Positions 1 to 64,000 of a stretch of DNA of 64,000 nucleotides are shown here, piece by piece. The position numbers and the translations under genes were made by a program. The notes under the pieces were generated by a model. That model saw only the letters and a program-made list of their open reading frames with translations. It was not told the origin of the DNA and made no database searches. How positions within the stretch are numbered: the first letter of the stretch is position 1; each line of letters starts with the position of its first letter. Source of the stretch: Conexibacter woesei Iso977N (GTDB lineage: Bacteria > Actinomycetota > Thermoleophilia > Solirubrobacterales > Solirubrobacteraceae); the NCBI RefSeq assembly GCF_000424625.1, contig NZ_AUKG01000002.1, positions 186,001-250,000 of the forward strand. Reading direction: 5' to 3'.

Positions 1-341
1 CCGAGCTTCCTGAGCTCCTTGCCCCGCGCCATGTCGTCGGTCCACTTGGAGTTGCCGCCGTCGATGATCGTGTCGCCCTTGTCCAACAACTTGGCGAGCT
101 TGTCGACGGTCTGCTGGGTCGGGTCGCCGGCCGGGACCATGATCCAGACCAGGCGCGGCGCCTCGAGCTTCTTGACGAGGTCGGCCAGCGACTTCGCGCC
201 GACCGCGCCCTTCTTGACGGTGTTGTCGATCGCGCCCGCGTCGAAGTCGAACGTGACGACCTCGTGCTCGGAGTCGCGCTTGATGCGGGCGACCATGTTG
301 CCGCCCATCTTGCCGAGGCCGATGAAGCCGATCTGCGCCAT
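1..341 (-). CDS. gnd: 6-phosphogluconate dehydrogenase, decarboxylating (partial, 3' end outside window)
   Basis: Oxidises and decarboxylates 6-phosphogluconate to ribulose 5-phosphate in the oxidative pentose phosphate pathway. Only the N-terminal ~113 residues are present. They show the Rossmann start MAQIGFIGLGKMGGNMV, then IMVPAG and DGGNSKWTDD, which are typical of the NAD(P)-binding half of this family. The start ATG lies three bases past the pgi stop codon, so it is the last visible gene of a tal-pgi-gnd operon. The short spacing and pathway fit support the call. The cofactor preference and total length cannot be judged from this fragment. Confidence 0.9.
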   Translation of the reverse strand, partial: MAQIGFIGLGKMGGNMVARIKRDSEHEVVTFDFDAGAIDNTVKKGAVGAKSLADLVKKLEAPRLVWIMVPAGDPTQQTVDKLAKLLDKGDTIIDGGNSKWTDDMARGKELRKL

Positions 342-344
342 GGT

Positions 345-1955
345 CTACAGGTTCTCCTTGATGGTGCGCAGCGCCGCGACCGGGTCGCCGCGGAGCACGA
401 TCCGCTCCGCCGGCAGGCCGTGGTCGCGCAGGACGAGCAGGTCGCCGTCCGCCTGTGCGCGCTTGAGGGTCTCGAAGGACGACGGGTCCCCACCCGGGAT
501 CTCCACGTCGTCGTCAGCAACATGTAGCAGTTGCAGGAAGCGCCCGTCCGGGCGGCCGCCCTTGTGCAGCTGGCCGGTCGAGTGCAGGTACCGGGGGCCG
601 TAGCCGAAGGTGGTGGCCATCGTGGTCCGGTCGCGCAGCTTGGCGCGCACGTCCTCGATCTCGCCGTCGAACTCCGGCGTGGGGGCGAGGTAGCCCTGGA
701 TCGCCAGGTAGGACGGCGGGCCGTCGCCGAGCAGCTTCGCGAGCGCGGCGGCGTCGGCCTCCGCGATCTCCGGCGGCGCGCCGAGGGCCAGCACTTCCTT
801 GGTCTTGTCCTTGGCCGACTGCACGTTGGGCTGGTCGAAGGGGTTGATCTCCAGCACCCAGCCGGCGACCGCGGTCGCGAACTCGAAGAGCAGCATGATG
901 CGGCCGAGATCGGCCGCGCCGTGAGCGGGAATGGTGATCACGGGTTGGCCCGCGTCGATCAGGCGCTGCACCGCGCCGGCGTCGGCCGGATGGTGCGACG
1001 CGTCGTGCAGGTGCACGAACACGCGGTCGTTGCCGTAGGCCTCGGGCGCGCCGATCGGCTCGTCGGCGACGGGCAGGATGCCCTTGCCGTGCTTGCCGGT
1101 GGACTCGGCGATCAGCTGCTCGACCCACAACCCGTAGGACTCGATCGGCGGGTCGACGAGGAACGTCAGCTTGTCGCGCCCGGCCAGCGACAGCTCGCCG
1201 AGGTGCGCGCCGAGCCACAGGCCCGGGTTGTTGGAGGCGTCGCTCTCGCGCAGCGCGCCCTCCAGCTCGGCGGCGCCGCCGAGCAAGGCCTTCAGGTCGG
1301 CGCCCAGCAGGGCGGCCGGGACGATCCCGAAGTACGACAGCGCGCTGTAGCGCCCGCCGATGTTGGGGTCGTTGAGGAAGACGCGCCGGAACCCGCGCTC
1401 CTCGCCCAGCGCGGCGAGGCCCGAGCCCGGGTCGGTCACGGCGACGAACTGCGCGCCGTTGCCGCCGGTCTTCTCCCAGAAGTAGTGGAAGGCCGACAGC
1501 GTCTCGATCGTCCCGCCGGACTTCGACGAGACCACGAACAGCGCCGTGCTCAGGTCGATCTCGGCCTCGACGTCGCGGACGGCGTCGGCGTCGGTCGAGT
1601 CCAGCACGTGCAGGATCAGCCCGTCGGCGTGGGTGCCGAACGAGCGCCGGAAGACCTCGGGCGCCAGCGACGAGCCGCCCATGCCGAGCACGACCGCCTC
1701 GGTCAGCCCGTCCGCCCGCGCCTGCGACGCGAAGGCCCTGAGGTCGTCGGCCTCGGCGAGCACGCGGTCGTGGACGTCGAGCCAGCCGAGCCGGTTGGAC
1801 ACCTCCGGCTGGCCGGCCGGGCCCCAGAGGGTGTCGTCGATCCTGAAGATGCGCGCCGCGACGTCATCGTCGGCGGCACGGGCGAGGCGCGCGTCGATCG
1901 CCGGGGCGTAGGCCTCCGGGATCGACGCGTCGAGCCCAGCGGGGGTCCCGCTCAC
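345..1955 (-). CDS. pgi: glucose-6-phosphate isomerase
   Basis: Interconverts glucose 6-phosphate and fructose 6-phosphate. The 536-residue protein has the sugar-isomerase signatures VLGMGGSSLAPEV (around residue 70) and VVSSKSGGTIET, followed by DPGSGL, GGRYSALS, the Glu-containing ESTGKHGKGILP segment and INPFDQPNV near the active-site lysine region. The chosen start is a GTG whose last two bases begin the TGA stop of the upstream transaldolase (GTGA overlap), giving tight translational coupling. The frame stays open upstream, but that part is only the antisense-like shadow of tal. The sequence resembles the isomerase half of the transaldolase/isomerase fusions known in other bacteria; here the two are separate genes. 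Confidence 0.95.
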   Translation of the reverse strand: MSGTPAGLDASIPEAYAPAIDARLARAADDDVAARIFRIDDTLWGPAGQPEVSNRLGWLDVHDRVLAEADDLRAFASQARADGLTEAVVLGMGGSSLAPEVFRRSFGTHADGLILHVLDSTDADAVRDVEAEIDLSTALFVVSSKSGGTIETLSAFHYFWEKTGGNGAQFVAVTDPGSGLAALGEERGFRRVFLNDPNIGGRYSALSYFGIVPAALLGADLKALLGGAAELEGALRESDASNNPGLWLGAHLGELSLAGRDKLTFLVDPPIESYGLWVEQLIAESTGKHGKGILPVADEPIGAPEAYGNDRVFVHLHDASHHPADAGAVQRLIDAGQPVITIPAHGAADLGRIMLLFEFATAVAGWVLEINPFDQPNVQSAKDKTKEVLALGAPPEIAEADAAALAKLLGDGPPSYLAIQGYLAPTPEFDGEIEDVRAKLRDRTTMATTFGYGPRYLHSTGQLHKGGRPDGRFLQLLHVADDDVEIPGGDPSSFETLKRAQADGDLLVLRDHGLPAERIVLRGDPVAALRTIKENL

Positions 1956-3058
1956 GCGATCGCCTTCCGCTTCTCGTCGATGCCTTCGAGCAGCTTGGTC
2001 ATCGGCGTGACGAACGCGTCGACGCCGTCCTTGAGCAGCTTGTCGGTGACGTCGGTCATGTCGATGCCCGCGTCGGCCAAGGCCTTCAACTCGTCGCTCG
2101 GGTCGATCTTGACCTCGTCGCCCCTGGCCTCGGACTGCTCGCGCGCGGCCTCCAGCGTGGCGACCGGCATCGTGTTGACGGTCTCCGGCCCCGCGAGGCC
2201 GTCGACGTAGAGGGTCGCCGGGTACTTGGGGTTCTTGACCCCGGTCGACGCCCACAGCGGGCGCTGGACCGGCGCGCCGGCGTCGGCGAGCTTCTTGAAG
2301 GCGTCGCCCTTGAAGTACCTCAGGAACAGCTGGTAGGCGGCGCGGGCGTTGGCCAGGCCGGCCCTGCCCTGCAGCTCCGTATTGCCCCTCTCCTCCAGGC
2401 GCTTGTCGACCTCGGTGTCGACGCGCGAGACGAAGAACGACGCGACCGAGTGGATGTTGTCCACCGGCTTGTCCTCGTCGAGGCGGCGCTCAAGCCCCCT
2501 GATGAACGCCTGGATGACCTTCTCGTACTGCTCGACCTTGAACAGCAACGTCACGTTGATGTTCAACCCGAGGTACAGGGCCTCCTCGATCGCCGGGAGG
2601 CCCTCGTCGGTGCCCGGGATCTTGATCATCAGGTTGGGGCGGTCGACGCGGCCCCAGTACTCCTGGGCCTGCTCGATCGTCCTGTCGGTGTCGAACGCGA
2701 GGTCCGGGTCGACCTCGAAGGACACGTAGCCGTCATAGCCCTTGGTCTCGTCGTAGACCGAGCGCAGCACGTCGGCGGCGTTCTGGACGTCGCGGATCGC
2801 GACCTCCTGGTAGATCGAGCGGGAGTCGGCGCCCTCGCCGGCCAGCTGTGAGATCTGGTCGTCGTAGTGGTCGGAGCCGAGGATCGCCTTCTCGAAGATC
2901 GCGGGGTTCGACGTCATGCCCCGGAGGCTGTCCTCCCGGACCAGGCGGGCGAGCTCTCCGCCCTCCACCAGCTCGCGCTCGATCTGGTCCAGCCAGATGC
3001 TCGTGCCGTGCGCGGTCAGTGCCGCGAGGCGTTCGTTGACGGATGCTGCGTTGCTCAT
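1952..3058 (-). CDS. tal: transaldolase
   Basis: Transfers a dihydroxyacetone unit between sedoheptulose 7-phosphate and glyceraldehyde 3-phosphate in the non-oxidative pentose phosphate pathway. The 368-residue protein has the TSNPAIFEKAI motif near residue 50, the Schiff-base lysine in LMIKIPGT (around residue 143), and NINVTLLF, all in family order. The start is fixed by a strong AGGAGG seven bases upstream of the ATG. It is the first gene of the tal-pgi-gnd run. A likely promoter (GTTGCC, 16-base gap, TAGGAT, about 3091-3113 on the minus strand) lies in the 67-base gap after the glucokinase stop. Confidence 0.95.
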   Translation of the reverse strand: MSNAASVNERLAALTAHGTSIWLDQIERELVEGGELARLVREDSLRGMTSNPAIFEKAILGSDHYDDQISQLAGEGADSRSIYQEVAIRDVQNAADVLRSVYDETKGYDGYVSFEVDPDLAFDTDRTIEQAQEYWGRVDRPNLMIKIPGTDEGLPAIEEALYLGLNINVTLLFKVEQYEKVIQAFIRGLERRLDEDKPVDNIHSVASFFVSRVDTEVDKRLEERGNTELQGRAGLANARAAYQLFLRYFKGDAFKKLADAGAPVQRPLWASTGVKNPKYPATLYVDGLAGPETVNTMPVATLEAAREQSEARGDEVKIDPSDELKALADAGIDMTDVTDKLLKDGVDAFVTPMTKLLEGIDEKRKAIA

Positions 3059-3098
3059 GGCGTTGCCTCCTGAAGTTCTCTCTAAAACGATCCTACGA

Positions 3099-3121
3099 CC
3101 GGGTTAGCAGAGGCAACCCGG
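3099..3121 (-). terminator. inverted repeat between glucokinase and tal
   Basis: CCGGGTT and AACCCGG form a perfect 7-bp stem around a 9-base loop directly after the glucokinase stop and before tal. It may terminate glucokinase transcription. No T-run follows immediately, and the repeat overlaps the possible -35 of tal, so an operator role is equally possible. Confidence 0.35.
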
Positions 3122-3125
3122 GTTT

Positions 3126-4034
3126 TCACGAGTTGAGCACTTCCTGACCAGCCAACAGGGCTGCTCCGCGCACGCCGGCCTTGGGGCCGAAGCGCGCGAG
3201 CCGGATCTCCGTCCGGGTACCCACGCCAGGAAGCACGAAGCGCCGGGCGACCGCTCGCGCCGGCTCCAGCAGCAGCTCTCCGGCCGCGCTGACGCCGCCC
3301 CCGATGACGACCTGCTCGGGGTCGAAGGTGTTGATGGCGTTCGCGATGCCGACGCCGAGCCGTTCGCCGAGGATGTGGATGGCCTCCAGCGCAGAGGCAT
3401 CCCCGGCGCGGGCCGCGGTCACCACGGCCGGTCCGTCGGGGAACCCGCGCTCGCGGCCCAGCGCGTCGAGCGCGCGGCCGGCCGAGAGGCGCTCCAGCGA
3501 CCCGGGCTGCGGGTTCTGGTCGGAGTGCGGCGGCGCGCCCGCGGCGAGGTCGGCGCCGACCAGCGTGTGCCCGAGCTCGGCGGCGCCGCCGGTCGCGCCG
3601 CGGTAGATGCGCCCGCCGATGACGATCCCGCCGCCGACGCCGGTCCCGATCGTCAGCAGGACGAGCGACTGCGCGACCTGGTGCAGGTCGTCGTCGTGCG
3701 CCTCGGCGAGCGCGGCGACGGTCGCGTCGTTGTCCACGAACACGGGCATCTTCAAGCGCTCGGTCAGGATCCGCCGCAGCGGCACGTCCTGCAAGGGGAC
3801 GTTGACCGAATGGCGCGCGGTGCCGGTCGCGAAGTCGATCACCGAGGGGACGCCGATGCCGACCGCGTCGGCCGGGCCGGCGTCGCTGATCGCGGTCACG
3901 AGCTGCTCGACCAACTTGTCGCTGCTGGTCAGCTCGGTGGGTTGCAGGACCGGCTCGGAGAGCCGGTTGCCCTCGAGCACCGCGACGGAGACCTTGGTCC
4001 CGCCGACATCGACCCCGATGAAACGCTGCGCCAT
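3126..4034 (-). CDS. ROK-family glucokinase
   Basis: ATP-dependent phosphorylation of glucose, feeding the isomerase and pentose phosphate genes downstream. The 302-residue protein begins with the ROK phosphate-1 motif FIGVDVGGTKVSVAV. It continues with FVDNDATVAALAE (catalytic Asp), the IGTGVGGGIVIGGRIYRG signature and AAELGHTLVG. The usual Cys-rich zinc loop of ROK proteins is not obvious around residues 160-180, where GADLAAGAPPHSDQ is found. The start was chosen at the ATG with AGAAGG nine bases upstream; an in-frame GTG/ATG further up lacks this. It is divergent from the ECF sigma gene, with only 58 bases between the starts. Confidence 0.88.
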   Translation of the reverse strand: MAQRFIGVDVGGTKVSVAVLEGNRLSEPVLQPTELTSSDKLVEQLVTAISDAGPADAVGIGVPSVIDFATGTARHSVNVPLQDVPLRRILTERLKMPVFVDNDATVAALAEAHDDDLHQVAQSLVLLTIGTGVGGGIVIGGRIYRGATGGAAELGHTLVGADLAAGAPPHSDQNPQPGSLERLSAGRALDALGRERGFPDGPAVVTAARAGDASALEAIHILGERLGVGIANAINTFDPEQVVIGGGVSAAGELLLEPARAVARRFVLPGVGTRTEIRLARFGPKAGVRGAALLAGQEVLNS

Positions 4035-4092
4035 GTACTCGCACCTTCTCACGCCGGACGACACGTCCGCGTGCAGGCTATTGTCGGCGCGG

Positions 4093-4737
4093 ATGCCGAC
4101 CCTCGTACCCGCCGACGACCAGAGCCTGGTCGAGCGCGCGCGCGAGGGCGACGAGGACGCGTTCGCCGTGCTCGTGCGGCGCTACACGCCCATGTTGATG
4201 CGGTTGGCCCGGATGTACGTGCCGACCGACGCGCTCGCCGAGGACGTGGTCCAGGAGACGTGGGTCGGCGTGCTGCGCGGGATCGAGAGGTTCGAGGGCC
4301 GCTCGTCGTTCAAGACCTGGCTGTTCCGGATCCTCGTCAACCGCGCCAAGACGCGCGGGGTGCGCGAGCACCGCTCGATCCCGTTCGCCAGCGTCGGCGG
4401 CGGCGACGGCGTGGAGGGCTCGGGCGAGGAGGGCGACGGGCCGACCGTCGACCCGTCGCGGTTCACGCGCGAGGGCGCCTGGACGAGCGCGCCGGCCGAC
4501 TGGCACGACGACCCGGAGCTGTCGCTGGAGAGCGACGAGGTGCTGCGGATCGCGCGCGAGGCGATCGCCGAGCTGCCCGAGCGCCAGCGGATCGTCATCA
4601 CGCTGCGTGACCTCGAAGGGCTGTCGTCGGACGAGGTGCGAAACGTTCTCGACCTCACCGAGACCAACCAACGTGTTCTCCTGCATCGCGCCCGGGCCAA
4701 GGTCCGCAGGGCGCTGGAGGACTGGATCGCCGCATGA
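4093..4737 (+). CDS. ECF-type RNA polymerase sigma factor
   Basis: Alternative sigma factor of 214 residues. Region 2 is at about residues 20-85 (DAFAVLVRRYTPMLMRLA, then LAEDVVQETWVGVLRGIERF and FKTWLFRILVNRAK). A variable acidic/glycine linker follows at about 95-145. Region 4 is at about 155-210 (ELPERQRIVITLRDLEGLSS, helix-turn-helix to VLLHRARAKVRRAL). Its last codon overlaps the next gene (ATGA), which encodes a zinc-finger anti-sigma protein, the usual partner arrangement. The linker is longer than in most ECF factors. The target regulon is unknown. Confidence 0.92.
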   Translation: MPTLVPADDQSLVERAREGDEDAFAVLVRRYTPMLMRLARMYVPTDALAEDVVQETWVGVLRGIERFEGRSSFKTWLFRILVNRAKTRGVREHRSIPFASVGGGDGVEGSGEEGDGPTVDPSRFTREGAWTSAPADWHDDPELSLESDEVLRIAREAIAELPERQRIVITLRDLEGLSSDEVRNVLDLTETNQRVLLHRARAKVRRALEDWIAA

Positions 4738-4991
4738 GCACTCCCACCACACCGCTCACCTGCCGCGAGCTCGTCGAGCTCGTCAACGACTACGTCGAAG
4801 GGCTGCTGCCCGCGCCCGACCTCGCCCGCTTCGAGGGCCACGTCGGCTGCTGCGACTGGTGCGTCGCCTACGTCGCCCAGTTCCGCGAGACGATCGCGGT
4901 CGCCGGCCAGGTCGACCCGGGCGCGATCGCGCCAGATGTCGAGGCGCACATGCTCGCGGCGTTCCGGGACTGGCAGTCCGGGAAGGCCTAG
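4734..4991 (+). CDS. zinc-finger anti-sigma factor
   Basis: An 85-residue soluble protein with a zf-HC2/ZAS pattern: TCRELVELVNDYVEG, then His in FEGHVGCCDWC, giving Cys-x(n)-His-x3-Cys-x2-Cys. In this family the domain wraps the cognate ECF sigma factor and releases it on a redox or metal cue. The start overlaps the sigma stop by ATGA, so the two are made together. There is no transmembrane segment, so it is a cytosolic anti-sigma factor rather than a membrane-bound one. The pairing is inferred from adjacency. Confidence 0.85.
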   Translation: MSTPTTPLTCRELVELVNDYVEGLLPAPDLARFEGHVGCCDWCVAYVAQFRETIAVAGQVDPGAIAPDVEAHMLAAFRDWQSGKA

Positions 4992-4997
4992 GACTTC

Positions 4998-6377
4998 ATG
5001 AGCGAGGTCCGGGAAGTCGACGTGGTGGTGTTGGGCGCGGGTCCGGCCGGCGAGGTGATCGCCGGGCGGCTCGGCTCGAGGGACGTGGAGGTCGCGATCG
5101 TCGAGGACCGGCTGGTCGGCGGCGAGTGCTCGTTCTGGGCGTGCATGCCGTCCAAGGCGCTGCTGCGCCCAGCGCAGGCGCTGGCCGAGGCGCGGCGGGT
5201 CCCGGGCGCGCGTGAGGCGATCACGGGCAGGCTTGATGTCGGTGCTGCTCTGGAACGGCGGACCGAGGTCGTGCGCGGCTGGGACGACTCGCACCAGCTG
5301 CCGTGGCTGGAGGAGCGCGGCGTGATGCTCGTGCGCGGCCACGGGCACCTCGCGGGCAAGCTCGTGGTCCACGTCGGCGACGTGATCCTGCGCGCGCGGA
5401 GGGCCGTCGTCGTGGCGGTCGGCACGGCGCCGGCGATCCCGCCGATCGACGGGCTTGCTGATGTCGATCCGTGGACCAACCGCGACGCGTCGCAGACGCG
5501 CGAGGTCCCGGAGTCGCTGGTCGTGATCGGCGGCGGGCCGGTGGGCAGCGAGCTGGCGCAGGCGTTCGCGACGCTCGGCGCGCGGGTCACGCTGCTGGAG
5601 CGCGAGGACCACCTGCTCGGGCGCGACGAGCCGTTCGCGGCCGACCTGGTCGCCGAGGGGCTGAAGCAGGCGGGCGTGGACGTGCGCTGCGCGGTCGTCG
5701 CCGAGCGCGTGTCGCGCGATCGCTCGTCCGGACGGGTGACGGTCGAGACCGCATCGCACGGGAGCTTCGAGGCGGCCGAGATCCTGGTGGCCTCGGGCCG
5801 CCGGCACCTGACCGAAGAGCTCGGGCTGGAGTCGGTCGGCGTCGAGCCGCACGCCGGTCCGGTGGAGGTCGGCGAGGACCTGCGCGTCGTGGGCCACGAC
5901 TGGCTCTACGTCGTCGGCGACGCCAACGGCCGCTCGCTGCTCACACACGAGGGCAAGCACCAGGCGCGCCTGGCCGCCGACCAGATCGTCGGCGACGATG
6001 GCGCGCGCCTGCGCGACACCGGTCCGCCGCCGCGGGTCACGTTCACCGAGCCGCAGGTCGCCGCCGTCGGGCACACCGAGGCGAGCGCGCGCGAGGCCGG
6101 TCTGCATGTGCGAGTGGTCGAGGTGTCCTCGGACGGGACGGCCGGCGCGTCGTTCCACGGCAAGGGCACGGGCGGCACGTCGCGGCTGGTGATCGACGAG
6201 GACCGCCGCGTCGTGGTCGGCGCGACGTTCGTCGGCGTCGACGTCGCCGAGTGGCTGCACGCCGCGACGATCGCGGTCGTCGGGCAGGTCCCGCTCGACG
6301 ACCTCTGGCACGCGATCCCGGCGTTCCCGACGCGCTCCGAGGTCTGGCTGAACCTCCTGATGGCGTACGGCCTGTAG
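4998..6377 (+). CDS. FAD-dependent pyridine nucleotide-disulfide oxidoreductase (lipoamide dehydrogenase-like)
   Basis: Flavoprotein of 459 residues. It has the FAD motif VVVLGAGPAGEV (8-19), a redox disulfide Cys44-x4-Cys49 in GGECSFWACMPSKALL, the NAD(P) motif VVIGGGPVGSELAQ (about 175) and the second FAD site LYVVGDANG (about 305). The C-terminal dimerisation domain ends with AIPAFPTRSEVW where the family normally has HPT-x-SE. The catalytic His is therefore Phe, which argues against ordinary lipoamide dehydrogenase and suggests a quinone or other electron acceptor, as reported for some mycobacterial LpdA-type reductases. It lies six bases after the anti-sigma gene and is probably co-transcribed; its substrate is unknown. 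Confidence 0.85.
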   Translation: MSEVREVDVVVLGAGPAGEVIAGRLGSRDVEVAIVEDRLVGGECSFWACMPSKALLRPAQALAEARRVPGAREAITGRLDVGAALERRTEVVRGWDDSHQLPWLEERGVMLVRGHGHLAGKLVVHVGDVILRARRAVVVAVGTAPAIPPIDGLADVDPWTNRDASQTREVPESLVVIGGGPVGSELAQAFATLGARVTLLEREDHLLGRDEPFAADLVAEGLKQAGVDVRCAVVAERVSRDRSSGRVTVETASHGSFEAAEILVASGRRHLTEELGLESVGVEPHAGPVEVGEDLRVVGHDWLYVVGDANGRSLLTHEGKHQARLAADQIVGDDGARLRDTGPPPRVTFTEPQVAAVGHTEASAREAGLHVRVVEVSSDGTAGASFHGKGTGGTSRLVIDEDRRVVVGATFVGVDVAEWLHAATIAVVGQVPLDDLWHAIPAFPTRSEVWLNLLMAYGL

Positions 6378-6392
6378 GTTCCAGCGCCCCAC

Positions 6393-7085
6393 ATGAAGAT
6401 CGCCTTCCTCGTCCCGGCCTACAACGAGGCCGCCACGATCCGCGGTGTGCTCGAGGCGATCGACGCCCTCGGGCTCGACCGCCAGATCGTCGTCGTCGAC
6501 GACGGCTCGACCGACGCGACCGCGGACATCGTCCGCGCGTACGCGGCCGCGTCGCACGACGTCGTGCTGCTCCAGCAGGCCAACGCCGGCAAGGGCGCCG
6601 CGCTGCGCGCCGGGATCCCGCACCTGGTCGGCGACATCGCCGTCATCCAGGACGCGGACATGGAGTACGACCCGGCCGAGGTCCCGCACCTGATCGACCC
6701 GATCCTGCAGGGCGTCGCCGACGTCGTCTACGGGTCGCGGCTGTCCGGCGGCCGCGCGCAGCGGGCCTACATGTTCTGGCACCTGATGGGCAACAAGTTC
6801 CTGTCCTTGCTGACCGGCCTGTTGTTCAACACCACGTTGTCGGACATGGAGACGGGCTACAAGGCCTTCAGGTTGGAGATCTTGAAGTCCTTGCCCCTGA
6901 CCGAGTCCGCGTTCGGCATCGAGCCCGAGATCACCGGCTGGATCTGCCGCCGCGGCCTGCGGATCTACGAGGTCCCGATCTCCTACTACGGCCGGACCTA
7001 CGACGAGGGCAAGAACATCACGTGGCGCGACGGGTTCCGGGCGGTCTGGGTGCTGTTCCGGGTCCGCCTCACCCCGCGGGGGTGA
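6393..7085 (+). CDS. family 2 glycosyltransferase (dolichol-phosphate mannose synthase-like)
   Basis: A 230-residue GT-A enzyme: [18 protein letters not shown] at the N-terminus, [21 protein letters not shown], and the metal-binding QDADMEYDP (about residue 90). The acceptor-side [11 protein letters not shown] and the [10 protein letters not shown] segment follow, as in polyprenyl-phosphate hexose synthases. There is no transmembrane anchor at the C-terminus, so it is a soluble or peripheral enzyme. It likely loads a nucleotide sugar onto a polyprenyl phosphate. It starts 15 bases after the flavoprotein stop and is likely in the same transcript. The donor sugar cannot be told from sequence. 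Confidence 0.88.
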
Positions 7086-7121
7086 TGTAGGTCCACCCGG
7101 CGCTCGGCGAGCGTCGGGACC

Positions 7122-9449
7122 ATGCCCGATCCACGCTTCAAGGGGAAGATCGAACTCGACGTCCGGGATTCGACCCCGGACTGGGGCCCGTACGAGGCCC
7201 CGACCGCGCCGGAGGGCTCGCCCAACGTCCTGGTCGTGCTCTACGACGACACCGGCCTGGCCGCGTGGTCGCCCTACGGCGGCGGGATCGAGATGCCGAC
7301 GATGCAGCGGCTCGCCGACGAGGGGCTGACGTACTCGCAGTGGCACACGACCGCGCTGTGCTCACCGACCCGCTCATGCTTCCTGACTGGTCGCAACCAC
7401 CACACCAACGGGTTCGCATGCATCACCGAGGGCGCGATCGGCTACCCGGGCGCCCACGCGCGGCTGCCCGACAGCTGCACGCCGTTCGCCAAGATCCTGC
7501 AGCGCAACGGCTGGAACACGTACTGGATCGGCAAGGACCACAACGTGCCCTCCGAGGAGTGCCACGCCGGCGCGCCCAAGCGCGGCTGGCCGCTGTCGCA
7601 GGGCTTCGACCGCTTCTACGGGTTCCTGGGCGGCGAGACCAACCAGTGGTACCCGACGCTGGTCGAGGACAACAAGTTCGTCGAGCAGCCCGCGTCGCCC
7701 GAGGACGGCTACCACCTGTCCAGGGACCTGGCCGACCAGGCGCTGACGATGCTGCGCGACACGCGCCAGAGCGCGCCGTCGCGGCCGTGGTTCATGTGGT
7801 TCTGCCCGGGCGCCAACCACGCGCCCCACCACGCGCCGGACGAGTACATCGCCAGGTACAAGGGCAAGTTCGACGGCGGCTACGAGGCCTACCGCGAGTG
7901 GGTCCTGCCGCGGATGGTCGAGCGCGGGATCGTGCCGGACGGGACCGACCTGACGCAGCTGAACCCGATGCCCGACGGCACGCACTCGCCGCTGGACGAC
8001 GTGCGGCCGTGGGACTCGCTCGACGACGACGAGAAGGCGCTGTTCGCGCGGATGGCCGAGGTCTACGCGGGCTTCAGCGAGTACACCGACGCGCAGGTCG
8101 GGCGGATCATCGACTACCTCGAGGAGACCGGCCAGCTCGACAACACGATCGTCTTGTACTGCGCCGACAACGGCGCGTCGGGCGAGGGTTCCCCGAACGG
8201 GTCGGTCAACGAGAACAAGTTCTTCAACGGCTTCCCGGACGAGATGGACGACAACCTGTCGCACATGGACGACCTCGGCTCGCCCAACACCTACAACCAC
8301 TACCCGACCGGCTGGGCGGTGGCGTTCTCGACGCCGTTCAAGATGTTCAAGCGCTACTCCTACGCGGGCGGCACGTGCGACCCGCTGGTCATCCACTGGC
8401 CCAAGGGCTTCAGCGCGAGGGGTGAGGTCCGGACGCAGTACCACCACGTCACCGACGTGGTCCCGACGCTGCTGGACTGCCTGGGGCTGGAGATGCCGGA
8501 CGTCGTGGACGGCCACGAGCAGCAGCCGCTGCCGGGCGTGTCGATGAGGTACACGTTCGACGACGCGAGCGCCGCGACGCGCAAGTCCCGCCAGTACTAC
8601 GCGATGCTGGGTACTCGCGGCATCTACGCCGACGGCTGGAAGGCCGTGGCGGTCCACGGGCCGACGTCGGGGATCGGGCACTTCGACAGGGACGCGTGGG
8701 AGCTGTTCCACCTCGCCGAGGACTACTCCGAGGCCCACGACCTCGCGGGCGAGATGCCCGACAAGGTCAGGGAGATGGTGGACATCTGGTTCGAGGAGGC
8801 CGACAAGTTCGACGTCCTGCCGCTGGACGACCGCGTCCCGCCGGAGATCCTGGCCGACCCGCGCCCGCAGCCCGAGCCGGACCGCGACACCTACATCTAC
8901 TTCCCGCACACCGCCGAGGTGCCGGAGGCGGTCGCGCCGAACATCCGCGGGCGCTCGTACCGGATCCTCGCCGAGGTCGAGGTGAGCACGCCCGAGGTCG
9001 GCGGCGTGGTCTTCGCCCACGGCGCGCGCTTCGGCGGCCATGCGCTGTTCGTCCACGAGGGGCGGCTGCACTACGTGTACAACTTCCTCGGGATCCCGCC
9101 CGAGCAGGTGTTCAAGGCGAGCGAGCCGCTGCCGCAGGGCAGGCACGTCGTCGGCGTGTCCTTCGACAAGGAGTCGGTCGGCCAGTACGGCGAGGCGCAC
9201 GGAACGACGAGGCTCTACGTCGACGACGAGGTCGTGGCCGAGGGGACGATGCGCACGCAGATCGCGCAGTTCACGCTCTGCGGCGACGGCCTCTGCGTCG
9301 GGCGAGACTCCAGCGACGCGGTGTCCTCGCTCTACACGCCGCCCGGCACGTTCACCGGCGGCCGGATCGTCCAGGTCGAGGTCAAGCTCGGCGACGACCA
9401 GTACGTCGACCTCGAGCGCGACGCCGCGGCGATGATGGCGCGGGAGTGA
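7122..9449 (+). CDS. arylsulfatase (sulfatase family, Cys-type)
   Basis: Hydrolyses sulfate esters. The 775-residue protein shows the metal-binding VLYDDTG (about residue 40) and the formylglycine motif [13 protein letters not shown], with the modified cysteine at residue 80. [26 protein letters not shown] and the C-terminal sulfatase fold follow. The last ~180 residues form an extra beta-rich domain. No signal peptide is visible, so it appears cytoplasmic. Activity would need a formylglycine-generating enzyme, not found in this window. The size and the AxxSPNGS segment match the large actinobacterial arylsulfatases. The natural substrate is unknown. Confidence 0.92.
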
Positions 9450-9487
9450 GCGAGTGAACGGGCGCGGCGGCGGGGAGCCCAAGCGGC

Positions 9488-10069
9488 ATGAGCACGCTGA
9501 CGCCTTCGAGTGACCTCGTCTCCCAGGCCGGCCGCGCCGCGCATGAGCTCGGCCTCGCCGCGCTGCTCGGCGGCAACCTGTTCGGCCGCCTCGCGCTGCA
9601 TCCGTCGGTGGATCGCATCGCGGACCCGAGCGAGCGCGGCGCGGTGGTCAACGCCGCGTGGCGGCGCTACGGGACGATCAACTCCATCGGGTTGATCGCG
9701 ATGACCGCCGGCTGGGCCGGCGCGCGCGCCGAGGAGGCGCGCGGCGCCACGAAGCTCACCGGGCGCGAGCGCGCGCTGGCGCGGGCGAAGGACGTGCTCG
9801 TCGGGACGGTCATCGCGACCGGCGCGCTGACGGCGGTCGAGGGCATCCGCTTCTCCCGTCAGGCGCCGGGCGGCGCGGTGCCGCTGACCGACGGCTCGAC
9901 GCCCGGCCCGGGAACGCCGCCGCGCGCGGCGAGGATGAAGCGCACGCTGAACGTGCTCGGCGCGGTCGCCATCGGGGCTGAGGCGGCGCTGGTGTCGGTC
10001 GACGCCGCGCTGGCGCAGGAGAACTTCCGGTCGTCGCCGCTGCGGCGGCGGCTGCGGCGCTGGGGGTGA
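9488..10069 (+). CDS. uncharacterised small membrane protein
   Basis: A 193-residue protein of unknown function. Hydrophobic stretches occur at about residues 65-80 (INSIGLIAMTAGWAGA), 100-115 (VLVGTVIATGALTAVEGI) and 145-162 (LNVLGAVAIGAEAALV), suggesting three membrane segments. The N-terminal segment (GLAALLGGNLFGRLALHPSV) may be a fourth. The C-terminus is very basic (RRRLRRW). Codon use matches neighbouring genes. The stop codon sits just before the large inverted repeat beginning near 10085. No motif was recognised. Confidence 0.7.
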   Translation: MSTLTPSSDLVSQAGRAAHELGLAALLGGNLFGRLALHPSVDRIADPSERGAVVNAAWRRYGTINSIGLIAMTAGWAGARAEEARGATKLTGRERALARAKDVLVGTVIATGALTAVEGIRFSRQAPGGAVPLTDGSTPGPGTPPRAARMKRTLNVLGAVAIGAEAALVSVDAALAQENFRSSPLRRRLRRWG

Positions 10070-10084
10070 GGCGCTGCGGCGCGG

Positions 10085-10490
10085 GCGTTGGGGGCGCCTC
10101 AGTGCGGGGCGTCGGTGGTGGCGCTCCGTGTTGCGGGGTGGGCATCGAGGGCGAGAAGCGCTTGAGGCGACGCTCCACGGTCGCGGTGTGGCTCGGCCTT
10201 GGCGCCGGGACTGGGGGCGGAGTTCGGGGCCGAACTGATGGGTCAACGGTGCATTTGGGTTCGTATGGGACCCAAATGCACCGTTGACGTCCTGAACGGC
10301 AGTTTGGTGTTCTCTGCGAACACCAAACTGCCGTTGACCATTCCGTTCGGCCCCGAACTCCGCCCGGAAGCACCAGAACGCCCAGCCACACCGCGCCCGG
10401 TGGCGCCGCCCCAGCGCCTTCTCGCCATCGATGCCCACCCCGCAACGCAACGCGCCCCCACCGACGCGCCGCACTGAGACACCCCAGCGC
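10085..10490. repeat. large composite inverted repeat with two long perfect hairpins at its centre
   Basis: Two inverted arms of about 160 bases (10085-10249 and 10332-10490) are clearly similar when one is reverse-complemented. They include a perfect 21-base block (10215-10235 against 10345-10365) and a long conserved block around 10130-10165 against 10410-10445. Each arm ends in its own hairpin: 10242-10288 (stem of 19 perfect base pairs beginning GTCAACGGTGCATTTGGGT, 9-base loop) and 10295-10335 (18 perfect pairs beginning AACGGCAGTTTGGTGTTC, 5-base loop). The two hairpin stems differ in sequence yet both pair perfectly. No transposase is present. It could be a non-autonomous mobile element or a dispersed structured repeat. 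Confidence 0.8.
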
Positions 10491-10587
10491 CGGCAGAGAG
10501 ACGCCACAGCCACCCGGCCCACCCCGAAGCCCCGTAGGGCTTGAGCCCGCCGCCGACCTCCGCTACCGTTCACACCCTCGTGCGGCA

Positions 10588-10682
10588 CCTCCTTCGAGTA
10601 GCGATCACCAGCGCCCCTTAGCGGCTCGCGGAAGCGAGTCCGGCGACTGGTCGTTCTCGCTCCTACTCGAACTTCACGGAGG
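10588..10682 (+). promoter_or_regulatory. folded 5' leader able to mask a ribosome-binding site
   Basis: The 5' region of the next gene can form one long interrupted hairpin. CCTCC (10588-10592) pairs with the Shine-Dalgarno GGAGG (10678-10682), TTCGAGT with ACTCGAA (10665-10671), AGCGA with TCGCT (10657-10661), and ACCAGCGCC (10607-10615) with GGCG-A-CTGGT (10642-10651). The top is GGCTCGC-GGAA-GCGAGTC (10623-10640) with a GNRA-type tetraloop. The GGAGG is eight bases before the ATG at 10691. No known riboswitch class was recognised. Confidence 0.55.
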
Positions 10683-10690
10683 TACCCCTG

Positions 10691-11203
10691 ATGTCCACGT
10701 TGTCGTACACCGACGAGCTGCGGACCGCGCCGTCCACGTTCCGCCCGTTCCGGCCCGATCCGGTCGACCCGGCGGCGCTGGCCGCCGCGCTGGAGCGCGC
10801 GCACCTCGCGTCGTGGCGGCTGGTGACGGTCACCGATCCGCGCATGCGTGAGGCGATCCGCGATGCGCACCTGCCGTACTGGCGCCGCCAGCTCGCCGAG
10901 ACCGGCGGGATGAAGATCCTCGCGGCAGACGCTCCGGCGCGGCAGGCCCGTGACCTGCGGATCGCCGATGCCTTCGCCAGGTCGCTGCACGAGGCGCCGG
11001 TCCACCTGGTCCTGCTGGGCCGGGTCGGCGGCTCGCCACGCTTCGGCGCGCTGCACGACCTCGCCGAGGGCCTGCGCGCCGAGGGCATGGACTGCGCGCC
11101 CGCGCCGTGCGCCCGCGAGGCGGCGGCGGAGATCGGCGAACTGCTGCAGCTCGAGGACGGGCTGGTCGTCTGCGGCCTCCTCGTGGCCCGGCCGGCGCGC
11201 TGA
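10691..11203 (+). CDS. nitroreductase-like protein (short)
   Basis: 170 residues. The order ASWRLVTVTDPRMREAIRDA then EIGELLQLEDGLVVCGLLVA resembles the core of FMN-dependent nitroreductases, where a helix after a W/F-R-F strand is followed by a GLPDGY-x-V-A-x-L-x-GxP ending. The N-terminal arginine/serine segment that normally grips FMN phosphate is not clear, so cofactor binding is doubtful. Translation starts behind a strong GGAGG that the upstream leader can sequester. It is probably co-transcribed with the aminotransferase gene five bases downstream. The family call is tentative. Confidence 0.6.
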   Translation: MSTLSYTDELRTAPSTFRPFRPDPVDPAALAAALERAHLASWRLVTVTDPRMREAIRDAHLPYWRRQLAETGGMKILAADAPARQARDLRIADAFARSLHEAPVHLVLLGRVGGSPRFGALHDLAEGLRAEGMDCAPAPCAREAAAEIGELLQLEDGLVVCGLLVARPAR

Positions 11204-11208
11204 GCGGC

Positions 11209-12438
11209 ATGGCGTCCTCCGGTGGTCCGAGCCCGCTGAGCGCGGCGCCGCCCGCGGCCGCGGCGCGGCTGCGCGACGTCGCGTCCTCGCCGGTGCGCGA
11301 GATCCTGGCGCTGACCCAGCGGCCGGGCGTGATCTCGTTCGCGGGCGGGCTGCCGGCGCCGGAGCTGTTCGATGCGCCCGGGCTGCGCGCGGCGTTCGCG
11401 GCCGCGCTGGCCGACGGGCAGTTCGGCAGGACGCTTCAGTACTCGACGACCGAAGGCGATCCGGCGCTGCGCACCGCGGTCGCCGCGCGGCTCGGCGCGC
11501 GCGGGCTGCCGACGGACCCCGAGGACATCCTGATCACCTCCGGCTCCCAACAGGCGCTGACGCTGATCGCGGCGGTGCTGATCGAGCCGGGCGACACGGT
11601 CCTGGTCGAGGAGCCGTCGTACCTGGCGGCGCTGCAGTGCTTCCAGATGGCCGGCGCGCGCGTCGTGCCGGTGCCGTGCGACGACGACGGCCTGGACCCG
11701 GAGGCGATCCCGGCGCTCGTCCGCCGCGAGCGACCGAAGCTGCTGTACACGGTCCCGACGTTCCACAACCCGACCGGCCGGACGCTGCCGCTGGAGCGCC
11801 GCGCGGCGCTGGCGCAGGTCGCCGCGCGCGTGGGGCTGTGGATCGTCGAGGACGACCCCTACGGCGAGCTGCGCTACCGCGGCGAGCCGGTCCCGCACGT
11901 CGCGTCGCTGCCCGGCGCCGAGGACCGGACGATCGCGCTGTCGACGTTGTCGAAGGTGTTGGTCCCGGGCCTGCGGATCGGCTGGCTGCGCGCGCCGGCC
12001 GCGCTGCGCCGCGCGCTGGTCGTCGCCAAGCAGGCGGCCGACCTGCACACGTCGACGATCGATCAGGCGGCGGCCGCGCACTGGCTCGCGTCCTGCGACC
12101 TCGACGCGCACATCGCTGGGCTGTGCGCGGTCTACGCGCCGCGGCGCGATGCGCTGGTCGGCGCGCTGGGCGACACGCTCCCGGAGGGCTCGCGCTGGAC
12201 GCGTCCGGACGGCGGGATGTTCGTCTGGGTCCGGCTGCCCGACGGCTGGGACGCCGACGAGCTCCTGAAGGCCGCGCTGGAGCGCGAGGTCGCGTTCGTC
12301 CCCGGCTGGCCGTTCTTCCCCCAGCAGCCCGACCGCGCGACGCTGCGCCTGTCGTTCACGTCGCACTCGGAGGCGGAGATCGCCACCGGCCTGGACCGGC
12401 TGCGGGCCGCGGTGCTCGACACCCGCCGCCGCGCCTGA
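11209..12438 (+). CDS. PLP-dependent class I/II aminotransferase (2-aminoadipate/MocR-type fold)
   Basis: 409 residues. ISFAGGLPAPELF at about residue 40 and YSTTEGDPALRTAVAARL are typical of the LysN/MocR aminotransferase branch. ITSGSQQALTLIA, PTFHNPTGRTLP, the Asp in VEDDPYGELRY and the PLP lysine in STLSKVLVPGLRIGW (about residue 247) complete the fold. No helix-turn-helix precedes it, so it is an enzyme rather than a MocR regulator. The start ATG follows the previous stop by five bases. It probably transaminates 2-aminoadipate or aromatic/branched amino acids; the substrate is not fixed by sequence. Confidence 0.9.
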   Translation: MASSGGPSPLSAAPPAAAARLRDVASSPVREILALTQRPGVISFAGGLPAPELFDAPGLRAAFAAALADGQFGRTLQYSTTEGDPALRTAVAARLGARGLPTDPEDILITSGSQQALTLIAAVLIEPGDTVLVEEPSYLAALQCFQMAGARVVPVPCDDDGLDPEAIPALVRRERPKLLYTVPTFHNPTGRTLPLERRAALAQVAARVGLWIVEDDPYGELRYRGEPVPHVASLPGAEDRTIALSTLSKVLVPGLRIGWLRAPAALRRALVVAKQAADLHTSTIDQAAAAHWLASCDLDAHIAGLCAVYAPRRDALVGALGDTLPEGSRWTRPDGGMFVWVRLPDGWDADELLKAALEREVAFVPGWPFFPQQPDRATLRLSFTSHSEAEIATGLDRLRAAVLDTRRRA

Positions 12439-12453
12439 CAGCCTCCAGCGGCG

Positions 12454-12876
12454 ATGGCAGAAGAGCCGCAGCCGCTGGAGGGCATCGCCGAGGCCGACGC
12501 GCACCTGGGCCGCGAGGTCCCGCTGCCGCGGGTCCCGCTCCCGCTCACGCGCTGGGTCGACGTGTACGCGTGCGGACCGCGCGCGGTCGAGGTCGCCTGG
12601 AACCTCGACGACACCCGCGACGCCCAGCCCGGGCGCGTGTCGCTCTACGCGGGCGAGGCCGCGCCGCCGGAGCGCTCGCTCGGCGACGGGGCGACGGACG
12701 CGGCGCCGGTGGGCGACGGCGTCACGCACCGCGAGGCGCCGCTGAGCGAGGCCCAGCCGTCGCTGCGACCGGTCCACGAGCTGCTCTGGCGCCGCGACGG
12801 GCTGCACCTGCGCCTGACCGCGCAGGGCCCGTGGTCGTTGAGCGCGCTGCTCGCCATCGCGCAGAGCGTCGCGTGA
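12454..12876 (+). CDS. conserved hypothetical protein
   Basis: 140 residues of unknown function. A proline-rich N-terminus (REVPLPRVPLPLTRW) is followed by a beta-rich stretch (DVYACGPRAVEVAWNLDD, GRVSLYAGEA) and a C-terminal region (LLWRRDGLHLRLTAQGPWS) ending in a helix. There is no signal peptide or membrane segment. It sits 15 bases after the aminotransferase and 21 bases before glpX, in the same direction, so it is probably part of one operon. Codon use is like that of its neighbours. Confidence 0.7.
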   Translation: MAEEPQPLEGIAEADAHLGREVPLPRVPLPLTRWVDVYACGPRAVEVAWNLDDTRDAQPGRVSLYAGEAAPPERSLGDGATDAAPVGDGVTHREAPLSEAQPSLRPVHELLWRRDGLHLRLTAQGPWSLSALLAIAQSVA

Positions 12877-12897
12877 AGCCTTAGGCTCCGGCCCCTC

Positions 12898-13896
12898 ATG
12901 AGCGAGACCACCAACAAGCCGGACCGCAACCTCGCGCTCGAGCTGGTGCGCACGACCGAGGCCGCCGCGCTCGCCGCCGCGCGCCTCGTCGGGCTCGGCG
13001 ACAAGATCGGCGCCGACCAGGCCGCCGTGGACGCGATGCGCCTGACGCTCTCGACCGTCCAGATGGACGGCCTCGTCGTCATCGGCGAGGGCGAGAAGGA
13101 CGAGGCGCCGATGCTCTACAACGGCGAGCACATCGGCGACGGCTCGCCGCCCGAGGTCGACATCGCCGTCGATCCGCTGGAGGGCACGACGCTGGCGGCC
13201 AAGGGCATGCCCAACGCGCTGGCGGTGATCGCGCTGTCCGAGCGCGGGACGATGTTCAACCCGGGCCCGATCGTCTACATGGAGAAGCTGGCCGGCGCCG
13301 AGGACATCGCCGACCTGCTCGACCTCGACCGGCCGCTGACCAAGACCATCGAGTTGGTCGCCGAGCGCCGCGGGGTCGAGATCAACGACATCATGATCGT
13401 CTCGCTCGAGCGCGATCGCCACACCGAGCAGCTCCAGGCGGTCCGGGACATCGGCGCGCGCGTCCGGCTGATCCAGCACGGCGACGTGAGCGCCTCGATG
13501 CTCGCGGTGAGCGACCGCTCGCCGGTCGATCTGCTGTGGGGGATCGGCGGCACGCCGGAGGGCGTCATCTCGGCGGCGGCGATCAAGTGCCTCGGCGGTG
13601 GGCTCGTCGGCAAGCTGTGGCCGCGCGACGACGACGAGCGAACCGCCGCGATCGAGCAGGGCTACGACTTGGACAGGCAGTTGACCCAGGACGACCTCGT
13701 CCGGGGCGACGACTGCTTCTTCGCCGCGACCGGCGTGACCGACGGCGACGTGCTGCAGGGCGTGCGCTACCAGGGCGCGAGGAGCGCCACGACCGAGTCG
13801 CTGGTGATGCGCTCGCGGTCGGGCACGGTCCGGCGTGTCCACGCGCGCCACGACCGCACGAAGCTGCGCACGCTGGTGTCCGGCCGCTTCGGCTGA
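12898..13896 (+). CDS. glpX: fructose-1,6-bisphosphatase class II
   Basis: Hydrolyses fructose 1,6-bisphosphate to fructose 6-phosphate, the committed step of gluconeogenesis; class II is the usual actinobacterial form. The 332-residue protein has VIGEGEKDEAPMLYNGE (about residues 60-77), the metal and substrate motif DIAVDPLEGTTLAAKGMPNA, LWGIGGTPEGVISAAA, and KLWPRDDDER. Its length fits the family. It is a single housekeeping gene at the end of the 10.7-13.9 kb operon, converging on a hypothetical gene ten bases away. Confidence 0.95.
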   Translation: MSETTNKPDRNLALELVRTTEAAALAAARLVGLGDKIGADQAAVDAMRLTLSTVQMDGLVVIGEGEKDEAPMLYNGEHIGDGSPPEVDIAVDPLEGTTLAAKGMPNALAVIALSERGTMFNPGPIVYMEKLAGAEDIADLLDLDRPLTKTIELVAERRGVEINDIMIVSLERDRHTEQLQAVRDIGARVRLIQHGDVSASMLAVSDRSPVDLLWGIGGTPEGVISAAAIKCLGGGLVGKLWPRDDDERTAAIEQGYDLDRQLTQDDLVRGDDCFFAATGVTDGDVLQGVRYQGARSATTESLVMRSRSGTVRRVHARHDRTKLRTLVSGRFG

Positions 13897-13906
13897 GCGC
13901 CCGGCG

Positions 13907-14629
13907 CTACTCGGAACGCTCGCGCTCTGGCGTGCCCGTCTCGGCCTGGCGCGGTTCGCGGAAGCGGCCCGCGACCGACTCGTCGAGGTCGCGGCGCGCC
14001 AGGCGCCGCAGGAAGCCGTGGGTCACGATCACGTGGATCCGCGACTGCGTGTTGGTGTACAGGAACCGCCCGAGGCGCGAGGCGATCTGCGGGTAGAAGT
14101 TGGCGACCTCGACCTCGATGTGGATCCGCGCGTTGCCGGGCTCGTCGCAGTCGAGGTGCTTGACGTCGATCTCCAGGTAGCCGTCGCCGCCGCGGCCGGC
14201 GTTCGCGACGAGCAGGCCTTTGTCGATCCGCCAGCGCACGATCCCGCGCTCGCTGTCGGTCTCGTACTCCGGCGCACGGAACGTGAGCAGCTTCAGCGGC
14301 CTGATCAGCAGGCAGACGTAGCGCTCCTCGTCGGTGTAGTACACGCGGATGAGGCCGAACGTCACGTGGGACAGGTAGCTCCAGTAGGTCCGGGCCAGGC
14401 GCTCGAGCGTCTCGCTCGTCCACAGCTCGCCGAAGAGCCTCTCGGGTAGGACGATGTCGGCGCCCTGGATCGAGCGCACCGCGCCGTCGCGGTCGATCGC
14501 CGTGTCGTCGGTCGGGTCGCGGACGATCACGCCCGCGATCGCCCGCGCGCCGCCGAGGCGGCCGACCAACATGTAGGCGATCTTGGCGAGGAGCGCCAGG
14601 AGCGCGACGAACGCGAGCGGCAGGACCAT
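13907..14629 (-). CDS. uncharacterised membrane-anchored protein
   Basis: 240 residues of unknown function. A single hydrophobic segment at residues 2-24 (LPLAFVALLALLAKIAYMLV) looks like an N-terminal anchor. The rest is soluble and rich in aromatic beta-strand-like stretches (TYWSYLSHVTFGLIRVYYTD, YLEIDVKHLDC, HIEVEVANFYPQI), with a basic/acidic tail. It is probably co-transcribed with the NmrA-like gene just upstream on the same strand (13 bases apart). No catalytic motif was found, and the DUF2867 domain that often accompanies this NmrA-like family is not recognisable in it. Confidence 0.65.
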   Translation of the reverse strand: MVLPLAFVALLALLAKIAYMLVGRLGGARAIAGVIVRDPTDDTAIDRDGAVRSIQGADIVLPERLFGELWTSETLERLARTYWSYLSHVTFGLIRVYYTDEERYVCLLIRPLKLLTFRAPEYETDSERGIVRWRIDKGLLVANAGRGGDGYLEIDVKHLDCDEPGNARIHIEVEVANFYPQIASRLGRFLYTNTQSRIHVIVTHGFLRRLARRDLDESVAGRFREPRQAETGTPERERSE

Positions 14630-14642
14630 CTACGCGCGGAAC

Positions 14643-15539
14643 TTACCCGGCGAGCGCCGCGCGTACCGCGTCGTCGAAGCCGCGGGGGTCGTCGTTGAGG
14701 CCGGCCGGGGGCTGGTCCTTGACGATCGTCTCGGAGCTGAGGCCCTCGACGAGCGGCTTGATCGTGGCGAGGTCGACCGGAGTGAAGAGCGCGACCCAGT
14801 AGGAGGAAAGCCTCGGCGTGAAGAGCGGGACGCGGAGCAGGAGCGGCCTGCGGCGGCCCTCGATCGCGGCGGTGCGCAGCACCATCTCGCGGTAGGTCAG
14901 GACGTCGGCGCCGCCGAGCTGGACCTCCTGCGGTGGGTCTTCGGTCGTCGCCAGCGCGGCGAGGGTCTGCGTGACGTCGTCGATCGCGACCGGCTGGGTC
15001 TTCGTGTCCAGCCACTTCGGGGTGATCATCACCGGCAGGTGGTCGACGAGGCCGAGGAGCATCAGGAACGACGTCGAGCGGTCGCCGACGATCATCGCGG
15101 CGCGGACGTGGGTGACGGTGTCCGGCGGTGCGGTCCTGCTCAGCACGTCCGCCACCTCCTCGCGGGACTGGAGGTGCTCGGAGGTCCCGCCCTCCAGACC
15201 GCCGAGGTAGACGACGCGCTCGACGCCGTGCTTGGCCATCGCCTCGCCGAAGTTCCGGGCGGCCTCGCGGTCGCGCTCGGCGAAGTCGTCGCCGCCCGAG
15301 CCCATCGAGTGCACCAGGTAGTAGGCGACGTCGGCGCCGGCGGCCGCCTCGTCGAGCCCGGCGCCGGTCAGGACGTCGCCCTCGACGATCTTCAGGGAGT
15401 CTTCGGGTGGCAGCTTGGCGCGTGCCGATTGCGCGTCGCGGACGAGGGCGCGGACCGTGTGGCCTTGGTCCAGGAGGCGTGGAAGGAGCTGGCCGCCGAC
15501 GTAGCCGGTGGCCCCGGTGAGGAGGATCGTTCGGGTCAC
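14643..15539 (-). CDS. NAD(P)-binding NmrA-like SDR-type protein
   Basis: 298 residues with an N-terminal Rossmann motif ILLTGATGYVGGQLLPRLL. This is followed by YYLVHSMGSGGDDFAERDR, RVVYLGGLEG, the MIVGDRSTSFLMLLGLV region and the ITPKWLDTKTQPVAIDDV segment. These features place it with nucleoside-diphosphate-sugar epimerase-like proteins that usually carry a C-terminal DUF2867 domain. Here the protein ends after LVEGLSSETIV, so that domain is missing. The GTG start was chosen because it puts the glycine-rich loop at residues 8-14; the open frame upstream lacks family character. It is divergent from the MerR gene. The substrate is unknown. Confidence 0.8.
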   Translation of the reverse strand: MTRTILLTGATGYVGGQLLPRLLDQGHTVRALVRDAQSARAKLPPEDSLKIVEGDVLTGAGLDEAAAGADVAYYLVHSMGSGGDDFAERDREAARNFGEAMAKHGVERVVYLGGLEGGTSEHLQSREEVADVLSRTAPPDTVTHVRAAMIVGDRSTSFLMLLGLVDHLPVMITPKWLDTKTQPVAIDDVTQTLAALATTEDPPQEVQLGGADVLTYREMVLRTAAIEGRRRPLLLRVPLFTPRLSSYWVALFTPVDLATIKPLVEGLSSETIVKDQPPAGLNDDPRGFDDAVRAALAG

Positions 15540-15671
15540 TGAGAACGAGTACGTGCCTGGACGGCACTCGCGATGAACTCCGCGGCGCGCTGGGACGTAC
15601 CCCGTCCGGTGCGCAGGGAACACTCAACAGCTCGTTGAACGTGCAAGGCGCTCGACGCATCAAGGGGAAAT

Positions 15672-16526
15672 GTGACAACGGATCTGGCCATCAAGGACGT
15701 TGCGGAACGCACCGGCATCGCCGCCGGGACGATCCGCATGTGGGAGCAGCGCTACGGCTTCCCGGTGCCGGAGCGCACCGCGTCCGGGTACCGGCGGTAC
15801 ACGGAGGACGACGTCGACGCGCTGCGCAAGGTGCTTGCGCTGCGCCATCGCGGGCTGTCGGTGCCCGCGGCGATCTCGCGCGCGCAGGACACGGGCGGGG
15901 TCAGCGACCACCCGTCGATCTACGCGGCGGTCGCGGCGCAGGACGGCGGCGCGAAGCCGCAGACGCTGAGGAAGTCGACGCTGGTCGCGCTGTCGAAGGC
16001 GATCGAGCACGAGGCGCTGGCGCTGGCCGCGGCGCCGGTCGTGTTCGGGGCGTTCCAGCAGGAGCGCTTCTACCGGGTGGTCGAGCAGCGCTGGCGGCGG
16101 CTGGCGTTGCACGCCGATGCGTCGGCGGTGTTCGCCGACTTCGAGGCGGCCGTGCGGCGTCCGGCCGGCGCGCCGGTGGAGATCCAGATCGGCATGGACG
16201 ACGTGCTTGGCAACGAGTGGGCCGTCGTCATCGACGCCCCCGGCTATGCAGCCTGCCTGCTGGCCTGGGAGCAGCCCGGGCTGAACGAACCCGGCGGCCC
16301 GCGCGACGGCGACCGGCTGTTCGAGGCGATCTGGACGATCGACGCGGAGGCGACCCGCCGCGCGGCGCAGGTCGCGGCACGCCTGGCGGGCCGGGCGGAC
16401 CCGGCGCTCGGCGAACGCCTCGAGGAGCTCCTGGCGGACCGCCCCCTGGCACTGGAGGAACCCGTGCCGGCGCTGACGGCGCTGACCAACCGCATGGTCG
16501 CCTACCTCGAAGCCGCCAACCGCTAG
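15672..16526 (+). CDS. MerR-family regulator with DICT-like sensory domain
   Basis: 284 residues. The N-terminal winged helix (residues 5-70: IKDVAERTGIAAGTIRMWEQ and RYTEDDVDALRKVLALRHRG) is a MerR DNA-binding domain. The remainder (about 95-255: LRKSTLVALSKAIEHEALAL, then FQQERFYRVVEQRWRRLA) matches the DICT-type sensor found in actinobacterial MerR regulators linked to light or carotenoid control. The start is GTG with AAGGGG seven bases upstream. A weak inverted repeat, TCAAC-N5-GTTGA at 15624-15638, lies in the divergent region and may be an operator. The neighbouring NmrA-like gene is the obvious candidate target. Confidence 0.85.
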   Translation: MTTDLAIKDVAERTGIAAGTIRMWEQRYGFPVPERTASGYRRYTEDDVDALRKVLALRHRGLSVPAAISRAQDTGGVSDHPSIYAAVAAQDGGAKPQTLRKSTLVALSKAIEHEALALAAAPVVFGAFQQERFYRVVEQRWRRLALHADASAVFADFEAAVRRPAGAPVEIQIGMDDVLGNEWAVVIDAPGYAACLLAWEQPGLNEPGGPRDGDRLFEAIWTIDAEATRRAAQVAARLAGRADPALGERLEELLADRPLALEEPVPALTALTNRMVAYLEAANR

Positions 16527-16541
16527 CCACCTCGCGCTCGC

Positions 16542-17453
16542 CTAGCGACCTCCTCGGGCCGGCGCGGCTGCGGGCGTCGCCGTGGGCTGGCGTGGCTCGG
16601 GGCGCTTCGCGGTCGTGGTCAGGGCGACGCCGAGGGCGGAGATCGCGAGGGCCGCGAGGACGGGTGCGGTCAGGTGCTGGTGGAGGACGACGGCGGCCAT
16701 CAGCGCGGTGACGGGTGGGACGAGGTAGAGCATCGAGGTCACGGCGGCCGCTCCGCCGCGGCGCATCAGCCACAACAACAACGACATCGCGCCGACGGAG
16801 TTGACGAGCGCCAGCCAGGCCAGCGCGCCGAGCGCGTGCGCGTTCGTGGGGAGGTGCAGGCCGCCGTGGAGGGCGGCGACCGGCGCGACGACGATCGCTC
16901 CGGTCGCGAGCGACACCGCTCCGCCGGCGCGCAGGTCGACGGCGGGCGCGAAGCGGCGCTGGTAGAGGGTCCCGGCGGCGAGGCCGAGCATCGCCAGGAC
17001 CGACCACACGATCCCGCCGCCGCCGACACCGCTGAGCCCGTCGGCGACCGCGACGAGCACGCCGCCGAAGCCGAGCCCGAGGCCGAGCCAGGCGCGACCG
17101 CTGAGGCGCTCGCCGAACAGCGGGATCGCGGCGACCGCCACGACCAGCGGCGCGACCGAGTAGATCAGCGACGCCAGCGCCGCGTGGATCCCGGCGGCGA
17201 ACCCGAGGTAGCCGCAGCCGAACTGCACCGCCTGCAGCAGCACGCCGGCGACCGCGAGGTGGCCGAGCGTCCTGCGGTCCCGCGGGAACGGCACCCGCGC
17301 GGCGCGCGCCAGCGCCGCGAGGACGGCCGCCGCGAGCACGAACCGGAACGTCGTCAGCGGCAGCGCGGGCGCGTGGTCGGTCCCGATCGTGCCGGCGATG
17401 TAGCCGGTGGACCACAGCGGGACGAACGCCACGAGAGGCATGTAACGGGTCAT
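16542..17453 (-). CDS. EamA/DMT-superfamily transporter
   Basis: 303 residues with about ten hydrophobic helices arranged as two EamA repeats. Examples are VAFVPLWSTGYIAGTIG, FRFVLAAAVLAALA, LIYSVAPLVVAVAAIPLF at the end of repeat one, LYQRRFAP and LYLVPPVTALMAAVVLHQ near the end of repeat two. Members export metabolites or amino acids by proton exchange; the substrate is unknown. The cytoplasmic tail is proline/alanine-rich. It is transcribed divergently from a CGNR regulator, with a shared operator-like palindrome between them, which suggests the transporter is the regulator's target. Confidence 0.9.
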   Translation of the reverse strand: MTRYMPLVAFVPLWSTGYIAGTIGTDHAPALPLTTFRFVLAAAVLAALARAARVPFPRDRRTLGHLAVAGVLLQAVQFGCGYLGFAAGIHAALASLIYSVAPLVVAVAAIPLFGERLSGRAWLGLGLGFGGVLVAVADGLSGVGGGGIVWSVLAMLGLAAGTLYQRRFAPAVDLRAGGAVSLATGAIVVAPVAALHGGLHLPTNAHALGALAWLALVNSVGAMSLLLWLMRRGGAAAVTSMLYLVPPVTALMAAVVLHQHLTAPVLAALAISALGVALTTTAKRPEPRQPTATPAAAPARGGR

Positions 17454-17476
17454 GCATTACATCGTTAGCAGACCTC

Positions 17477-17495
17477 GTAATGGGATGTCCATTAC
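17477..17495. promoter_or_regulatory. operator-like palindrome between EamA and CGNR genes
   Basis: GTAATGG-GATGT-CCATTAC is a perfect 7-bp inverted repeat. A further GTAATG half-site occurs on the opposite strand at about 17456-17462, beside the transporter start. Its position between two divergent genes, one of them a regulator, suggests the CGNR protein binds here. Confidence 0.55.
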
Positions 17496-17508
17496 ACTCG
17501 TCGGCACG

Positions 17509-18069
17509 ATGCCCGACCGGGTCACCCACACCGATCTGCGCTACGACGGCGGCGCGCCGTGGCTCGACTTCCTGACGACGCAGGGCTATCCGTTCAGCGA
17601 CGCGCCGGCGGAGCGGATCCCGACGGTCGAGCGGCTGGAGGAGTTCCTGAGCGCCGTCGGGCTGCGGCCCGACCGCGGGGTGAGGGAGGACGACCTGCCC
17701 GCCGCCCGCGTGCTGCGCGACGCGCTGCGGTCGGTGGCGCTCTCGGTCATCGACGGCAGGGGCCCGGACCAGTCGGCGCTGGCGGTCGTCGACGGCTACG
17801 CCGGCCGTGCGTCCGCCCCGCTGGAGCTGGAGGTCCGGCCGCGGCTGACCCGCCGCCCGCCGCTGGATGTCCAGGAGGCCCTCGGCCGCCTGGCCCGCAC
17901 CGCCCTCGAAGACCTCACCGGCCCCCGCATGCCCGAGATCCACGCCTGCGCCGAGCCGATCTGCCGCAAGCTCTACCTCGACCCGTCGGGCCGCAAGAAG
18001 TGGTGCTCGACGTCGACCTGCGGCAACCGCGCCCGCGTCCGCGCCCACCGCGCGGCGGCCGGCGCCTAG
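17509..18069 (+). CDS. CGNR zinc-finger regulator (ABATE domain)
   Basis: 186 residues. The N-terminal ABATE-like part begins LRYDGGAPWLDFLTTQG. The C-terminal zinc finger is CAEPICRKLYLDPSGRKKWC followed by STSTCGNRARVRAHR, the defining Cys-Gly-Asn-Arg motif. Such proteins are putative DNA-binding regulators, common in actinobacteria. The ATG at 17509 was chosen because the alternative upstream starts would place coding sequence over the palindrome. The stop codon interlocks with that of moeA (shared CTAG). Confidence 0.85.
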   Translation: MPDRVTHTDLRYDGGAPWLDFLTTQGYPFSDAPAERIPTVERLEEFLSAVGLRPDRGVREDDLPAARVLRDALRSVALSVIDGRGPDQSALAVVDGYAGRASAPLELEVRPRLTRRPPLDVQEALGRLARTALEDLTGPRMPEIHACAEPICRKLYLDPSGRKKWCSTSTCGNRARVRAHRAAAGA

Positions 18070-19262
18070 ATCGGCTCGAGCGTCACTTCGGTCCCCGCGG
18101 CGACGGCGCCCGCGCCGCGGGGAATGATCGCCAGCGCCTCGGCGCCGAGCAGCGACGACAGCACGTGGGAGCCCTGCGGGCCCGTCGGCTCGACGGTCCC
18201 GTCGGGGCGGCGGCGGACGCGGATCAGCTCGTCGCGGCCCTCGTTGCGCGGGACGTCGACCGCGAGTGTTGCGGAACTGCGCGGGACCGTCGCGTCGGCA
18301 CCCTGCAGCGCGTTGAGCGCCGGGCGCGCGAAGAGCAGGAACGTCACGTACGCGCTGACCGGGTTCCCGGGCAGCCCGAAGACCAGCTGCCGCCCGCGGC
18401 GGCCCAGCCACGTCGGCTTGCCCGGACGCAGCGCGACGCGCCACAGCAGCTCCTCGACGCCGAGCTCCAGCAGCGCGGGCTTGACGTGGTCGTGCGGCCC
18501 GACGGACACGCCGCCGGCCAGGACCAGGACGTCGGCGACCTCCAGCGCCTCGGCGATCACCGCGCGCGTCGCCTCCGGATCGTCGACCGCGTGCCCGCGC
18601 CCGACCACCTCGGCCCCCGCGCGCGCCGCCAGCCCGGCGAGCATCGGCCCGTTGGAGTCGTGGATCTGCCCGTTCTGCAGCGGCGTCCCGGGCTCGACGA
18701 GCTCGTCGCCCGTCGAGATCACCGCGAGCCGCGGCCGCGGTCCCACCAGCAGCCCCTGGCGCCCGGCGCCGATCGCGACGCCCAGCTCCGCCGGGCCGAT
18801 CCGGGTCCCGCGCGCCAGCACGCGCGTCCCGGCCCGCAGGTCGGTGCCCGCGTCGCGCACGTTGCGTCCAGGTGCGACGTCTTCGCGCAGGACCACCGCA
18901 GCGTTCGCGTCGTCCTCGTCGACCAGCTCGACCTGCAGGACGCCATCGGCGCCCGCGGGCAGCGCGGCGCCGGTCGAGATCCGGATCGCCTCGCCGTCGA
19001 CGACCGTCCCCTCGTACGGCGCGCCCGCCCGCGACTCGCCCGCGATCCGGAGCTTCTGCCCGGCCTGGCCGCTGCGGACCGCGTAGCCGTCCATCGCGGA
19101 GTTGGCGAACGCCGGGACGTGGTGGGCCGCCGGGACGTCCTCGGCGAGCACGAGCCCGAGCGTGTCGCCGACCGGCAGGTTGACGGGGTCGAGCGGGTGG
19201 ACGGCGGCCAGCAGCGTCGCGCGGGCCTCGTCGATCGAGGGAAGCGGGGTCACGGTCGGCAT
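18066..19262 (-). CDS. moeA: molybdopterin molybdenumtransferase
   Basis: Inserts molybdate into adenylylated molybdopterin to complete the molybdenum cofactor. The 398-residue protein shows SAMDGYAVRS (about residue 60), the MoCF domain STGDELVEPG and IHDSNGPMLAGL, then LAGGVSVGPHDHVKPAL, and KPTWLGRRGRQLVFGLPGNP. The C-terminal beta-domain is intact. No other Mo-cofactor gene is nearby, so it stands alone. The start ATG at 19262 gives the family's usual N-terminus (IDEARATLLAAV). The gene is divergent from a degenerate GGDEF gene, with 81 bases between them. Confidence 0.93.
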   Translation of the reverse strand: MPTVTPLPSIDEARATLLAAVHPLDPVNLPVGDTLGLVLAEDVPAAHHVPAFANSAMDGYAVRSGQAGQKLRIAGESRAGAPYEGTVVDGEAIRISTGAALPAGADGVLQVELVDEDDANAAVVLREDVAPGRNVRDAGTDLRAGTRVLARGTRIGPAELGVAIGAGRQGLLVGPRPRLAVISTGDELVEPGTPLQNGQIHDSNGPMLAGLAARAGAEVVGRGHAVDDPEATRAVIAEALEVADVLVLAGGVSVGPHDHVKPALLELGVEELLWRVALRPGKPTWLGRRGRQLVFGLPGNPVSAYVTFLLFARPALNALQGADATVPRSSATLAVDVPRNEGRDELIRVRRRPDGTVEPTGPQGSHVLSSLLGAEALAIIPRGAGAVAAGTEVTLEPI

Positions 19263-19343
19263 TGTGCCCGCCTGGCCAATCGTGCAGGTTCGCGGTCGGA
19301 CCTTCATCAATACGTCAGGTTGTGGTGCAAAGATGCACGCTCC

Positions 19344-20810
19344 ATGGATGGAGCTGTTCCACACGGTCGCCGGCCGCGACCGGTCGCGGATGCACCCGCG
19401 GTCGATCCCGCGGTCGTCGCCAAGGCCTGGCTGCTCGCGCTCGTCGCCGACGCGCCGCTGGCCGCTGCCGGTCACGTGCCCGCGGCCGAGCTGGCGCGCG
19501 GCGGGCCGGCGCTGTGCGGCGCGGTCCTCGCCGCGCTGGGCTCGACCGCCGCGCTGGAGCGGCTGGTCGTGGGGGACGGGCGCGCGCCGCTGGCCGCCTC
19601 CGCCGCGCGGCTGACCGGCGCCCGGACCGCGGGTGCGCTGACCGCCGGCGTCGAGGCGCTGCGTGCCGTCACCTGGCGCGCGTTGCGCGCCGAGCTGCGC
19701 GACGGCGACCCGGAGCTGGTCGCCGATCTCAGCGACCGCCTCGCCTACGTCTGCGCGCGGGTGACCGAGGCCGCGCTGCCCGCGCTCGGCGCCGAGACGC
19801 CCGGCAGGCGCGAAGGCCCGCTGGCCGACGCCCTCGCCGCCACCGCTTCACCGACCGCCGCCCAGGGCATCCGCGCCTTCGCCCCCCGCCCCGCAGCGCC
19901 GCCGAGCCACGACGGCGACGTGGCCAGCCACGACGACTTCGCGCCGACCCGCGACGACTTCGCGCAGCCGGGCTCGCCGCGCGGCGCCGATCGCGACGAC
20001 TTCGCACCGACCCGCGACGACTTCGCCCGCCCCGGCGCGCCGCGGATCACGAGCCGCGACGACTTCGCGCAGGACGGCGCGCCGCACGTCCCGAGCGCCG
20101 AGGACTTCACGGGCGCGGTTCCTTCCGCGCGGGTCGCGCCGAGCGAGCGGCAGGATGAGCCGATCGCGGCGCCGCCGGCGGGCGTCCGGATCGTCGACCT
20201 GCCGGGTGCTCCGGTGGTCGAGGACGGCGATCCGCTGGCGACGCTCGCCGAGGAGCTCGCGGCTGCGCCGCGGACGACGGCGCCCGAGCCCGACATGTAC
20301 GCCACGGCGCGCGACGCGCCGACGGTCACGCGGCTGCGCGCGGTCGACACCACCTGGGAGGACGCGCGCGACACCGGCCCGCCGTGGCTGGCCGCGATCG
20401 CCAGGCGGCTGGAGCGGCGCGAGCAGGACGGGCGCCCGTTCGCGGTCTTCGTCGTCGAGGTCGACGACCTCGATCGCCTGCTCGCCGCGCAGTCCGGCCG
20501 CGAGGTCGCGCTCGCGCTGGAGACCGCCGAGCGCGGCCTGACCGCCGAGCTGGCCCCCGCCGACCTCGTCGTCCGGGAGCGCCTCGGCCGCTGGTGGCTG
20601 ACCTCACCCGACCGCGACCCCGCCGCCGCCCGCGACCTCGGCACCCGCGTCGCGACCGCGATCGCCCACGCCCAGCTCGGCGGCGCGCCGCTCTCGGCCT
20701 CGATCGGCCTCGCGACGTGCCCCGGCGACGGCGACACGCTCGACACCCTCGCCTCGCGAGCGGACGAGGGCATGTTCGCCGCGCGGGCCGCGGGCGTCCC
20801 GCTCGCGTAA
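19344..20810 (+). CDS. degenerate GGDEF-domain protein with RDDFA repeats
   Basis: 488 residues. An Ala-rich helical N-terminal domain (about 15-165) is followed by a disordered linker (about 185-260) holding five copies of a [R/H]DDFA unit, some as the pair DDFAPTRDDFA. A C-terminal nucleotide-cyclase fold occupies about 355-485 (PFAVFVVEVDDLDRLLAAQS, LSASIGLATCPGDG, ASRADEGMFAARAAG). The active-site loop reads RERLGRWWL instead of GGDEF, so diguanylate cyclase activity is not expected. It may act as a c-di-GMP or protein-binding scaffold. The start ATG is the first in the frame after moeA. Confidence 0.7.
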   Translation: MDGAVPHGRRPRPVADAPAVDPAVVAKAWLLALVADAPLAAAGHVPAAELARGGPALCGAVLAALGSTAALERLVVGDGRAPLAASAARLTGARTAGALTAGVEALRAVTWRALRAELRDGDPELVADLSDRLAYVCARVTEAALPALGAETPGRREGPLADALAATASPTAAQGIRAFAPRPAAPPSHDGDVASHDDFAPTRDDFAQPGSPRGADRDDFAPTRDDFARPGAPRITSRDDFAQDGAPHVPSAEDFTGAVPSARVAPSERQDEPIAAPPAGVRIVDLPGAPVVEDGDPLATLAEELAAAPRTTAPEPDMYATARDAPTVTRLRAVDTTWEDARDTGPPWLAAIARRLERREQDGRPFAVFVVEVDDLDRLLAAQSGREVALALETAERGLTAELAPADLVVRERLGRWWLTSPDRDPAAARDLGTRVATAIAHAQLGGAPLSASIGLATCPGDGDTLDTLASRADEGMFAARAAGVPLA

Positions 20811-20864
20811 CGCCGGAGGGAGCCCTCGCCGCCCGCGCTGCGGGCGTCCCGCTGGCGTAACGCC
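20778..20864. repeat. duplicated gene 3' end, two 37-base copies 50 bases apart
   Basis: Copies at 20778-20814 and 20828-20864 encode the same AARAAGVPLA-stop ending. They differ at four positions, all third codon positions of synonymous codons. The second copy lies downstream of the real stop and in another frame relative to the gene. Confidence 0.75.
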
Positions 20865-20875
20865 GCGGGCGTTAC
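20857..20875. terminator. bidirectional terminator-like hairpin
   Basis: GTAACGCC-GCG-GGCGTTAC is a perfect 8-bp stem. It sits between the converging GGDEF-like and RlpA-like genes and contains the RlpA-like stop codon and the stop codon of the duplicated 3' end. Confidence 0.5.
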
Positions 20876-21678
20876 TTCTTCGCTGCGGCGGTGCTCGCCG
20901 CCGTGACGGGCGCAGAGCGGACGGCGCCGATCGTCTGCGTCGCCACGACGCCGATGGCGGCGGCCGTCGCGGAGGTCAGGTCGTAGGACGTGCCCTTCTT
21001 GAACGGGCCGCGGTCGATCACCGGGACGGTCACGGTCTGACCGTTGTTGTACAGGTCGACCATCGTCCCGCACGGCAGCGTCTTGTTCGCCACGCCGAGC
21101 GTCGCCTTCTTCAGGCGCACGCCGCAGGCGGTCTTCTTGCCGTAGAAGCCCGGCCCGTACCAGGTGACCCTCGCGCGGCGGTACAGCGTCAGCGCGCGGC
21201 CCTCGGGCGCGGCGGACCCGGTCGCAGCCACGACGACGGCACGCGACGCGGCGGACGCGGCCGACGAGGCCGGCACGGCGCGCAGCGTCGTCTTCACGGC
21301 ACGGTCGGCCTTGAACGACGCGCTGTAGTGCCCGTCGGCGCCGACGACGGCGTTCGCCATCGTCATCCACCCGGCGACGAGATCGGCGCGCTGCACGACG
21401 ACGGCGTCGCCCGGCTTCGTCCCGGCCACGACGCCGGACACGCTCACGACGTCGCCGACCAGCTCGCCCGCGGGCGCGGTCAGCGTCGAGCCGTCGGCGA
21501 AGACCGTCGGCGCGTCGGGGTCGGCGAACACCATCCCGCCCGGCGACGGAGCGGCCGCGGGCGTGGCGGAGGCACCCGCGTCGTCGGCGAGCGCCGCGGC
21601 GGGAAGCATGAGCAGGACACCGCACGCGGCGCCCGTGGCAAGAAGGTTCGTCTTCGGCAACTCTGTGTAGGTCCTCAT
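20872..21678 (-). CDS. secreted RlpA-like double-psi beta-barrel protein
   Basis: 268 residues. An N-terminal signal peptide (residues 1-31, LLATGAACGVLLMLPAAALA) is followed by an Ig-like region and then a C-terminal RlpA/3D-type barrel (about 165-250: RVTWYGPGFYGKKTACGVRL, LPCGTMVDLYNNGQ, VIDRGPFKKGTSYDLTSATA). The Asp in VIDRGPF is the catalytic acid of lytic members. It likely cleaves or binds peptidoglycan glycan strands during wall growth. Expression is probably controlled by the c-di-AMP riboswitch just upstream, the same pairing known for actinobacterial cell-wall hydrolases. Confidence 0.85.
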   Translation of the reverse strand: MRTYTELPKTNLLATGAACGVLLMLPAAALADDAGASATPAAAPSPGGMVFADPDAPTVFADGSTLTAPAGELVGDVVSVSGVVAGTKPGDAVVVQRADLVAGWMTMANAVVGADGHYSASFKADRAVKTTLRAVPASSAASAASRAVVVAATGSAAPEGRALTLYRRARVTWYGPGFYGKKTACGVRLKKATLGVANKTLPCGTMVDLYNNGQTVTVPVIDRGPFKKGTSYDLTSATAAAIGVVATQTIGAVRSAPVTAASTAAAKK

Positions 21679-21683
21679 CCAAC

Positions 21684-21835
21684 GGCCTACGGGGTTAGCT
21701 GGCGGGCTCGCGCCGGATGACGGCGCTACGGATCAACAGGACCGATTCGCCCCGGTGCCGCAACGAGAACGAAGCGACACAGGTGGTTCCCCCGCTCCAC
21801 TCGCCCGAGGTGGCGAGCGGACTCGGCTGACGGCG
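21684..21835 (-). ncRNA. c-di-AMP riboswitch (ydaO-yuaA type)
   Basis: Read on the minus strand, the leader contains the class hallmarks in order: GAGCGGGGGAACCAC, then GGGGCGAATCGG, and near the 3' end CGAGCCCGCCAGCTAACCCC followed by GTAGGC. The last conserved block ends about ten bases before the ATG of the RlpA-like gene. A -10-like TATGCT (21840-21845) lies just upstream, so transcription would begin near 21833. In this class ligand binding represses wall-remodelling genes. The very short distance to the start codon suggests control at translation or at the start region. Confidence 0.88.
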
Positions 21836-21973
21836 CGGGAGCATAACAACGTACGGCCCGTGCGGCGAGCCCCCGGCCGCAGGAAACTCCGGTTACGGCC
21901 CGAAGCACGGCCGTTGGCAAGGGCCGGCGATGCGGCCCTTCTGGTCCATCAGAGAACCGACTTCCGGAGAACC

Positions 21974-23335
21974 ATGAAGAACAGAGCAGGGGCGGTGGCC
22001 GCGCTCGCGGCCACGCTGGTGCTGGGCGGCGCCGTTGGGAGCGCGTCGGCCGACACCTACACCGTGCGCGGGTGCGCGGCGGGCTGGGAGGCCCACGCGG
22101 ACACCGGCGCGGCAGCGACCGACGCGTGCGCGCAGGGCGGCGGCCTGACCGCCGCGCTGACCGGCACGGGCCCGTGGGACGGCGGCACGTTCGCGTTCCA
22201 CCGCTTCACCGCGCCGGCCGGGACCCGGATCGCGCGCGTGACGCTCGGCCGCGTGACGCAGGGGATGACGGTCGGCAGCGTCCGGGCGTTCTCCTACGCG
22301 TTGAGCGCGGACGGCAAGACGATCGAGGCCTGCGCGCCCGGCCCGACCGACACGTGCACCGGCAACCTGACCGGTCCGCTCGACGCGGTCGGCCTCGACG
22401 CCGCGCAGGTGCTGTTCAGCTTCGGCTGCGGCGCCGACGACCCCAACGTCTGCACCCAGGGCGGCCAGCCGCCGCAGGCGACGATCACCGATCCGCGCGT
22501 GGTCCTACGCGATCCCGCCGCACCGACCGTGACCTCGAAGACCGTCGTCGACGACGGCTCGACCAGCGGCCGCATCCGCTTCACCTACAACGCGGCCGAC
22601 ACCGGCGGCGGCGTCTACCGGACGGTCGTCCGGGTCGACGGCAAGGTCGCGTCGGCGACCGCGATCGGCGGGGCGTGCAACGACATCGACCCGACCGACG
22701 CAGATCCGTATGAGTTCTCGACGCCGGCCCCGTGCCCGGCGACGGCGACCCAGGGCGTCGACTACGACGTCCTCAAGCTGCCGCTGCAGGAGCACGCGGT
22801 CGAGGTCGACGTCGAGGACGCGGGCGGCAACGTCACGCCGGTCTACGGGCCGGTCGTGCTGCCGAAGGCCAACGGGACGGTCGCCGGCGGCGGCAACGGC
22901 ACGGGCTCCGGCTCGGGCGGGACCGGCACCGGGAGCGGCGGGACCGTCGGCGCCCAGGGCACGACGACCGTCTCCGGCAAGGACGCGAAGCTCGACGCGT
23001 GGTTCGTCAAGAACCACAAGAGGTCGTTCACGTCCAAGTACGGCAACCGCGTCGTGATCCGCGGCCTGCTGCGGACCAAGTCCACCAGGAAGGCCGTCGG
23101 CAGCGCACGGCTGGACGTCTACCACGAGGTCGGCGGCAAGCTGCGCAGGCTCACGAAGACCGGCCTCAAGACGCGTCCGGACGGCCGGATCACGCTGATC
23201 CTGCCGCTGAACCTCGACACCCGCCGGATCGTCCTGGCCTACCGCGCCTTCCGGCCCGGCCCGATCACCAGCCAGCTCGGCCTCAACCTCACCGTGCGCG
23301 ACAAGGACGGCAAGGTCGTGCGCCGCACGAAGTAG
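21974..23335 (+). CDS. secreted protein of unknown function
   Basis: 453 residues with a clear signal peptide (residues 1-26, cleavage after SASA). The N-terminal part (about 27-180) is a beta-rich domain with several cysteines (CAAGWEAH, CAPGPTDTC, FGCGADDPNVC). A second Ig-like domain with an ACNDID/PAPC cysteine pair follows, then a Gly/Thr/Ser-rich linker (about 300-335). A basic C-terminal Ig-like domain (about 345-453, FTSKYGNRVVIRGLLR and LDTRRIVLAYRAF) ends the protein. The start ATG was chosen from the signal peptide and a GGAGA upstream. The architecture is typical of surface proteins in this lineage; no enzymatic motif is seen. Confidence 0.8.
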   Translation: MKNRAGAVAALAATLVLGGAVGSASADTYTVRGCAAGWEAHADTGAAATDACAQGGGLTAALTGTGPWDGGTFAFHRFTAPAGTRIARVTLGRVTQGMTVGSVRAFSYALSADGKTIEACAPGPTDTCTGNLTGPLDAVGLDAAQVLFSFGCGADDPNVCTQGGQPPQATITDPRVVLRDPAAPTVTSKTVVDDGSTSGRIRFTYNAADTGGGVYRTVVRVDGKVASATAIGGACNDIDPTDADPYEFSTPAPCPATATQGVDYDVLKLPLQEHAVEVDVEDAGGNVTPVYGPVVLPKANGTVAGGGNGTGSGSGGTGTGSGGTVGAQGTTTVSGKDAKLDAWFVKNHKRSFTSKYGNRVVIRGLLRTKSTRKAVGSARLDVYHEVGGKLRRLTKTGLKTRPDGRITLILPLNLDTRRIVLAYRAFRPGPITSQLGLNLTVRDKDGKVVRRTK

Positions 23336-23339
23336 GCGC

Positions 23340-23795
23340 CTAGGGGCGAGGCAGGCGCGACAGCGCCTGCCTCAGCGCCTGGCCGCCGTACGTCAGGCCG
23401 ATCTGCGCCAGCTCGCCGACCGCCTGGACCGCGGTCCCGATGAGGTCGCCCGTCGAGCCGTCATGCGCGCGCTCCTCGCGCGGCGACGCCCAGCCCGCGG
23501 GCGGGACCGTCGCCTTCGGCTTCGGAGGGATGGCCTTCGGCTTCTCGGCGGCGGCGGGAGTCGCGGCCTTCGGCTTCGGAGCGGCGGCCGCCTTCGGCCT
23601 CGCGGCGGTCGGCTTCTTCGCCGCCGTCGCCCTCCTGGGCGCCGTCTTGCGCGCCTCCGCGGGCCTCTTCGCCACTTCTTCGCCCGCGGCCTCGGCGGCC
23701 GCGCCGGCGCGCGGGGCTCGCTTGGCGCTGCGCCGCGTCGGGCGTGCGTTGGGCAGGCTCGTCAGGACGTCGCGCTCGCGATCCGCGGGGCTCAT
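23340..23795 (-). CDS. Ala/Lys/Pro-rich basic protein
   Basis: 151 residues of unknown function. Residues 15-100 are low-complexity Ala/Lys/Pro/Arg with AAKKPTAARPKA-like repeats, resembling histone-H1-like or HU-tail sequences that bind DNA. The last ~40 residues (TGDLIGTAVQAVGELAQIGL then ALRQALSRLP) are a predicted amphipathic or hydrophobic helix, different in character. A TAGGAT -10-like element lies eight bases before the start, suggesting a leaderless transcript. The composition alone does not prove DNA binding. Confidence 0.65.
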   Translation of the reverse strand: MSPADRERDVLTSLPNARPTRRSAKRAPRAGAAAEAAGEEVAKRPAEARKTAPRRATAAKKPTAARPKAAAAPKPKAATPAAAEKPKAIPPKPKATVPPAGWASPREERAHDGSTGDLIGTAVQAVGELAQIGLTYGGQALRQALSRLPRP

Positions 23796-23943
23796 ACCGC
23801 CAGATCCTATGCCCCGCGTACGTTTGAGATCTCACCACCGGGACTCCAGGACCGGCGCGAGCCAGCCGATGCACCCCTGTACCGAATCCATGAAACGAAC
23901 CAGGACGAGCGGCGTATGTCGTCTGACGAGAACGCACGAACTG

Positions 23944-23959
23944 TGTGACGGCGGTCACA
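23944..23959. promoter_or_regulatory. CRP/GlxR-type binding site upstream of the primary sigma gene
   Basis: TGTGACGGCGGTCACA matches the consensus TGTGA-N6-TCACA perfectly and extends to a 7-bp inverted repeat with outer bases. It ends five bases before the -35 of the sigma-factor promoter, so a bound CRP-family protein would contact or block polymerase. Confidence 0.65.
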
Positions 23960-23964
23960 CACCG

Positions 23965-23993
23965 TTGCCGTTCTCAAAAACAGGGACTACCCT
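23965..23993 (+). promoter_or_regulatory. promoter of the primary sigma factor gene
   Basis: TTGCCG (23965-23970), a 17-base spacer and TACCCT (23988-23993) form a sigma-70-type promoter. Transcription would begin near 24000, giving a leader of about 110 bases. The rest of the 317-base gap (23796-23943) holds a TGAGATCTCA palindrome at about 23828-23837 but no gene. Confidence 0.6.
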
Positions 23994-24112
23994 GCTGCTT
24001 AAGTTCGGACAGTAGCGTCGCTATTGCTGACGCCCGGCTGCGTTCTGAACCGTCCTCCGTACCCCGATAACCACTGCCGGCACGCCTGGCCGGCGAACTT
24101 GAACGGACGTCG

Positions 24113-25216
24113 ATGTCAGTAGTTGAACTTCAGGAACTCGAGGAGATCAAGGGACTCCTGGCACGCGGCCAGGTGACCGGCGTCTTGACGTTCGCGGAGA
24201 TCGCGACCGCCGTCTCCGAGTTGGACCTCGACGAGTCGGACGTCGAAGACCTTCACGGCTTCCTCGAGAAGAGCGAGATCGAGCTGGTCGAGGAGATCGA
24301 CCCCGCGTCGACCGCCGCCAACGAGGTCGAGCGCGCGCCGGACAAGCGGACGCGCCGCAGGACGCAGAAGGCGCTGGACCTGCGCCCGGACATGACCACC
24401 GACTCCCTTCAGCTGTTCCTGAAGGACATCGGCAAGGTCCGGCTCCTCACCGCCCAGGAGGAGGTCGATCTCGCCAAGCGCATCGAGCGCGGCGACCTCG
24501 ACGCCAAGCAGAAGATGGTCGAGTCGAACCTCCGCCTGGTCGTCTCGATCGCCAAGAACTACCGCAACCAGGGCCTGCCGTTCCTGGACCTCATCCAGGA
24601 GGGCACGCTCGGCCTCGTCCGCGCGGCGGAGAAGTTCGACTACCGCAAGGGCTTCAAGTTCTCGACCTACGCGACCTGGTGGATCCGCCAGGCGATCGCC
24701 CGCGCGCTCGCCGACAAGGCGCGCACGATCCGCATCCCGGTCCACGTCGTCGAGAAGCTGAACAAGATCGGCCGCGCCGAGCGCAAGCTCGTCACCGAGC
24801 TGGGCCGCGAGCCCACCGCGGAGGAGATCGCTGAGGTCACCGGGATCGACCCCGAAGAGGTCGACTCGATCAAGCGCTCCGCCCAGGCGCCGGTCTCGCT
24901 CGAGAAGCCGGTCGGCGACGAGGAGGAGTCGGAGTTCGGCCAGTTCATCGCCGACGAGCGTGCGGAGTCCCCGTACGAGCGCGCGGCGGAGATCCTCACG
25001 AAGGAAGCCCTCCGTGAGGCGCTGGAGAACCTCTCCTACCGCGAGCGCCGCGTGCTGGAGCTGCGCTACGGCCTCGGCGGCGAGCACCCGCGCACGCTGG
25101 ACGAGGTCGGCCGCACGTTCAACGTGACGCGCGAGCGGATCCGCCAGATCGAGAACCAGTCGCTCAAGAAGCTGCAGTCCCTCGCGGAGGCCCAGAAGCT
25201 CCGCGACGTCGCCTGA
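24113..25216 (+). CDS. sigA: primary RNA polymerase sigma factor (RpoD/SigA type)
   Basis: 367 residues, the housekeeping sigma factor that directs most transcription. A short region 1.1-like N-terminus (1-75) is followed by region 1.2 ([19 protein letters not shown]), region 2 ([20 protein letters not shown], then [18 protein letters not shown], and [20 protein letters not shown]), region 3, and region 4 with the helix-turn-helix [20 protein letters not shown]. The absence of a long acidic insert and the compact size fit actinobacterial SigA. It has its own promoter with a CRP-type site and a strong terminator behind it, so it is a single-gene unit. Confidence 0.97.
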
Positions 25217-25250
25217 CCCGCGACCCGCGCCCGAACACATAGGCAGTACA

Positions 25251-25280
25251 CGGAAGACCCGCTTCACGGCGGGTCTTCCG
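25251..25280 (+). terminator. terminator of the primary sigma gene
   Basis: CGGAAGACCCGC-TTCACG-GCGGGTCTTCCG is a perfect 12-bp stem with a 6-base loop, 34 bases after the sigA stop. Only a weak T-rich stretch (CGTTTCGT) follows, as is common in GC-rich actinobacteria. Confidence 0.8.
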
Positions 25281-25318
25281 CGTTTCGTCCAATAACGCGC
25301 GAACCCCCTTCACCCGGA

Positions 25319-26512
25319 ATGGGGAGGGTCGATCACTTGGACGTGTCCTTCGATCTCAACCGCGCCCTGGGCAAGCTCATCGAGCTGAACGGGTCCGACC
25401 TGCACCTCAAGGTCCCGTCGCAGCCGCTCTGCCGTGTGGACGGCGATCTCGTGCCGATCCCCGGCGCCGAGCCGCTGAGCGCCGAGGACACCGACGGCGC
25501 CGTCCGGATGATGCTCGGCGACGACACCACCAAGCTCGCGGAGTTTGACTCCGAGGGCGAGTGCGACTTCGCCTACGCCGTCGCCGGCCTTGCGCGATTC
25601 CGTGTCAATGCGTTCCGGCAGCGCGGAAGTGTGTCGATCGTCATGCGCGCGATCCCGTACGGGATCAAGACGATCGAGGAGCTCGACCTCCCGCCGGTCA
25701 TCCGCGAGCTGGCCGAGGAGGAGCGCGGGATCGTGCTGCTGACCGGCACGACGGGCTCCGGCAAGTCGACGACGCTGGCGTCGATGATCGACCACATCAA
25801 CTCGACCCGCGCCCGCCACGTCGTGACGGTCGAGGACCCGATCGAGTTCCTGCACGTCGACAAGCGCTCGGTGATCAACCAGCGCGAGGTCGGCATGGAC
25901 ACCCAGAACTTCAAGGCCGCCCTGCGCCGCGTCCTGCGCCAGGACCCGGACGTGATCCTGATCGGCGAGATGCGCGACGAGGAGACCGTCCAGACGGCGC
26001 TGTCCGCTGCGGAGACCGGCCACCTCGTGTTCTCGACCGTCCACACCGTGGACGCCGCCGAGACCGTCAACCGCCTGATCGAGTTCTTCCCGCCGCACAT
26101 GCACAACCAGGTGCGCGCGATGATCGCCGGCACGCTGAAGGGCGCGGTGTCGCAGCGCCTGGTGCCGACGTCCGACGGCAGGGGCCGCGTCGCGGTGTGC
26201 GAGGTGCTGCGCATGACCGGGCGGGTCAAGGACATGATCATGGACCCGCAGCAGACCGGCAAGCTCCCCGAGGTCATCGCCGACGGCGGCTACTACGGGA
26301 TGCAGACGTTCGACCAGGCGTTGTTCCATCACTTGAAGGCCGGGCGGATCTCGATGGACGAGGCGATGAACTTCGCGTCGTCGCCGCACGACTTCAAGCT
26401 GCTGGTCGCCGCCGACGGCCGCCGCGGGACCACGATGGACGACCTCACGCAGGCCGAGGACCAGCGGACCGAGGCGTCGACGTTCGGCCTCGGCGGCAGC
26501 GCGCTGCGGTAG
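25319..26512 (+). CDS. pilT: PilT-type twitching motility ATPase
   Basis: Secretion-type hexameric ATPase, about 397 residues. The PAS-like N-domain has ELNGSDLHLKVPSQPLCRVD. Walker A is GTTGSGKSTT (about 143-152), the Asp box HVVTVEDPIEF, Walker B VILIGEMRDEETVQ, and the His box GHLVFSTVHTVDAAETVNRL. The AIRTxR-like C-terminal PilT signature is replaced by a basic/acidic tail. In type IV pili PilT depolymerises the pilus. No other pilus gene is nearby. The start is uncertain: ATG 25319 lacks an SD, whereas TTG 25337 has GGGGAGGG eight bases upstream. Confidence 0.88.
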   Translation: MGRVDHLDVSFDLNRALGKLIELNGSDLHLKVPSQPLCRVDGDLVPIPGAEPLSAEDTDGAVRMMLGDDTTKLAEFDSEGECDFAYAVAGLARFRVNAFRQRGSVSIVMRAIPYGIKTIEELDLPPVIRELAEEERGIVLLTGTTGSGKSTTLASMIDHINSTRARHVVTVEDPIEFLHVDKRSVINQREVGMDTQNFKAALRRVLRQDPDVILIGEMRDEETVQTALSAAETGHLVFSTVHTVDAAETVNRLIEFFPPHMHNQVRAMIAGTLKGAVSQRLVPTSDGRGRVAVCEVLRMTGRVKDMIMDPQQTGKLPEVIADGGYYGMQTFDQALFHHLKAGRISMDEAMNFASSPHDFKLLVAADGRRGTTMDDLTQAEDQRTEASTFGLGGSALR

Positions 26513-26603
26513 TCCGCGTCGTCTCGGGAGCGACCCCTAGGGGTTGGTGTGCGGCTAACCGCCTTGCCGGACCGGCGTAGGTCCGGAAGGGTGTGCGCCA
26601 GAC

Positions 26604-27314
26604 ATGCAGACGACACTGGCGCAGTACAAAGAGACGCAGTCCAGCGACGCCTTCGCGCTTCAGAACTCGAAGCTGTTGAAGGTCTCGCTCGCGGGCCACA
26701 CGATCCAGGCCAAGTTGGGGTCCATGGTCGCCTACCAGGGCGACGTGACCTTCGAGCACGCGGGGTCCGGCGGGATGTCGCGGATGCTCAAGAAGGCCGT
26801 GACCGGCGAGGGCCAGGACCTCATGAAGGTCACGGGCTCCGGCGAGGTGTTCCTGGCGGACTCCGCGCAGGACGTGCACCTGGTCTACCTCGAGGGCGAC
26901 AAGATCACGGTCAACGGGCCGAACCTGCTCGCGTTCGACACCGACATCGCGTGGGACATCGAGCGCATCAGGGGCGCCTCGGGGATGATGGGCGGCGGCC
27001 TGTGGAACATGTCGCTGCAGGGGACCGGCTTCGTGGCGATCCTGTCGGACGGCCCGCCGGTCCTGCTCAACGTGGCGAGCGCGCCGACGTTCGCCGACGC
27101 GCAGGCCGCGATCACGTGGTCGGGCGGCGTGACGACCGCGATGAAGACCGACGTCAAGATGAAGAACCTGATCGGCAGGGGCTCCGGCGAGTCGGTCCAG
27201 ATGGCGTTCCAGGGCGAGGGCTGGGTGCTCGTGCAGCCGTCCGAGGGCCAGGTCGTGGCGAGCGGGCCGCAGGGCAGCAACGGCGGCGCGCTGGGGAGCC
27301 TCCTGGGCGGCTGA
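26604..27314 (+). CDS. AIM24 family protein
   Basis: 236 residues of the AIM24/TIGR00266 family, a beta-helical fold of unknown biochemical role (mitochondrial AIM24 affects inner-membrane organisation). The family features are the repeated GSMVAYQGDVTFEHAGSGG, the glycine-rich GEGQDLMKVTGSGEVFLADS, and TGFVAILSDGPPVLLNV. The C-terminus ends in a glycine-rich tail (NGGALGSLLGG). It is separated from pilT by 91 bases and from the HxlR gene by 43. No membrane segment or signal peptide is present. Confidence 0.85.
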   Translation: MQTTLAQYKETQSSDAFALQNSKLLKVSLAGHTIQAKLGSMVAYQGDVTFEHAGSGGMSRMLKKAVTGEGQDLMKVTGSGEVFLADSAQDVHLVYLEGDKITVNGPNLLAFDTDIAWDIERIRGASGMMGGGLWNMSLQGTGFVAILSDGPPVLLNVASAPTFADAQAAITWSGGVTTAMKTDVKMKNLIGRGSGESVQMAFQGEGWVLVQPSEGQVVASGPQGSNGGALGSLLGG

Positions 27315-27333
27315 GCCCGGGGGATGCGGGCAC

Positions 27334-27358
27334 TTCACCTTGTATAGTCATGGGTGAA
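27334..27358 (+). promoter_or_regulatory. operator and probable leaderless promoter of the HxlR gene
   Basis: TTCACC (27334-27339) and GGTGAA (27353-27358) form an inverted repeat flanking a -10-like TATAGT (27343-27348). The ATG starts ten bases after the -10, so the mRNA probably has no or almost no leader. The arrangement fits autoregulation by the HxlR protein. Confidence 0.55.
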
Positions 27359-27732
27359 TGCCCGTAGATCCCACGTGTCCGGTCTGCCAGACGGCGGACA
27401 TCATCTGCGGGAAGTGGACGCTGTTGCTGATCCGCGACCTCGCGGAGGGGCACTCCCGCTTCTGCGAGCTGGAGCGGTCGCTGGCCGGCATCTCGCCGCG
27501 CACGCTGTCGCTGCGGCTGCGCGCGCTGGAGGAAGAGGGCATCGTCGAGCGTCACACCTTCGGCGAGGTCCCGCCGCGGGTCGAGTACGCGCTGACGCCG
27601 AAGGGCGTCGCGCTGCTCCCGATCATCGAGGACATGCGCTCCTACGGCGCGACCTGGCTCGGCGCCGAGTGCGGCGCCTCCGACGCAGAAGCTCCGGCGC
27701 TCGACGCCGAAGCGATCGCCGCCGCGCTGTAA
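27358..27732 (+). CDS. HxlR-family transcriptional regulator
   Basis: 124 residues, a winged-helix HxlR protein: CPVCQTADIICGKWTLLLIR, LAEGHSRFCELERSLAGISP, RTLSLRLRALEEEGIVERHT, and VEYALTPKGVALLPIIEDMR, which cover the full DNA-binding and dimerisation unit. The N-terminal Cys pair (CPVC) is typical of redox-sensing members such as those responding to thiol or quinone stress. It probably controls itself through the palindrome covering its promoter; other targets are unknown. Confidence 0.88.
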   Translation: MPVDPTCPVCQTADIICGKWTLLLIRDLAEGHSRFCELERSLAGISPRTLSLRLRALEEEGIVERHTFGEVPPRVEYALTPKGVALLPIIEDMRSYGATWLGAECGASDAEAPALDAEAIAAAL

Positions 27733-27784
27733 CGCCTTCGGCATTACGCGGAGGCGGCGGGCGACGGGCTCCCGACCCGTCGCC
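27729..27784 (+). terminator. tandem terminator-like hairpins after the HxlR gene
   Basis: A first stem GTAACGCC-TTC-GGCATTAC (27729-27747, one mismatch, with a CTTCGG tetraloop) contains the stop codon. A second stem, GGCGACGGG against CCCGTCGCC (27760-27784, 9 perfect pairs), follows. Together they look like a double terminator. Confidence 0.6.
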
Positions 27785-27932
27785 ACCTCCACCAACAACC
27801 AGGCGTACCCCTACGTCCTGTGCGGGAAGTTCGGATGCTGCAACGGCCTGGTGTCCCGAAACTTGTGGCTTCATTCGCAACATCGCGCGGATGGTCGGGT
27901 TCCGGTCTCGATGGCACGGATGCGTGCATGGG

Positions 27933-27960
27933 TTGCGGATGGGGGACGTCGGGCTAGCTT
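27933..27960 (+). promoter_or_regulatory. promoter of the PGRP amidase gene
   Basis: TTGCGG (27933-27938), 16-base spacer, TAGCTT (27955-27960). The GTG start at 27968 is eight bases after the -10, so the transcript would be leaderless. This decides between several in-frame starts. Confidence 0.5.
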
Positions 27961-27967
27961 TGGGGGC

Positions 27968-29698
27968 GTGGTCGCCCCGTCGCTCACGCGGCGGCGTGCC
28001 CTCGCGCTGGGTGCTGCCGCTGGACTGTCCTCCGTCGTCACCGCGTCGACGCCCGCATGGGCGCGCAGCGGTGCGCTGACCCGTGCGTTCTCGTTGCCCG
28101 TCGCGCGGTCGGCCTTCGGGCGCGGCCGGGCGACCGACGTCCTGCGCGCGCCCGCGCGCTTCGACCTGCTCGGCGTCGCGGGAGCGGCGCGCAGCGGGCT
28201 GGGCCTGGAGGTCCGGGTCCGCGCGCGCGGCGGCGCCTGGTCGCCGTGGGTGCCGCTCGGCTCCGGGCACGACCACCGCCCGGACGCCGGAACCGGCGCG
28301 CACGCCTCGGACCCCGTCTGGGCCGGCGGCGCCGACGAGCTGCAGCTGCGCGCCGCGCGGCGGCCCGCGGGCGCGCTGAGCGTCCGGTTCGTCGCGGTCT
28401 CGCCGCAGATCCGTCGCATCGCCCGTCCGGCCCGTGCACATTCGTCGCAGTTGGGCGCGACGCCGACGATCATCCCGCGCAGCGCGTGGGGTGGGGACGG
28501 CGTCAGGCCGCGGGCCGCGCCGGACTACGGCGACGTGCAGGTCGCGTTCGTCCACCACACCGTCTCCGCGAACGACTACGCGCCCGAGGACTCCGCCGGC
28601 ATCGTCCTGTCGATGGCCAAGTACCACCGCGACGTCAACGGGTGGAACGACTTGGGCTACAACTTCGTCGTCGACAAGTACGGGCAGATCTTCGAGGGCC
28701 GCGCGGGCGGCATCGACCAGGCCGTCATCGGCGCCCAGGCGCAGGGCTACAACTCGCACTCGACGGGGATCGCGAACATCGGGACGTTCACCGCCGTCGG
28801 CCAGACCGACGCGGCCCTGGATGCGTTGAGCAAGCTGATCGCTTGGAAGCTCCCACTGCACGGCTCACCCGTCGTCGGCCAGGTGACGCTGACGAGCGCC
28901 GGCGGCGAGGACAACAGGTACCGGTCGGGCACGCCGGTGACGTTCCAGCGGATCAGCGGCCACCGCGACGGCGACGCGACCGAGTGCCCCGGCGACGCGC
29001 TCTACGCGCAACTGCCAACGCTGCGCACGAAGACCGCGGCGATCGCGCCCGCGGTGACCGCGCCCGTCGCCACGACCGCCGCGCTGGCGATGTCGCCGCC
29101 CGCGGCGTCGGCCGTGTACGGCTCGAAGGTCAGCGTGAGCGGGACCCTGCACCGTGGCGACGGCACGCCGCTCGCCGGCCAGAGGGTGCTGCTCCAGAAG
29201 CAGGGCTCGACCGGCTGGGTGACGATCGCGCGCACGACGTCCGGCTCCGACGGCACCTGGTCGGCCGGCGTCGCCTGGCGCGCGACCGGCAAGCTCCGCG
29301 CCCGCGCCGCCGTTCCCGGCGCCGCCGACCCCGCGGTGACCTCGCCGGTCTCGATCGCCTGCACGCCGTTGTTGGTGGCCAAGACCAAGACGACCCGCGT
29401 CAAGGCCGGCAGGTCCGTGCCCGTCTCCGGCACCGTCCGGCCGCTGGCGCCCGTCGTGGTGACGATCGAGAAGCAGGCCGCCGACGGCACCTACAAGAAG
29501 GTCGGCACGACGACGATCCGCCCACGCCGCGCGGCCTTCAGCTCCTCGATCCGCCTGACCAGGCCCGGCCTCTACCGCCTCACGCCGCACACCGGCTCCG
29601 GCCACCTCAAGGCCTCGGCGGCCGCGCTCTACGTCCGCGCGGTCCGCAAGCAGTCCGCGGTGCCGCCGGTCACCGGCGGGACGACCGCCAGCGCCTGA
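27968..29698 (+). CDS. Tat-exported peptidoglycan recognition/amidase protein
   Basis: 576 residues. It begins with a twin-arginine signal (LTRRRALALGAAAGLSSVV). The PGRP/amidase-2 domain lies at about 170-330: IIPRSAWGGDG, VAFVHHTVSANDY (zinc His), DLGYNFVVDKYGQIFEGRAG, and ISGHRDGDATECPGDALYAQ (second His and Cys, as in zinc amidases). Two Ig-like domains follow (about 370-560). It likely cleaves N-acetylmuramoyl-L-alanine bonds. The GTG start was chosen from the promoter and because it places the RR motif at the N-terminus; more upstream in-frame starts would bury it. Confidence 0.85.
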   Translation: MVAPSLTRRRALALGAAAGLSSVVTASTPAWARSGALTRAFSLPVARSAFGRGRATDVLRAPARFDLLGVAGAARSGLGLEVRVRARGGAWSPWVPLGSGHDHRPDAGTGAHASDPVWAGGADELQLRAARRPAGALSVRFVAVSPQIRRIARPARAHSSQLGATPTIIPRSAWGGDGVRPRAAPDYGDVQVAFVHHTVSANDYAPEDSAGIVLSMAKYHRDVNGWNDLGYNFVVDKYGQIFEGRAGGIDQAVIGAQAQGYNSHSTGIANIGTFTAVGQTDAALDALSKLIAWKLPLHGSPVVGQVTLTSAGGEDNRYRSGTPVTFQRISGHRDGDATECPGDALYAQLPTLRTKTAAIAPAVTAPVATTAALAMSPPAASAVYGSKVSVSGTLHRGDGTPLAGQRVLLQKQGSTGWVTIARTTSGSDGTWSAGVAWRATGKLRARAAVPGAADPAVTSPVSIACTPLLVAKTKTTRVKAGRSVPVSGTVRPLAPVVVTIEKQAADGTYKKVGTTTIRPRRAAFSSSIRLTRPGLYRLTPHTGSGHLKASAAALYVRAVRKQSAVPPVTGGTTASA

Positions 29699-29700
29699 CG

Positions 29701-30357
29701 CTAGAAGCCCGCCGGGTGGCGGACCTTGAAGCCCTTGTTGGACCGCAGTGCCGCCTGCCAGCGGGTGCCGCCCGCGGCCCTCTGGCCGGAGGTGTCGAAG
29801 CGGATGCCCGCGACGACGAGGTAGGTGTGGGTCTTGTTCGCGTAGATCGTGATCCAGCGGCCGGCGCCGGAGCGGCCCCAGGTCGACAGCTCGGTGGAGT
29901 CGAGCGTCGCGGCGAGGAGGCCGGCGCCGTGGAGCGCGAACGACACGCTGCCGGAGCAGTCGTAGGCGCTGTCGGTGAACGAGCCGTGGCCGCCGCCGTA
30001 CTTGTAGGGCAACGTCGCGATCTGGTTGCCGGCGGCGATCAGCGCGGTCACCGCGGTGGGTGCGCCGGCGGGGGCGGCCGCGAGGCCGGTGGCCGGATCG
30101 ACGGTCGCGGGGGCGACGGGCGCGGCGGTCGTCCCCGGAACCGTGGTGGATCCCGGAACGGCGGTGGTCGACGGCGCGGTCGCGGTCGGCACAGGCGCCC
30201 CTTGGGACGCCTGTGCCTGTGCCGCGGTGCCGCCGTGTGTGGAGCTCGTGTAGCTGGTGCCGCCGGTCCCGTCGGTCCTGCTCGCGGCATCCGCCCGGCC
30301 CGGAAGGACCACGACGACGCCGGCGATGAGGAACGCGAGAACGGCTCGGAGGGACAT
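29701..30357 (-). CDS. secreted NlpC/P60-like protein
   Basis: 218 residues: signal peptide (1-24, LRAVLAFLIAGVVVVLPGRA), a Thr/Ala/Pro-rich linker, and a C-terminal domain beginning PYKYGGGHGSFTDSAYDCSG (the catalytic Cys is in DCSG), followed by SVSFALHGAGLL. This is the start of the NlpC/P60 peptidase fold. The later His motif is represented by KTHTYLVVAG (His in the expected place). It probably cleaves peptide cross-links in peptidoglycan. It converges on the PGRP gene with two bases between the stops. The ATG was chosen to give a clean signal peptide. Confidence 0.75.
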   Translation of the reverse strand: MSLRAVLAFLIAGVVVVLPGRADAASRTDGTGGTSYTSSTHGGTAAQAQASQGAPVPTATAPSTTAVPGSTTVPGTTAAPVAPATVDPATGLAAAPAGAPTAVTALIAAGNQIATLPYKYGGGHGSFTDSAYDCSGSVSFALHGAGLLAATLDSTELSTWGRSGAGRWITIYANKTHTYLVVAGIRFDTSGQRAAGGTRWQAALRSNKGFKVRHPAGF

Positions 30358-30526
30358 CAGCTGCCCCGGTCTTCGGCGTCCCCGTCCAGCCCTCCTCACC
30401 TAAAGATGCCGTTGCACGGCATTGCCCAGCGAAACCTCCACATCCCCTGCGCAAATCCGCCGGACATCCTGCAACGAACCTTGCGAAACGCAGGAGAACC
30501 GCCCACCTCAGGCGAAACGGCACGGC

Positions 30527-31792
30527 ATGCGCAACCGCCAGCTGCACGCGGCGCTGGCCGCCTTCGCCGAGGAGGCCGCCTTCCAGCTCGCCTCGGACGC
30601 CGCCGACGGCGCCGAGCTCCCGTTCGAGGTCATCGAGCTGTCCGGCTCCCGCCGGGAGGCGCCGCTGTACTGCTACAGGCCGCTGACCGCCGACTTCATC
30701 GACGAGCGCCTGTCGATCCTCGGCCGCCTGACGAGCTTCGCGCCCGCCGTCCACGCGCTGGCGGCCTGCGGCGGCCTGGACGCCTACCTGGTCGCGCGCG
30801 GCGAGAACGGGTTCCCGGCCCAGCCGCGCGCCCGCGCCGAGGGCGCGCTGCGCCACTTCCTCACGCGCGTCTTCGAGGACCAGACCGACTTCGAGCTGAC
30901 GACCGACCGCATGGCCCGCGCCTACGAGGAGCTCGAGTCGATCGTCATGGAGGGCCGCGCGCTGACCGAGGTCGTCGCGCCGATCCTCGGGCTCGCGCTG
31001 ATGACCGACGAGATCCCGCTCGGCGAGGGCCTGTCGCTCACCCGCTCCGGCGCGCCGTGCCTCGACGACGCGCCCGCCGACGCGACCCGCCCCCGCGACG
31101 ACGGCCACCAGGTCGTCCTCGCGCGCCTGACCTGGGAGGCCGCGCCCGGCGACGAAGCCCCGCTGCGCCACGCGCAGGTCCGCCTGCGCCGCCTGCTCAC
31201 CGGCCTGCGCCTGTACGACGCGACCGGCTTCGTGCTCGCCCGGACCGCCTGGGCCCGGACCGGCGGCGGCGCCTGGCAGCCGTTCGCGCTCGGCGGCGGC
31301 GCGCGTCCGCGCGGCGTCTGCGTGGTTCCGCAACAGCAGGAGGACGAGCTGCGCGCGTTCCTGTCGCTGATCGGCCGCCGCACGCCGCGCGCCGGCGAGC
31401 TGGCGTGGGCGCTCGGCCGCTTCGAGCTGGCCACCGACCGCATGCGCCCGTCCGAGGCGCTGACCGACGTCCTGCTCGCCCTGCGCGCGCTGCTGGAGCC
31501 CGAGGGCCCGCAGACCGGCAGGCTCGCCGGCCGCGTCGCCGCCCTCTGCGCGCTTCCGGAGCAGCGCGCCCAGGTGACCGAGCGCATCGCGCACCTCGTC
31601 TCGCTGGAGCGCAGCGTCGTCGCCGGCGTCGCGCCCGAGGACACCGCGCTGGAGGATCCCGTCGAGGAGCTGACCGGCTGGCTGCGCGCGCTGCTGCGCG
31701 ACGTCCTCTGCGGCCACCTCGACTCCGACCTGCGCGCGGTCGCCGACGAGATGTTCGCCGAAGAAGACGCGCGCCAGCGGACGATCGTCTAG
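30527..31792 (+). CDS. conserved hypothetical protein, mainly helical
   Basis: 421 residues of unknown function without a signal peptide or membrane segments. The first part (about 5-60) is acidic and helical (LAAFAEEAAFQLASDAADGA). A central region holds VEVIELSG-like strands and FEDQTDFELTTDRMARAYEE, and the C-terminal part is helical (VTERIAHLVSLERSVVAGV). The length and even codon use indicate a real gene. It is flanked by a folded leader-like stretch (30358-30526) with no obvious promoter, and its stop shares a CTAG with the converging arginase-fold gene. Confidence 0.65.
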   Translation: MRNRQLHAALAAFAEEAAFQLASDAADGAELPFEVIELSGSRREAPLYCYRPLTADFIDERLSILGRLTSFAPAVHALAACGGLDAYLVARGENGFPAQPRARAEGALRHFLTRVFEDQTDFELTTDRMARAYEELESIVMEGRALTEVVAPILGLALMTDEIPLGEGLSLTRSGAPCLDDAPADATRPRDDGHQVVLARLTWEAAPGDEAPLRHAQVRLRRLLTGLRLYDATGFVLARTAWARTGGGAWQPFALGGGARPRGVCVVPQQQEDELRAFLSLIGRRTPRAGELAWALGRFELATDRMRPSEALTDVLLALRALLEPEGPQTGRLAGRVAALCALPEQRAQVTERIAHLVSLERSVVAGVAPEDTALEDPVEELTGWLRALLRDVLCGHLDSDLRAVADEMFAEEDARQRTIV

Positions 31793-32625
31793 CGCTGCTC
31801 GCGGGCGCGCGTCGCGATGCGGCGCGCGATCGCGTGGGCGGCGTCGCGCACGGATCCTGAGCGGTCGACCCGCGGCTCGTAGGCCGAGAGGGCGGCGGCG
31901 GCGACGGTCGTGTTGTCGAAGACCGTGTCGATCGCGTCGAGGACCTCGTCGGTGGTGGGGCCACCGGCGCAGGCGTAGCGGTTGGCGCGGCCGACGCGGT
32001 CGGCGTCGAGGACGTCGAGGTCGACGTGGAGGTAGGTCCGGAACGGGAGGAAGTCCGGGGCGAGGCCGACCACGACGCCGGAAGCGTCAAGATGTAGGCG
32101 TTGGTAGTCCGCGAGGTCGCGCACCCCTACAACTTGGACCGCGGACTCCAGCACGGGCGTGAAGCCGGGGATCGCGCGGGCCGACGCCTGCCACGCGCTG
32201 CCGGTCACGATCGAGAGCGCCTGGACGTCCATCGAGCCGGAGAGGTTGTCCTCCGGCGTGTCGAGGTCGGCGTGCGCGTCGAACCAGACGGCGCCGTCGG
32301 CGCCCGCGCCCGCGACGGTCGCCGCCGCGCTGATGCAGCCGCCGCTGAGCACGAGCGGGAACGCGCCGCGCCCGACCGCCGCCCGGACCGCCAGCGCGTG
32401 CGCGCGCAGGAGGTCGAAGATCCGCGTGACCTCGCCCGCCAGCGGGTCGGCGGACGCGGCGATCCGCTCCAGCGTCGGCGTCCAGCCACAGGCGGCAAGG
32501 ACATCATGAAGTTCCCTGTCGCCCGCCAGCAGCGACGCGCCCGCGCCCATCCCGAGGTCCGGCGTCCCCGCCTCGAACGGCCAGCAGATCAGCGCGAGCG
32601 GGGGATAGGAGAAGCGGTCGCCCAT
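31789..32625 (-). CDS. arginase/agmatinase-fold protein with altered metal site
   Basis: 278 residues. The ureohydrolase motifs are VWFDAHADLDTPEDNLSG (ligands Asp, His, Asp) and LHVDLDVLDADRVG (two Asp). The first canonical motif GGDHS is replaced by SGGCIS, so the first metal-binding His is Cys (or Ile, depending on alignment). Similar Cys-type variants exist in uncharacterised arginase-like proteins. Urea-forming activity on arginine or agmatine is therefore doubtful. It overlaps the upstream Get3-like gene by ATGA, so the three genes form one operon. Confidence 0.75.
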   Translation of the reverse strand: MGDRFSYPPLALICWPFEAGTPDLGMGAGASLLAGDRELHDVLAACGWTPTLERIAASADPLAGEVTRIFDLLRAHALAVRAAVGRGAFPLVLSGGCISAAATVAGAGADGAVWFDAHADLDTPEDNLSGSMDVQALSIVTGSAWQASARAIPGFTPVLESAVQVVGVRDLADYQRLHLDASGVVVGLAPDFLPFRTYLHVDLDVLDADRVGRANRYACAGGPTTDEVLDAIDTVFDNTTVAAAALSAYEPRVDRSGSVRDAAHAIARRIATRAREQR

Positions 32626-33779
32626 CAGAACGCGGCACCGGCGAGCAGCGCGGCGCGCGCGTCGCCCTCGGCGAAGAGGTGGCGGTGGACGCGGACGAGG
32701 CCGTCGACGTCGTGGACGTCGCCGTCGAGCTGGGGCACGACGATCGGGTCGGGGTCGCCGGTGGCGGCGGCGAGGCGGGCGAGGGCGGACTCGTCGCGCG
32801 CCGCGAGGACCCGGAACTCGTCGAGGGTCCGGAGTGCCTTGCGCGCGAGCGCGGCGTCGCCGTCCAGCGCGGCGGCGATCTCGTCCAGCGACGGCGGCGC
32901 CGACGGCGCGAGGATGTGCACGCGGTTGACGACGAGCCCGCCGAACGGCAGCCCCGCCTCGCGCAGCTTGCCGCGGAAGAAGATCGCCTCCTCGCGCGCC
33001 TCACGCTCGGGCGAGGTGACGATCAGGAACGTGGTCCCGTCATCGGCCAGCAGCGCCTTGACCGCCGCCGCACGCTCGCGGAACCCGTCGAGCACGCCGC
33101 TCAAGGCCAGGAAGAACCCGGACAGGTCGTTCATGAGGTCCACGCCGGTGACGCGGCGCAGCACGCCGAACACCACGCTCGTCCCGCGCCCGACGAGCTT
33201 GGCCGCCAGCCCCGACGGCGCCAGGAACATCCGCAGCGCGCGGCCCTCCAGGAAGCCCGTCAGCCGGTCCGGCGCGTCGAGGAAGTCCAGGGCGTTGCGC
33301 GACGGCGGCGTGTCGAGCACGATGACGTCGAACCGCCCGCTGCGTTCCAACTCATACAACTTGGCGATCGCCGTGAACTCCTGCGACCCCGCGACCGCGC
33401 TCGACAGCTCGCGGTAGATCCGGTTCTCCAGGATCTCGTCGCGCGCCGCGGCGTCCGGGGCGAGCGTCGCGATCAGCTCGTCGAACGTCCTCTTGGGGTC
33501 GAGCATCAGCGCCCACAGCTCGCCGCCGTCACCGATGACGATCCCGTGGCCGGCGAAGCGCGCGTCGTCGACGCGCTTGGGCTCGCCGCCCAGCTGCGCG
33601 ATCCCCAGCGCGTCCGCGAGCCGCCGCGCGGGGTCGATCGTCACGACGCACACGCGCGCGCCGCGCGCCGCCAGGCCCATCGCGACCGCCGCCGAGGTGG
33701 TGGTCTTGCCCACGCCGCCGGACCCCGCGCACACCACCACGCGCTTCCCGGCCAGCCGCTCGATCAGGTCACCGTTCAT
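32625..33779 (-). CDS. ArsA/Get3-like ATPase (second of a pair)
   Basis: 384 residues: deviant Walker A VVCAGSGGVGKTTTSAAVAM at the N-terminus, signature DPARRLADALG, switch II IVLDTPPSRNALDFL, then LIVTSPEREAREEAIFFRGK. It is related to ArsA/Get3 rather than to arsenite pumps: no arsenic genes are present and a cysteine-type arsenite site is not evident. Mycobacteria have an adjacent pair (Rv3679/Rv3680, reported as Get3-like BagA/BagB), and this pair matches that layout. Such proteins bind ATP and may handle hydrophobic clients. It overlaps the next gene by four bases. Confidence 0.83.
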   Translation of the reverse strand: MNGDLIERLAGKRVVVCAGSGGVGKTTTSAAVAMGLAARGARVCVVTIDPARRLADALGIAQLGGEPKRVDDARFAGHGIVIGDGGELWALMLDPKRTFDELIATLAPDAAARDEILENRIYRELSSAVAGSQEFTAIAKLYELERSGRFDVIVLDTPPSRNALDFLDAPDRLTGFLEGRALRMFLAPSGLAAKLVGRGTSVVFGVLRRVTGVDLMNDLSGFFLALSGVLDGFRERAAAVKALLADDGTTFLIVTSPEREAREEAIFFRGKLREAGLPFGGLVVNRVHILAPSAPPSLDEIAAALDGDAALARKALRTLDEFRVLAARDESALARLAAATGDPDPIVVPQLDGDVHDVDGLVRVHRHLFAEGDARAALLAGAAF

Positions 33780-34798
33780 CGCAGCAGCTCCTCGCCGAGC
33801 CGCGCGAGCTGGTCGCCGCTGAGCCCCTCGTGTTCGAACAGGTACGGCAGCGTCCGGACCGGGACGCCCGCGCCGAGCCCGCGCCGCAGCCGCGAGACCT
33901 GCGCGCGGTGCGCCCGCGCACGTGCCTCCTCGACGCGCGCCGCCCGGACCGCCCGCGCGGCGGGCGCGCCGGCGCCGGCACCCGCAGCTTCGCCAGCGGC
34001 AGCCAGCGCGCGCGCCTCGGCGCTCCGGAACCGTCCCGGCAGCACGCCGTTGACGACCACCGCCGCCAGGTCCTGGCCGCCCAGCTCCGTCCGCAGCGCG
34101 TCGCGCAGCGACAGCGTCTCGTTGACCGGCATCTCCTCCGCGGTCGCGACCGCCAGGATCGCCGTGCGCGCGGGGTCGACCAACATGTCGTGGATCTTCC
34201 CGCCCTGCCGCGCGACCGGTCCCACGCGCGCGGCGCCCGCGAACGTCCCCGGCGCGGTCAGCACCGCGACGCCGTGACCGGTGGCGGGCGCGTCGAGGAT
34301 CACGAGGTCATACGGATGCGCGCCCGGCGTGCGCCGGTCCGGCTGGGCCAGCTCCCAGACCTTCCCGACCGTCAGCAGCTCGCGCAGCCCCGGCGTCGCG
34401 GCGACGAGGTAGGAGAACAGCCGCGACGACGCCAGCACGTCCGCCAGCCCGCGCGGGAGCTGGTCCTTGACGTACTCCTCCAGCGCCGACTCGGGGTCGA
34501 TCGAGATGTGGTGCAGCCCGTCGCCGAGGTCGCGCTCGACGAACGTCCTGGCGTCGCCGGCCTCGCCGAACGCTCGCGACACGTCGTCGCGCGCCGCGAC
34601 CTCGGCCACGATCACGCGCAGCCCGCGCGCCGCCGCGGCCGTCCCCAGGGCAGCGGAGACCGTCGACTTCCCGACGCCGCCCTTCCCGGTGACGACGAGC
34701 AACGGCTTCGACAGGAGCGGCTCGATGGACAGGCTCCGGACCCTATCGGCGTCGATCGATCGTCCAGGAGGTGGCAGAGCGCTAACACCCGGCGTCAA
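33776..34798 (-). CDS. ArsA/Get3-like ATPase (first of a pair)
   Basis: 340 residues, with Walker A LLVVTGKGGVGKSTVSAALG at about residue 34, VAEVAARDDVSRAFG, switch II LVILDAPATGHGVAVL, and VATAEEMPVNETLSLRDALR. The C-terminal half has an Ala/Arg-rich helical stretch. It forms an operon with the second ATPase (stop and start overlap). The start is the TTG at 34798, the only plausible initiator before the P-loop; no SD is seen, so the real N-terminus may differ by 20-28 residues. The paired arrangement suggests the two proteins work as a heterodimer. Confidence 0.8.
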   Translation of the reverse strand: MTPGVSALPPPGRSIDADRVRSLSIEPLLSKPLLVVTGKGGVGKSTVSAALGTAAAARGLRVIVAEVAARDDVSRAFGEAGDARTFVERDLGDGLHHISIDPESALEEYVKDQLPRGLADVLASSRLFSYLVAATPGLRELLTVGKVWELAQPDRRTPGAHPYDLVILDAPATGHGVAVLTAPGTFAGAARVGPVARQGGKIHDMLVDPARTAILAVATAEEMPVNETLSLRDALRTELGGQDLAAVVVNGVLPGRFRSAEARALAAAGEAAGAGAGAPAARAVRAARVEEARARAHRAQVSRLRRGLGAGVPVRTLPYLFEHEGLSGDQLARLGEELLR

Positions 34799-34819
34799 GA
34801 AGCCGATGTCGCTTTGACC

Positions 34820-35101
34820 ATGTCACTTTCGCCCAGCTTCCCGCAGGGAGCACCGACGCTGGCCGAAGTCCTGTTGCAGCGGACCTTCGCCAAGCCGCCC
34901 GAGCCGTTCGTCGACGGTGAGCTGACCAAGGCCCTCGCCACGGCGGGACCCGCGGTCACGGTCGCCATCGAGGCGGCCGCCGAGTCCGGTTCCAGCTCGT
35001 CCGACGCGCACACCGGCGAGTCCGACGCCGAGCCGGCGGACGGCTCCACCCGTTCATCGGACGACAGCACGTCCGGTCGCAGCGTGGACGTCCGCGTGTA
35101 G
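34820..35101 (+). CDS. small acidic hypothetical protein
   Basis: 93 residues of unknown function. The first half (SPSFPQGAPTLAEVLLQRTF then FVDGELTKALATAG) is ordered. The second half is a Ser/Asp/Glu-rich acidic tail (SGSSSSDAHTGESDAEPADG) with the look of a disordered region. The start is an ATG at 34820, divergent from the Get3-like operon with 21 bases between. It precedes parA by 117 bases. Its reality rests on a normal codon pattern rather than on any family match. Confidence 0.5.
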   Translation: MSLSPSFPQGAPTLAEVLLQRTFAKPPEPFVDGELTKALATAGPAVTVAIEAAAESGSSSSDAHTGESDAEPADGSTRSSDDSTSGRSVDVRV

Positions 35102-35218
35102 ACGTCCGGCCAAAGCCGCTCAACCCCGGGAGGAAACGACCGAAAGGGAGCGAATCCCCCTCGCGATGGGTCCCGAACCGACCACGACGGAGCATTCCGT
35201 GAGGGAGACAGCATCCCG

Positions 35219-35974
35219 ATGAAGGTGATCGCCTTCGCCAACCAGAAGGGCGGCGTCGCCAAGACGACGACCACCCTGAACCTCGCCGTCGCGTTCGCCG
35301 AGAAGGGCAATCGCGTCCTGTGCGTCGACATGGATCCTCAGGGCAACCTGACCATGTCCCAAGGGATCGACCCCGACACGGTCGAGACGTCGATGTACGA
35401 CGTCCTGGTCCACCACATGCCCATCAAGGACGTGATCCGCTCCCGCGAGATCGACGTGGCCTGCGCCTCGATCGACCTTGCCGGCGCCGAGATCGCGATG
35501 TCCGCCCAGATCGGGCGCGAGCGCTCTCTGCAGAAGGCGTTCAGGGCGATCGAGGACGACTACGACTTCATCTGCATCGACACGCCGCCGAGCCTTGGGC
35601 TGCTCACGATCAACGCCCTGACGGCCGCGGACAAGGTGATCGTCCCCGTGCAGTGCGAGTATCTCTCCATGCGCGGGTTGATCCAGCTGCAGAACACCCT
35701 CCAGATGATCCGGGAGAACCTCAACCCGGACGTCGAGATCGAGGGCATCCTGCCGACCCTCATGGACACCCGCACGGTCCATGCCAAGGAGGCCATCGAG
35801 ATCCTGGAGGAGAACTTCGGGGACCGTGTCTTCGCATCGCGGATCAAGAAGACGATCCGTTTCGCGGAGGCCCCTGTGAAGGGGATGTCGGTCCTGAAGT
35901 ACGATCCGGACGGGATGGCCGCCCAGTCCTATCGCGATCTCGCGACGGAGGTTCTCGCCAATGGCAAGCGGTAA
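35219..35974 (+). CDS. ParA/MinD-type ATPase
   Basis: 251 residues: deviant Walker A FANQKGGVAKTTTTLNLAVA at the N-terminus, Walker A' and switch motifs VDMDPQGNLTMSQG and FICIDTPPSLGLLTINAL, and VPVQCEYLSMRG. This is a full Soj/ParA-family ATPase without a C-terminal amphipathic membrane helix and without a ParB partner nearby. It is preceded by GAGGGAG and overlaps the ftsZ start by 14 bases, so its product is made together with the extended FtsZ. It probably positions something for division; what it positions is not known. Confidence 0.9.
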   Translation: MKVIAFANQKGGVAKTTTTLNLAVAFAEKGNRVLCVDMDPQGNLTMSQGIDPDTVETSMYDVLVHHMPIKDVIRSREIDVACASIDLAGAEIAMSAQIGRERSLQKAFRAIEDDYDFICIDTPPSLGLLTINALTAADKVIVPVQCEYLSMRGLIQLQNTLQMIRENLNPDVEIEGILPTLMDTRTVHAKEAIEILEENFGDRVFASRIKKTIRFAEAPVKGMSVLKYDPDGMAAQSYRDLATEVLANGKR

Positions 35975-37739
35975 GCGCGCGAGCATGCGGGAGGGCCCCC
36001 TGGCGGCCCTCTTCCGCCGCACCGACGAAGACGTTCCCGAGGAGACGACGCCCGCCGCGGCGCCGCAGGCCGACGCGCCTGCGAGCGAGCAGCCGCAGGC
36101 GGCCGCTCCCGAGCAGCCCGCGGCTCCGGCCCCGGCGCCCGTTCCCGAGCAGCCGCGCGCCGAGGCGCCGGCCGCTCCGGTCCCGGCCGCTCCGGCTCCG
36201 GTGCAGGAGCCGGTCGCGCAGCAGTCGTTCGACCCGCCCGTCCCGCCGGCCACGCCGGCGGCGGCCCGGCGGCGCGAGCCCGACCCGCTGCGGGACTCCG
36301 GCCCGGCGCAGACGCCGCCTCCGCACCCGCGCGAGACCGGCTACCCGCACCCGTCGCTGAACGCCGACGAGGCCGCGCGCCCGTCGGCGCAGGAGCGGCT
36401 GCGCAACGCGTTCGCCGCCGACCTGCCGGAGGACATCCTGGCGCCCGAGCCGGCCCGCACGCCGGAGCCCGAGGCTCCCGCCGCGCCGCCCGCTCCCGCA
36501 CCGGTCGCCGAGACGCCCGTCGCCCCGCCTGCGCCGCCCGCGCCTGCTGCCCCCGTGGCAGCGGCTCCGGCCCCCGCGGCGGACCCGTACGCGCGCTCCG
36601 CGAACGCCTACGACGAGTCGCCGTGGCCCGCGAAGGTCGCCGGCTCGCCGGTGATCCGCGTCGTCGGCGTCGGTGGCGCCGGCGTCAACGCGGTCAACCG
36701 CATGGTCGAGGCCGAGGTCCAGGGCGTGGAGTTCCTCGCCATCAACACGGACCTCCAGTCGCTCCAGCAGTCGACCGCCGACATCACGCTGCACATCGGC
36801 CCGCAGGTCACGCGTGGCCTCGGCGCCGGCTCCAACCCGGACCTGGGTCGCCAGGCCGCGATGGAGGAGTACGACCGCATCAAGTCGCTCATGAAGGGCA
36901 GCGACATGGTGTTCATCGCCGCCGGCTCCGGCGGCGGCACGGGCACCGGCGCGGCGCCGATCGTGGCGCGCATCGCCCGTGAGATCGGCGCGCTGACCGT
37001 CGGCATCGTCACGAAGCCGTTCGGCTTCGAGGGCTCCCGCCGCTCGCAGCAGGCGACGCTCGGCATCGAGCAGCTCCACGCCGAGGTCGACACGCTGATC
37101 GTCGTCCCGAACAACCGCCTGCTCAGCGTGCTGGACAAGCACACGTCGATGGTCGACGCGTTCCGCGTCGCCGACGACGTGCTGCGCCAGGGCGTGCAGG
37201 GCGTGTCGGACCTGGTGACGCTCCCGGGCATCATCAACCTCGACTTCGCTGACGTCCGGACGATCATGTCCGAGGCCGGCGCCGCCCTGCTCGGCATCGG
37301 CATGGGCGTCGGGGACAAGCGCGCGCTGGAGGCGGCCGAGCAGGCCGTGTCCTCGCCGCTGCTGGAGACGAGCATGGAGGGCGCACGGTCGATCCTCCTG
37401 TCGATCACCGGTGGTCGCGACCTGTCGCTGTGGGAGGTCAACGAGGCGGCCAAGGCCGTCGCGGCGGCCGCCCACCCGGACGCGAACATCATCTTCGGCG
37501 CGATGGTCGACGACAAGCTCGAGGACCAGGTCTGGGTGACGGTCGTGGCCACGCGCTACAGCGACCAGCCCAAGCGCCGCTCGGCGCCCGTCGAGGAGCC
37601 GGCCGGCGAGCCGCGCATAGAGCGTGTGACCCCGTCCTCGCGTGAGGCTGCGCAGCCGCGGCAGCGCATCACCGCGAGCCGCGGGACCGGCGGAGTGGTC
37701 TCCGACCTCGACGTCCCGGAGTTCCTGCCGCGCCGCTAG
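35961..37739 (+). CDS. ftsZ: FtsZ with long Pro/Ala-rich N-terminal extension
   Basis: 592 residues. The core (about 229-550) is complete: VVGVGGAGVNAVNRMVEAEV, the GTP-binding AAGSGGGTGTGAAP, NNRLLSVLDKH, and the catalytic T7 loop LDFADVRTIMSEAG. The extreme C-terminus SDLDVPEFLPRR is the conserved peptide that binds FtsA/SepF-type partners. Residues 1-228 are an extension rich in Pro, Ala and Glu, with two less repetitive patches (EGPLAALFRRTDED near 11-24, and QERLRNAFAADLPEDIL near 144-160). GGAGG nine bases before the ATG supports this start, and internal alternatives have no SD. The gene is coupled to parA rather than lying among cell-wall genes. Confidence 0.93.
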   Translation: MASGKRASMREGPLAALFRRTDEDVPEETTPAAAPQADAPASEQPQAAAPEQPAAPAPAPVPEQPRAEAPAAPVPAAPAPVQEPVAQQSFDPPVPPATPAAARRREPDPLRDSGPAQTPPPHPRETGYPHPSLNADEAARPSAQERLRNAFAADLPEDILAPEPARTPEPEAPAAPPAPAPVAETPVAPPAPPAPAAPVAAAPAPAADPYARSANAYDESPWPAKVAGSPVIRVVGVGGAGVNAVNRMVEAEVQGVEFLAINTDLQSLQQSTADITLHIGPQVTRGLGAGSNPDLGRQAAMEEYDRIKSLMKGSDMVFIAAGSGGGTGTGAAPIVARIAREIGALTVGIVTKPFGFEGSRRSQQATLGIEQLHAEVDTLIVVPNNRLLSVLDKHTSMVDAFRVADDVLRQGVQGVSDLVTLPGIINLDFADVRTIMSEAGAALLGIGMGVGDKRALEAAEQAVSSPLLETSMEGARSILLSITGGRDLSLWEVNEAAKAVAAAAHPDANIIFGAMVDDKLEDQVWVTVVATRYSDQPKRRSAPVEEPAGEPRIERVTPSSREAAQPRQRITASRGTGGVVSDLDVPEFLPRR

Positions 37740-37775
37740 CGCACGGTGGAGAGCGACACTTCCCGAAGCACCTTC

Positions 37776-37833
37776 GAGGGCCCGCGCCGACCGCGGGCCC
37801 TCGGTCGTTCCGCGACCACCGGGCGGTGGTCGC
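37776..37833 (+). terminator. tandem terminators after ftsZ
   Basis: GAGGGCCCGCG-CCGAC-CGCGGGCCCTC (37776-37802) is a perfect 11-bp stem. A second stem, GCGACCACC-GGGC-GGTGGTCGC (37812-37833), has 9 pairs. They separate the parA-ftsZ unit from the converging signalling gene. Confidence 0.75.
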
Positions 37834-37863
37834 CACCGTGCGTATCCCGCGCAGGTTGTAGGA

Positions 37864-39270
37864 CTACGAGGCGCAGCCGGACTGCGGCGACTCGGCGCCC
37901 TGCGCGTCGAGCCACGTCCGGAAGCCCTCGGCGGCCATCGGCCGGCCGAGGTGGAAGCCCTGGGCGACGTCGCAGCCCGCGTCGCGCACCGCGAACCAGG
38001 CGCGCTGCGTGGCGACGCCCTCGGCGACGACCTCCAGGTCCAGCGCGTGGGCCAGCGCGACGATCGAGCGGACGATCGCCGCGTCCTCGTGCGAGTCGGC
38101 CATGTCGCGCACGAACGAGCGGTCGATCTTCAGCGCGTCGACGGCCAGGTGCTTCAGGTAGGCCATCGACGAGTAGCCGGTCCCGAAGTCGTCGAGCGAC
38201 AGCCGGACGCCGAGCTCCTTGAGCTCGTGCAGGACGCCGATCGGCCCGACCGCGTCGGCCATCACGAGCTCCTCGGTGATCTCCAGCTCCAGGAGGCGCG
38301 GCGGCAGCCCCGCCTCGCTCAGCAGCGCGGCGACCTCCGCGGGGAGGTCGGGGTCCATCAGGTTCGTGACGCTGAGGTTGACCGCGACGGTCAGCTCGCG
38401 GCCGCTCGCGCGCCAGGCGGCGCACTGGCCGACGGCGTCCTCGATGACGTGCAGCGCCAGCGGGCCCATCAGCCCGGCGCGCTCGGCCAGCGGCAGGAAC
38501 GCGGCGGGCGGCATCAGCCCGTGCTCGGGGTGGCGCCAGCGCACGAGCGCCTCGGCGCCGCGCACGGCGCCGGTCCGGACGTCGGCCTGCGGCTGGTAGT
38601 GCACCTCGAGCTGGCCGGACTCCAGCGCGGCGTGCAGCTCGGCGGTCAGCGCCAGGCGCGCGGGGGAGTGCCTGTCGCGATCCGGGGAGTAGATCTCGAT
38701 CGACGTGCGGTGCGTCTTGGCGAGGTGCATCGCGACGTCGGCGCGGCGGGCGAGGCCGGTCGCGTCGGCGGCGTGGCGCGGCGCGAGCGCGATCCCGATG
38801 TTCGTGCCGAGGCGCAGCCCAAGGCCTTCAACTTCCAGCGGCGCCTCGAGCAGGCCGCGCAGGCGGCGCCCGACGGCGGAGGCCTCGTCGGCCTGCTCGC
38901 CGGTCAGCAGGACGGCGAACTCGTCGCCGCCGACGCGGGCCAGGAGGTCGGCCTCCAGCGCCACGTGCTCCAGGCGGCGGGCGACCTGGCGCAGGACGAG
39001 GTCGCCGGCGTCGTGGCCGAGCGTGTCGTTGACGTCCTTGAAGGCGTCGACGTCGAGCAGCAGCAACGCCGCGCGAGCGTCGGGTTCGGTCAGCGCCTCT
39101 TCGAGGCGTCGGTGCAGGGCCTTGCGGTTGGCGAGGCCGGTGAGGTCGTCGCGCAGGGCGTCGTGGCCGGCGAGGTCCAGTTCGCGCAGCGGTTTGGAGT
39201 CTTCAACGGGGGAGGATGGAGCGCGGTGGCGGCGGGGAAGGCGCCAGTCGCGGGGACGGAGGGAGGGCAT
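37864..39270 (-). CDS. GGDEF-EAL protein (c-di-GMP turnover)
   Basis: 468 residues. The GGDEF domain (about 40-205) has DDLTGLANRKAL and an intact RVGGDEFAVLL. The EAL domain (about 220-460) has EALVRW, ELEITEELVMAD, LSLDDFGTGYSSMAYL, LKIDRSFV and EGVAT. All residues for cyclase and phosphodiesterase activity are seen, so it may make or break c-di-GMP, or have one active half. No sensor or membrane segment precedes it. The ATG start is at 39270; the frame is open further upstream but that part is basic low-complexity. It lies 97 bases downstream of the histidine kinase gene, same strand. Confidence 0.88.
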   Translation of the reverse strand: MPSLRPRDWRLPRRHRAPSSPVEDSKPLRELDLAGHDALRDDLTGLANRKALHRRLEEALTEPDARAALLLLDVDAFKDVNDTLGHDAGDLVLRQVARRLEHVALEADLLARVGGDEFAVLLTGEQADEASAVGRRLRGLLEAPLEVEGLGLRLGTNIGIALAPRHAADATGLARRADVAMHLAKTHRTSIEIYSPDRDRHSPARLALTAELHAALESGQLEVHYQPQADVRTGAVRGAEALVRWRHPEHGLMPPAAFLPLAERAGLMGPLALHVIEDAVGQCAAWRASGRELTVAVNLSVTNLMDPDLPAEVAALLSEAGLPPRLLELEITEELVMADAVGPIGVLHELKELGVRLSLDDFGTGYSSMAYLKHLAVDALKIDRSFVRDMADSHEDAAIVRSIVALAHALDLEVVAEGVATQRAWFAVRDAGCDVAQGFHLGRPMAAEGFRTWLDAQGAESPQSGCAS

Positions 39271-39367
39271 GGGACCAAGGATCGCGCCTCGAAGTGGTCT
39301 ACACCACCGGGGGACCGAAGGGTCCGCAGCCGCACACGGACCTCCACCGATCGGAGGATGGTGGGGG

Positions 39368-41620
39368 TCAGCCGATCGGCAGGCGGGCCAGGACGGTCGT
39401 CCCTCCACCGTCCGGCTCGCCGCGCAGGTCCAGCGTGCCGCCGACGGCCTCGACGCGCTGGGTCAGCGACGCCAGGCCGATGTGGCCGTTCATCGGCGCG
39501 GCGGCGACCGCGTCGGCGTCCAGGCCGCGGCCGTCGTCGGCCACTTCCAGCAGGACCGTGCCGTCCTGGCGGGCGACGGTGACCTGCACGACGTCGGCCT
39601 GCGCGTGCTTGGCCGCGTTGTTGAGCAGCTCGCGCGCGACCGACAGGACCAGCTCGTCGCGCAGGCCCGCGGCCGCGGGGTCGACGCTGACCTCGGCCCG
39701 GAACGAGCCCTGGCGTGCGGCCTGGTCGGCCGCCGCCTGCATCGCCGCTTCGAGACCACCATGTTGCAGGACGACCGGGTGCAGCGCGTGGACGGCCTCG
39801 CGCAGGAGCTTGACCGCGCGCTCGACGCCCTCGCGCGCGTAGCCGAGCATCTCGTCGCGCGTGACCGAGTCATCGGCCACGCCCGCGGCCTCGACGAGGT
39901 CCTGGCGGGCGGCCAGCAGGTCCTGCAGCGCGCCGTCGTGCAGCTGCTCGGAGATCCGCTGGCGCACGCGCTCCTCGGCCTCCAGGTTCTCGGCGACCAG
40001 GCGCCCGCGCAGCGTGGCGAGCGCGGCGATCTCGGCCTCGTGGCGCAGGCGCTCGATCGCGGTCGCCAGGAACGAGGCGAGCGCGCTGAGGAACGCGGAG
40101 TTCTGTGCGGCTCCCGCCACTCCGGGAGTCAGCGAGTGCAGCGCGATGATCCCGAACGGCTGCGGGTCACCCTGCACGGCGACGGTCGCGGTCGAGCGGA
40201 TCCCCATGCCGCGCAGGTACTCCGAGTAAGGCTGCTCGGGCTCGTCGAGCCAGTCGTCGACGACGATCGGCTCGACGACCTCCAGCGCGTTGCGGCCGAT
40301 CGACGCCTGGCCGGCCGGGATCGCCGTGCCGCGCTGGACGTCGCCGAGGCCGAGCATCGAGGCGTAGGCGAACGAGCCGTCGCCCTGCAGCGCGAGCACG
40401 TGGGCGATGTCGACGTCGAGGAGGTCCAGCGCGACGCGGCAGACCTCGTCGAAGAGCATCTTGAGGTCGTTGCTGCCGAGCGCGAGCTGGCCGAGGCGCG
40501 CGATCGCCTGCGACTGCTGGTCGATCCGGCGCTGGCCGGTGACGTCCTGCATCGTGCCGCGCACGTAGGTGTCGTCGCCGGACTCGTAGGCCTCGCCGCG
40601 GACCGAGATCACGCGGCGGCCCGGGCCGTCCGGGCGGGGGATCGAGAACTCCAGCGTCCACGGCTCGCCGGTCGCGGTCAGCGCCTGCACGTCCTGCCAG
40701 CGCTCGATCTCGTGGGGCAGGCTCAGCGGGATGATCTCGTCGCCGGTCAGCGGCGGCAGCTTGGGGTCGCGGCCGAAGAGGCGGTAGGTGCCCTCCGACC
40801 AGACGACCGCGCCGTCGGAGACGCGCCACTCGAACGAGCCGATGTCGGCGAGGCGCTCGGCCTCCGCGAGGCGGCGCTCGTTGACGCGCAGCTCGGTGAC
40901 GTCCTGGGTCGTGCCACGCAGCAGGTAGGGCTCGCCCTGCTCGTCGCGCAGGGCCTCCATGACGGTCGAGACCCAGCGCTCGCGCGGGTAGAGCTGGCGG
41001 TACTCGACGTGCACCGGGCCGGGCTCGGCGTACATCTGCGCGCGGGCGTCGAGCAGGCGCTGGTGGTGGGCCGGGTCGACGCGGTCCAGGAGCTCGTCCA
41101 TGCCCCACGGCTCGTCGTCGGGGGTCTGGCCCTGGATCAGGAACATCTCGCGCGAGTAGTGGCGGATGCCGGTCCGGAGGTTCCACTCCCACGACCCGAC
41201 GTGCGCGACGTGCTGGGCGTCCTCCATGCGGCGGATCGCGGCCTGGGCGTCGCGCAGCGCGCGGCGCTCGTCGGTGATGTCGCGCGCGGCGCCGTAGACG
41301 ACGCCCTCGTTGGGCTCCAGTGCGCTCGACCAGCGCAGCCAGACGTAATGGCCGTCGGCGTGGCGGTAGCGGTTCTCGTAGGCGGCCGAGGCGCGGCCGG
41401 CGGAGACGAGCGCCAGCTCGGTGCGGGTGCGGCGGACGTCGTCCGGGTGCTGGAACTCGTAGATCGAGTGGCCGATCATGTCCTCGGCGCGGTGGCCGAG
41501 GACGCGCTGCCAGGACGGGTTGACGCTGACGATCCTGGCGTCGACGTCGACCACGATCAGGAGGTCCAGCGAGACGCTGAACAGCTCCTGTGCGTGATGG
41601 GCGTCGATCCCGCCGCTCAC
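39368..41620 (-). CDS. PAS-GAF sensor histidine kinase (NarL-type pair)
   Basis: 750 residues. Three PAS-like repeats occur (about 5-118, 130-250, 258-375), each ending in a PAC-like GTxxDVT motif, with a heme/redox character not proven. A GAF domain (about 385-530) follows. The HisKA_3 helix has the phospho-acceptor His in ISEQLHDGALQDLLAARQDL (about 560). The HATPase domain contains ELLNNAAKHAQADVVQVTV and VADDGRGLD. There are no membrane segments, so it is cytosolic. It starts at a GTG that overlaps the stop codon of the response regulator upstream (GTGA), so it is co-translated with that regulator, which is its likely partner. The input signal is unknown. Confidence 0.9.
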   Translation of the reverse strand: MSGGIDAHHAQELFSVSLDLLIVVDVDARIVSVNPSWQRVLGHRAEDMIGHSIYEFQHPDDVRRTRTELALVSAGRASAAYENRYRHADGHYVWLRWSSALEPNEGVVYGAARDITDERRALRDAQAAIRRMEDAQHVAHVGSWEWNLRTGIRHYSREMFLIQGQTPDDEPWGMDELLDRVDPAHHQRLLDARAQMYAEPGPVHVEYRQLYPRERWVSTVMEALRDEQGEPYLLRGTTQDVTELRVNERRLAEAERLADIGSFEWRVSDGAVVWSEGTYRLFGRDPKLPPLTGDEIIPLSLPHEIERWQDVQALTATGEPWTLEFSIPRPDGPGRRVISVRGEAYESGDDTYVRGTMQDVTGQRRIDQQSQAIARLGQLALGSNDLKMLFDEVCRVALDLLDVDIAHVLALQGDGSFAYASMLGLGDVQRGTAIPAGQASIGRNALEVVEPIVVDDWLDEPEQPYSEYLRGMGIRSTATVAVQGDPQPFGIIALHSLTPGVAGAAQNSAFLSALASFLATAIERLRHEAEIAALATLRGRLVAENLEAEERVRQRISEQLHDGALQDLLAARQDLVEAAGVADDSVTRDEMLGYAREGVERAVKLLREAVHALHPVVLQHGGLEAAMQAAADQAARQGSFRAEVSVDPAAAGLRDELVLSVARELLNNAAKHAQADVVQVTVARQDGTVLLEVADDGRGLDADAVAAAPMNGHIGLASLTQRVEAVGGTLDLRGEPDGGGTTVLARLPIG

Positions 41621-42252
41621 TCCAGCAGTCCCGCCCGCATCGCCGAGGCGACCGCTGCCGCGCGGTCGGAGACCCCGAGCTTCTCGTACAGGGACTGGAG
41701 GTGGGTCTTGACGGTCGACGGGCTGAGGTGGAGCTGGCGCGCGATCTCGGGGGCGGAGCCGCCTTCGGCGATGAGGCGGAGGACCTCCTGCTCGCGGGGG
41801 CTCAGGACCGGGCGCGATTCGGTCTCGCGCAGCTGGATCTGCGCGGCGAGGCCGGACTGGATCTCGGGGCTCAGGACGGTCTGGCCGCGGGCGACGGCGA
41901 CGACGGCGTCGAAGATCGTGGAACGGTCCGCCTCTTTGGAGAGGTAGGCCGCGGCGCCGAGGGCGACCGCGCGGTAGACGAGCTCGGAGTCGACGTGGGC
42001 GGAGAGGAAGACGACGCGCGTCTGGATCCGCTCGCGGGCGATCGCGTTCAGCACTTCCGTCCCTGTTAGCCCGGGCATGCGCACGTCGAGCACGGCGACG
42101 TCAGGCGTCAGACGGCGGATCTCGGGCAGCGCGGTGCGACCGTCGGCGGATTCGCCGACGAGCTCCAGGTCCGGGCGCTCCTTGATCGCCCGGCAAAGAC
42201 CCTCTCGGTACATCGGGTGGTCGTCGGCGACGAACACCCGCACACGGCTCAT
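41617..42252 (-). CDS. NarL/FixJ-type response regulator
   Basis: 211 residues. The receiver domain has VFVADDHPMYREGL, the phosphorylated Asp in DVAVLDVRMPG and the K in YLSKEADRS. The LuxR-type helix-turn-helix (about 145-205, LSPREQEVLRLIAEGGSAPE and LSPSTVKTHLQSLYEKLGVS) is complete. It overlaps the kinase gene downstream and lies 16 bases after the receiver-only gene, so it forms a kinase/response-regulator operon. Targets are unknown. Confidence 0.93.
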   Translation of the reverse strand: MSRVRVFVADDHPMYREGLCRAIKERPDLELVGESADGRTALPEIRRLTPDVAVLDVRMPGLTGTEVLNAIARERIQTRVVFLSAHVDSELVYRAVALGAAAYLSKEADRSTIFDAVVAVARGQTVLSPEIQSGLAAQIQLRETESRPVLSPREQEVLRLIAEGGSAPEIARQLHLSPSTVKTHLQSLYEKLGVSDRAAAVASAMRAGLLE

Positions 42253-42268
42253 GCCGCCTTATAACTGC

Positions 42269-42622
42269 TCAACGCAGTGCGAGCAAGCGGCGGCAGATGT
42301 CGTCGCGCGCCAGGTCCTTGCTGAGGAGCACCGCCACACCGGCCGCGGCGGCCGCATGTTCGAGCTCCTCCGTTGATGAGCCCGTCAGGAGCACCACCGT
42401 GATACCGCCCAGTTCCTTGAGGCGGCGGGCGACTTCCAGGCCGTCGAGCCCGGGCATCCTGACGTCCAGGAGCGCGATGTCGGGCGACGCCTCGCGGATG
42501 ACCTGCAGGGCTTCGGCGCCATCGGCCGCTTCGCCCACGAGATCGAGCGTGCCGAACCGCCGGATGGCTCGGGCAAGCCCCCGTCGGTAGGTCTCGTGGT
42601 CATCGGCGATCACGATGCGCAT
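42269..42622 (-). CDS. single-domain response regulator (CheY-like)
   Basis: 117 residues consisting of a receiver domain only: VIADDHETYRRGLARAIRRF, phosphorylation site DIALLDVRMPG, Thr/Ser in VVLLTGSSTEE and Lys in VLLSKDLARDD. It has no output domain, so it likely acts by protein interaction or phosphate sharing with the neighbouring kinase. It is the first gene of the three-gene operon. The ATG at 42622 was chosen because upstream in-frame sequence is part of a repetitive region. Confidence 0.85.
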   Translation of the reverse strand: MRIVIADDHETYRRGLARAIRRFGTLDLVGEAADGAEALQVIREASPDIALLDVRMPGLDGLEVARRLKELGGITVVLLTGSSTEELEHAAAAAGVAVLLSKDLARDDICRRLLALR

Positions 42623-42782
42623 GGTCTCGCGTGCGATCCGGCGACCGCCTCCATCCAGCGCGGTCACAGCGGGATACAGCACACCCCGTATTTCGTCCCG
42701 ACGGGGTGGGAAAGGCCATCGTCCGATCGGATGGTCCACCGGGGGAAGTTCGCACGAAGACCGCAAATTGGTCGCGCCTCTC

Positions 42783-43001
42783 GATACACGCGCCTCGTCG
42801 CCTCTGGTCGCGCCACCGCCGCGGGGCGGTCGGCGCCAGTTACTCCGCCGACGTCTCGCCACCAAAGCGTCGTTTCTGACACCGCGGGATCGTCGCGCTC
42901 TCCGCACATCCTCGGTACACGCACTCCGTCGCGTCTGGTCGCGCCACCGCCGCGGGGCGGTCGGCTGCGGCGGTCGCGCCGTCGTCTCGCCACCGATGCG
43001 T
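42783..43001. repeat. two direct repeats, 131-base period, in a 473-base gene-free stretch
   Basis: A 32-base identical core beginning TCTGGTCGCGCCACCGCC lies at 42803-42834 and 42934-42965. It is preceded in both copies by a similar CG(A/G)TACACGC block and followed by CGTCTCGCCACC-N3-GCGT. Each core contains ACCGCC-GCGG-GGCGGT, a 6-bp hairpin. The rest of the gap 42623-43095 holds no recognisable gene. Confidence 0.75.
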
Positions 43002-43095
43002 GGTCGCGCCTGGCATGCCGACCGCGCGCGCTCTCCGCGGTGGCTTGCCGGAGCGGCTCGGCGGGGTGGGCGTGGGCCTGGCAGGATGCCGCGAC

Positions 43096-44499
43096 ATGGA
43101 GGGGATCGTCGCCGCCGGGCATCCCGTGTCCGCGGAGGCGGGTGCGGTTGTGCTGCGGGCGGGTGGCAATGCGGTCGATGCGGCGGTGGCGGCGTGTCTG
43201 GCGTCGTGGGTCGCGGAGCCGTTGCTCACGGGGCCGGGCGCCGGCGGCTATCTCATGGTCGGGGGAGGTGGCGTCGAGGAGCCGGTCCTGTTGGACTTCT
43301 TCGTCGCGGCTCCCTCGGACGGCGAGCGGGCGGAGCTGGTCCCGGTCGACGTCTCGTTCGGCGACGCCGAGCAGGTCTTCCACGTCGGCGCCTCGTCGTG
43401 CGGCGTGCCGGGCGTGACGGCGGGGCTGGAGGAGGCGGTCACGCGCTGGGGCTCGCTGCCGCTGGCCGACCTGGCCGCGGGCGCGGCGGCGCTGGCCCGC
43501 GATGGCGTCGCGCTGACCGAGATCCAGGGCTACCTGTTCGAGATCCTCGAGGGGATCCTGGTCTCGACGCCCGAGGCCGCCGCGGTCTTCGCCCCCGGCG
43601 GGCGCGCGCTGCGCACGGGGGAGACGTTCCGGAGCGACGAGCTCGCCGTGACGATCGAGCGCTTCGGCCGCGACGGCAGCGCCCCGTTCATGACCGGCGA
43701 CCTCGCCGCCGCGACCTCCGAGTGGGTCCTGCGCCACGGCGGCACGCTGACCGCGAGCGACCTGTCGTCCTACTCGGTCGCGTCGCGCGCGCCGCTCGCC
43801 GTGCCCTACCGCGACCGCACGGTCCTGACCAACCCGCCGCCGTCGGCCGGCGGGACGCTCCTCGGCCTCGCGCTCTCCCACCTCGACGCGCTGCCCCGCT
43901 CCGGTCCCGCCGAGCTGATCGCCGCGATGGCCGCCGCCCAGGACGCGCGCACGCCCGAGTTCACCTCGCGCCTGGGCAGCACCACCCACATCTCCGCCAT
44001 CGACGCGACCGGCCTCGCCTGCGCAGTGACGTGCACCAATGGGGAAGGCAGCGGGCTCGTCGTCCCCGGCACCGGCATCCACATCAACAACGTCATGGGC
44101 GAGGAGGACCTCAACCCCCTCGGCTGGTTCCACGCGCCGCCCGGAACCCGGATGCCCTCGATGATGGCCCCGACCCTCCTGCTCGACCGAGCAGGCGCCG
44201 TCCAGCTCGCCCTCGGCTCGGCGGGCTCCAACCGGATCCGCTCGGCGCTCCTGCAGCTCTTGGTCAACATCATCGACAACTCGATGTCGGTGCACGACGC
44301 CGTCGAAGCCCCGCGCCTCCACCTCGAGGGCACGACCGTCTACACCGAGCCCGGGATCACGCTGCCACCCCTCGACCCGCCGCTCACCCACACACCCTTC
44401 CGCTCCCGCAACCTCTTCTTCGGCGGCGCCCAAGCCGCCGCCGCCAACCTCACCGCCGCGGGCGACCCCCGCCGCGGCGGCGCCAGCGCGGCGGCTTGA
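43096..44499 (+). CDS. gamma-glutamyltranspeptidase-like Ntn hydrolase
   Basis: 467 residues. The N-terminus AAGHPVSAEAGAVVLRAGGN, DAAVAACLASWVAEPLLTGP and GYLMVGGG match the GGT large subunit. The self-cleavage and catalytic Thr lies in GSTTHISAID (about residue 295), followed by the small subunit. The usual FREMAP/RETAP segment that holds the gamma-glutamyl carboxylate reads LDFFVAAP, so the key Arg is absent and substrate choice is likely different. No signal peptide is visible and the protein is shorter than classic GGT. The ATG was chosen at the start of the conserved part; upstream in-frame sequence runs into the repeat. Confidence 0.8.
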   Translation: MEGIVAAGHPVSAEAGAVVLRAGGNAVDAAVAACLASWVAEPLLTGPGAGGYLMVGGGGVEEPVLLDFFVAAPSDGERAELVPVDVSFGDAEQVFHVGASSCGVPGVTAGLEEAVTRWGSLPLADLAAGAAALARDGVALTEIQGYLFEILEGILVSTPEAAAVFAPGGRALRTGETFRSDELAVTIERFGRDGSAPFMTGDLAAATSEWVLRHGGTLTASDLSSYSVASRAPLAVPYRDRTVLTNPPPSAGGTLLGLALSHLDALPRSGPAELIAAMAAAQDARTPEFTSRLGSTTHISAIDATGLACAVTCTNGEGSGLVVPGTGIHINNVMGEEDLNPLGWFHAPPGTRMPSMMAPTLLLDRAGAVQLALGSAGSNRIRSALLQLLVNIIDNSMSVHDAVEAPRLHLEGTTVYTEPGITLPPLDPPLTHTPFRSRNLFFGGAQAAAANLTAAGDPRRGGASAAA

Positions 44500-44576
44500 C
44501 GCCGCGTCAGGCGACGACATCGGCGAGGGCGAGACGCCGACGCGTGCCAACCACGTCTTCTACGCAGCGATCGTCG

Positions 44577-45491
44577 CTAAACGGGAGTGCCCTGCTGCAA
44601 CAACTCACCGCTGCGCTGGAGCCGCGCGAAGAGCTCGTCGTACGTCAGCACGGTCACGGAGGACATCGACCGGCGGAACAACGCCAGCGAACGTTGCTGC
44701 GAACGTGACATGCCGGCGACCTCCAGATCCCCGGCCAGCACGACGCAGTGCGGGTCGGGGGCTTCGAGGTCGGGCTCGTCGCGGGTCAAACTGTAGAACT
44801 CGTTCAGGAGGGTGGACCGGTAGTTCAGCACCTGCATGCACGCGCCGAGGAGCTCTTGCGACGGAGTCCAAACGCCTTGGCGGTACTCCTTCCCCAACAG
44901 CGTCGCTGTAGGGCTCTTGATCTCGATGAGCGTGGCGTTGCTGTGCTCTTTGATGATGAAGTCGAGCACGCCGCCGCCGCTGTTGTGGAGGCTCTTACCG
45001 CCCACGTAGCACTTGGTCTTGAGTCCGACGCCCACGGTCTGGGCGAGCGTGAGCAGAAGTCCTGGGCGGTCAGTGAAGTACCGCTGCCAGAACTCCTCGT
45101 CGCCGTTGCTGCGCTCCTTCTGCCAGGTCCTTAACGCTTCGTTCAGGACGCTCGTCGCATCACTGGACGGCACCATCGCTGCTGCAACGCGCGCCAACGC
45201 GTCGGTTCGCCAGCTGGCCAGGACGGGCGCGGGGAACTCAGCGGGGGATCGATCCACGACGGCATGGTGAGCAGCGCACAGCATTATCAGGTTGTCGGGA
45301 GCGGAGGTCTCGGCCTCCGTGAGGTCGGGGTCGTACCGCGGTCCGCCGGGCCGTAGCGCATGGATGTGTGCGATCTCGAGCCCGTGCCTCTCCGCCGTAT
45401 GTGAAAGCCCGAACGAGCAATCCGGCACCATGCAACGACCACCCGACTGCTCGAGCAACAACGTTCGAAGCTTCATGTTGATTCGGGGCAC
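44577..45491 (-). CDS. HNH-Shedu fusion nuclease (probable anti-phage protein)
   Basis: 304 residues. The N-terminal part (about 15-85) is an HNH-like zinc domain: GGRCMVPDCSFG, EIAHIHALRPGGPRYDP, NLIMLCAAHHAVVD. The C-terminal part (about 150-260) is a Shedu/DUF4263 PD-(D/E)XK-like nuclease: GGGVLDFIIKEHS, ATLIEIKSPTATLLG, and the conserved ELLGACMQVLNYRSTLLNEF helix. Shedu is a known single-gene phage-defence system. G+C here is about 60 percent over 44881-45000 against about 80 percent at 43921-43980, which suggests recent transfer. Start GTG 45491 or ATG 45476. It stands alone with no other defence gene. Confidence 0.8.
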   Translation of the reverse strand: MPRINMKLRTLLLEQSGGRCMVPDCSFGLSHTAERHGLEIAHIHALRPGGPRYDPDLTEAETSAPDNLIMLCAAHHAVVDRSPAEFPAPVLASWRTDALARVAAAMVPSSDATSVLNEALRTWQKERSNGDEEFWQRYFTDRPGLLLTLAQTVGVGLKTKCYVGGKSLHNSGGGVLDFIIKEHSNATLIEIKSPTATLLGKEYRQGVWTPSQELLGACMQVLNYRSTLLNEFYSLTRDEPDLEAPDPHCVVLAGDLEVAGMSRSQQRSLALFRRSMSSVTVLTYDELFARLQRSGELLQQGTPV

Positions 45492-45575
45492 GCAGGAACC
45501 GTAGCCACGGTCGCCTGCCGGTGTACCGGATAGCGTGTCGCCCTACCGCCTGCAGCCGCAAGTACCGTCTGTGGC

Positions 45576-45794
45576 ATGGCCAAGAAGCGCTCGTTCCAGG
45601 ACCTGACGCCGCAGCAGCAGGGGATGGCCGTCGCGGCGGTTGCGGTTGCGGTGCCGTTGATCGTGGCGTCGCAGAGGGATCTGTCGCATCGGGATGGCGA
45701 TGCCGTCCGTGGGCCGAAGGCGCTGTGGCGCCTGCTGTGCCTGAACGGCGCGGGCGCTGTCGCGTACTTCGCGGTGGGGCGGCGGCGCGGCTGA
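45576..45794 (+). CDS. small membrane protein (PLDc_N-like)
   Basis: 72 residues. It has a basic N-terminus (MAKKRSFQDLTPQQQG), two hydrophobic helices (MAVAAVAVAVPLIVAS and LLCLNGAGAVAYFAVG) and a short RGPKALWRL loop between them. This resembles the phospholipase-D nuclease N-terminal membrane segment family that often occurs alone in actinobacteria. The function is unknown. It is divergent from the Shedu-type gene and 17 bases before a lipoprotein gene. Confidence 0.65.
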   Translation: MAKKRSFQDLTPQQQGMAVAAVAVAVPLIVASQRDLSHRDGDAVRGPKALWRLLCLNGAGAVAYFAVGRRRG

Positions 45795-45811
45795 GCGCCG
45801 GGTGCGGCAGG

Positions 45812-46294
45812 ATGCCGCCCCGGATGCCCCGCCGCCGCAGCAGAGTCGTCGCCATCGCCGTGTCCGCCGTCGCCGCCGGCGTCGTGGCCGGGTGCAACGC
45901 GCCGCGGCCGGCGGACCTGTTCCTCGTCGAGCGCACCGGGTCGATCCCGGGCGCGAGGCTCACGCTGCGGCTGACCGACGACGGCGGTGCGTACTGCAAC
46001 AGGCAGAAGCGCGCCGAGCTGACGTCGGCGCAGCTGATCTCCGCGCGCGCGATCCGGCGGGAACTCGACGGCGGCGACGACTCGGCCGGCAACGACGACG
46101 ACACGAGGGCGCTCGCGAAGAGGCACGTGAACCTCAAGCCCGCCGCCGGGATCACCAGCTACCAGTACAGGGTGCGCTCGCAGCAGGGCGAGGTCGCGTT
46201 CGCCGACACCTCCAAGGGCCAGCCGCAGACGTTCTACAGGCTCGCCCAGCTCACCCGCGAGATCGCCATCAGGAACTGCAAGCTCCCGCGCTGA
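45812..46294 (+). CDS. putative lipoprotein
   Basis: 160 residues. The N-terminus has a basic region (MPRRRSR), a hydrophobic stretch (AIAVSAVAAGVVAGC) and a lipobox-type cysteine after VVAG, so it is probably exported and lipid-anchored. The mature part (CNAPRPADLFLVERTG) continues with a compact globular domain containing two further cysteines (AYCNRQ, RNCKLP). The function is unknown. Start ATG 45812 or 45824. The 3' end overlaps the converging methyltransferase gene by 26 bases. Confidence 0.6.
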   Translation: MPPRMPRRRSRVVAIAVSAVAAGVVAGCNAPRPADLFLVERTGSIPGARLTLRLTDDGGAYCNRQKRAELTSAQLISARAIRRELDGGDDSAGNDDDTRALAKRHVNLKPAAGITSYQYRVRSQQGEVAFADTSKGQPQTFYRLAQLTREIAIRNCKLPR

Positions 46295-47000
46295 GCACGC
46301 CGAAGACGAACCACGGCAGCGTCGTCAGCCGCTCCCACGCGACCGGGTCCGCGACCTCGCACGCCGGCAACGGCTGCGGCTCGACCCACCGCTCCAGCAC
46401 CAGCCCGGACGCCGCGATCGATGCCTCCATCGCAGCGAGCGACCGCGCGTAGAACCGTACGTCGAACCCCTCGCCGCCCTTCTCCCAGCGGTCGCAGACC
46501 AAGGCAACGTCCTTGCCTTGCGTCGCCGGGAACGCCCGCGCCGTCATCTCCGGATGGTGCGTCGAGAACACGATCCGCCCACCCGGCGCCAGCACCCGCG
46601 CCAGCTCGCCCAGCACCGGCTCCCAGTCCCGGACGTAGTGCATCATCAACGACGCGGCCACCAGGTCGAACGCCCCGTCGGCGAACGCGCGCAGCGCGCC
46701 GTCGGCGACGTCGCCGACCACGAACGTCGCGCCAACGGCGCGCGCCCGCGCCACCGCCACCATCTCCGGGCTCACGTCCACGCCCACCACCGGCCCCGCG
46801 CCCCGCGCGACCAGCTCCACCGCCAGCGCGCCCGCGCCCGCCCCGAGGTCCAGCACGGACCGGCCCCGCACGTCGCCCAGCAACCCCAACATCGCCGGCC
46901 GCTCGTACAGCGAGTTGTAGGCGTTGCTCTCGTCCGCCACGTAGGCCGCGGCCATCGCGTCGTACACGCCGCGCGCGTCGACCTCGTCGTCGTACCCCAT
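46269..47000 (-). CDS. class I SAM-dependent methyltransferase
   Basis: 243 residues with motif I SVLDLGAGAGALAVELVARG (about 48-67), motif II VVGVDVSPEMVAVARARA, motif III/IV DGAFDLVAASLMMHYV and LARVLAPGGRIVFSTHHPEM. This is the UbiE-like methyltransferase fold (Methyltransf_11). The substrate is not known. It overlaps the lipoprotein gene at the 3' end by 26 bases and is divergent from the EamA transporter, 85 bases apart. The GYDDEVDARGVYDAMAAAYV start fits the family's N-terminal helix. Confidence 0.85.
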   Translation of the reverse strand: MGYDDEVDARGVYDAMAAAYVADESNAYNSLYERPAMLGLLGDVRGRSVLDLGAGAGALAVELVARGAGPVVGVDVSPEMVAVARARAVGATFVVGDVADGALRAFADGAFDLVAASLMMHYVRDWEPVLGELARVLAPGGRIVFSTHHPEMTARAFPATQGKDVALVCDRWEKGGEGFDVRFYARSLAAMEASIAASGLVLERWVEPQPLPACEVADPVAWERLTTLPWFVFGVLSAGACSS

Positions 47001-47085
47001 GCCATCAGGATCCCTGATGCCGTCGATGAGAGATCGTCATCGGGCACGCCCCTCGAACCTGGGACACTCGAACGCAGACCCCACG

Positions 47086-48012
47086 ATGTCCGCACGCGCC
47101 TGGCTCTCCCTCTCGATCACCGCCGCCCTCTGGGGCGCGTCCTACATGTTCATCAAGGTCGCGCTCGACGGCGGCCTCTCCGAGGGCTTCATCATCGCCA
47201 CCCGGACGCTCATCGGCGCCGCCGTGCTCGCGCCGATGGCGATCAGGGCCGGCGTGATCCCGATGGTCCTTCAGCGCAAGGGCTACTCGCTCGCGCTCGC
47301 CGCCGCCCAGGTCGTCGTCCCCTTCGGCCTGATCACCTTCGGCGAGAACCACGTCCCCAGCTCACTCGCCGGGATCCTCGTCGCCACCGCGCCGCTGTTC
47401 ATCGCGATCCTCGCGGTGAAGGTCGACCCCGACGAGCGCTCGCACGGCTGGGGCCTGGTCGGTGTCCTCGTCGGGATGGTCGGCGTCGTCCTGCTCTTCG
47501 GCCTCGACCTCTCCGGCGACACCGACACGATCGTCGGCGGGCTGATGATCGTCGGCTCCGGCCTCTGCTACGCGATCGCGGTCCTGATCGCCAAGCGCGG
47601 CTTCACGGGCGTCCCGCCGGTCGGCGTCGCGGCGTCGAACCTCGCGATCTCCGGCGTCATCTGGCTGCCGGTCGCGCTCGCCACGCTGCCCACGCACAGC
47701 CCCGGGACCAACGCGATCCTCTCCATGCTCGCCCTGAGCGTCGGCGGCACCGGCATCGCGTTCCTGTTCTTCTACACCTCGATCGCGCAGGTCGGCCCGG
47801 CGCGCGCGTCGATGGTCTCCTACGTCGCGCCCGCGTTCAGCGTGGTCTACGGCGTGATCCTGCTGAACGAGTCGCTCACCGTCGCGACCGTCGCCGGGCT
47901 GGTCCTGATCCTTGGGGGCTCGTGGCTCGCCGCCTCCGGACGGCTGCCCCGGTGGCTCAGCCGAAGCGAACCTTCCCATTCGAGCGCGCCCGAGCCTGCG
48001 CGCGCTCGATGA
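47086..48012 (+). CDS. EamA/DMT-superfamily permease
   Basis: 308 residues with about ten transmembrane helices in two EamA repeats: LSLSITAALWGASYMFIKVA, IIATRTLIGAAVLAPMAI, GILVATAPLFIAILAV, then GLVGVLVGMVGVVLLFGLDL, VVYGVILLNESLTVATVAGL. The substrate is unknown; the superfamily exports sugars, nucleotides or amino acids. Start ATG 47086 was chosen because upstream in-frame residues are hydrophilic with no membrane character. Its 3' end overlaps the converging Lon-substrate-domain gene by 56 bases. It is separate in sequence from the EamA gene at 16542. Confidence 0.88.
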   Translation: MSARAWLSLSITAALWGASYMFIKVALDGGLSEGFIIATRTLIGAAVLAPMAIRAGVIPMVLQRKGYSLALAAAQVVVPFGLITFGENHVPSSLAGILVATAPLFIAILAVKVDPDERSHGWGLVGVLVGMVGVVLLFGLDLSGDTDTIVGGLMIVGSGLCYAIAVLIAKRGFTGVPPVGVAASNLAISGVIWLPVALATLPTHSPGTNAILSMLALSVGGTGIAFLFFYTSIAQVGPARASMVSYVAPAFSVVYGVILLNESLTVATVAGLVLILGGSWLAASGRLPRWLSRSEPSHSSAPEPARAR

Positions 48013-48580
48013 AGTCCAGCCGCTTCATCGCCGCGTTGAACAGCCGCGTCAGCAGCCGCATCCGCGCGTTCTCCGACCGCAGGTCCAGCAGCCCCTGCTT
48101 GGCGTCCGGGCCGAAGTCCACGGTCGCCGCCATCTCGTAGGCGGTCAGCGGCTCCAGCACCTCGGGCTCCAGGACCTTGTCGGTGGCCTCGGTCACCAGC
48201 GACGAGTACGCGGCGTGCGCGGCGTCGACGGTCCCGGGGTCGACCGGCTCGGCCTTGTCGTCGAGGAACTCGACCTCGCCGGCGGGGTAGACGTGGTCGA
48301 ACTTCTCCTCCAGGACCCGGAACGGCCGGGTCCCGCGCGTGAGGATGTCCATGCGCCCGTCCTCGTGGCGCTCCAGCACCTCGGTGACCTCCACCGCGCA
48401 GCCGTTGGCCTTCAGCCCGTCGTCGGCGGCCCAGATGATCCCGAACTCGCGCCCGGACTCCAGGACGTCGGCGATCATCGCCTTGTAGCGGTCCTCGAAG
48501 ATGTGCAGCGGGATCACCTCGTGCGGGACCGCGGCCAGGCCGAGCGGGAAGAGCGGGAAGTCGTCGAGGTGCTCGCTCAT
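47957..48580 (-). CDS. Lon N-terminal substrate-binding domain protein
   Basis: 207 residues of the LON_substr_bdg family: FPLFPLGLAAVPHEVIPLHI, FEDRYKAMIADVLESGREFG, and TRGTRPFRVLEEKFDHVYPA. It has no ATPase or protease domain, so it is a stand-alone substrate-binding module of unknown role. The C-terminal helix is charged (AMKRLDFIERAQARARSNGK). It is separated from the divergent photolyase gene by only about 50 bases, so the two probably share a promoter region. Confidence 0.85.
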   Translation of the reverse strand: MSEHLDDFPLFPLGLAAVPHEVIPLHIFEDRYKAMIADVLESGREFGIIWAADDGLKANGCAVEVTEVLERHEDGRMDILTRGTRPFRVLEEKFDHVYPAGEVEFLDDKAEPVDPGTVDAAHAAYSSLVTEATDKVLEPEVLEPLTAYEMAATVDFGPDAKQGLLDLRSENARMRLLTRLFNAAMKRLDFIERAQARARSNGKVRFG

Positions 48581-48594
48581 GGTCCGATTGTAGG

Positions 48595-48625
48595 TTGACC
48601 CGAGCGCGCCGTCGCGCCGTAGTCC
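48595..48625 (+). promoter_or_regulatory. probable leaderless promoter of the photolyase gene
   Basis: TTGACC (48595-48600), a 19-base spacer and TAGTCC (48620-48625), with the ATG six bases later. The GAGGG two to three bases before the ATG is too close for a standard ribosome-binding site, which also fits a leaderless start. Confidence 0.4.
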
Positions 48626-48630
48626 GAGGG

Positions 48631-50043
48631 ATGGGAGACGCCACCGCGATCGTCTGGTTCCGCCGCGACCTGCGCGTGCACGACCACCCAGCGCTGCACG
48701 CCGCGCGCGCGGAGAACGATCGGGTGATCCCGTTGTTCGTGGTCGACGACGCGCTCATCCACGGTCGTTACGCGTCGCCGACGCGGGCGCGCTTCATGCT
48801 CGGCTGCCTGGCGGAGCTCGACCGCGCGCTCAAGGACATGGGGTCGGGGCTAGTCCTACGCCATGGTCCGCCCGCGGACGCGGTGGTGGAGGTCGCGCGC
48901 GAGGCGGGCGCGAGCGCCGTGTACTGGACCAGCGACGTCGCGCCCTACGCGCGCCGCCGCGACACGCGCGTGACCGGGGCGCTGGAGGACGCGGGCATCA
49001 CGGCGCGGCCGTGCGGCGGCGGCTACCTCGTGGACGTCTCGAAGCCGCGCACGCAGGGCGGCAGGCCCTACACGGTGTTCTCGCCGTTCCACCGCGCGAT
49101 CGCCGACGTGGAGCGCCGTCCGGTCCACCGCGCGCCCGCCGACCTGCCGCCGCTGCCCAGCGGGCTGAGGAGGGGGCGGCTGCCCAGCGCGGAGGCGCTG
49201 AGGCTCGACCCCGGCGTCCCGGACCCCATCGCCGAGCCCGGGGAGGACGCGGCCCGCGCCGCCCTGCAGCGCTGGCTCGACGGCCCGCTGGACGGCTACG
49301 CCGACCGACATGATGCCCTTGAAGGCGGCACGTCGATCCTGTCGCCCTACCTGCGCTGGGGCTGCCTGAGCGCTCGGGAATGCGAGGAGCGCGCGGACGC
49401 CCGCGGCGGCGCCGGCGCGGCGGCGTTCACCCGCCAGCTCGCGTGGCGTGACTTCTACGCCCACCAGCTCCTGATGTTCCCCGACAACACCAACACGGAG
49501 TTCCAGGCGCGCTATCGCGACCTCAGGTGGGAATACGACGACGAGGCGCTCCAGGCCTGGAAGGACGGCCTGACCGGCTTCCCGCTCGTCGACGCCGGGA
49601 TGCGCCAGCTCGCGCACACGGGGTGGATGCACAACCGCGCGCGGCTGGTCGTCGGCTCGTTCCTGACCAAGGACCTGCACTTGGACTGGCGCGACGGCGA
49701 GCGCCACTTCGCGCGGCTGCTGCTCGACGGCGAGCCCGCGCAGAACAACGGCAACTGGCAGTGGATCGCCTCGACCGGCGCGGACCCCGCGCCGTACTTC
49801 CGGCGGATGTTCAACCCGATGATCCAGCAGCGCAAGTTCGATCCGGACGGCGCCTACGTACGGCGCTGGGTGCCCGAGCTGCGCGACGTCCCGGTCAGGC
49901 GCCTGCCCGAGCCGTGGACGATGAGCGACGCTGAGCAGCACGACGCGGGCTGCGTGATCGGCAGCGACTACCCGGCGCCGATCGTCGACCACGCCCACGA
50001 GCGCGAGGTCGCCAGGCAGCGCTACGGCGCGGCGGCCGGTTGA
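48631..50043 (+). CDS. phr: deoxyribodipyrimidine photolyase (class I CPD type)
   Basis: Light-driven repair of UV-induced cyclobutane pyrimidine dimers. The 470-residue protein has an N-terminal antenna-binding Rossmann domain (IVWFRRDLRVHDHPALHAAR) and the FAD-binding C-terminal domain. The latter shows TSILSPYLRWGCLSARECE, LAWRDFYAHQLL, WKDGLTGFPLVDAGMRQLAH and TGWMHNRARLVVGSFLTKDL, then NNGNWQWIASTGADPAPYFR with the conserved Trp/Asn residues of the active site. All key segments are present. It is transcribed as a single gene from its own promoter. Confidence 0.95.
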   Translation: MGDATAIVWFRRDLRVHDHPALHAARAENDRVIPLFVVDDALIHGRYASPTRARFMLGCLAELDRALKDMGSGLVLRHGPPADAVVEVAREAGASAVYWTSDVAPYARRRDTRVTGALEDAGITARPCGGGYLVDVSKPRTQGGRPYTVFSPFHRAIADVERRPVHRAPADLPPLPSGLRRGRLPSAEALRLDPGVPDPIAEPGEDAARAALQRWLDGPLDGYADRHDALEGGTSILSPYLRWGCLSARECEERADARGGAGAAAFTRQLAWRDFYAHQLLMFPDNTNTEFQARYRDLRWEYDDEALQAWKDGLTGFPLVDAGMRQLAHTGWMHNRARLVVGSFLTKDLHLDWRDGERHFARLLLDGEPAQNNGNWQWIASTGADPAPYFRRMFNPMIQQRKFDPDGAYVRRWVPELRDVPVRRLPEPWTMSDAEQHDAGCVIGSDYPAPIVDHAHEREVARQRYGAAAG

Positions 50044-50073
50044 GCGCTCCGGAAAGCGGGCAGCGCACGAGAC

Positions 50074-50934
50074 ATGCGCATCTCCTTCCTGGGCACCGGC
50101 ATCATGGGCGCGCCGATGGCCCGCCACCTCGCCGAGGCCGGCCATGACGTCACCGTCTGGAACCGGACGGCCGACAAGGCGCGGCCGCTGGCGGAGGCCG
50201 GCGCGCACGTCGCGGAGGACGTCGCAGCGGCGACGACCGGCGCCGAGGTCGTCGTCACGATGCTCACCGACGGCGCCGCGGTCGAGGAGGTCATGCGCGA
50301 GGCCGCACCCGCCGCGCCGGACGGCGCGCTGTGGTGGCAGGCCTCGACGGTCGGGATCGCCGGGACCGAGTCGCTCGCCGCGCTGGCCGAGGACGAGGGG
50401 CTCACGCTCGTCGACGCGCCCGTGCTCGGGACCAAGGGACCGGCGGAGAGCGGCGACCTGGTGGTGTTGGCGTCCGGCCCGACCGACGCCATCAACAAGT
50501 TGCAGCCGCTGTTCGAAGCCGTCGGGAGCAAGACCATCATCTTGGGCGACGCGCCCGGCGCGGCGACGCGCTTCAAGTTGGTCATGAACCACTGGGTGCT
50601 CGCCGTGACCGACGCGATCGCCGAGACGATCTCGTTCGCCCAGGGCGTCGACCTCGACCCGAGCCTGTTCCTCGAAGCGATCGAGGGCGGCGTGCTCGAC
50701 ATCGGCTACGCCCACCTCAAGGGCCCCGGGATGATCGACGGCGAGCTGCCGGTCGCCTTCCCGCTCAAGCACGCGCTCAAGGACGCGGACCTGATCCTGG
50801 AGGCCGCCGAGCGCCACGACCTCGACCTCGACCTCGCGACCACCGTCCGCAACCGCTTCGCCCGCGCGGCCGACGAGGGCCACGGGGACGAGGACATGGG
50901 GATGGTCGTCGAGGCCTCCAGGCCCGCGACCTAG
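50074..50934 (+). CDS. beta-hydroxyacid dehydrogenase (3-hydroxyisobutyrate dehydrogenase-like)
   Basis: 286 residues. The Rossmann N-terminus ISFLGTGIMGAPMARHLAEA is followed by NRTADKA, DAPVLGTKGPAESGDLVVLA, the catalytic Lys in FKLVMNHWVLAVTDAIAE (about residue 168) and DIGYAHLKGPGMIDGELPVA. The overall length and motif order match NAD(P)-dependent 3-hydroxyisobutyrate/tartronate semialdehyde reductases. The substrate is not fixed. The start has GAGACA-like sequence upstream. Its stop interlocks with the converging signal-peptidase gene (CTAG). Confidence 0.88.
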   Translation: MRISFLGTGIMGAPMARHLAEAGHDVTVWNRTADKARPLAEAGAHVAEDVAAATTGAEVVVTMLTDGAAVEEVMREAAPAAPDGALWWQASTVGIAGTESLAALAEDEGLTLVDAPVLGTKGPAESGDLVVLASGPTDAINKLQPLFEAVGSKTIILGDAPGAATRFKLVMNHWVLAVTDAIAETISFAQGVDLDPSLFLEAIEGGVLDIGYAHLKGPGMIDGELPVAFPLKHALKDADLILEAAERHDLDLDLATTVRNRFARAADEGHGDEDMGMVVEASRPAT

Positions 50935-51593
50935 AGCGGGTGGCAGGACAGCCGCAGGAACCCGCACCGCTCCGCGCGGCCGATGACCCAGCCGGCGGGG
51001 ATCGGGCCCCAGAAGCGGCTGTCGTCGGAGTTGCCGCGGTTGTCGCCGAGCAGGAAGACGTAGCCCTTGGGCACCGAGATCGGCCGCGGCATGGAGCAGA
51101 TGTCCCCGATGCCCGCGGGGCAACGCGCGATGAACGGCTCGTTCGCCGTCCTGCCGTCGACGATCGTCCGCCCGCCGCGGATCGCGACCGACGCCGGCCC
51201 GACCGCGACGACGCGCTTGATGAAGGTCTCCCTCGCCGCGCCGCGCGTCGGCCGCGGGCACGCCTGGTCCTCGCTGTGCGCGGCGCCGCAGGTGTTCGTC
51301 TCCGCGCCGGTGGGCGGGTGCAGGACGACGACGTCGCCCACCCGCGGCGCGTGGTGGTCGTAGACCTTGGTGTCGGCGAGGAAGTGCGTCCCGACCTTGA
51401 TCGTCGGCTCCATCGCGCCGCTCGGCACGCGGTACGCGTGGTAGCCGTGCCTGACGGTCGCCGCGCCGCCGACGAGCAGCACCAGCGCGATGCACGCCCC
51501 GACCGCCAGCACCGCCACGACCAGCCAGCGCCTCCTGCTGCGCGGCAGCTCGGGCGGCGAGGAAACCGCATCGGGGCTCACCGGTTCGGACAC
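50931..51593 (-). CDS. lepB: signal peptidase I
   Basis: Removes signal peptides from exported proteins. 220 residues: a cytoplasmic tail with a Pro/Arg-rich N-terminus, one membrane helix (WLVVAVLAVGACIALVLLVG, about 23-42), then box B with the catalytic Ser in VPSGAMEPTIKVG (about 58), box D with the Lys in FIKRVVAVG, and box E GDNRGNSDDSRFWGPIP. The Cys-bearing loop (TCGAAHSEDQACP, RCPAGIGDICS) is longer than in E. coli and may form disulfides. It is predicted to be membrane-anchored with the active site outside. Confidence 0.93.
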   Translation of the reverse strand: MSEPVSPDAVSSPPELPRSRRRWLVVAVLAVGACIALVLLVGGAATVRHGYHAYRVPSGAMEPTIKVGTHFLADTKVYDHHAPRVGDVVVLHPPTGAETNTCGAAHSEDQACPRPTRGAARETFIKRVVAVGPASVAIRGGRTIVDGRTANEPFIARCPAGIGDICSMPRPISVPKGYVFLLGDNRGNSDDSRFWGPIPAGWVIGRAERCGFLRLSCHPL

Positions 51594-51630
51594 GTGCGGG
51601 GTTGTGTCCGCGGCGCGTCCCTTTTACGCG

Positions 51631-52551
51631 CTACTTCTGCGCGGTGATCATCAGGTTGTAGAAGACGGCCGGCGGGAGCCGGGTCTCCAACAACACGCGA
51701 TCGACGTGCTGGAGGCCGACGTAGCCCTTGAAGGCGTACATCTTCCAGGCCCACGGCACGGTCTCCGGATCCGCGGTCGCCTCGAGCGCGCGGTTGGCCC
51801 AGCCGAACCAGTTGGCCAGCAGCTCCTCGCCGCGGACCCTGACGTCGGCGAAGCCCGCGGCGCGCGGGCCGGTGCTCAGCGCGTCCGGGGTGAACGCGTG
51901 GACGTCGACCATCGACTCCAGCTGGTGGTTCTCGGCGCCGCCGTCGAGGTTGCCCTCGCTGGCGGGCGCGGCGCGCATGATCGTCCGCCAGACCGGCGCG
52001 ACGCGCGACGCGGCGCGCTTGGGGACGTTCGCCAGGCGGTCGCCGTACTCCGACGGCTCGCCCGCGAAGACCGCGACGCCGCCGGGCGCCAGGACGCGGT
52101 GGATCTCGCGCCACGCCTGGTCGAGGTCGGGAAGATGATGAAGAACGGCGTGGCCGAAGACGAGGTCGAACGACCCGTCCGCGAACGGCAGCGCCTCGGC
52201 GTCCGCGACGCGCGCGTCCACGTCGAGGTCCAACATGTCCGCGTTGCGCTGCAGCGCGTCGACCATCCCCGGCGAGATGTCCGTGCAGGTCGCGTGGGAG
52301 ATCACGCCCGCCTGCAGCAGGTTGAGGCTGAAGTAGCCGGTCCCGGCGCCGAGCTCCAGCGCGCGGTCGAACGAGCGCAGCTCGCCGTCGAGCGCCTTGC
52401 GCAGCTTGCCCAGCACCTGCGTCCGGCCGATCTCGCCGAAGTCGATGCCCCACTTGGCGTCGTAGTCGGCGGCGGCGCCGTCGTGGTAGCGGGTGTTGAC
52501 GTCGCGGATCTCGTCCGCGGTATCCGGGGCCGGGCTCATGAAGCGGGCCAT
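51631..52551 (-). CDS. class I SAM-dependent methyltransferase
   Basis: About 306 residues: ALELGAGTGYFSLNLLQAGV (motif I), CTDISPGMVDALQRNADML, DGSFDLVFGHAVLHHLPDLD and IHRVLAPGGVAVFAGEPSEY, a UbiE-type fold. The C-terminal half is longer than in simple members (SMVDVHAFTPDALSTGPRAA, MYAFKGYVGLQHVDRVLLET), so it may have a specific acceptor domain. The start is uncertain: ATG 52551 or ATG 52539, with a TAGGAT -10-like sequence overlapping the first and possibly giving a near-leaderless message from the second. The substrate is unknown. Confidence 0.8.
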   Translation of the reverse strand: MARFMSPAPDTADEIRDVNTRYHDGAAADYDAKWGIDFGEIGRTQVLGKLRKALDGELRSFDRALELGAGTGYFSLNLLQAGVISHATCTDISPGMVDALQRNADMLDLDVDARVADAEALPFADGSFDLVFGHAVLHHLPDLDQAWREIHRVLAPGGVAVFAGEPSEYGDRLANVPKRAASRVAPVWRTIMRAAPASEGNLDGGAENHQLESMVDVHAFTPDALSTGPRAAGFADVRVRGEELLANWFGWANRALEATADPETVPWAWKMYAFKGYVGLQHVDRVLLETRLPPAVFYNLMITAQK

Positions 52552-52624
52552 CCTAACGCGCGCGCCGCGATCTGGACCTTCGGGTGGTGCCTGAACGGCT
52601 GCCGCACGCAACCGTGTCAGGACG

Positions 52625-54361
52625 ATGACGACGCGCAAGCTGTCCCTTGCCCTCGCTGCGACCGCGGCGGTCGCAGGCCTCGCCGGCTGTGGCCCGCTGC
52701 CCGGCTACACGGTCCGCGACGAGAGCGCCGCCCAGCAGGACGTCATCGGCGACACCGTGCACCTCGGCGCGACGCTGTGCCTGGACACCGGCGCGAGCGC
52801 GCCGGACCCGTCCACGGACACCGAGCTGCGCGGGATCGCGTGGCCGCAGGCCACGTCCGGGAGGTGCGACGACCAGGCAGGCATGGGCAACGGCCTCAAC
52901 TACGTGCCGTCGTTGGCCACCAACGGCGGCGTCCAGTTCTTCGCGGCGTTCCTGGTCCCGGACGGCGCGACGGCGCCCGCGACCGCGAGCGCGACGCTTC
53001 CCTCCGGGTTCGACGTGACGACCGCGACGCTGACGCGCAAGCCGTCGCTCGACGAGTCGCTGGGCCAGACACAGCCGACGCCCGCGGGCGAGCACTGGGT
53101 CGGGTACATCTCGCCGGTGGTCGGCCAGGCGACGGCGCCGAGCGAGACGCCGGAGGACGTCGCGTCCGGGCTGCAGCGCGTGGCGACGACCAAGCTCACG
53201 GAGGACCCGAACGCGCCCGCGACCGGCGCCGGCGACTGGTCGGCGAGCGCCGACTTCACGCTGTCGCGCGGCCCGGGCGGGCTGCCCGCGCCGGCGACGT
53301 TCGCGCACGCGGTGCTCGGCGGCGTCCGGATGGCCTACCCCCAGGACATCTACGACGGCGTCGACCCGACCGGCTTCCACGACCCGGCCGAGGCGTTCGG
53401 CCTGCAGCTGCTGGACACGCGGCCGGTCGACTGCCAGGAGGTCCGGTCGTGGCCGTTCGAGACGTTCCTGGGGCTGAGCACGTCCGGGCTGCAGGAGGAC
53501 CCGTACGGCGAGCCGCTGCTGCCGACGACCTCGTGCGGCGGCGCCTCGGCGGGCGGGGCGCTGGCGCTGAAGGACCTGCGCGGCTCGGGTGACACCGTGA
53601 CGGTCGGCGCGGGGCAGACCGCGACGGTGCCGTTCACGCTGCGCTACGTCGGCGATCCAGGGCCGGCGTTCGCGCTTTCGGCTTCCACCGCGCTGCCGGG
53701 CGCGCCCGCCGCGGTCGTCGCGCCGGGCACGCTGACGCCGGGCGCCGCGGGCTTCCAGAGCGCGACGGTGACCGTGCCGGTCCCGGCCGGGACCGCGCCG
53801 GGCGACTACGCCGTGACGCTGACCGCGACGGTCGGCGGGCAGACGCGCGTGGCGACCGGGACGATCACGGTCGGCGTGCCGGGCGCGGGGACGACGAACG
53901 CCAACACGTCGCCGAACCCGACCGGCCTCGAGGACGACAACAACTCCGGCGGCGTGTCCGCCGCGTCGGTGACGAGCAGGCAGCGCATGCTCGAGTTCCG
54001 CGGGCTGGATCGCTCCGGCCTCGGCCCGGACCACCGGTCGGTCAACATCGGCGACGTCATCTGCCACAAGACGACCGAGGCGTGCGGGTGGGTGTCGTGG
54101 CAGCTGTCGGTGCGCTGGGAGGCGCTGCACGCAGGCGCCGAGGTGGCGCGGGCGTCGGCGAAGCAGCGGGTCCGGATGGTCGTGCTCGGGAGCGGGACGC
54201 TGAGCGTGCCGGCGGGCGCGCGGCGCCACATCAGGGTGCGGCTGCCGCAGAGCGTCGTGAGGGCGATCGCCGGCGGCGAGGTCCTGCACGCGGTGGCGGC
54301 GGTCCGGCCGGCGCGCGACCGCGTCCCGGTCACCCACCGGATCGACCTGCGCCGCGGGTGA
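52625..54361 (+). CDS. putative lipoprotein with Ig-like domains
   Basis: 578 residues. The signal peptide (1-22) ends in LAGC, a lipobox, so the mature protein begins at Cys22. The N-terminal region has a set of cysteines (CLDTGASAPD, CDDQAGMG) and no enzymatic motif. A Gly/Thr-rich segment leads to an Ig-like repeat (about 340-430, ALSASTALPGAPAAVVAPGT and YAVTLTATVGGQTRVATGTI). The C-terminal part (ADR-like VTSRQRMLEFRGLDRSGL) is unlike known folds. The function is unknown, probably surface-exposed. Confidence 0.75.
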   Translation: MTTRKLSLALAATAAVAGLAGCGPLPGYTVRDESAAQQDVIGDTVHLGATLCLDTGASAPDPSTDTELRGIAWPQATSGRCDDQAGMGNGLNYVPSLATNGGVQFFAAFLVPDGATAPATASATLPSGFDVTTATLTRKPSLDESLGQTQPTPAGEHWVGYISPVVGQATAPSETPEDVASGLQRVATTKLTEDPNAPATGAGDWSASADFTLSRGPGGLPAPATFAHAVLGGVRMAYPQDIYDGVDPTGFHDPAEAFGLQLLDTRPVDCQEVRSWPFETFLGLSTSGLQEDPYGEPLLPTTSCGGASAGGALALKDLRGSGDTVTVGAGQTATVPFTLRYVGDPGPAFALSASTALPGAPAAVVAPGTLTPGAAGFQSATVTVPVPAGTAPGDYAVTLTATVGGQTRVATGTITVGVPGAGTTNANTSPNPTGLEDDNNSGGVSAASVTSRQRMLEFRGLDRSGLGPDHRSVNIGDVICHKTTEACGWVSWQLSVRWEALHAGAEVARASAKQRVRMVVLGSGTLSVPAGARRHIRVRLPQSVVRAIAGGEVLHAVAAVRPARDRVPVTHRIDLRRG

Positions 54362-54394
54362 GGTGCGGGCACGTGTAGCGTGCCCGCCTTCGCC

Positions 54395-55183
54395 ATGCCT
54401 GACGTCGAAGAACCGAAGCTCTACCTGCAGCAGAACCAGCCCGAGGGCGTGCCGCCGCTGGCCCTGACCGGCGAGCGCACGCTGCCCGACGTGCCGGAGG
54501 AGAACTACTGGTACCGGCGCCACCTGGTGGTCTACGAGTGGATCCGGGAGCGCGTCGGCGGGCTCAAGGTCATCGACATGGCCTGCGGCGAGGGCTACGG
54601 GAGCATGGTGCTCGGCGGGAGCGCCCGGGAGGTCGTCGGGGTCGACGCCAACCCGGAGGCGCACGAGCACGCGAAGGCGCGGTACACCACCAACAACGTC
54701 CGCTTCGCCCGCGACCTGGTCGAGACGTTCGACGAGCCCGCCGACGCCGTCGTGTTCCTGCAGACGATCGAGCACGTCCAGAACCCGGACGAGATCCTGG
54801 AGCGCTTCAAGACGCTCGTCGGCGCGTCGCCGTCGCCGGTCGTGATCGTCTCGACGCCGAACCTGCTGACGCTCGCGCCGGAGGGCGCCGAGAAGTCCGA
54901 GAACCCCTGGCACGTCAAGGAGTACCGGCCGGAGGAGTTCCTGAAGCTCTGCCGCGACCACTTCGGGACGGTCGAGTTGTACGGGTTGTTCCACGCCCGC
55001 AGGCTCAAGGTCCACGAGCTCGCCATCAAGAGGCTCGGCTGGGACTCGATCCACCGGGCGCTGAGGATCACCAAGCCGTTTTACGACCGCTTCACCCCGG
55101 CGATCGCGGCGAGCGACTTCGTGCTCAGCGCGGACCGTTCCCTCGACGGCGCACTCGACTTCGTGGCGGTCTGCCGGCCGTGA
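54395..55183 (+). CDS. SAM-dependent methyltransferase related to mycobacterial Rv3030
   Basis: 262 residues. The N-terminal PLALTGERTLPDVPEENYWY followed by RRHLVVYEWI, the motif I KVIDMACGEGYGSMVLGG, IEHVQNP, and the ending DRSLDGALDFVAVCRP are strikingly like mycobacterial Rv3030, part of the methylglucose lipopolysaccharide (MGLP) locus. The next gene, GH57, is the counterpart of Rv3031. A TAGCGT -10 (54376-54381) is 13 bases before the ATG, so the leader is very short. It likely methylates a polysaccharide or its precursor. The comparison is from memory of the Rv3030 sequence, not from a search. Confidence 0.85.
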   Translation: MPDVEEPKLYLQQNQPEGVPPLALTGERTLPDVPEENYWYRRHLVVYEWIRERVGGLKVIDMACGEGYGSMVLGGSAREVVGVDANPEAHEHAKARYTTNNVRFARDLVETFDEPADAVVFLQTIEHVQNPDEILERFKTLVGASPSPVVIVSTPNLLTLAPEGAEKSENPWHVKEYRPEEFLKLCRDHFGTVELYGLFHARRLKVHELAIKRLGWDSIHRALRITKPFYDRFTPAIAASDFVLSADRSLDGALDFVAVCRP

Positions 55184-56571
55184 GCGAGGGCCGCCTCGCG
55201 ATCGTCCTGCACTCCCACATGCCCTACGTGGAGGGCTTCGGGACGTGGCCGTTCGGCGAGGAGTGGCTGTTCGAGGCGGCGGCGACGGTCTACGCGCCGT
55301 TGTTGAAGGTGTTGGATGGGCCGGGTGGCGAGCGGGTGACGCTGTCGGTCACGCCGGTGCTGGCCGACCAGCTTGGTGCTGTCGGTGTCCACGAGCGCTT
55401 GTTGTCGTTCTTGCGCGACCTGCGCGTGACGACGCACGCGCTGGACGCCGAGGGCTGCCGCACGACCGGCGAGCCGGCGCTCGGCGACGAGGTCGAGCGG
55501 GCCGGGCAGGACTACGCGGACGCGGCCGACGCGCTGGAGGCGCTCGGCGACGGCGGCCTCGCCCGCGCGCTGCTGCGCCACGCCGCCTGGACGTCGTCCG
55601 CGACGCACGCGGTCCTGCCGCTGGTCGCGACCGACGCCGGCGTCCGCCTGCAGCTGCGCGCCGGGATCGAGGCGCACCGCGCGCGCCGCGGCGACCTGGG
55701 GTGGGGTGGGGGCTTCTGGCTGCCCGAGTGCGCGCACGCGCCGTGGCTGCACCCGCTGCTCGAAGAGGCCGGCGTCCACGCGACGTGCGTCGACCTCACC
55801 GACGTCCTGCCCGGCCACCGGACCCCGCTCGCGACCTCCGACGGCCCGCTGCTCGTGCCGCTCGACCGCGCGACGATCGAGCTGGTCTGGAGTCCCGGCG
55901 GCTATCCGGCGGCCGCGGCCTACCGCGACTCGCACCGCCGGACCACCCACCATCACAACCCCTGGGCCAACGACGGCGCCGTCTACGACCGCGACCGCGC
56001 CCGCGAGCAGGCCGCCGCCGACGCGCGCGACTTCGTCCAACGCGTACAACAACGCACCGACGACGGCTCGCTGTCGGTCTGCGCCCTCGACACCGAGCTG
56101 CTCGGCCATCACTGGTACGAGGGCCTCGACTGGCTCTCCGCCGTGCTCCAGGAGAGCGAGCGAGCGGGCCTGGAGATCCTGCCGCTCGACGCCGCGGCCC
56201 ACGCCGTCGCACCGGCGAAGGCGCCCGACGACCTCCCGCCGACCTCGTGGGGAGAGCCCCGCACGCTCTGGACCTGGGACGGCCCGCAGGTCGCCGACCT
56301 CGCCTTCTCGACCCGCGACGCCGAGCTGCGCACCCTCACCGCCGCCCTCGCGGGCACCGTGGATCACCGAGCGGTCCGCGAGCTGCTGGCGCTCCAGTCC
56401 TCCGACTGGGCCTTCCTCGCCACCCGCGACATCTCCGGCCCCTACCCGCTCGAACGCGCCACCGCCCACCTCGCCGCGCTCGACGCCGCCCTCGCGTCGC
56501 CCGGCAGCACCGAGCCGGAGCTCCGCGCCCTGGCCCCCTTCGCGGACCCCGCGATGCTGCTCGTCCCCTAA
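55180..56571 (+). CDS. GH57 glycoside hydrolase, probable alpha-glucan branching enzyme
   Basis: 463 residues. The GH57 motifs are VLHSHMPYVEGFG at the N-terminus, GGGFWLPECAHAPWLHPLLE (nucleophile Glu, about 185) and VCALDTELLGHHWYEGLDWL (Asp, about 303). This enzyme group includes 1,4-alpha-glucan branching enzymes, among them mycobacterial Rv3031 involved in MGLP. The GTG start overlaps the methyltransferase stop (GTGA), so the two are co-translated. It is shorter than Rv3031, with no large C-terminal domain. The branching or transferase role is inferred from family and context. Confidence 0.85.
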   Translation: MSEGRLAIVLHSHMPYVEGFGTWPFGEEWLFEAAATVYAPLLKVLDGPGGERVTLSVTPVLADQLGAVGVHERLLSFLRDLRVTTHALDAEGCRTTGEPALGDEVERAGQDYADAADALEALGDGGLARALLRHAAWTSSATHAVLPLVATDAGVRLQLRAGIEAHRARRGDLGWGGGFWLPECAHAPWLHPLLEEAGVHATCVDLTDVLPGHRTPLATSDGPLLVPLDRATIELVWSPGGYPAAAAYRDSHRRTTHHHNPWANDGAVYDRDRAREQAAADARDFVQRVQQRTDDGSLSVCALDTELLGHHWYEGLDWLSAVLQESERAGLEILPLDAAAHAVAPAKAPDDLPPTSWGEPRTLWTWDGPQVADLAFSTRDAELRTLTAALAGTVDHRAVRELLALQSSDWAFLATRDISGPYPLERATAHLAALDAALASPGSTEPELRALAPFADPAMLLVP

Positions 56572-56617
56572 TGCCGTACGGCGTGCATCTGTCCGCCGGA
56601 CGACATATAGGTATTGG

Positions 56618-56881
56618 ATGCCGCGTCTTCCCGAGCGCATCGTCGCTCTCGCACCCGACGAGCGACTGACCCTCGCGCAGCTGTCGGGCGCGACGCTCGA
56701 GCCCGTCGCCGTCCGCCTGCGCCGCGCCGCGGAGACCGGCCGGATCGACGTCACCGACCCGATCCTCCGCCGCTGGATGTCCTCCCGCCGCGACGCGCTG
56801 CTCACCGCCGACAGCGACCACGGCGAGCTGGCCCTGATCGCCCGCCTGCTCAGCGACGCGCTCGACGCCGCGGCCGCGTAG
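56618..56881 (+). CDS. small hypothetical protein
   Basis: 87 residues of unknown function, helical, with LAPDERLTLAQLSGATLEPV, VAVRLRRAAETGRIDVTDPI and a charged C-terminal helix. A TATAGG -10-like element ends six bases before the ATG, suggesting a leaderless message. It sits between the MGLP-like pair and the converging acyltransferase. Codon use is ordinary, but no family was recognised, so confidence is moderate. Confidence 0.5.
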   Translation: MPRLPERIVALAPDERLTLAQLSGATLEPVAVRLRRAAETGRIDVTDPILRRWMSSRRDALLTADSDHGELALIARLLSDALDAAAA

Positions 56882-56887
56882 GAGCGG

Positions 56888-57571
56888 CTAGGTCCAGCGC
56901 AGCGTCTCGGGCGCGTCGCGCATCCGCAGCAGCTTCGCCGGCGCGCCCGCGACGACGGCGTTCGCCGGGACGTCCTTCGTGATCACCGAGTTCGTCCCGA
57001 TCACGCAGTTGTCGCCGACCGTCGCGCCGCGCAGGAAGCACGCGCCGTAGCCGACCCAGACGTTGTGCCCGACACGCACGTCGCGCTTGTAGATCCCCTG
57101 CGCCCGGATCGGACGGTCGACCTCGACGACGCCGTGGTCGAAGTCGATCAACATCACGCGGTCGGCGAGGATGCACTCGCGCCCGATCGACACGTGCTGG
57201 AACGCCGAGATCGTGCACTCCTGGCCCATCACGGTCTTCGCGCCGATCGCGCACTCGCCCTCGTGCACGCGGATCTTGCACCCGTGCCCGATCCACGACC
57301 AGCGGCCGAGCTGCAGGCGCGCACCGCGCCCGACCTCCAGCTTCGTCCCCGCCCCGATGAACGCGGGGCCGTCGAGGACGAGCCGCCGCCCGAGGCGCAG
57401 CTTCCAGTACGCGAGCCGGACCATCAGCCGCGCGTACTTCCAGTTCAACATGCCGTTGCGCCTGGCGAAGCGCAGCATCACGAGCGGCCCGCCGGAGCGC
57501 GGCGACGGGTCGCCGCGGAGCTCGAGCGGCGCGGCCGCGATCTCGGCGGGCGGGGACAGCACCGGCTCCAT
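56888..57571 (-). CDS. hexapeptide-repeat acyltransferase (Rv3034c-like)
   Basis: 227 residues with a left-handed beta-helix of hexapeptide repeats from about residue 80 (FIGAGTKLEVGRGARLQLGR, HGCKIRVHEGECAIGAKTVM, VSIGRECILADRVMLIDFDH). The catalytic-type His lies in IDFDHGVVEVDRPIRAQGIY, and NVWVGYGACFLRGATVGDNC and VVAGAPAKLLR complete the fold. It is an O-acyltransferase of the maltose/galactoside acetyltransferase type. Its proximity to the Rv3030/Rv3031-like genes mirrors Rv3034c in the mycobacterial MGLP locus, suggesting acylation of a polymethylated glucan. Start ATG 57571 or a downstream ATG. Confidence 0.75.
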   Translation of the reverse strand: MEPVLSPPAEIAAAPLELRGDPSPRSGGPLVMLRFARRNGMLNWKYARLMVRLAYWKLRLGRRLVLDGPAFIGAGTKLEVGRGARLQLGRWSWIGHGCKIRVHEGECAIGAKTVMGQECTISAFQHVSIGRECILADRVMLIDFDHGVVEVDRPIRAQGIYKRDVRVGHNVWVGYGACFLRGATVGDNCVIGTNSVITKDVPANAVVAGAPAKLLRMRDAPETLRWT

Positions 57572-57600
57572 CGCCGGAGAGGCTAGACGCTCCGTCGCTC

Positions 57601-58269
57601 CTACGCCGGCAGGCCCTCCGCGAAGCGCAGCAGCCCGTCCGTGTCGCGCCACGGCCGGCCGTGCCCGAACACCACCAGCTGCGGCCGCAGCTCGGCCACC
57701 CGCCGGATCTGCGCGCGGTTCAGCGCCGGGTCCGGGGAGAACCTCGCCGGCGGCTCGTGCAGCCCCGGCCGGCCGGTCACCGGATGGCGCCCGAACAGGA
57801 CGTCGCCCGCGACGAGCGTCCGGTCCTCCGCGCGCCAGTACGACAGGTGACCGGGCGAGTGCCCGGGCGTCTCCAGCGCGACGAAGCCCGCGTCGAGCGC
57901 GTCGCCCTCGGCCAGCTCGCGGTCGACCGCCAGCGCCGGACCGCGCCAGTTGCGCGTCTGCCAGCGTGTGATCGCGTTCTCGTTGGTCAACCCGGCTTCG
58001 TCGCCGGAGCGCAGCGCCTCCGCCTCCCGCGCCGGCGCCCAGAACGGGACCCTGAGCGCCGCGACCAGCGCCGCGCTCGACCCCTGGTGGTCGGAGTGCG
58101 CGTGCGTGACCGCGTGCGCCGTGATGTTCATGTCCTTGGTCGCGCTGAGGATCCGCTTGGCGGCGTGCTTGGTCGCGGCGTCGACGATCGTGCCGCCGAC
58201 CACGTACACGTTGAACGCGTAGGCGGGGCGGGAGGGGAGGAGGGAGAGGCCCGGGGCAAGTTCGTACAT
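57601..58269 (-). CDS. metallo-beta-lactamase-fold hydrolase
   Basis: 222 residues with the full MBL zinc set: THAHSDHQGSSAAL (H-x-H-x-D-H, about 50-55), His in LETPGHSPGHLSYW, Asp in LVAGDVLFGRHP, and the C-terminal His in LVVFGHGRPW. There is no signal peptide, so it is cytoplasmic. The substrate is unknown; the fold includes glyoxalase-II and lactonase-like enzymes. It is divergent from a TetR gene with two palindromic sites in the 66-base gap, so the TetR protein probably represses it. The start ATG is at 58269, with an alternative nine bases upstream. Confidence 0.88.
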   Translation of the reverse strand: MYELAPGLSLLPSRPAYAFNVYVVGGTIVDAATKHAAKRILSATKDMNITAHAVTHAHSDHQGSSAALVAALRVPFWAPAREAEALRSGDEAGLTNENAITRWQTRNWRGPALAVDRELAEGDALDAGFVALETPGHSPGHLSYWRAEDRTLVAGDVLFGRHPVTGRPGLHEPPARFSPDPALNRAQIRRVAELRPQLVVFGHGRPWRDTDGLLRFAEGLPA

Positions 58270-58276
58270 GATGTCC

Positions 58277-58320
58277 ATACGGTGGCGTATGGAGAGCACG
58301 TTGTCAATACGGTGGCGTAT
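58277..58320. promoter_or_regulatory. twin TetR-type operators, 30 bases apart
   Basis: ATACGGTGGCGTAT occurs at 58277-58290 and 58307-58320. The first is extended to the perfect palindrome CCATACGGTGGCGTATGG; the second differs by one base in the outer arm. Between them, on the minus strand, is TTGACA, a likely -35 of the MBL hydrolase gene. The pair lies between divergent TetR and hydrolase genes, so TetR autoregulation is likely. Confidence 0.7.
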
Positions 58321-58335
58321 GGTGTGGGGCGCGCG

Positions 58336-58887
58336 ATGCCCAATGACGACCCCACCAACCTCGATCGCGACCGCTGGGCCGCCGCCGGCCTCGCCGCGCT
58401 GGAGCGCGCCGGCCTCGCCGCCGTCGCCGTCGAGCCGCTGGCCCGCGAGCTGGCGGTGACCAAGGGCTCGTTCTACTGGCACTTCAAGAACCGCGCGGAG
58501 CTGGTGCAGGCGACCGTCGAGCGCTGGGAGCGCATCCACGTGGACGGCCCGCTGGACCGCCTGGCCGAGGTCGACGACCCGCGCGAACGCCTGCTGAGGC
58601 TGCTCGCTGCGGCGTCCGGCAAGCCGCCGTCGATCTTCATCCGGATGCTCGACGCGACCGACGAGCCGGTCGTCGCCGCCGCCGTCCACCGCGCCGCCGC
58701 GATGCGCGTCGACTTCATGGCCAAGGCCTTTCGCGAGCTCGGCCTCCCGCCCGCCCGCGCGCGCCGCCAGGCGCTCCTGGCCTACTCGACCTACATCGGC
58801 CGCGCGCACCTCGCCCGCGACGCGCCCGACGTCCTCGGCGACCCGCAGCAGCTCGCCAAGCACATCGCCGAGCAGCTCCTCCCCTGA
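58336..58887 (+). CDS. TetR/AcrR-family regulator
   Basis: 183 residues. The N-terminal helix-turn-helix domain (about 8-55: LDRDRWAAAGLAALERAGLA and ARELAVTKGSFYWHFKNRAE) is typical; GSFYWHF is the recognition helix. The ligand-binding C-terminal part (LAAASGKPPSIFIRMLDATD, YSTYIGRAHLARDAPDVLG) is of the TetR_C type with no clear ligand clue. It likely represses itself and the MBL hydrolase through the twin operators in the shared promoter region. The start ATG at 58336 follows a GC-rich stretch without a clear SD. Confidence 0.88.
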   Translation: MPNDDPTNLDRDRWAAAGLAALERAGLAAVAVEPLARELAVTKGSFYWHFKNRAELVQATVERWERIHVDGPLDRLAEVDDPRERLLRLLAAASGKPPSIFIRMLDATDEPVVAAAVHRAAAMRVDFMAKAFRELGLPPARARRQALLAYSTYIGRAHLARDAPDVLGDPQQLAKHIAEQLLP

Positions 58888-58932
58888 GGCGCGGCGCCGC
58901 AGCGCGCGCGAGTCCGGCACAATCCGCCGCTC

Positions 58933-59907
58933 ATGTCGCAGGCCCAGCAGACCCTCGCCCAACGGTTGCTCGACGGTGACAAGCGCGCCCTGGCGCGCGC
59001 GATCACGCTCGTCGAGAGCGATGATCCGGCCGGCTGGGAGCTGGTCCGGGAGGTCTTCCCGCACACGGGCAGGGCGGCGATCGTCGGGCTGACGGGCGCG
59101 CCGGGCGCGGGCAAGTCGACGCTGATCGGCGCGCTGACCAAGCTGCGGCGCGAGCAGGAGCGCGACGTCGCGGTGCTGTCGATCGACCCGTCGTCGCCGT
59201 TCACCCAGGGCGCGCTGCTCGGCGACCGCATCCGGCTGACCGACCACTTCCTCGACCCGGGCGTCTTCATCCGCTCGATGGCCAACCGCGGCGCGCTCGG
59301 CGGCCTCAGCGAAGCCGCGCTGCAGGCCGCGCTGCTGATGGACGCCGCCGGCAAGGACGACGTGTTCCTGGAGACCGTCGGCGTCGGCCAGGCCGAGGTC
59401 GACATCATCGACCACGCCGACACGATCGTCCTCGTGCTGATGCCCGGCTCCGGCGACTCGATCCAGGCGCTGAAGGCCGGCGTGATGGAGATCCCGGACA
59501 TCATCGTCGTCAACAAGGCCGACCACCCGCTGACCGACACGATGGTCCGCGAGATCCGCGGCGTCCTGTCGCTGGCGCCCCAGCGCGGCTGGCGCGTCCC
59601 GATCATCAAGACCCAGGCCCACAGGGGCGACGGCGTCGCCGAGCTGGTCGAGAAGCTCGACGAGCACCGCGCCTACATCGAGGCCGAGGGCACGCTCAGC
59701 GAGCGCCGCCGCCGCAACCTCCGCAGCGAGGTCGTCGGGATCTGCACCTACCGCCTGCGCCGCCGCCTGGAGGAGCAGCTCGACGAGGATCCGCACTTCG
59801 CCGAGCTGCTGGAGGAGGTCGTCGCCCGCAGGCTCGACCCCGCCACCGCCGCCTCGCGGATCCTGGAGCGCCTCGACGCCGCCGCGGCGTCGCGCACGGA
59901 CGCCTAG
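58933..59907 (+). CDS. MeaB/ArgK-type GTPase (methylmalonyl-CoA mutase chaperone)
   Basis: 324 residues: Walker A GLTGAPGAGKSTLIGALTKL (about 50-66), DPSSPFTQGALLGDRIRL, VGVGQAEVDIIDHADTIVLV (switch II), and the GTP-specific NKAD in IIVVNKADHPLTDT. This matches the MeaB family that loads and protects adenosylcobalamin-dependent mutases. No mutase gene is in the window, so its partner is elsewhere. The C-terminal helical dimerisation arm (RRRNLRSEVVGICTYRLRRR) is complete. Its stop interlocks with the converging ornithine cyclodeaminase-like gene (CTAG). Confidence 0.9.
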   Translation: MSQAQQTLAQRLLDGDKRALARAITLVESDDPAGWELVREVFPHTGRAAIVGLTGAPGAGKSTLIGALTKLRREQERDVAVLSIDPSSPFTQGALLGDRIRLTDHFLDPGVFIRSMANRGALGGLSEAALQAALLMDAAGKDDVFLETVGVGQAEVDIIDHADTIVLVLMPGSGDSIQALKAGVMEIPDIIVVNKADHPLTDTMVREIRGVLSLAPQRGWRVPIIKTQAHRGDGVAELVEKLDEHRAYIEAEGTLSERRRRNLRSEVVGICTYRLRRRLEEQLDEDPHFAELLEEVVARRLDPATAASRILERLDAAAASRTDA

Positions 59908-60695
59908 CGCGCCTGGGCCACCGCGGACGCGACGACCGCGTCCTCCCAGGCCATCCCGGTGGACTTGAAGACGCGCGGCCGCGTGTAGTCGGGCGCGGCG
60001 TCCTCGGCCAGCGTGCTGACCTCGGTGACGCCCGCAAGCAGGACGTCGCCGGCCTCCCGGAACGCGGATGCGCGCGACTCCACGACGACCTGCGCGCGCC
60101 GCATCAACCCGGCGTCCAGCTCCGCGGCATCGGGCTCGTGCGACCCAATGGCTATGACAACCGCGCGGTCGCTCACCCGCGCGCCGTCGAACACCGGCGA
60201 CCGCGCGGTGGTGGCACAGACGATGACGTCGGCGTCCTCGAGCGACGGCGCACCGGCGCGGCCGACCACGTCGACCTGCTCCAGGGACGGCAGGACCTCG
60301 CGCAGCGCGGCGACGTGCGCCGTGCCCTGCGGGCCGCGCCCGTAGACCACCAACCTGCGCGCGTCGGGCACCGCCAGTCGCCGCGCCGCCAGCGCGCTCA
60401 CCGCCGCGGTCCGCAGGTTCGTCAGGGCAATGCCATCGACAACGGCGACCGGCGCCAGCGTGTCCGGGTCGAAGACGACGCACACGCCCTGGATCCGCGG
60501 ATCCCCGCCGACGGTCACGAGCTTCACCGCGCCCGCGACCGACGGCATCACCAACAACTCGCCGCCACCGACCGGGACGCTGCTGCGCGGGACGTCGGCC
60601 TCCGGGTCGAACCCCCGCCGCAGCACGTCCTCCAGCGCCTCCACCGCCTTGGTGTAGGACAACTGCGCGACCGCTTCGGCGTCGAGGAACCGCAT
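59904..60695 (-). CDS. ornithine cyclodeaminase/mu-crystallin family protein
   Basis: 263 residues, Rossmann NAD-binding fold: SVPVGGGELLVMPSVAGAVK with the Lys near the substrate, VVYGRGPQGTAHVAALREV, VICATTARSPVFDGARVSDR, and the N-terminal RFLDAEAVAQLSYTKAVEAL. It is shorter than classic ornithine cyclodeaminase (about 320-340), lacking part of the N-terminal domain. Members can be ketimine reductases, alanine or ornithine deaminases, so the substrate is open. It lies just before an SDR gene on the same strand, nine bases apart. Confidence 0.82.
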   Translation of the reverse strand: MRFLDAEAVAQLSYTKAVEALEDVLRRGFDPEADVPRSSVPVGGGELLVMPSVAGAVKLVTVGGDPRIQGVCVVFDPDTLAPVAVVDGIALTNLRTAAVSALAARRLAVPDARRLVVYGRGPQGTAHVAALREVLPSLEQVDVVGRAGAPSLEDADVIVCATTARSPVFDGARVSDRAVVIAIGSHEPDAAELDAGLMRRAQVVVESRASAFREAGDVLLAGVTEVSTLAEDAAPDYTRPRVFKSTGMAWEDAVVASAVAQAR

Positions 60696-60704
60696 CCCCG
60701 CAGG

Positions 60705-61586
60705 CTACGTCGTCGCGGAGTGCGCGACCGGGACGCCGGTCTCCCACGGCAGGACGTGGCCGTGCTGGACGAGCTCGCCGTAGTACTTGGTGTCGAACTC
60801 CGGCGCCAGGGCGAGCTGCACCGGCCACGCCGCCGCCTGCTCCGGCGTCTGGGCCTCGCTCATGTCGGCGAACCACGGGCGCGAGGCGTCGGTGTCGATC
60901 AGGCCCGGGCACAGCGCGGCGATCAGCCGCCCGGACGCGAGGTCCTCGTCGCGGCGCGCGCGGGCCAGCGCCCGGACGGCGGCGACCTGCGCGACCTTCG
61001 AGGGGATGTTCAGCCAGCGGCCGAAGCCCTCCTGCTCGGCGCGGCCGGCGTGGACGGCGGCGCGCCAGTCGGCGACGAGCGCGTCGACCGCGTCGAGGTC
61101 GCCGCTGTCGGCGGCCGCGGCGAAGCGCGGGGCGACGGCCGGGTCGAGCTTGTCGAGCGTCCCCAGCGCGCTGGCGACGATGAGCAGCCGCCCGCCGGGG
61201 TTCAGGCGCGGCGCGAACGCGCGCAGGACGTGCGTCGTGGCGAGGTTGCTGGTCTCGGCGACAGCGTCGACCTCGTCGGCGGGATCCGCGTCCGGGCTCA
61301 TCCGCGCGGTCGCGTTCGAGAACAGCACGTCGATCGTGCCCAGCTCGGCGGCCAGCGCAGCGATCGCGGCGGGGTCACGGACGTCGAGCACGCGCGGCTG
61401 CACCTGCGCGGACCCGGCGGGCAGCTGCGCGGCGATCTGGGCGGCGGCGTCGCCGACGCGGCCGGCGTCGCGCCCGGTCAGGAGAACGCGGTCGCCGGCG
61501 CTCAGGCCGGCCGCGAGCCCGGCGGCGAGCGCGCGGCCGAGACCCTGGTTGGCGCCGGTGACGAGGGCGGTGCGGGGAGCGGTCAT
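60705..61586 (-). CDS. short-chain dehydrogenase/reductase with atypical active site
   Basis: 293 residues. The NAD(P) loop TALVTGANQGLGRALAAGLA and the NAG-like LFSNATARMS are intact. The Ser in LIVASALGTLDKLD is present, but the catalytic Tyr-x3-Lys reads N-I-P-S-K (RWLNIPSKVAQ), so the Tyr is Asn. A long C-terminal part (ALCPGLIDTDASRPWFADMS) is as in carbonyl-reductase-type SDRs. Activity is uncertain. It is divergent from a LysR gene with an operator palindrome between them. The start ATG is at 61586. Confidence 0.82.
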   Translation of the reverse strand: MTAPRTALVTGANQGLGRALAAGLAAGLSAGDRVLLTGRDAGRVGDAAAQIAAQLPAGSAQVQPRVLDVRDPAAIAALAAELGTIDVLFSNATARMSPDADPADEVDAVAETSNLATTHVLRAFAPRLNPGGRLLIVASALGTLDKLDPAVAPRFAAAADSGDLDAVDALVADWRAAVHAGRAEQEGFGRWLNIPSKVAQVAAVRALARARRDEDLASGRLIAALCPGLIDTDASRPWFADMSEAQTPEQAAAWPVQLALAPEFDTKYYGELVQHGHVLPWETGVPVAHSATT

Positions 61587-61611
61587 GGTCTTGACGCTAG
61601 AGCGCATCGGG

Positions 61612-61634
61612 CCATGTTCGATACGAGAACATGG
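61612..61634. promoter_or_regulatory. LysR-type operator
   Basis: CCATGTTC (61612-61619) and GAACATGG (61627-61634) form a perfect 8-bp inverted repeat with a 7-base spacer. The centre contains a T-N11-A pattern, which is typical of LysR binding. It lies between the divergent SDR and LysR genes. Confidence 0.75.
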
Positions 61635-61657
61635 CATCGGTACCATGCGCGCTTCGC

Positions 61658-62569
61658 ATGGCTGCCGCCGGAGACTTCGCACCCACGGGCCTGCGCGTCC
61701 TGCGCGAGGTGGCCGCCGCGGGCTCGTTCTCGGCCGCGGCGCGGACGCTGGGCTACACGCAGTCGGCGGTCTCGCGCCAGGTCGCGGCGCTGGAGGTCGT
61801 CGCCGGGACCGCGCTGTTCGAGCGCCGCCGCGACGGCGTGGCGCTGACCGCCGCGGGCGCCCGGCTGCTGCCGCGCGCGCGGCGGATCCTGGACGAGTTG
61901 GACGCCGCCCGCGGCGAGCTGCGGGGTGAGCCCGTGGCGACCGGGCCGGTCCGGGTGGGCGCGTTCGCGACGGCGGCCGCGGGGCTCGTGCCGCGCGCGC
62001 TGGCGCTGCTGCCGGGCGAGATCCGGGTCACGCTGCGCGAGGGCACGACGCCCACGCTGACCCGCGCGCTGCGCGCCGGCACGCTCGACCTCGCGGTCCT
62101 CGCGCAGTCGCCGCCGTTCCGGCCGCCCGACGCGGAGTCGCCGAAGCTGGCGCTGACGACGCTGACCGAGCGCGAGCTGGTCGTCGGCGTCGCGGCAAGC
62201 GCGCCGCTGGCGCGGCGGGGCGTCGTCGCGGTCGACGAGCTGGAGGGCCAGACCTGGGTGGCGTCGCGCGCAGGCGAGGGCGGCGGCACGCTGCTCGGCG
62301 TCTGGCCGGGGATCGCCGAGCGCGCCGACGTCCGCTACGTCGTGCGCGACTGGCACGCCAAGCTCCAGCTCGTCGCCGCCGGCCTGGCGATCACGACGCT
62401 CCCGCCGATCCTCGGCGACACGCTGCCGCCTGGCATCGCGACCGTCGCCGTGCGCGGCGAGCCGGTCGAGACGCGGCGGATCGTCCTCGCCCACCGCGCG
62501 GGCGCGCTGGACGACGCCGCGACGAGCCGCGTGGCGGCCGCGCTGGCGCGCGCGGCGGGCCCGCGCTAG
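61658..62569 (+). CDS. LysR-family transcriptional regulator
   Basis: 303 residues. The N-terminal winged helix-turn-helix (about 8-65) contains LRVLREVAAAGSFSAAARTL and GYTQSAVSRQVAALE. The C-terminal substrate-binding domain (GPVRVGAFATAAAGLVPRAL, DLAVLAQSPPFRPPDAES, VAAGLAITTLPPILGD) is complete. The ATG at 61658 was chosen because an earlier in-frame ATG (61631) overlaps the operator. It probably regulates itself and the divergent SDR gene. Its stop interlocks with the converging membrane-protein gene. Confidence 0.9.
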   Translation: MAAAGDFAPTGLRVLREVAAAGSFSAAARTLGYTQSAVSRQVAALEVVAGTALFERRRDGVALTAAGARLLPRARRILDELDAARGELRGEPVATGPVRVGAFATAAAGLVPRALALLPGEIRVTLREGTTPTLTRALRAGTLDLAVLAQSPPFRPPDAESPKLALTTLTERELVVGVAASAPLARRGVVAVDELEGQTWVASRAGEGGGTLLGVWPGIAERADVRYVVRDWHAKLQLVAAGLAITTLPPILGDTLPPGIATVAVRGEPVETRRIVLAHRAGALDDAATSRVAAALARAAGPR

Positions 62570-63750
62570 AGCAGCAGGACCGCGTTCGCCGCGACCGTGA
62601 GGACCGCCAGCGCGATCCCGGTCCGGGGCGCGAAGCGCCAGCCCCACGCGCTCAGCGCGGCCAGCGGCGGCAGGGCGGGGAGGAGGTGGCGCGCGTGCGA
62701 CCACGGGTGGTCGCCGGACAGGCCGGGCGCCGCGAACACCGCGGTCAGCAGGACCGCCGCGGCGATCAGCGCCAGGAACGCGGCGGTGACCTCCACGTCG
62801 CCCTGCCCCGGCAACGCGACCGCCAGCCGCTCCCGGTGCGAGCGCCACAGCCGCCACAGGGCGAGCAGGGACAACAACAAGAACGGCGACCACACCAACA
62901 AGCCCTCGGGCCCGGCCAAGGCCGTCGCCAGCCGCGGCGCCCGGGCGAGGTGGTCGGCGACGCCCGACGCGCCGGTGGCGCCCCCGCGTGCGACGTCGTG
63001 CGGCGTCAGCCCGCCGAACAGCCGGTCGCTGATCGTGATGTACACGACGCCCGACGTCAGGACGACCTCCAGCGCGATGAACCCCGCCAGCCCGCGCTGA
63101 CGCCGCCGCAGCCAGCGCGTGAGCGCGAGCGCCACGACCATCGCGGGCGCGATCAGCTCGGTGGCGATCCACGGCAGCGCGCCGATCAGCGCCGCGCCCC
63201 AGAACGCCCACGACCGCCGCGGCTCCTCGCGCACCCGCAGCGCCAGCAGCGCGGCGCCCGCCAGCGCGGTCGCGCCGACCAGCGCGGGTGCGATCGTCGT
63301 CGCGCCCGCCACCGCCGGCGGCGACAGCCCGACGACCAGCGCGCTCCGCGCCGCCCACGGCTCCGGGACCAGCGCGCGGCCCAGGGCCGCCGCCAGGCAG
63401 AACCCCAGCGCGGCGATCATCAGCAAGAACACGCGCACGCCGTCCGGTCCGGCGACCCAGTAGGCGGGCGCGATCAGCGCGGCAAAGCCAAGGCCTACAG
63501 GTTGGACCTCGCGCCCGCCGACCGCCACCGGCGGGTGCAGCTCCCGCGGCGCGCCGTCCCACCTCCGCCACACCCGCGCCGCGTGCTGGTTGCGCACGTC
63601 CACGTCGTGATCGCGCACGATCGACTCCGCGACGAGCAGCCGCTGCGCCTCCGGCCCGCTGACCGTCCGCGCGCCCGGCACGGCGAGCGTCACCGCGTAG
63701 GCGGCGACGAGGACGAGCCACAGCGGCAACGCGCGCCGCACCGCGGACAT
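62566..63750 (-). CDS. polytopic membrane protein (glycosyltransferase-39-like)
   Basis: 394 residues with about ten hydrophobic segments (LPLWLVLVAAYAVTLAVPGA, VFLLMIAALGFCLAAALGRA, ALVVGLSPPAVAGATTIAPA, FLALIAAAVLLTAVFAAPGL). The first extracellular loop carries acidic residues and RDHDVDVRNQ, a pattern similar to the Asp-bearing first loop of GT-C/GT39 enzymes that use polyprenyl-phosphate sugars. This is suggestive only. It probably attaches a sugar to a wall or lipid acceptor. The ATG start is at 63750; upstream in-frame sequence is basic and shadow-like. Confidence 0.65.
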   Translation of the reverse strand: MSAVRRALPLWLVLVAAYAVTLAVPGARTVSGPEAQRLLVAESIVRDHDVDVRNQHAARVWRRWDGAPRELHPPVAVGGREVQPVGLGFAALIAPAYWVAGPDGVRVFLLMIAALGFCLAAALGRALVPEPWAARSALVVGLSPPAVAGATTIAPALVGATALAGAALLALRVREEPRRSWAFWGAALIGALPWIATELIAPAMVVALALTRWLRRRQRGLAGFIALEVVLTSGVVYITISDRLFGGLTPHDVARGGATGASGVADHLARAPRLATALAGPEGLLVWSPFLLLSLLALWRLWRSHRERLAVALPGQGDVEVTAAFLALIAAAVLLTAVFAAPGLSGDHPWSHARHLLPALPPLAALSAWGWRFAPRTGIALAVLTVAANAVLLL

Positions 63751-63761
63751 GCCGCGGGACC

Positions 63762-64000
63762 CTACGGCAGCAGCGCGGCGACGCGCTCGGCGTCGCCGGG
63801 CGACAGGCGGAAGCTCACGAGCTTCTGCTCCGGCGCGCCCGCGACCGTCAGGACGGTGTGGTGCAACAGCAGCTCGCCGAGGACCGGGTGGCGCAGGCGC
63901 TTGCGGCCGCCGCCGAGCGGGGCGATCGCGTGGCCCTCCCACCACGACCGCGCCTCCGGGCTGGCCGCGTGGAGCCGGTCGATCAGCGCCGCGAACCCCG
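63762..64000 (-). CDS. XRE-type regulator with MmyB-like domain (partial, 5' end outside window)
   Basis: Only the C-terminal 78 residues lie in the window. FAALIDRLHAASPEARSWWE followed by GHAIAPLGGGRKRLRHPVLG and LLLHHTVLTVAGAPEQKLVS matches the MmyB-like ligand-binding domain, with its characteristic W...R/H and RHPVxGEL motif. Such domains follow an N-terminal helix-turn-helix, which would be beyond the window edge. The stop is the TAG at 63762-63764. It lies 11 bases from the membrane-protein start. Confidence 0.8.
   Translation of the reverse strand, partial: GFAALIDRLHAASPEARSWWEGHAIAPLGGGRKRLRHPVLGELLLHHTVLTVAGAPEQKLVSFRLSPGDAERVAALLP

Follow-up and report, generated by a model that had tools for sequence, protein, structure and literature searches.

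The 64,000-nucleotide stretch of DNA analysed here (the window) contains a composite palindromic element between two genes that run in the same direction, located about 20 bases past the stop codon of the upstream ORF (9488-10069). The element is made up of the following features:

10085-10490, no strand assigned: composite palindrome; 11 full copies, this one included, were fetched from its own genome (G000)
10091-10173, + strand: outer left arm, 82% complementary to 10403-10485 (repeat search)
10178-10200, + strand: inner left arm, which contains the recurrent GCGGTGTGGCT block and is 87% complementary to 10377-10399 (repeat search); the block served as the arm anchor in arm comparisons among composites
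10215-10235, + strand: left copy of a perfect 21-base block, GGGCGGAGTTCGGGGCCGAAC, terminating in GTTCGGGGCCGAAC (direct sequence reading)
10242-10288, + strand: hairpin T1, 19 perfect pairs and a 9-nt loop, with an ATG at 10265-10267 in the loop
10295-10335, + strand: hairpin T2, 18 perfect pairs and a 5-nt loop, of the family that forms the ends of a nuclease cassette at G000 C1:996344-997310
10345-10365, - strand: right copy (complement) of the perfect 21-base block (direct sequence reading)
10377-10399, - strand: inner right arm (repeat search)
10403-10485, - strand: outer right arm (repeat search)

The original prediction described a composite inverted repeat with a perfect 21-base block and two fully paired centre hairpins of 19 and 18 pairs, and this architecture is confirmed by direct reading and repeat search. 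In an Rfam covariance model search of 9800-10800, no family was matched at E<=1. The prediction also regarded T1 and T2 as a single stem that had diverged in place; they are instead two recurrent hairpin families, each of which is also found singly.

BLASTN of 10085-10490 against the own genome (5.7 Mb, 9 contigs) returned 68 matches at E<=0.001, which were grouped by hand into about 32 places. The palindrome of the window is therefore not a chance structure, and the further copies that the original prediction had proposed to look for are present. Fetched with their flanks as 31 stretches, these places include 11 full two-armed composites of about 400 bp, every one of which carries one T1 and one T2 (11/11); the remaining places hold incomplete composites or single hairpins about 47 bases long. 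The idea that T1 and T2 keep one order with respect to the arms was not borne out: T2-T1 is seen in 5/11 and T1-T2 in 6/11 of the composites, under an orientation that is partly ambiguous.

Two assembly contigs of this genome break within composite hairpins (L020 at the end of C3, and L027 at the start of C2). The loci at the end of C1 (L029) and the start of C4 (L028) have the 3' end of an aldehyde-dehydrogenase-like gene in common up to a T1 hairpin, and diverge beyond it, a difference that would be read as a duplication or rearrangement at the hairpin. At L026 (C1:1509550-1510025), a small gene, monooxygenase-like by its sequence, has a T1 hairpin on one side and a T2-like one on the other and is a possible cargo. 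By eye, several solo T1 hairpins (L023, L031, L037 and L038) seem to adjoin another dispersed repeat, also intergenic, around GGTACACACGCCTCG or GACGCGCCTCGTCGCC.

Among 41 genomes (the own genome and 40 relatives), the element was found only in G000 and in the congener G001, a sister species, with one weak match each in G008 and G034. With the G001 elements as queries, the congener G005 showed four matches, all of them weak, at loci with other hairpins. The 14 composites of G001 keep the arms but differ in the core: T3 (GATCGCGT.AAGTCCGC) is present in 7/14, one of which also has T5, T4 (GTGTCGTCTGGTGTCC) in 5/14 and a T2-like hairpin in 1/14, and one composite has none of these. A pattern describing the T1/T2 base occurs at 21 places in G000 and at 3 in G001 (two of them hairpins); in 99 other genomes of the family it occurs at most five times each, and the insides are mostly unrelated among the matches listed.

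Two places in G001 consist of pairs of like hairpins (T4 with T4, and T3 with T3), each pair set tightly around one gene. In both genes, a DUF559/MTES_1575 nuclease domain follows an AbiEi_4 match, which is below the cut-off in one of them; MTES_1575 is named as a Vsr-type nuclease domain in passages of PMC3710099. A search of the genus with PF04480 gave 25 matches in 7 genomes, including two in G000. One of these (C1:997063) belongs to a gene of 304 aa (C1:996367-997281) that is bracketed by T2 hairpins (C1:996344-996390 and 997270-997310) and whose start reads ...GTATGGAACACCAG = MEHQ, and the other is bracketed by a sixth hairpin type, T6. No nuclease for T1 was seen among the fetched hairpin loci, G000 having the two PF04480 matches just described. 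Nuclease genes with the same hairpins at both ends had been overlooked in the original prediction.

PF04480 was then searched in 101 family and 197 phylum genomes, and the DUF559 family was present in 63/101 and 51/197 of them, respectively, at E<=1e-6, counts that include short DUF559 proteins of other kinds. Using a protein profile built from 24 seed loci, 60 full-length nuclease genes were delimited in 79 loci (L113-L191); 18 ORFs were excluded because they were fragments or short DUF559 proteins or lay at contig edges, and L137 and L143 yielded none. When 140-base windows at the start and the stop were compared (local score >=40), the same sequence was found at both ends of 25/60 nuclease genes, versus 0/3540 mismatched start/stop pairs. 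Such two-ended genes make up 13/21 of those in the genus and 12/39 of those elsewhere, and in four non-genus genes (L171, L183, L184 and L186) the common end stretch is not a strong hairpin. Among neighbour-gene controls, 6/308 were two-ended: two were nuclease genes again (L096, L099), two were RAYT genes (L072, L077) and two were others (L088, L155). It should be noted that L072 and L077 act as a positive control. In a named sample of 80 loci (75 usable), which overlaps the first sample by 8 duplicate genes, 9/75 nuclease genes were two-ended versus 2/5550 mismatched pairs, which shows that two-ended genes are more frequent within this genus than in general. Matching ends are thus absent in 35/60 nuclease genes of the first sample and in 66/75 of the overlapping named sample.

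In 10/25 two-ended nuclease genes, the centre of the 5' hairpin is no more than 6 bases away from a start codon. A hairpin with a score >=33 centred within 5 bases of a possible start codon was present in 30/127 distinct nuclease genes versus 3/308 controls, a comparison in which possible start codons were taken over a wider range for the nuclease genes than for the controls. A start codon in the loop of the 5' hairpin would explain why otherwise different hairpins have a loop sequence in common.

The T2-bracketed protein has an AbiEi-like half fused to an EDxHD/Vsr homing-endonuclease-like domain. The predicted structure of a closely related protein (301 aa; mean pLDDT 91.2, pTM 0.66) matches the fold of the AbiEi antitoxin 6y8q in its first part (E 2.8e-6), and that of the homing endonuclease I-Bth0305I (3r3p) at its end (E 9.1e-4), with a weaker match to Vsr (1cw0; E 0.037). 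A profile of ten cassette nucleases matches 3hrl (1.6e-10) and 3r3p (3.2e-5), and E210, D237, E248, D250, H255 and D264 are invariant in 28 sequences, so that the predicted fold, the profile and the invariant residues all point to the catalytic fold and residues of EDxHD homing endonucleases. The protein thus resembles these enzymes and Vsr in its C-terminal domain, by profile and by fold, with conserved E, D, H and D residues, but differs from them in being encoded by a free-standing gene with hairpin ends, an AbiEi-like N-terminal half and dispersed non-coding copies, and no intron or intein was seen. Likewise, it resembles AbiEi antitoxins of type IV toxin-antitoxin systems in its N-terminal two thirds, by fold and profile, and differs from them in its fusion to a nuclease. 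The 13E12 repeats, a DUF222-HNH family, are also nuclease genes repeated in actinobacterial genomes, but their nuclease is of the HNH type, and the family is not known to have hairpin ends. According to PMC3943268, I-Bth0305I forms a dimer on a target almost 60 bp long; by analogy, a dimer target of this size would suit a palindrome of 40-50 bases.

To relate hairpin types to nucleases across genomes, eight nuclease-end hairpins (three from G006, and one each from G003, G043, G132, G002 and G000) were joined as one query and compared with eight genomes. Among the matches listed, each of the eight hairpin types was found only in the genome that holds its nuclease, and G001 and G005, which lack the nucleases of all eight hairpins, gave 0 matches. 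By hand count among the matches listed, solo places number at least 17 in G043, at least 13 in G132, at least 11, 7 and 4 for the three types of G006, at least 7 in G003, at least 3 in G002 and at least 12 in G000. Outside the eight-genome test, the G132 hairpin is also present in the congeners G308 and G310, which counts against a strict genome specificity of this hairpin. A cognate link between hairpin and nuclease is well supported by these sequence comparisons.

The placement of the hairpins was determined with neighbour genes from a purpose-made codon-based gene caller, of which a retrained version was used for G043, G002 and G006 and the first version for G132. In G000, 12 loci lie between convergent genes, 17 between tandem genes and 0 between divergent genes (n=29, two contig-end loci being left out); for the window copy (L009), an antisense call of 28 codons was skipped in favour of the real downstream gene. 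The first 16 loci of G001 comprise 15 convergent and 1 tandem, and a further 15 comprise 8 convergent, 6 tandem and 1 divergent, the nuclease locus L096 being left out. With the nuclease ends included, the corresponding numbers of convergent, tandem and divergent positions are 6, 8 and 1 in G132 (n=15), 8, 12 and 1 in G006 (n=21) and 0, 4 and 1 in G002 (n=5), and G043 has 7, 6 and 3 together with 2 hairpins inside genes and 1 unassigned (n=19). The hairpins are therefore dispersed mostly at the 3' ends of genes, as REPs are, the pattern being weakest in G043. The intergenic position that the original prediction had proposed to check is accordingly seen in most copies, mostly behind gene ends, and its suggestion of a dispersed, structured, mostly intergenic element of a non-autonomous mobile type gains support from the copies across G000 and from their placement relative to genes.

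With a probability of roughly 0.6, we consider the stretch to be a REP/BIME-like composite that is non-autonomous and belongs to a mobile family based on hairpins; its two centre hairpins would be copies of the terminal hairpins of AbiEi-EDxHD cassettes. Such a cassette would be a single gene, composed of an AbiEi-like DNA-binding half and a Vsr/homing-endonuclease-like half, with the same hairpin at its start and stop and with a start codon that would often lie within the loop of the 5' hairpin. The nuclease would bind its own palindromic hairpin as a dimer and cut at or near such sites, and repair would copy the hairpin, either by itself or together with the gene, to sites downstream of genes; there it would be tolerated and may serve as a terminator. 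The spread of composites would result from recognition, by the resident nuclease, of hairpins in their core (T2 here, and T3 or T4 in G001). T1 would depend either on the T2 nuclease or on a relative that has been lost. The nuclease's role as mover of the hairpins we infer from cognacy alone.

The gene-end placement of the hairpins also fits a terminator role. The hairpins could be selected bidirectional terminators, or stabilisers of mRNA 3' ends, that were multiplied by recombination and merely acquired by the nuclease genes, and both their position behind genes in G000 and G001 and their long, stable stems speak for this. We nevertheless regard this explanation as unlikely, since it leaves unexplained the same hairpin at the start of the nuclease gene, around the start codon, as well as the match between hairpin type and nuclease among the matches listed. 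Moreover, the T1 stems show no compensatory upkeep. The original prediction saw compensatory change in the stems; in a covariation test of T1 (15 copies: 3 composite and 12 solo), one stem pair changed on both sides, a value reached by 450/500 shuffles, and the stem changes were mostly one-sided mismatches in the 5' arm. In G000, the two arms of an element are somewhat more similar to each other than to those of other elements (permutation p 0.0068, 11 elements), and in G001 this is not clearly so (permutation p 0.079, 14 elements); when orientation was ignored, the values were 0.09 and 0.96. Given the lack of compensatory covariation in T1 and the modest own-arm match (p 0.0068 and 0.079), selection for structure is not supported.

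A movement of the element as a REP/BIME by RAYT, a Y1 HUH transposase, with the nuclease genes as passengers, would agree with its general look and placement, which are those of the REPs described in passages of PMC3733652. G000 and G001 have one PF01797 (Y1/RAYT) gene each, and a decayed T-type GTCAACGG hairpin lies behind the one in G001. However, no T hairpin was seen adjoining the RAYT gene of G000, and it is nuclease genes that are bracketed by hairpins. Furthermore, G002, G043 and G132, three of the six tested genomes with cognate hairpins, have no PF01797 match at E<=0.001 in spite of their dispersed hairpins; a Y1/RAYT transposase therefore seems not to be needed, and RAYT as the sole mover was rejected. 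According to PMC8266576, TnpA-REP of E. coli depends crucially on the GTAG motif; in the 8 bases next to each end of the hairpin (52 copies, four types), GTAG occurs in 0/52 and CGTC in 4/52. We therefore find this explanation quite improbable. The hairpin-based family resembles REPs, BIMEs and REPtrons in that short palindromes lie between genes, mostly at 3' ends, in solo or composite form, and in that a single gene is bracketed by the same palindromes; it differs in having an AbiEi-EDxHD nuclease instead of a Y1 HUH transposase, in having no GTAG tag and in its presence in three genomes without a PF01797 match. The element works like a REP/BIME and is outside the RAYT/REPtron class by the two features tested, PF01797 and the tag. 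The TIRYT/TIRtron arrangement described in PMC3733652 likewise has one gene between inverted terminal repeats, some of them self-complementary, but the gene there encodes a tyrosine transposase; two such genes are L072 and L077, which were positive in the control set. Near congener RAYT genes (L071, L076 and L077; G005 and G006), palindromes of the GGGGTCAGACCCC type are present, like those of the TIRtrons in that paper.

PMC7319586 reports that AbiEi antitoxins autoregulate by binding inverted repeats at their own promoter. The 5' hairpin could accordingly be an operator for autoregulation of the AbiEi type, which would fit the two-ended genes whose start codon it covers (10/25), and the dispersed copies could be decoys or regulatory sites spread by some enzyme. 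Yet the solo copies lie mostly behind genes and not before them, and the 3' end of the nuclease gene has the same hairpin, and this origin strikes us as quite unlikely too. A classical MITE, derived from an insertion sequence by deletion and bounded by long terminal inverted repeats, with T1 and T2 as part of its ends, is very improbable: the inverted arms, the size of about 400 bp, the several copies and the two arm kinds distinguishable in 13/14 G001 composites (but only 6/11 in G000) would agree with it, but the cores are swapped between copies while the arms persist, the hairpins also occur solo, and no related insertion sequence was seen within the fetched loci.

With regard to the nuclease-driven movement that we favour, the case against it includes the lack of a clear target duplication, of a clean empty site and of a T1 nuclease among the fetched hairpin loci, together with the nuclease genes whose ends do not match (35/60), the G132 hairpin in G308 and G310, the decayed hairpin behind the RAYT gene of G001 and the gene-end placement that also fits a terminator. 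No target-site duplication, for which the original prediction had proposed a search, stands out at the edges of 73 hairpin copies; direct similarity of the flanks is slightly above expectation (14/73 at a score >=16 versus 7.8 expected, at hairpin edges only). Insertion into pre-existing palindromes was also considered and rejected, the inverted flank score being 12.5 versus 13.1 for mismatched flanks (73 copies); in G043 alone, this score has an uncorrected permutation p of 0.02. In the congeners of G132, no clean empty site was found; the comparison showed hairpins in common, indels of small size and, in one case, a 3.4-kb difference in presence or absence with hairpins at its borders. The latter is a stretch with metabolic genes between two hairpin copies of the L182 type in G132 (C1:885539-889088; L220, L342). 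In G310 (L338), the genes outside this stretch are joined, with one hairpin between them; since G310 is a 210-contig draft, a misassembly is possible there.

More generally, the data may reflect a class of transposase-free mobile DNA in Actinomycetota, in which an AbiEi-EDxHD homing-type nuclease gene bracketed by its own recognition palindromes would seed cognate solo hairpins and composites, with hairpin and nuclease co-diversifying into a lineage-specific hairpin code. We put this view forward tentatively, at somewhat less than even odds. No description of palindromes dispersed with AbiEi-DUF559 genes was found in the titles and abstract openings listed by searches of open-access literature. 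Many bacteria have REP-like palindromes, and PMC3733652 presents the spread of those families that lack a dedicated transposase as an open question. For such families, a nuclease with the dispersed hairpins at the ends of its gene would provide a candidate mover, and hence a testable question, and it would also suggest a role for AbiEi-DUF559 genes. Finally, by eye, a GGGGGGCGAGTTTCCGG-like box is located upstream of nuclease genes at several loci, and also upstream of the RAYT genes of G000 and G001 (L073, L074).
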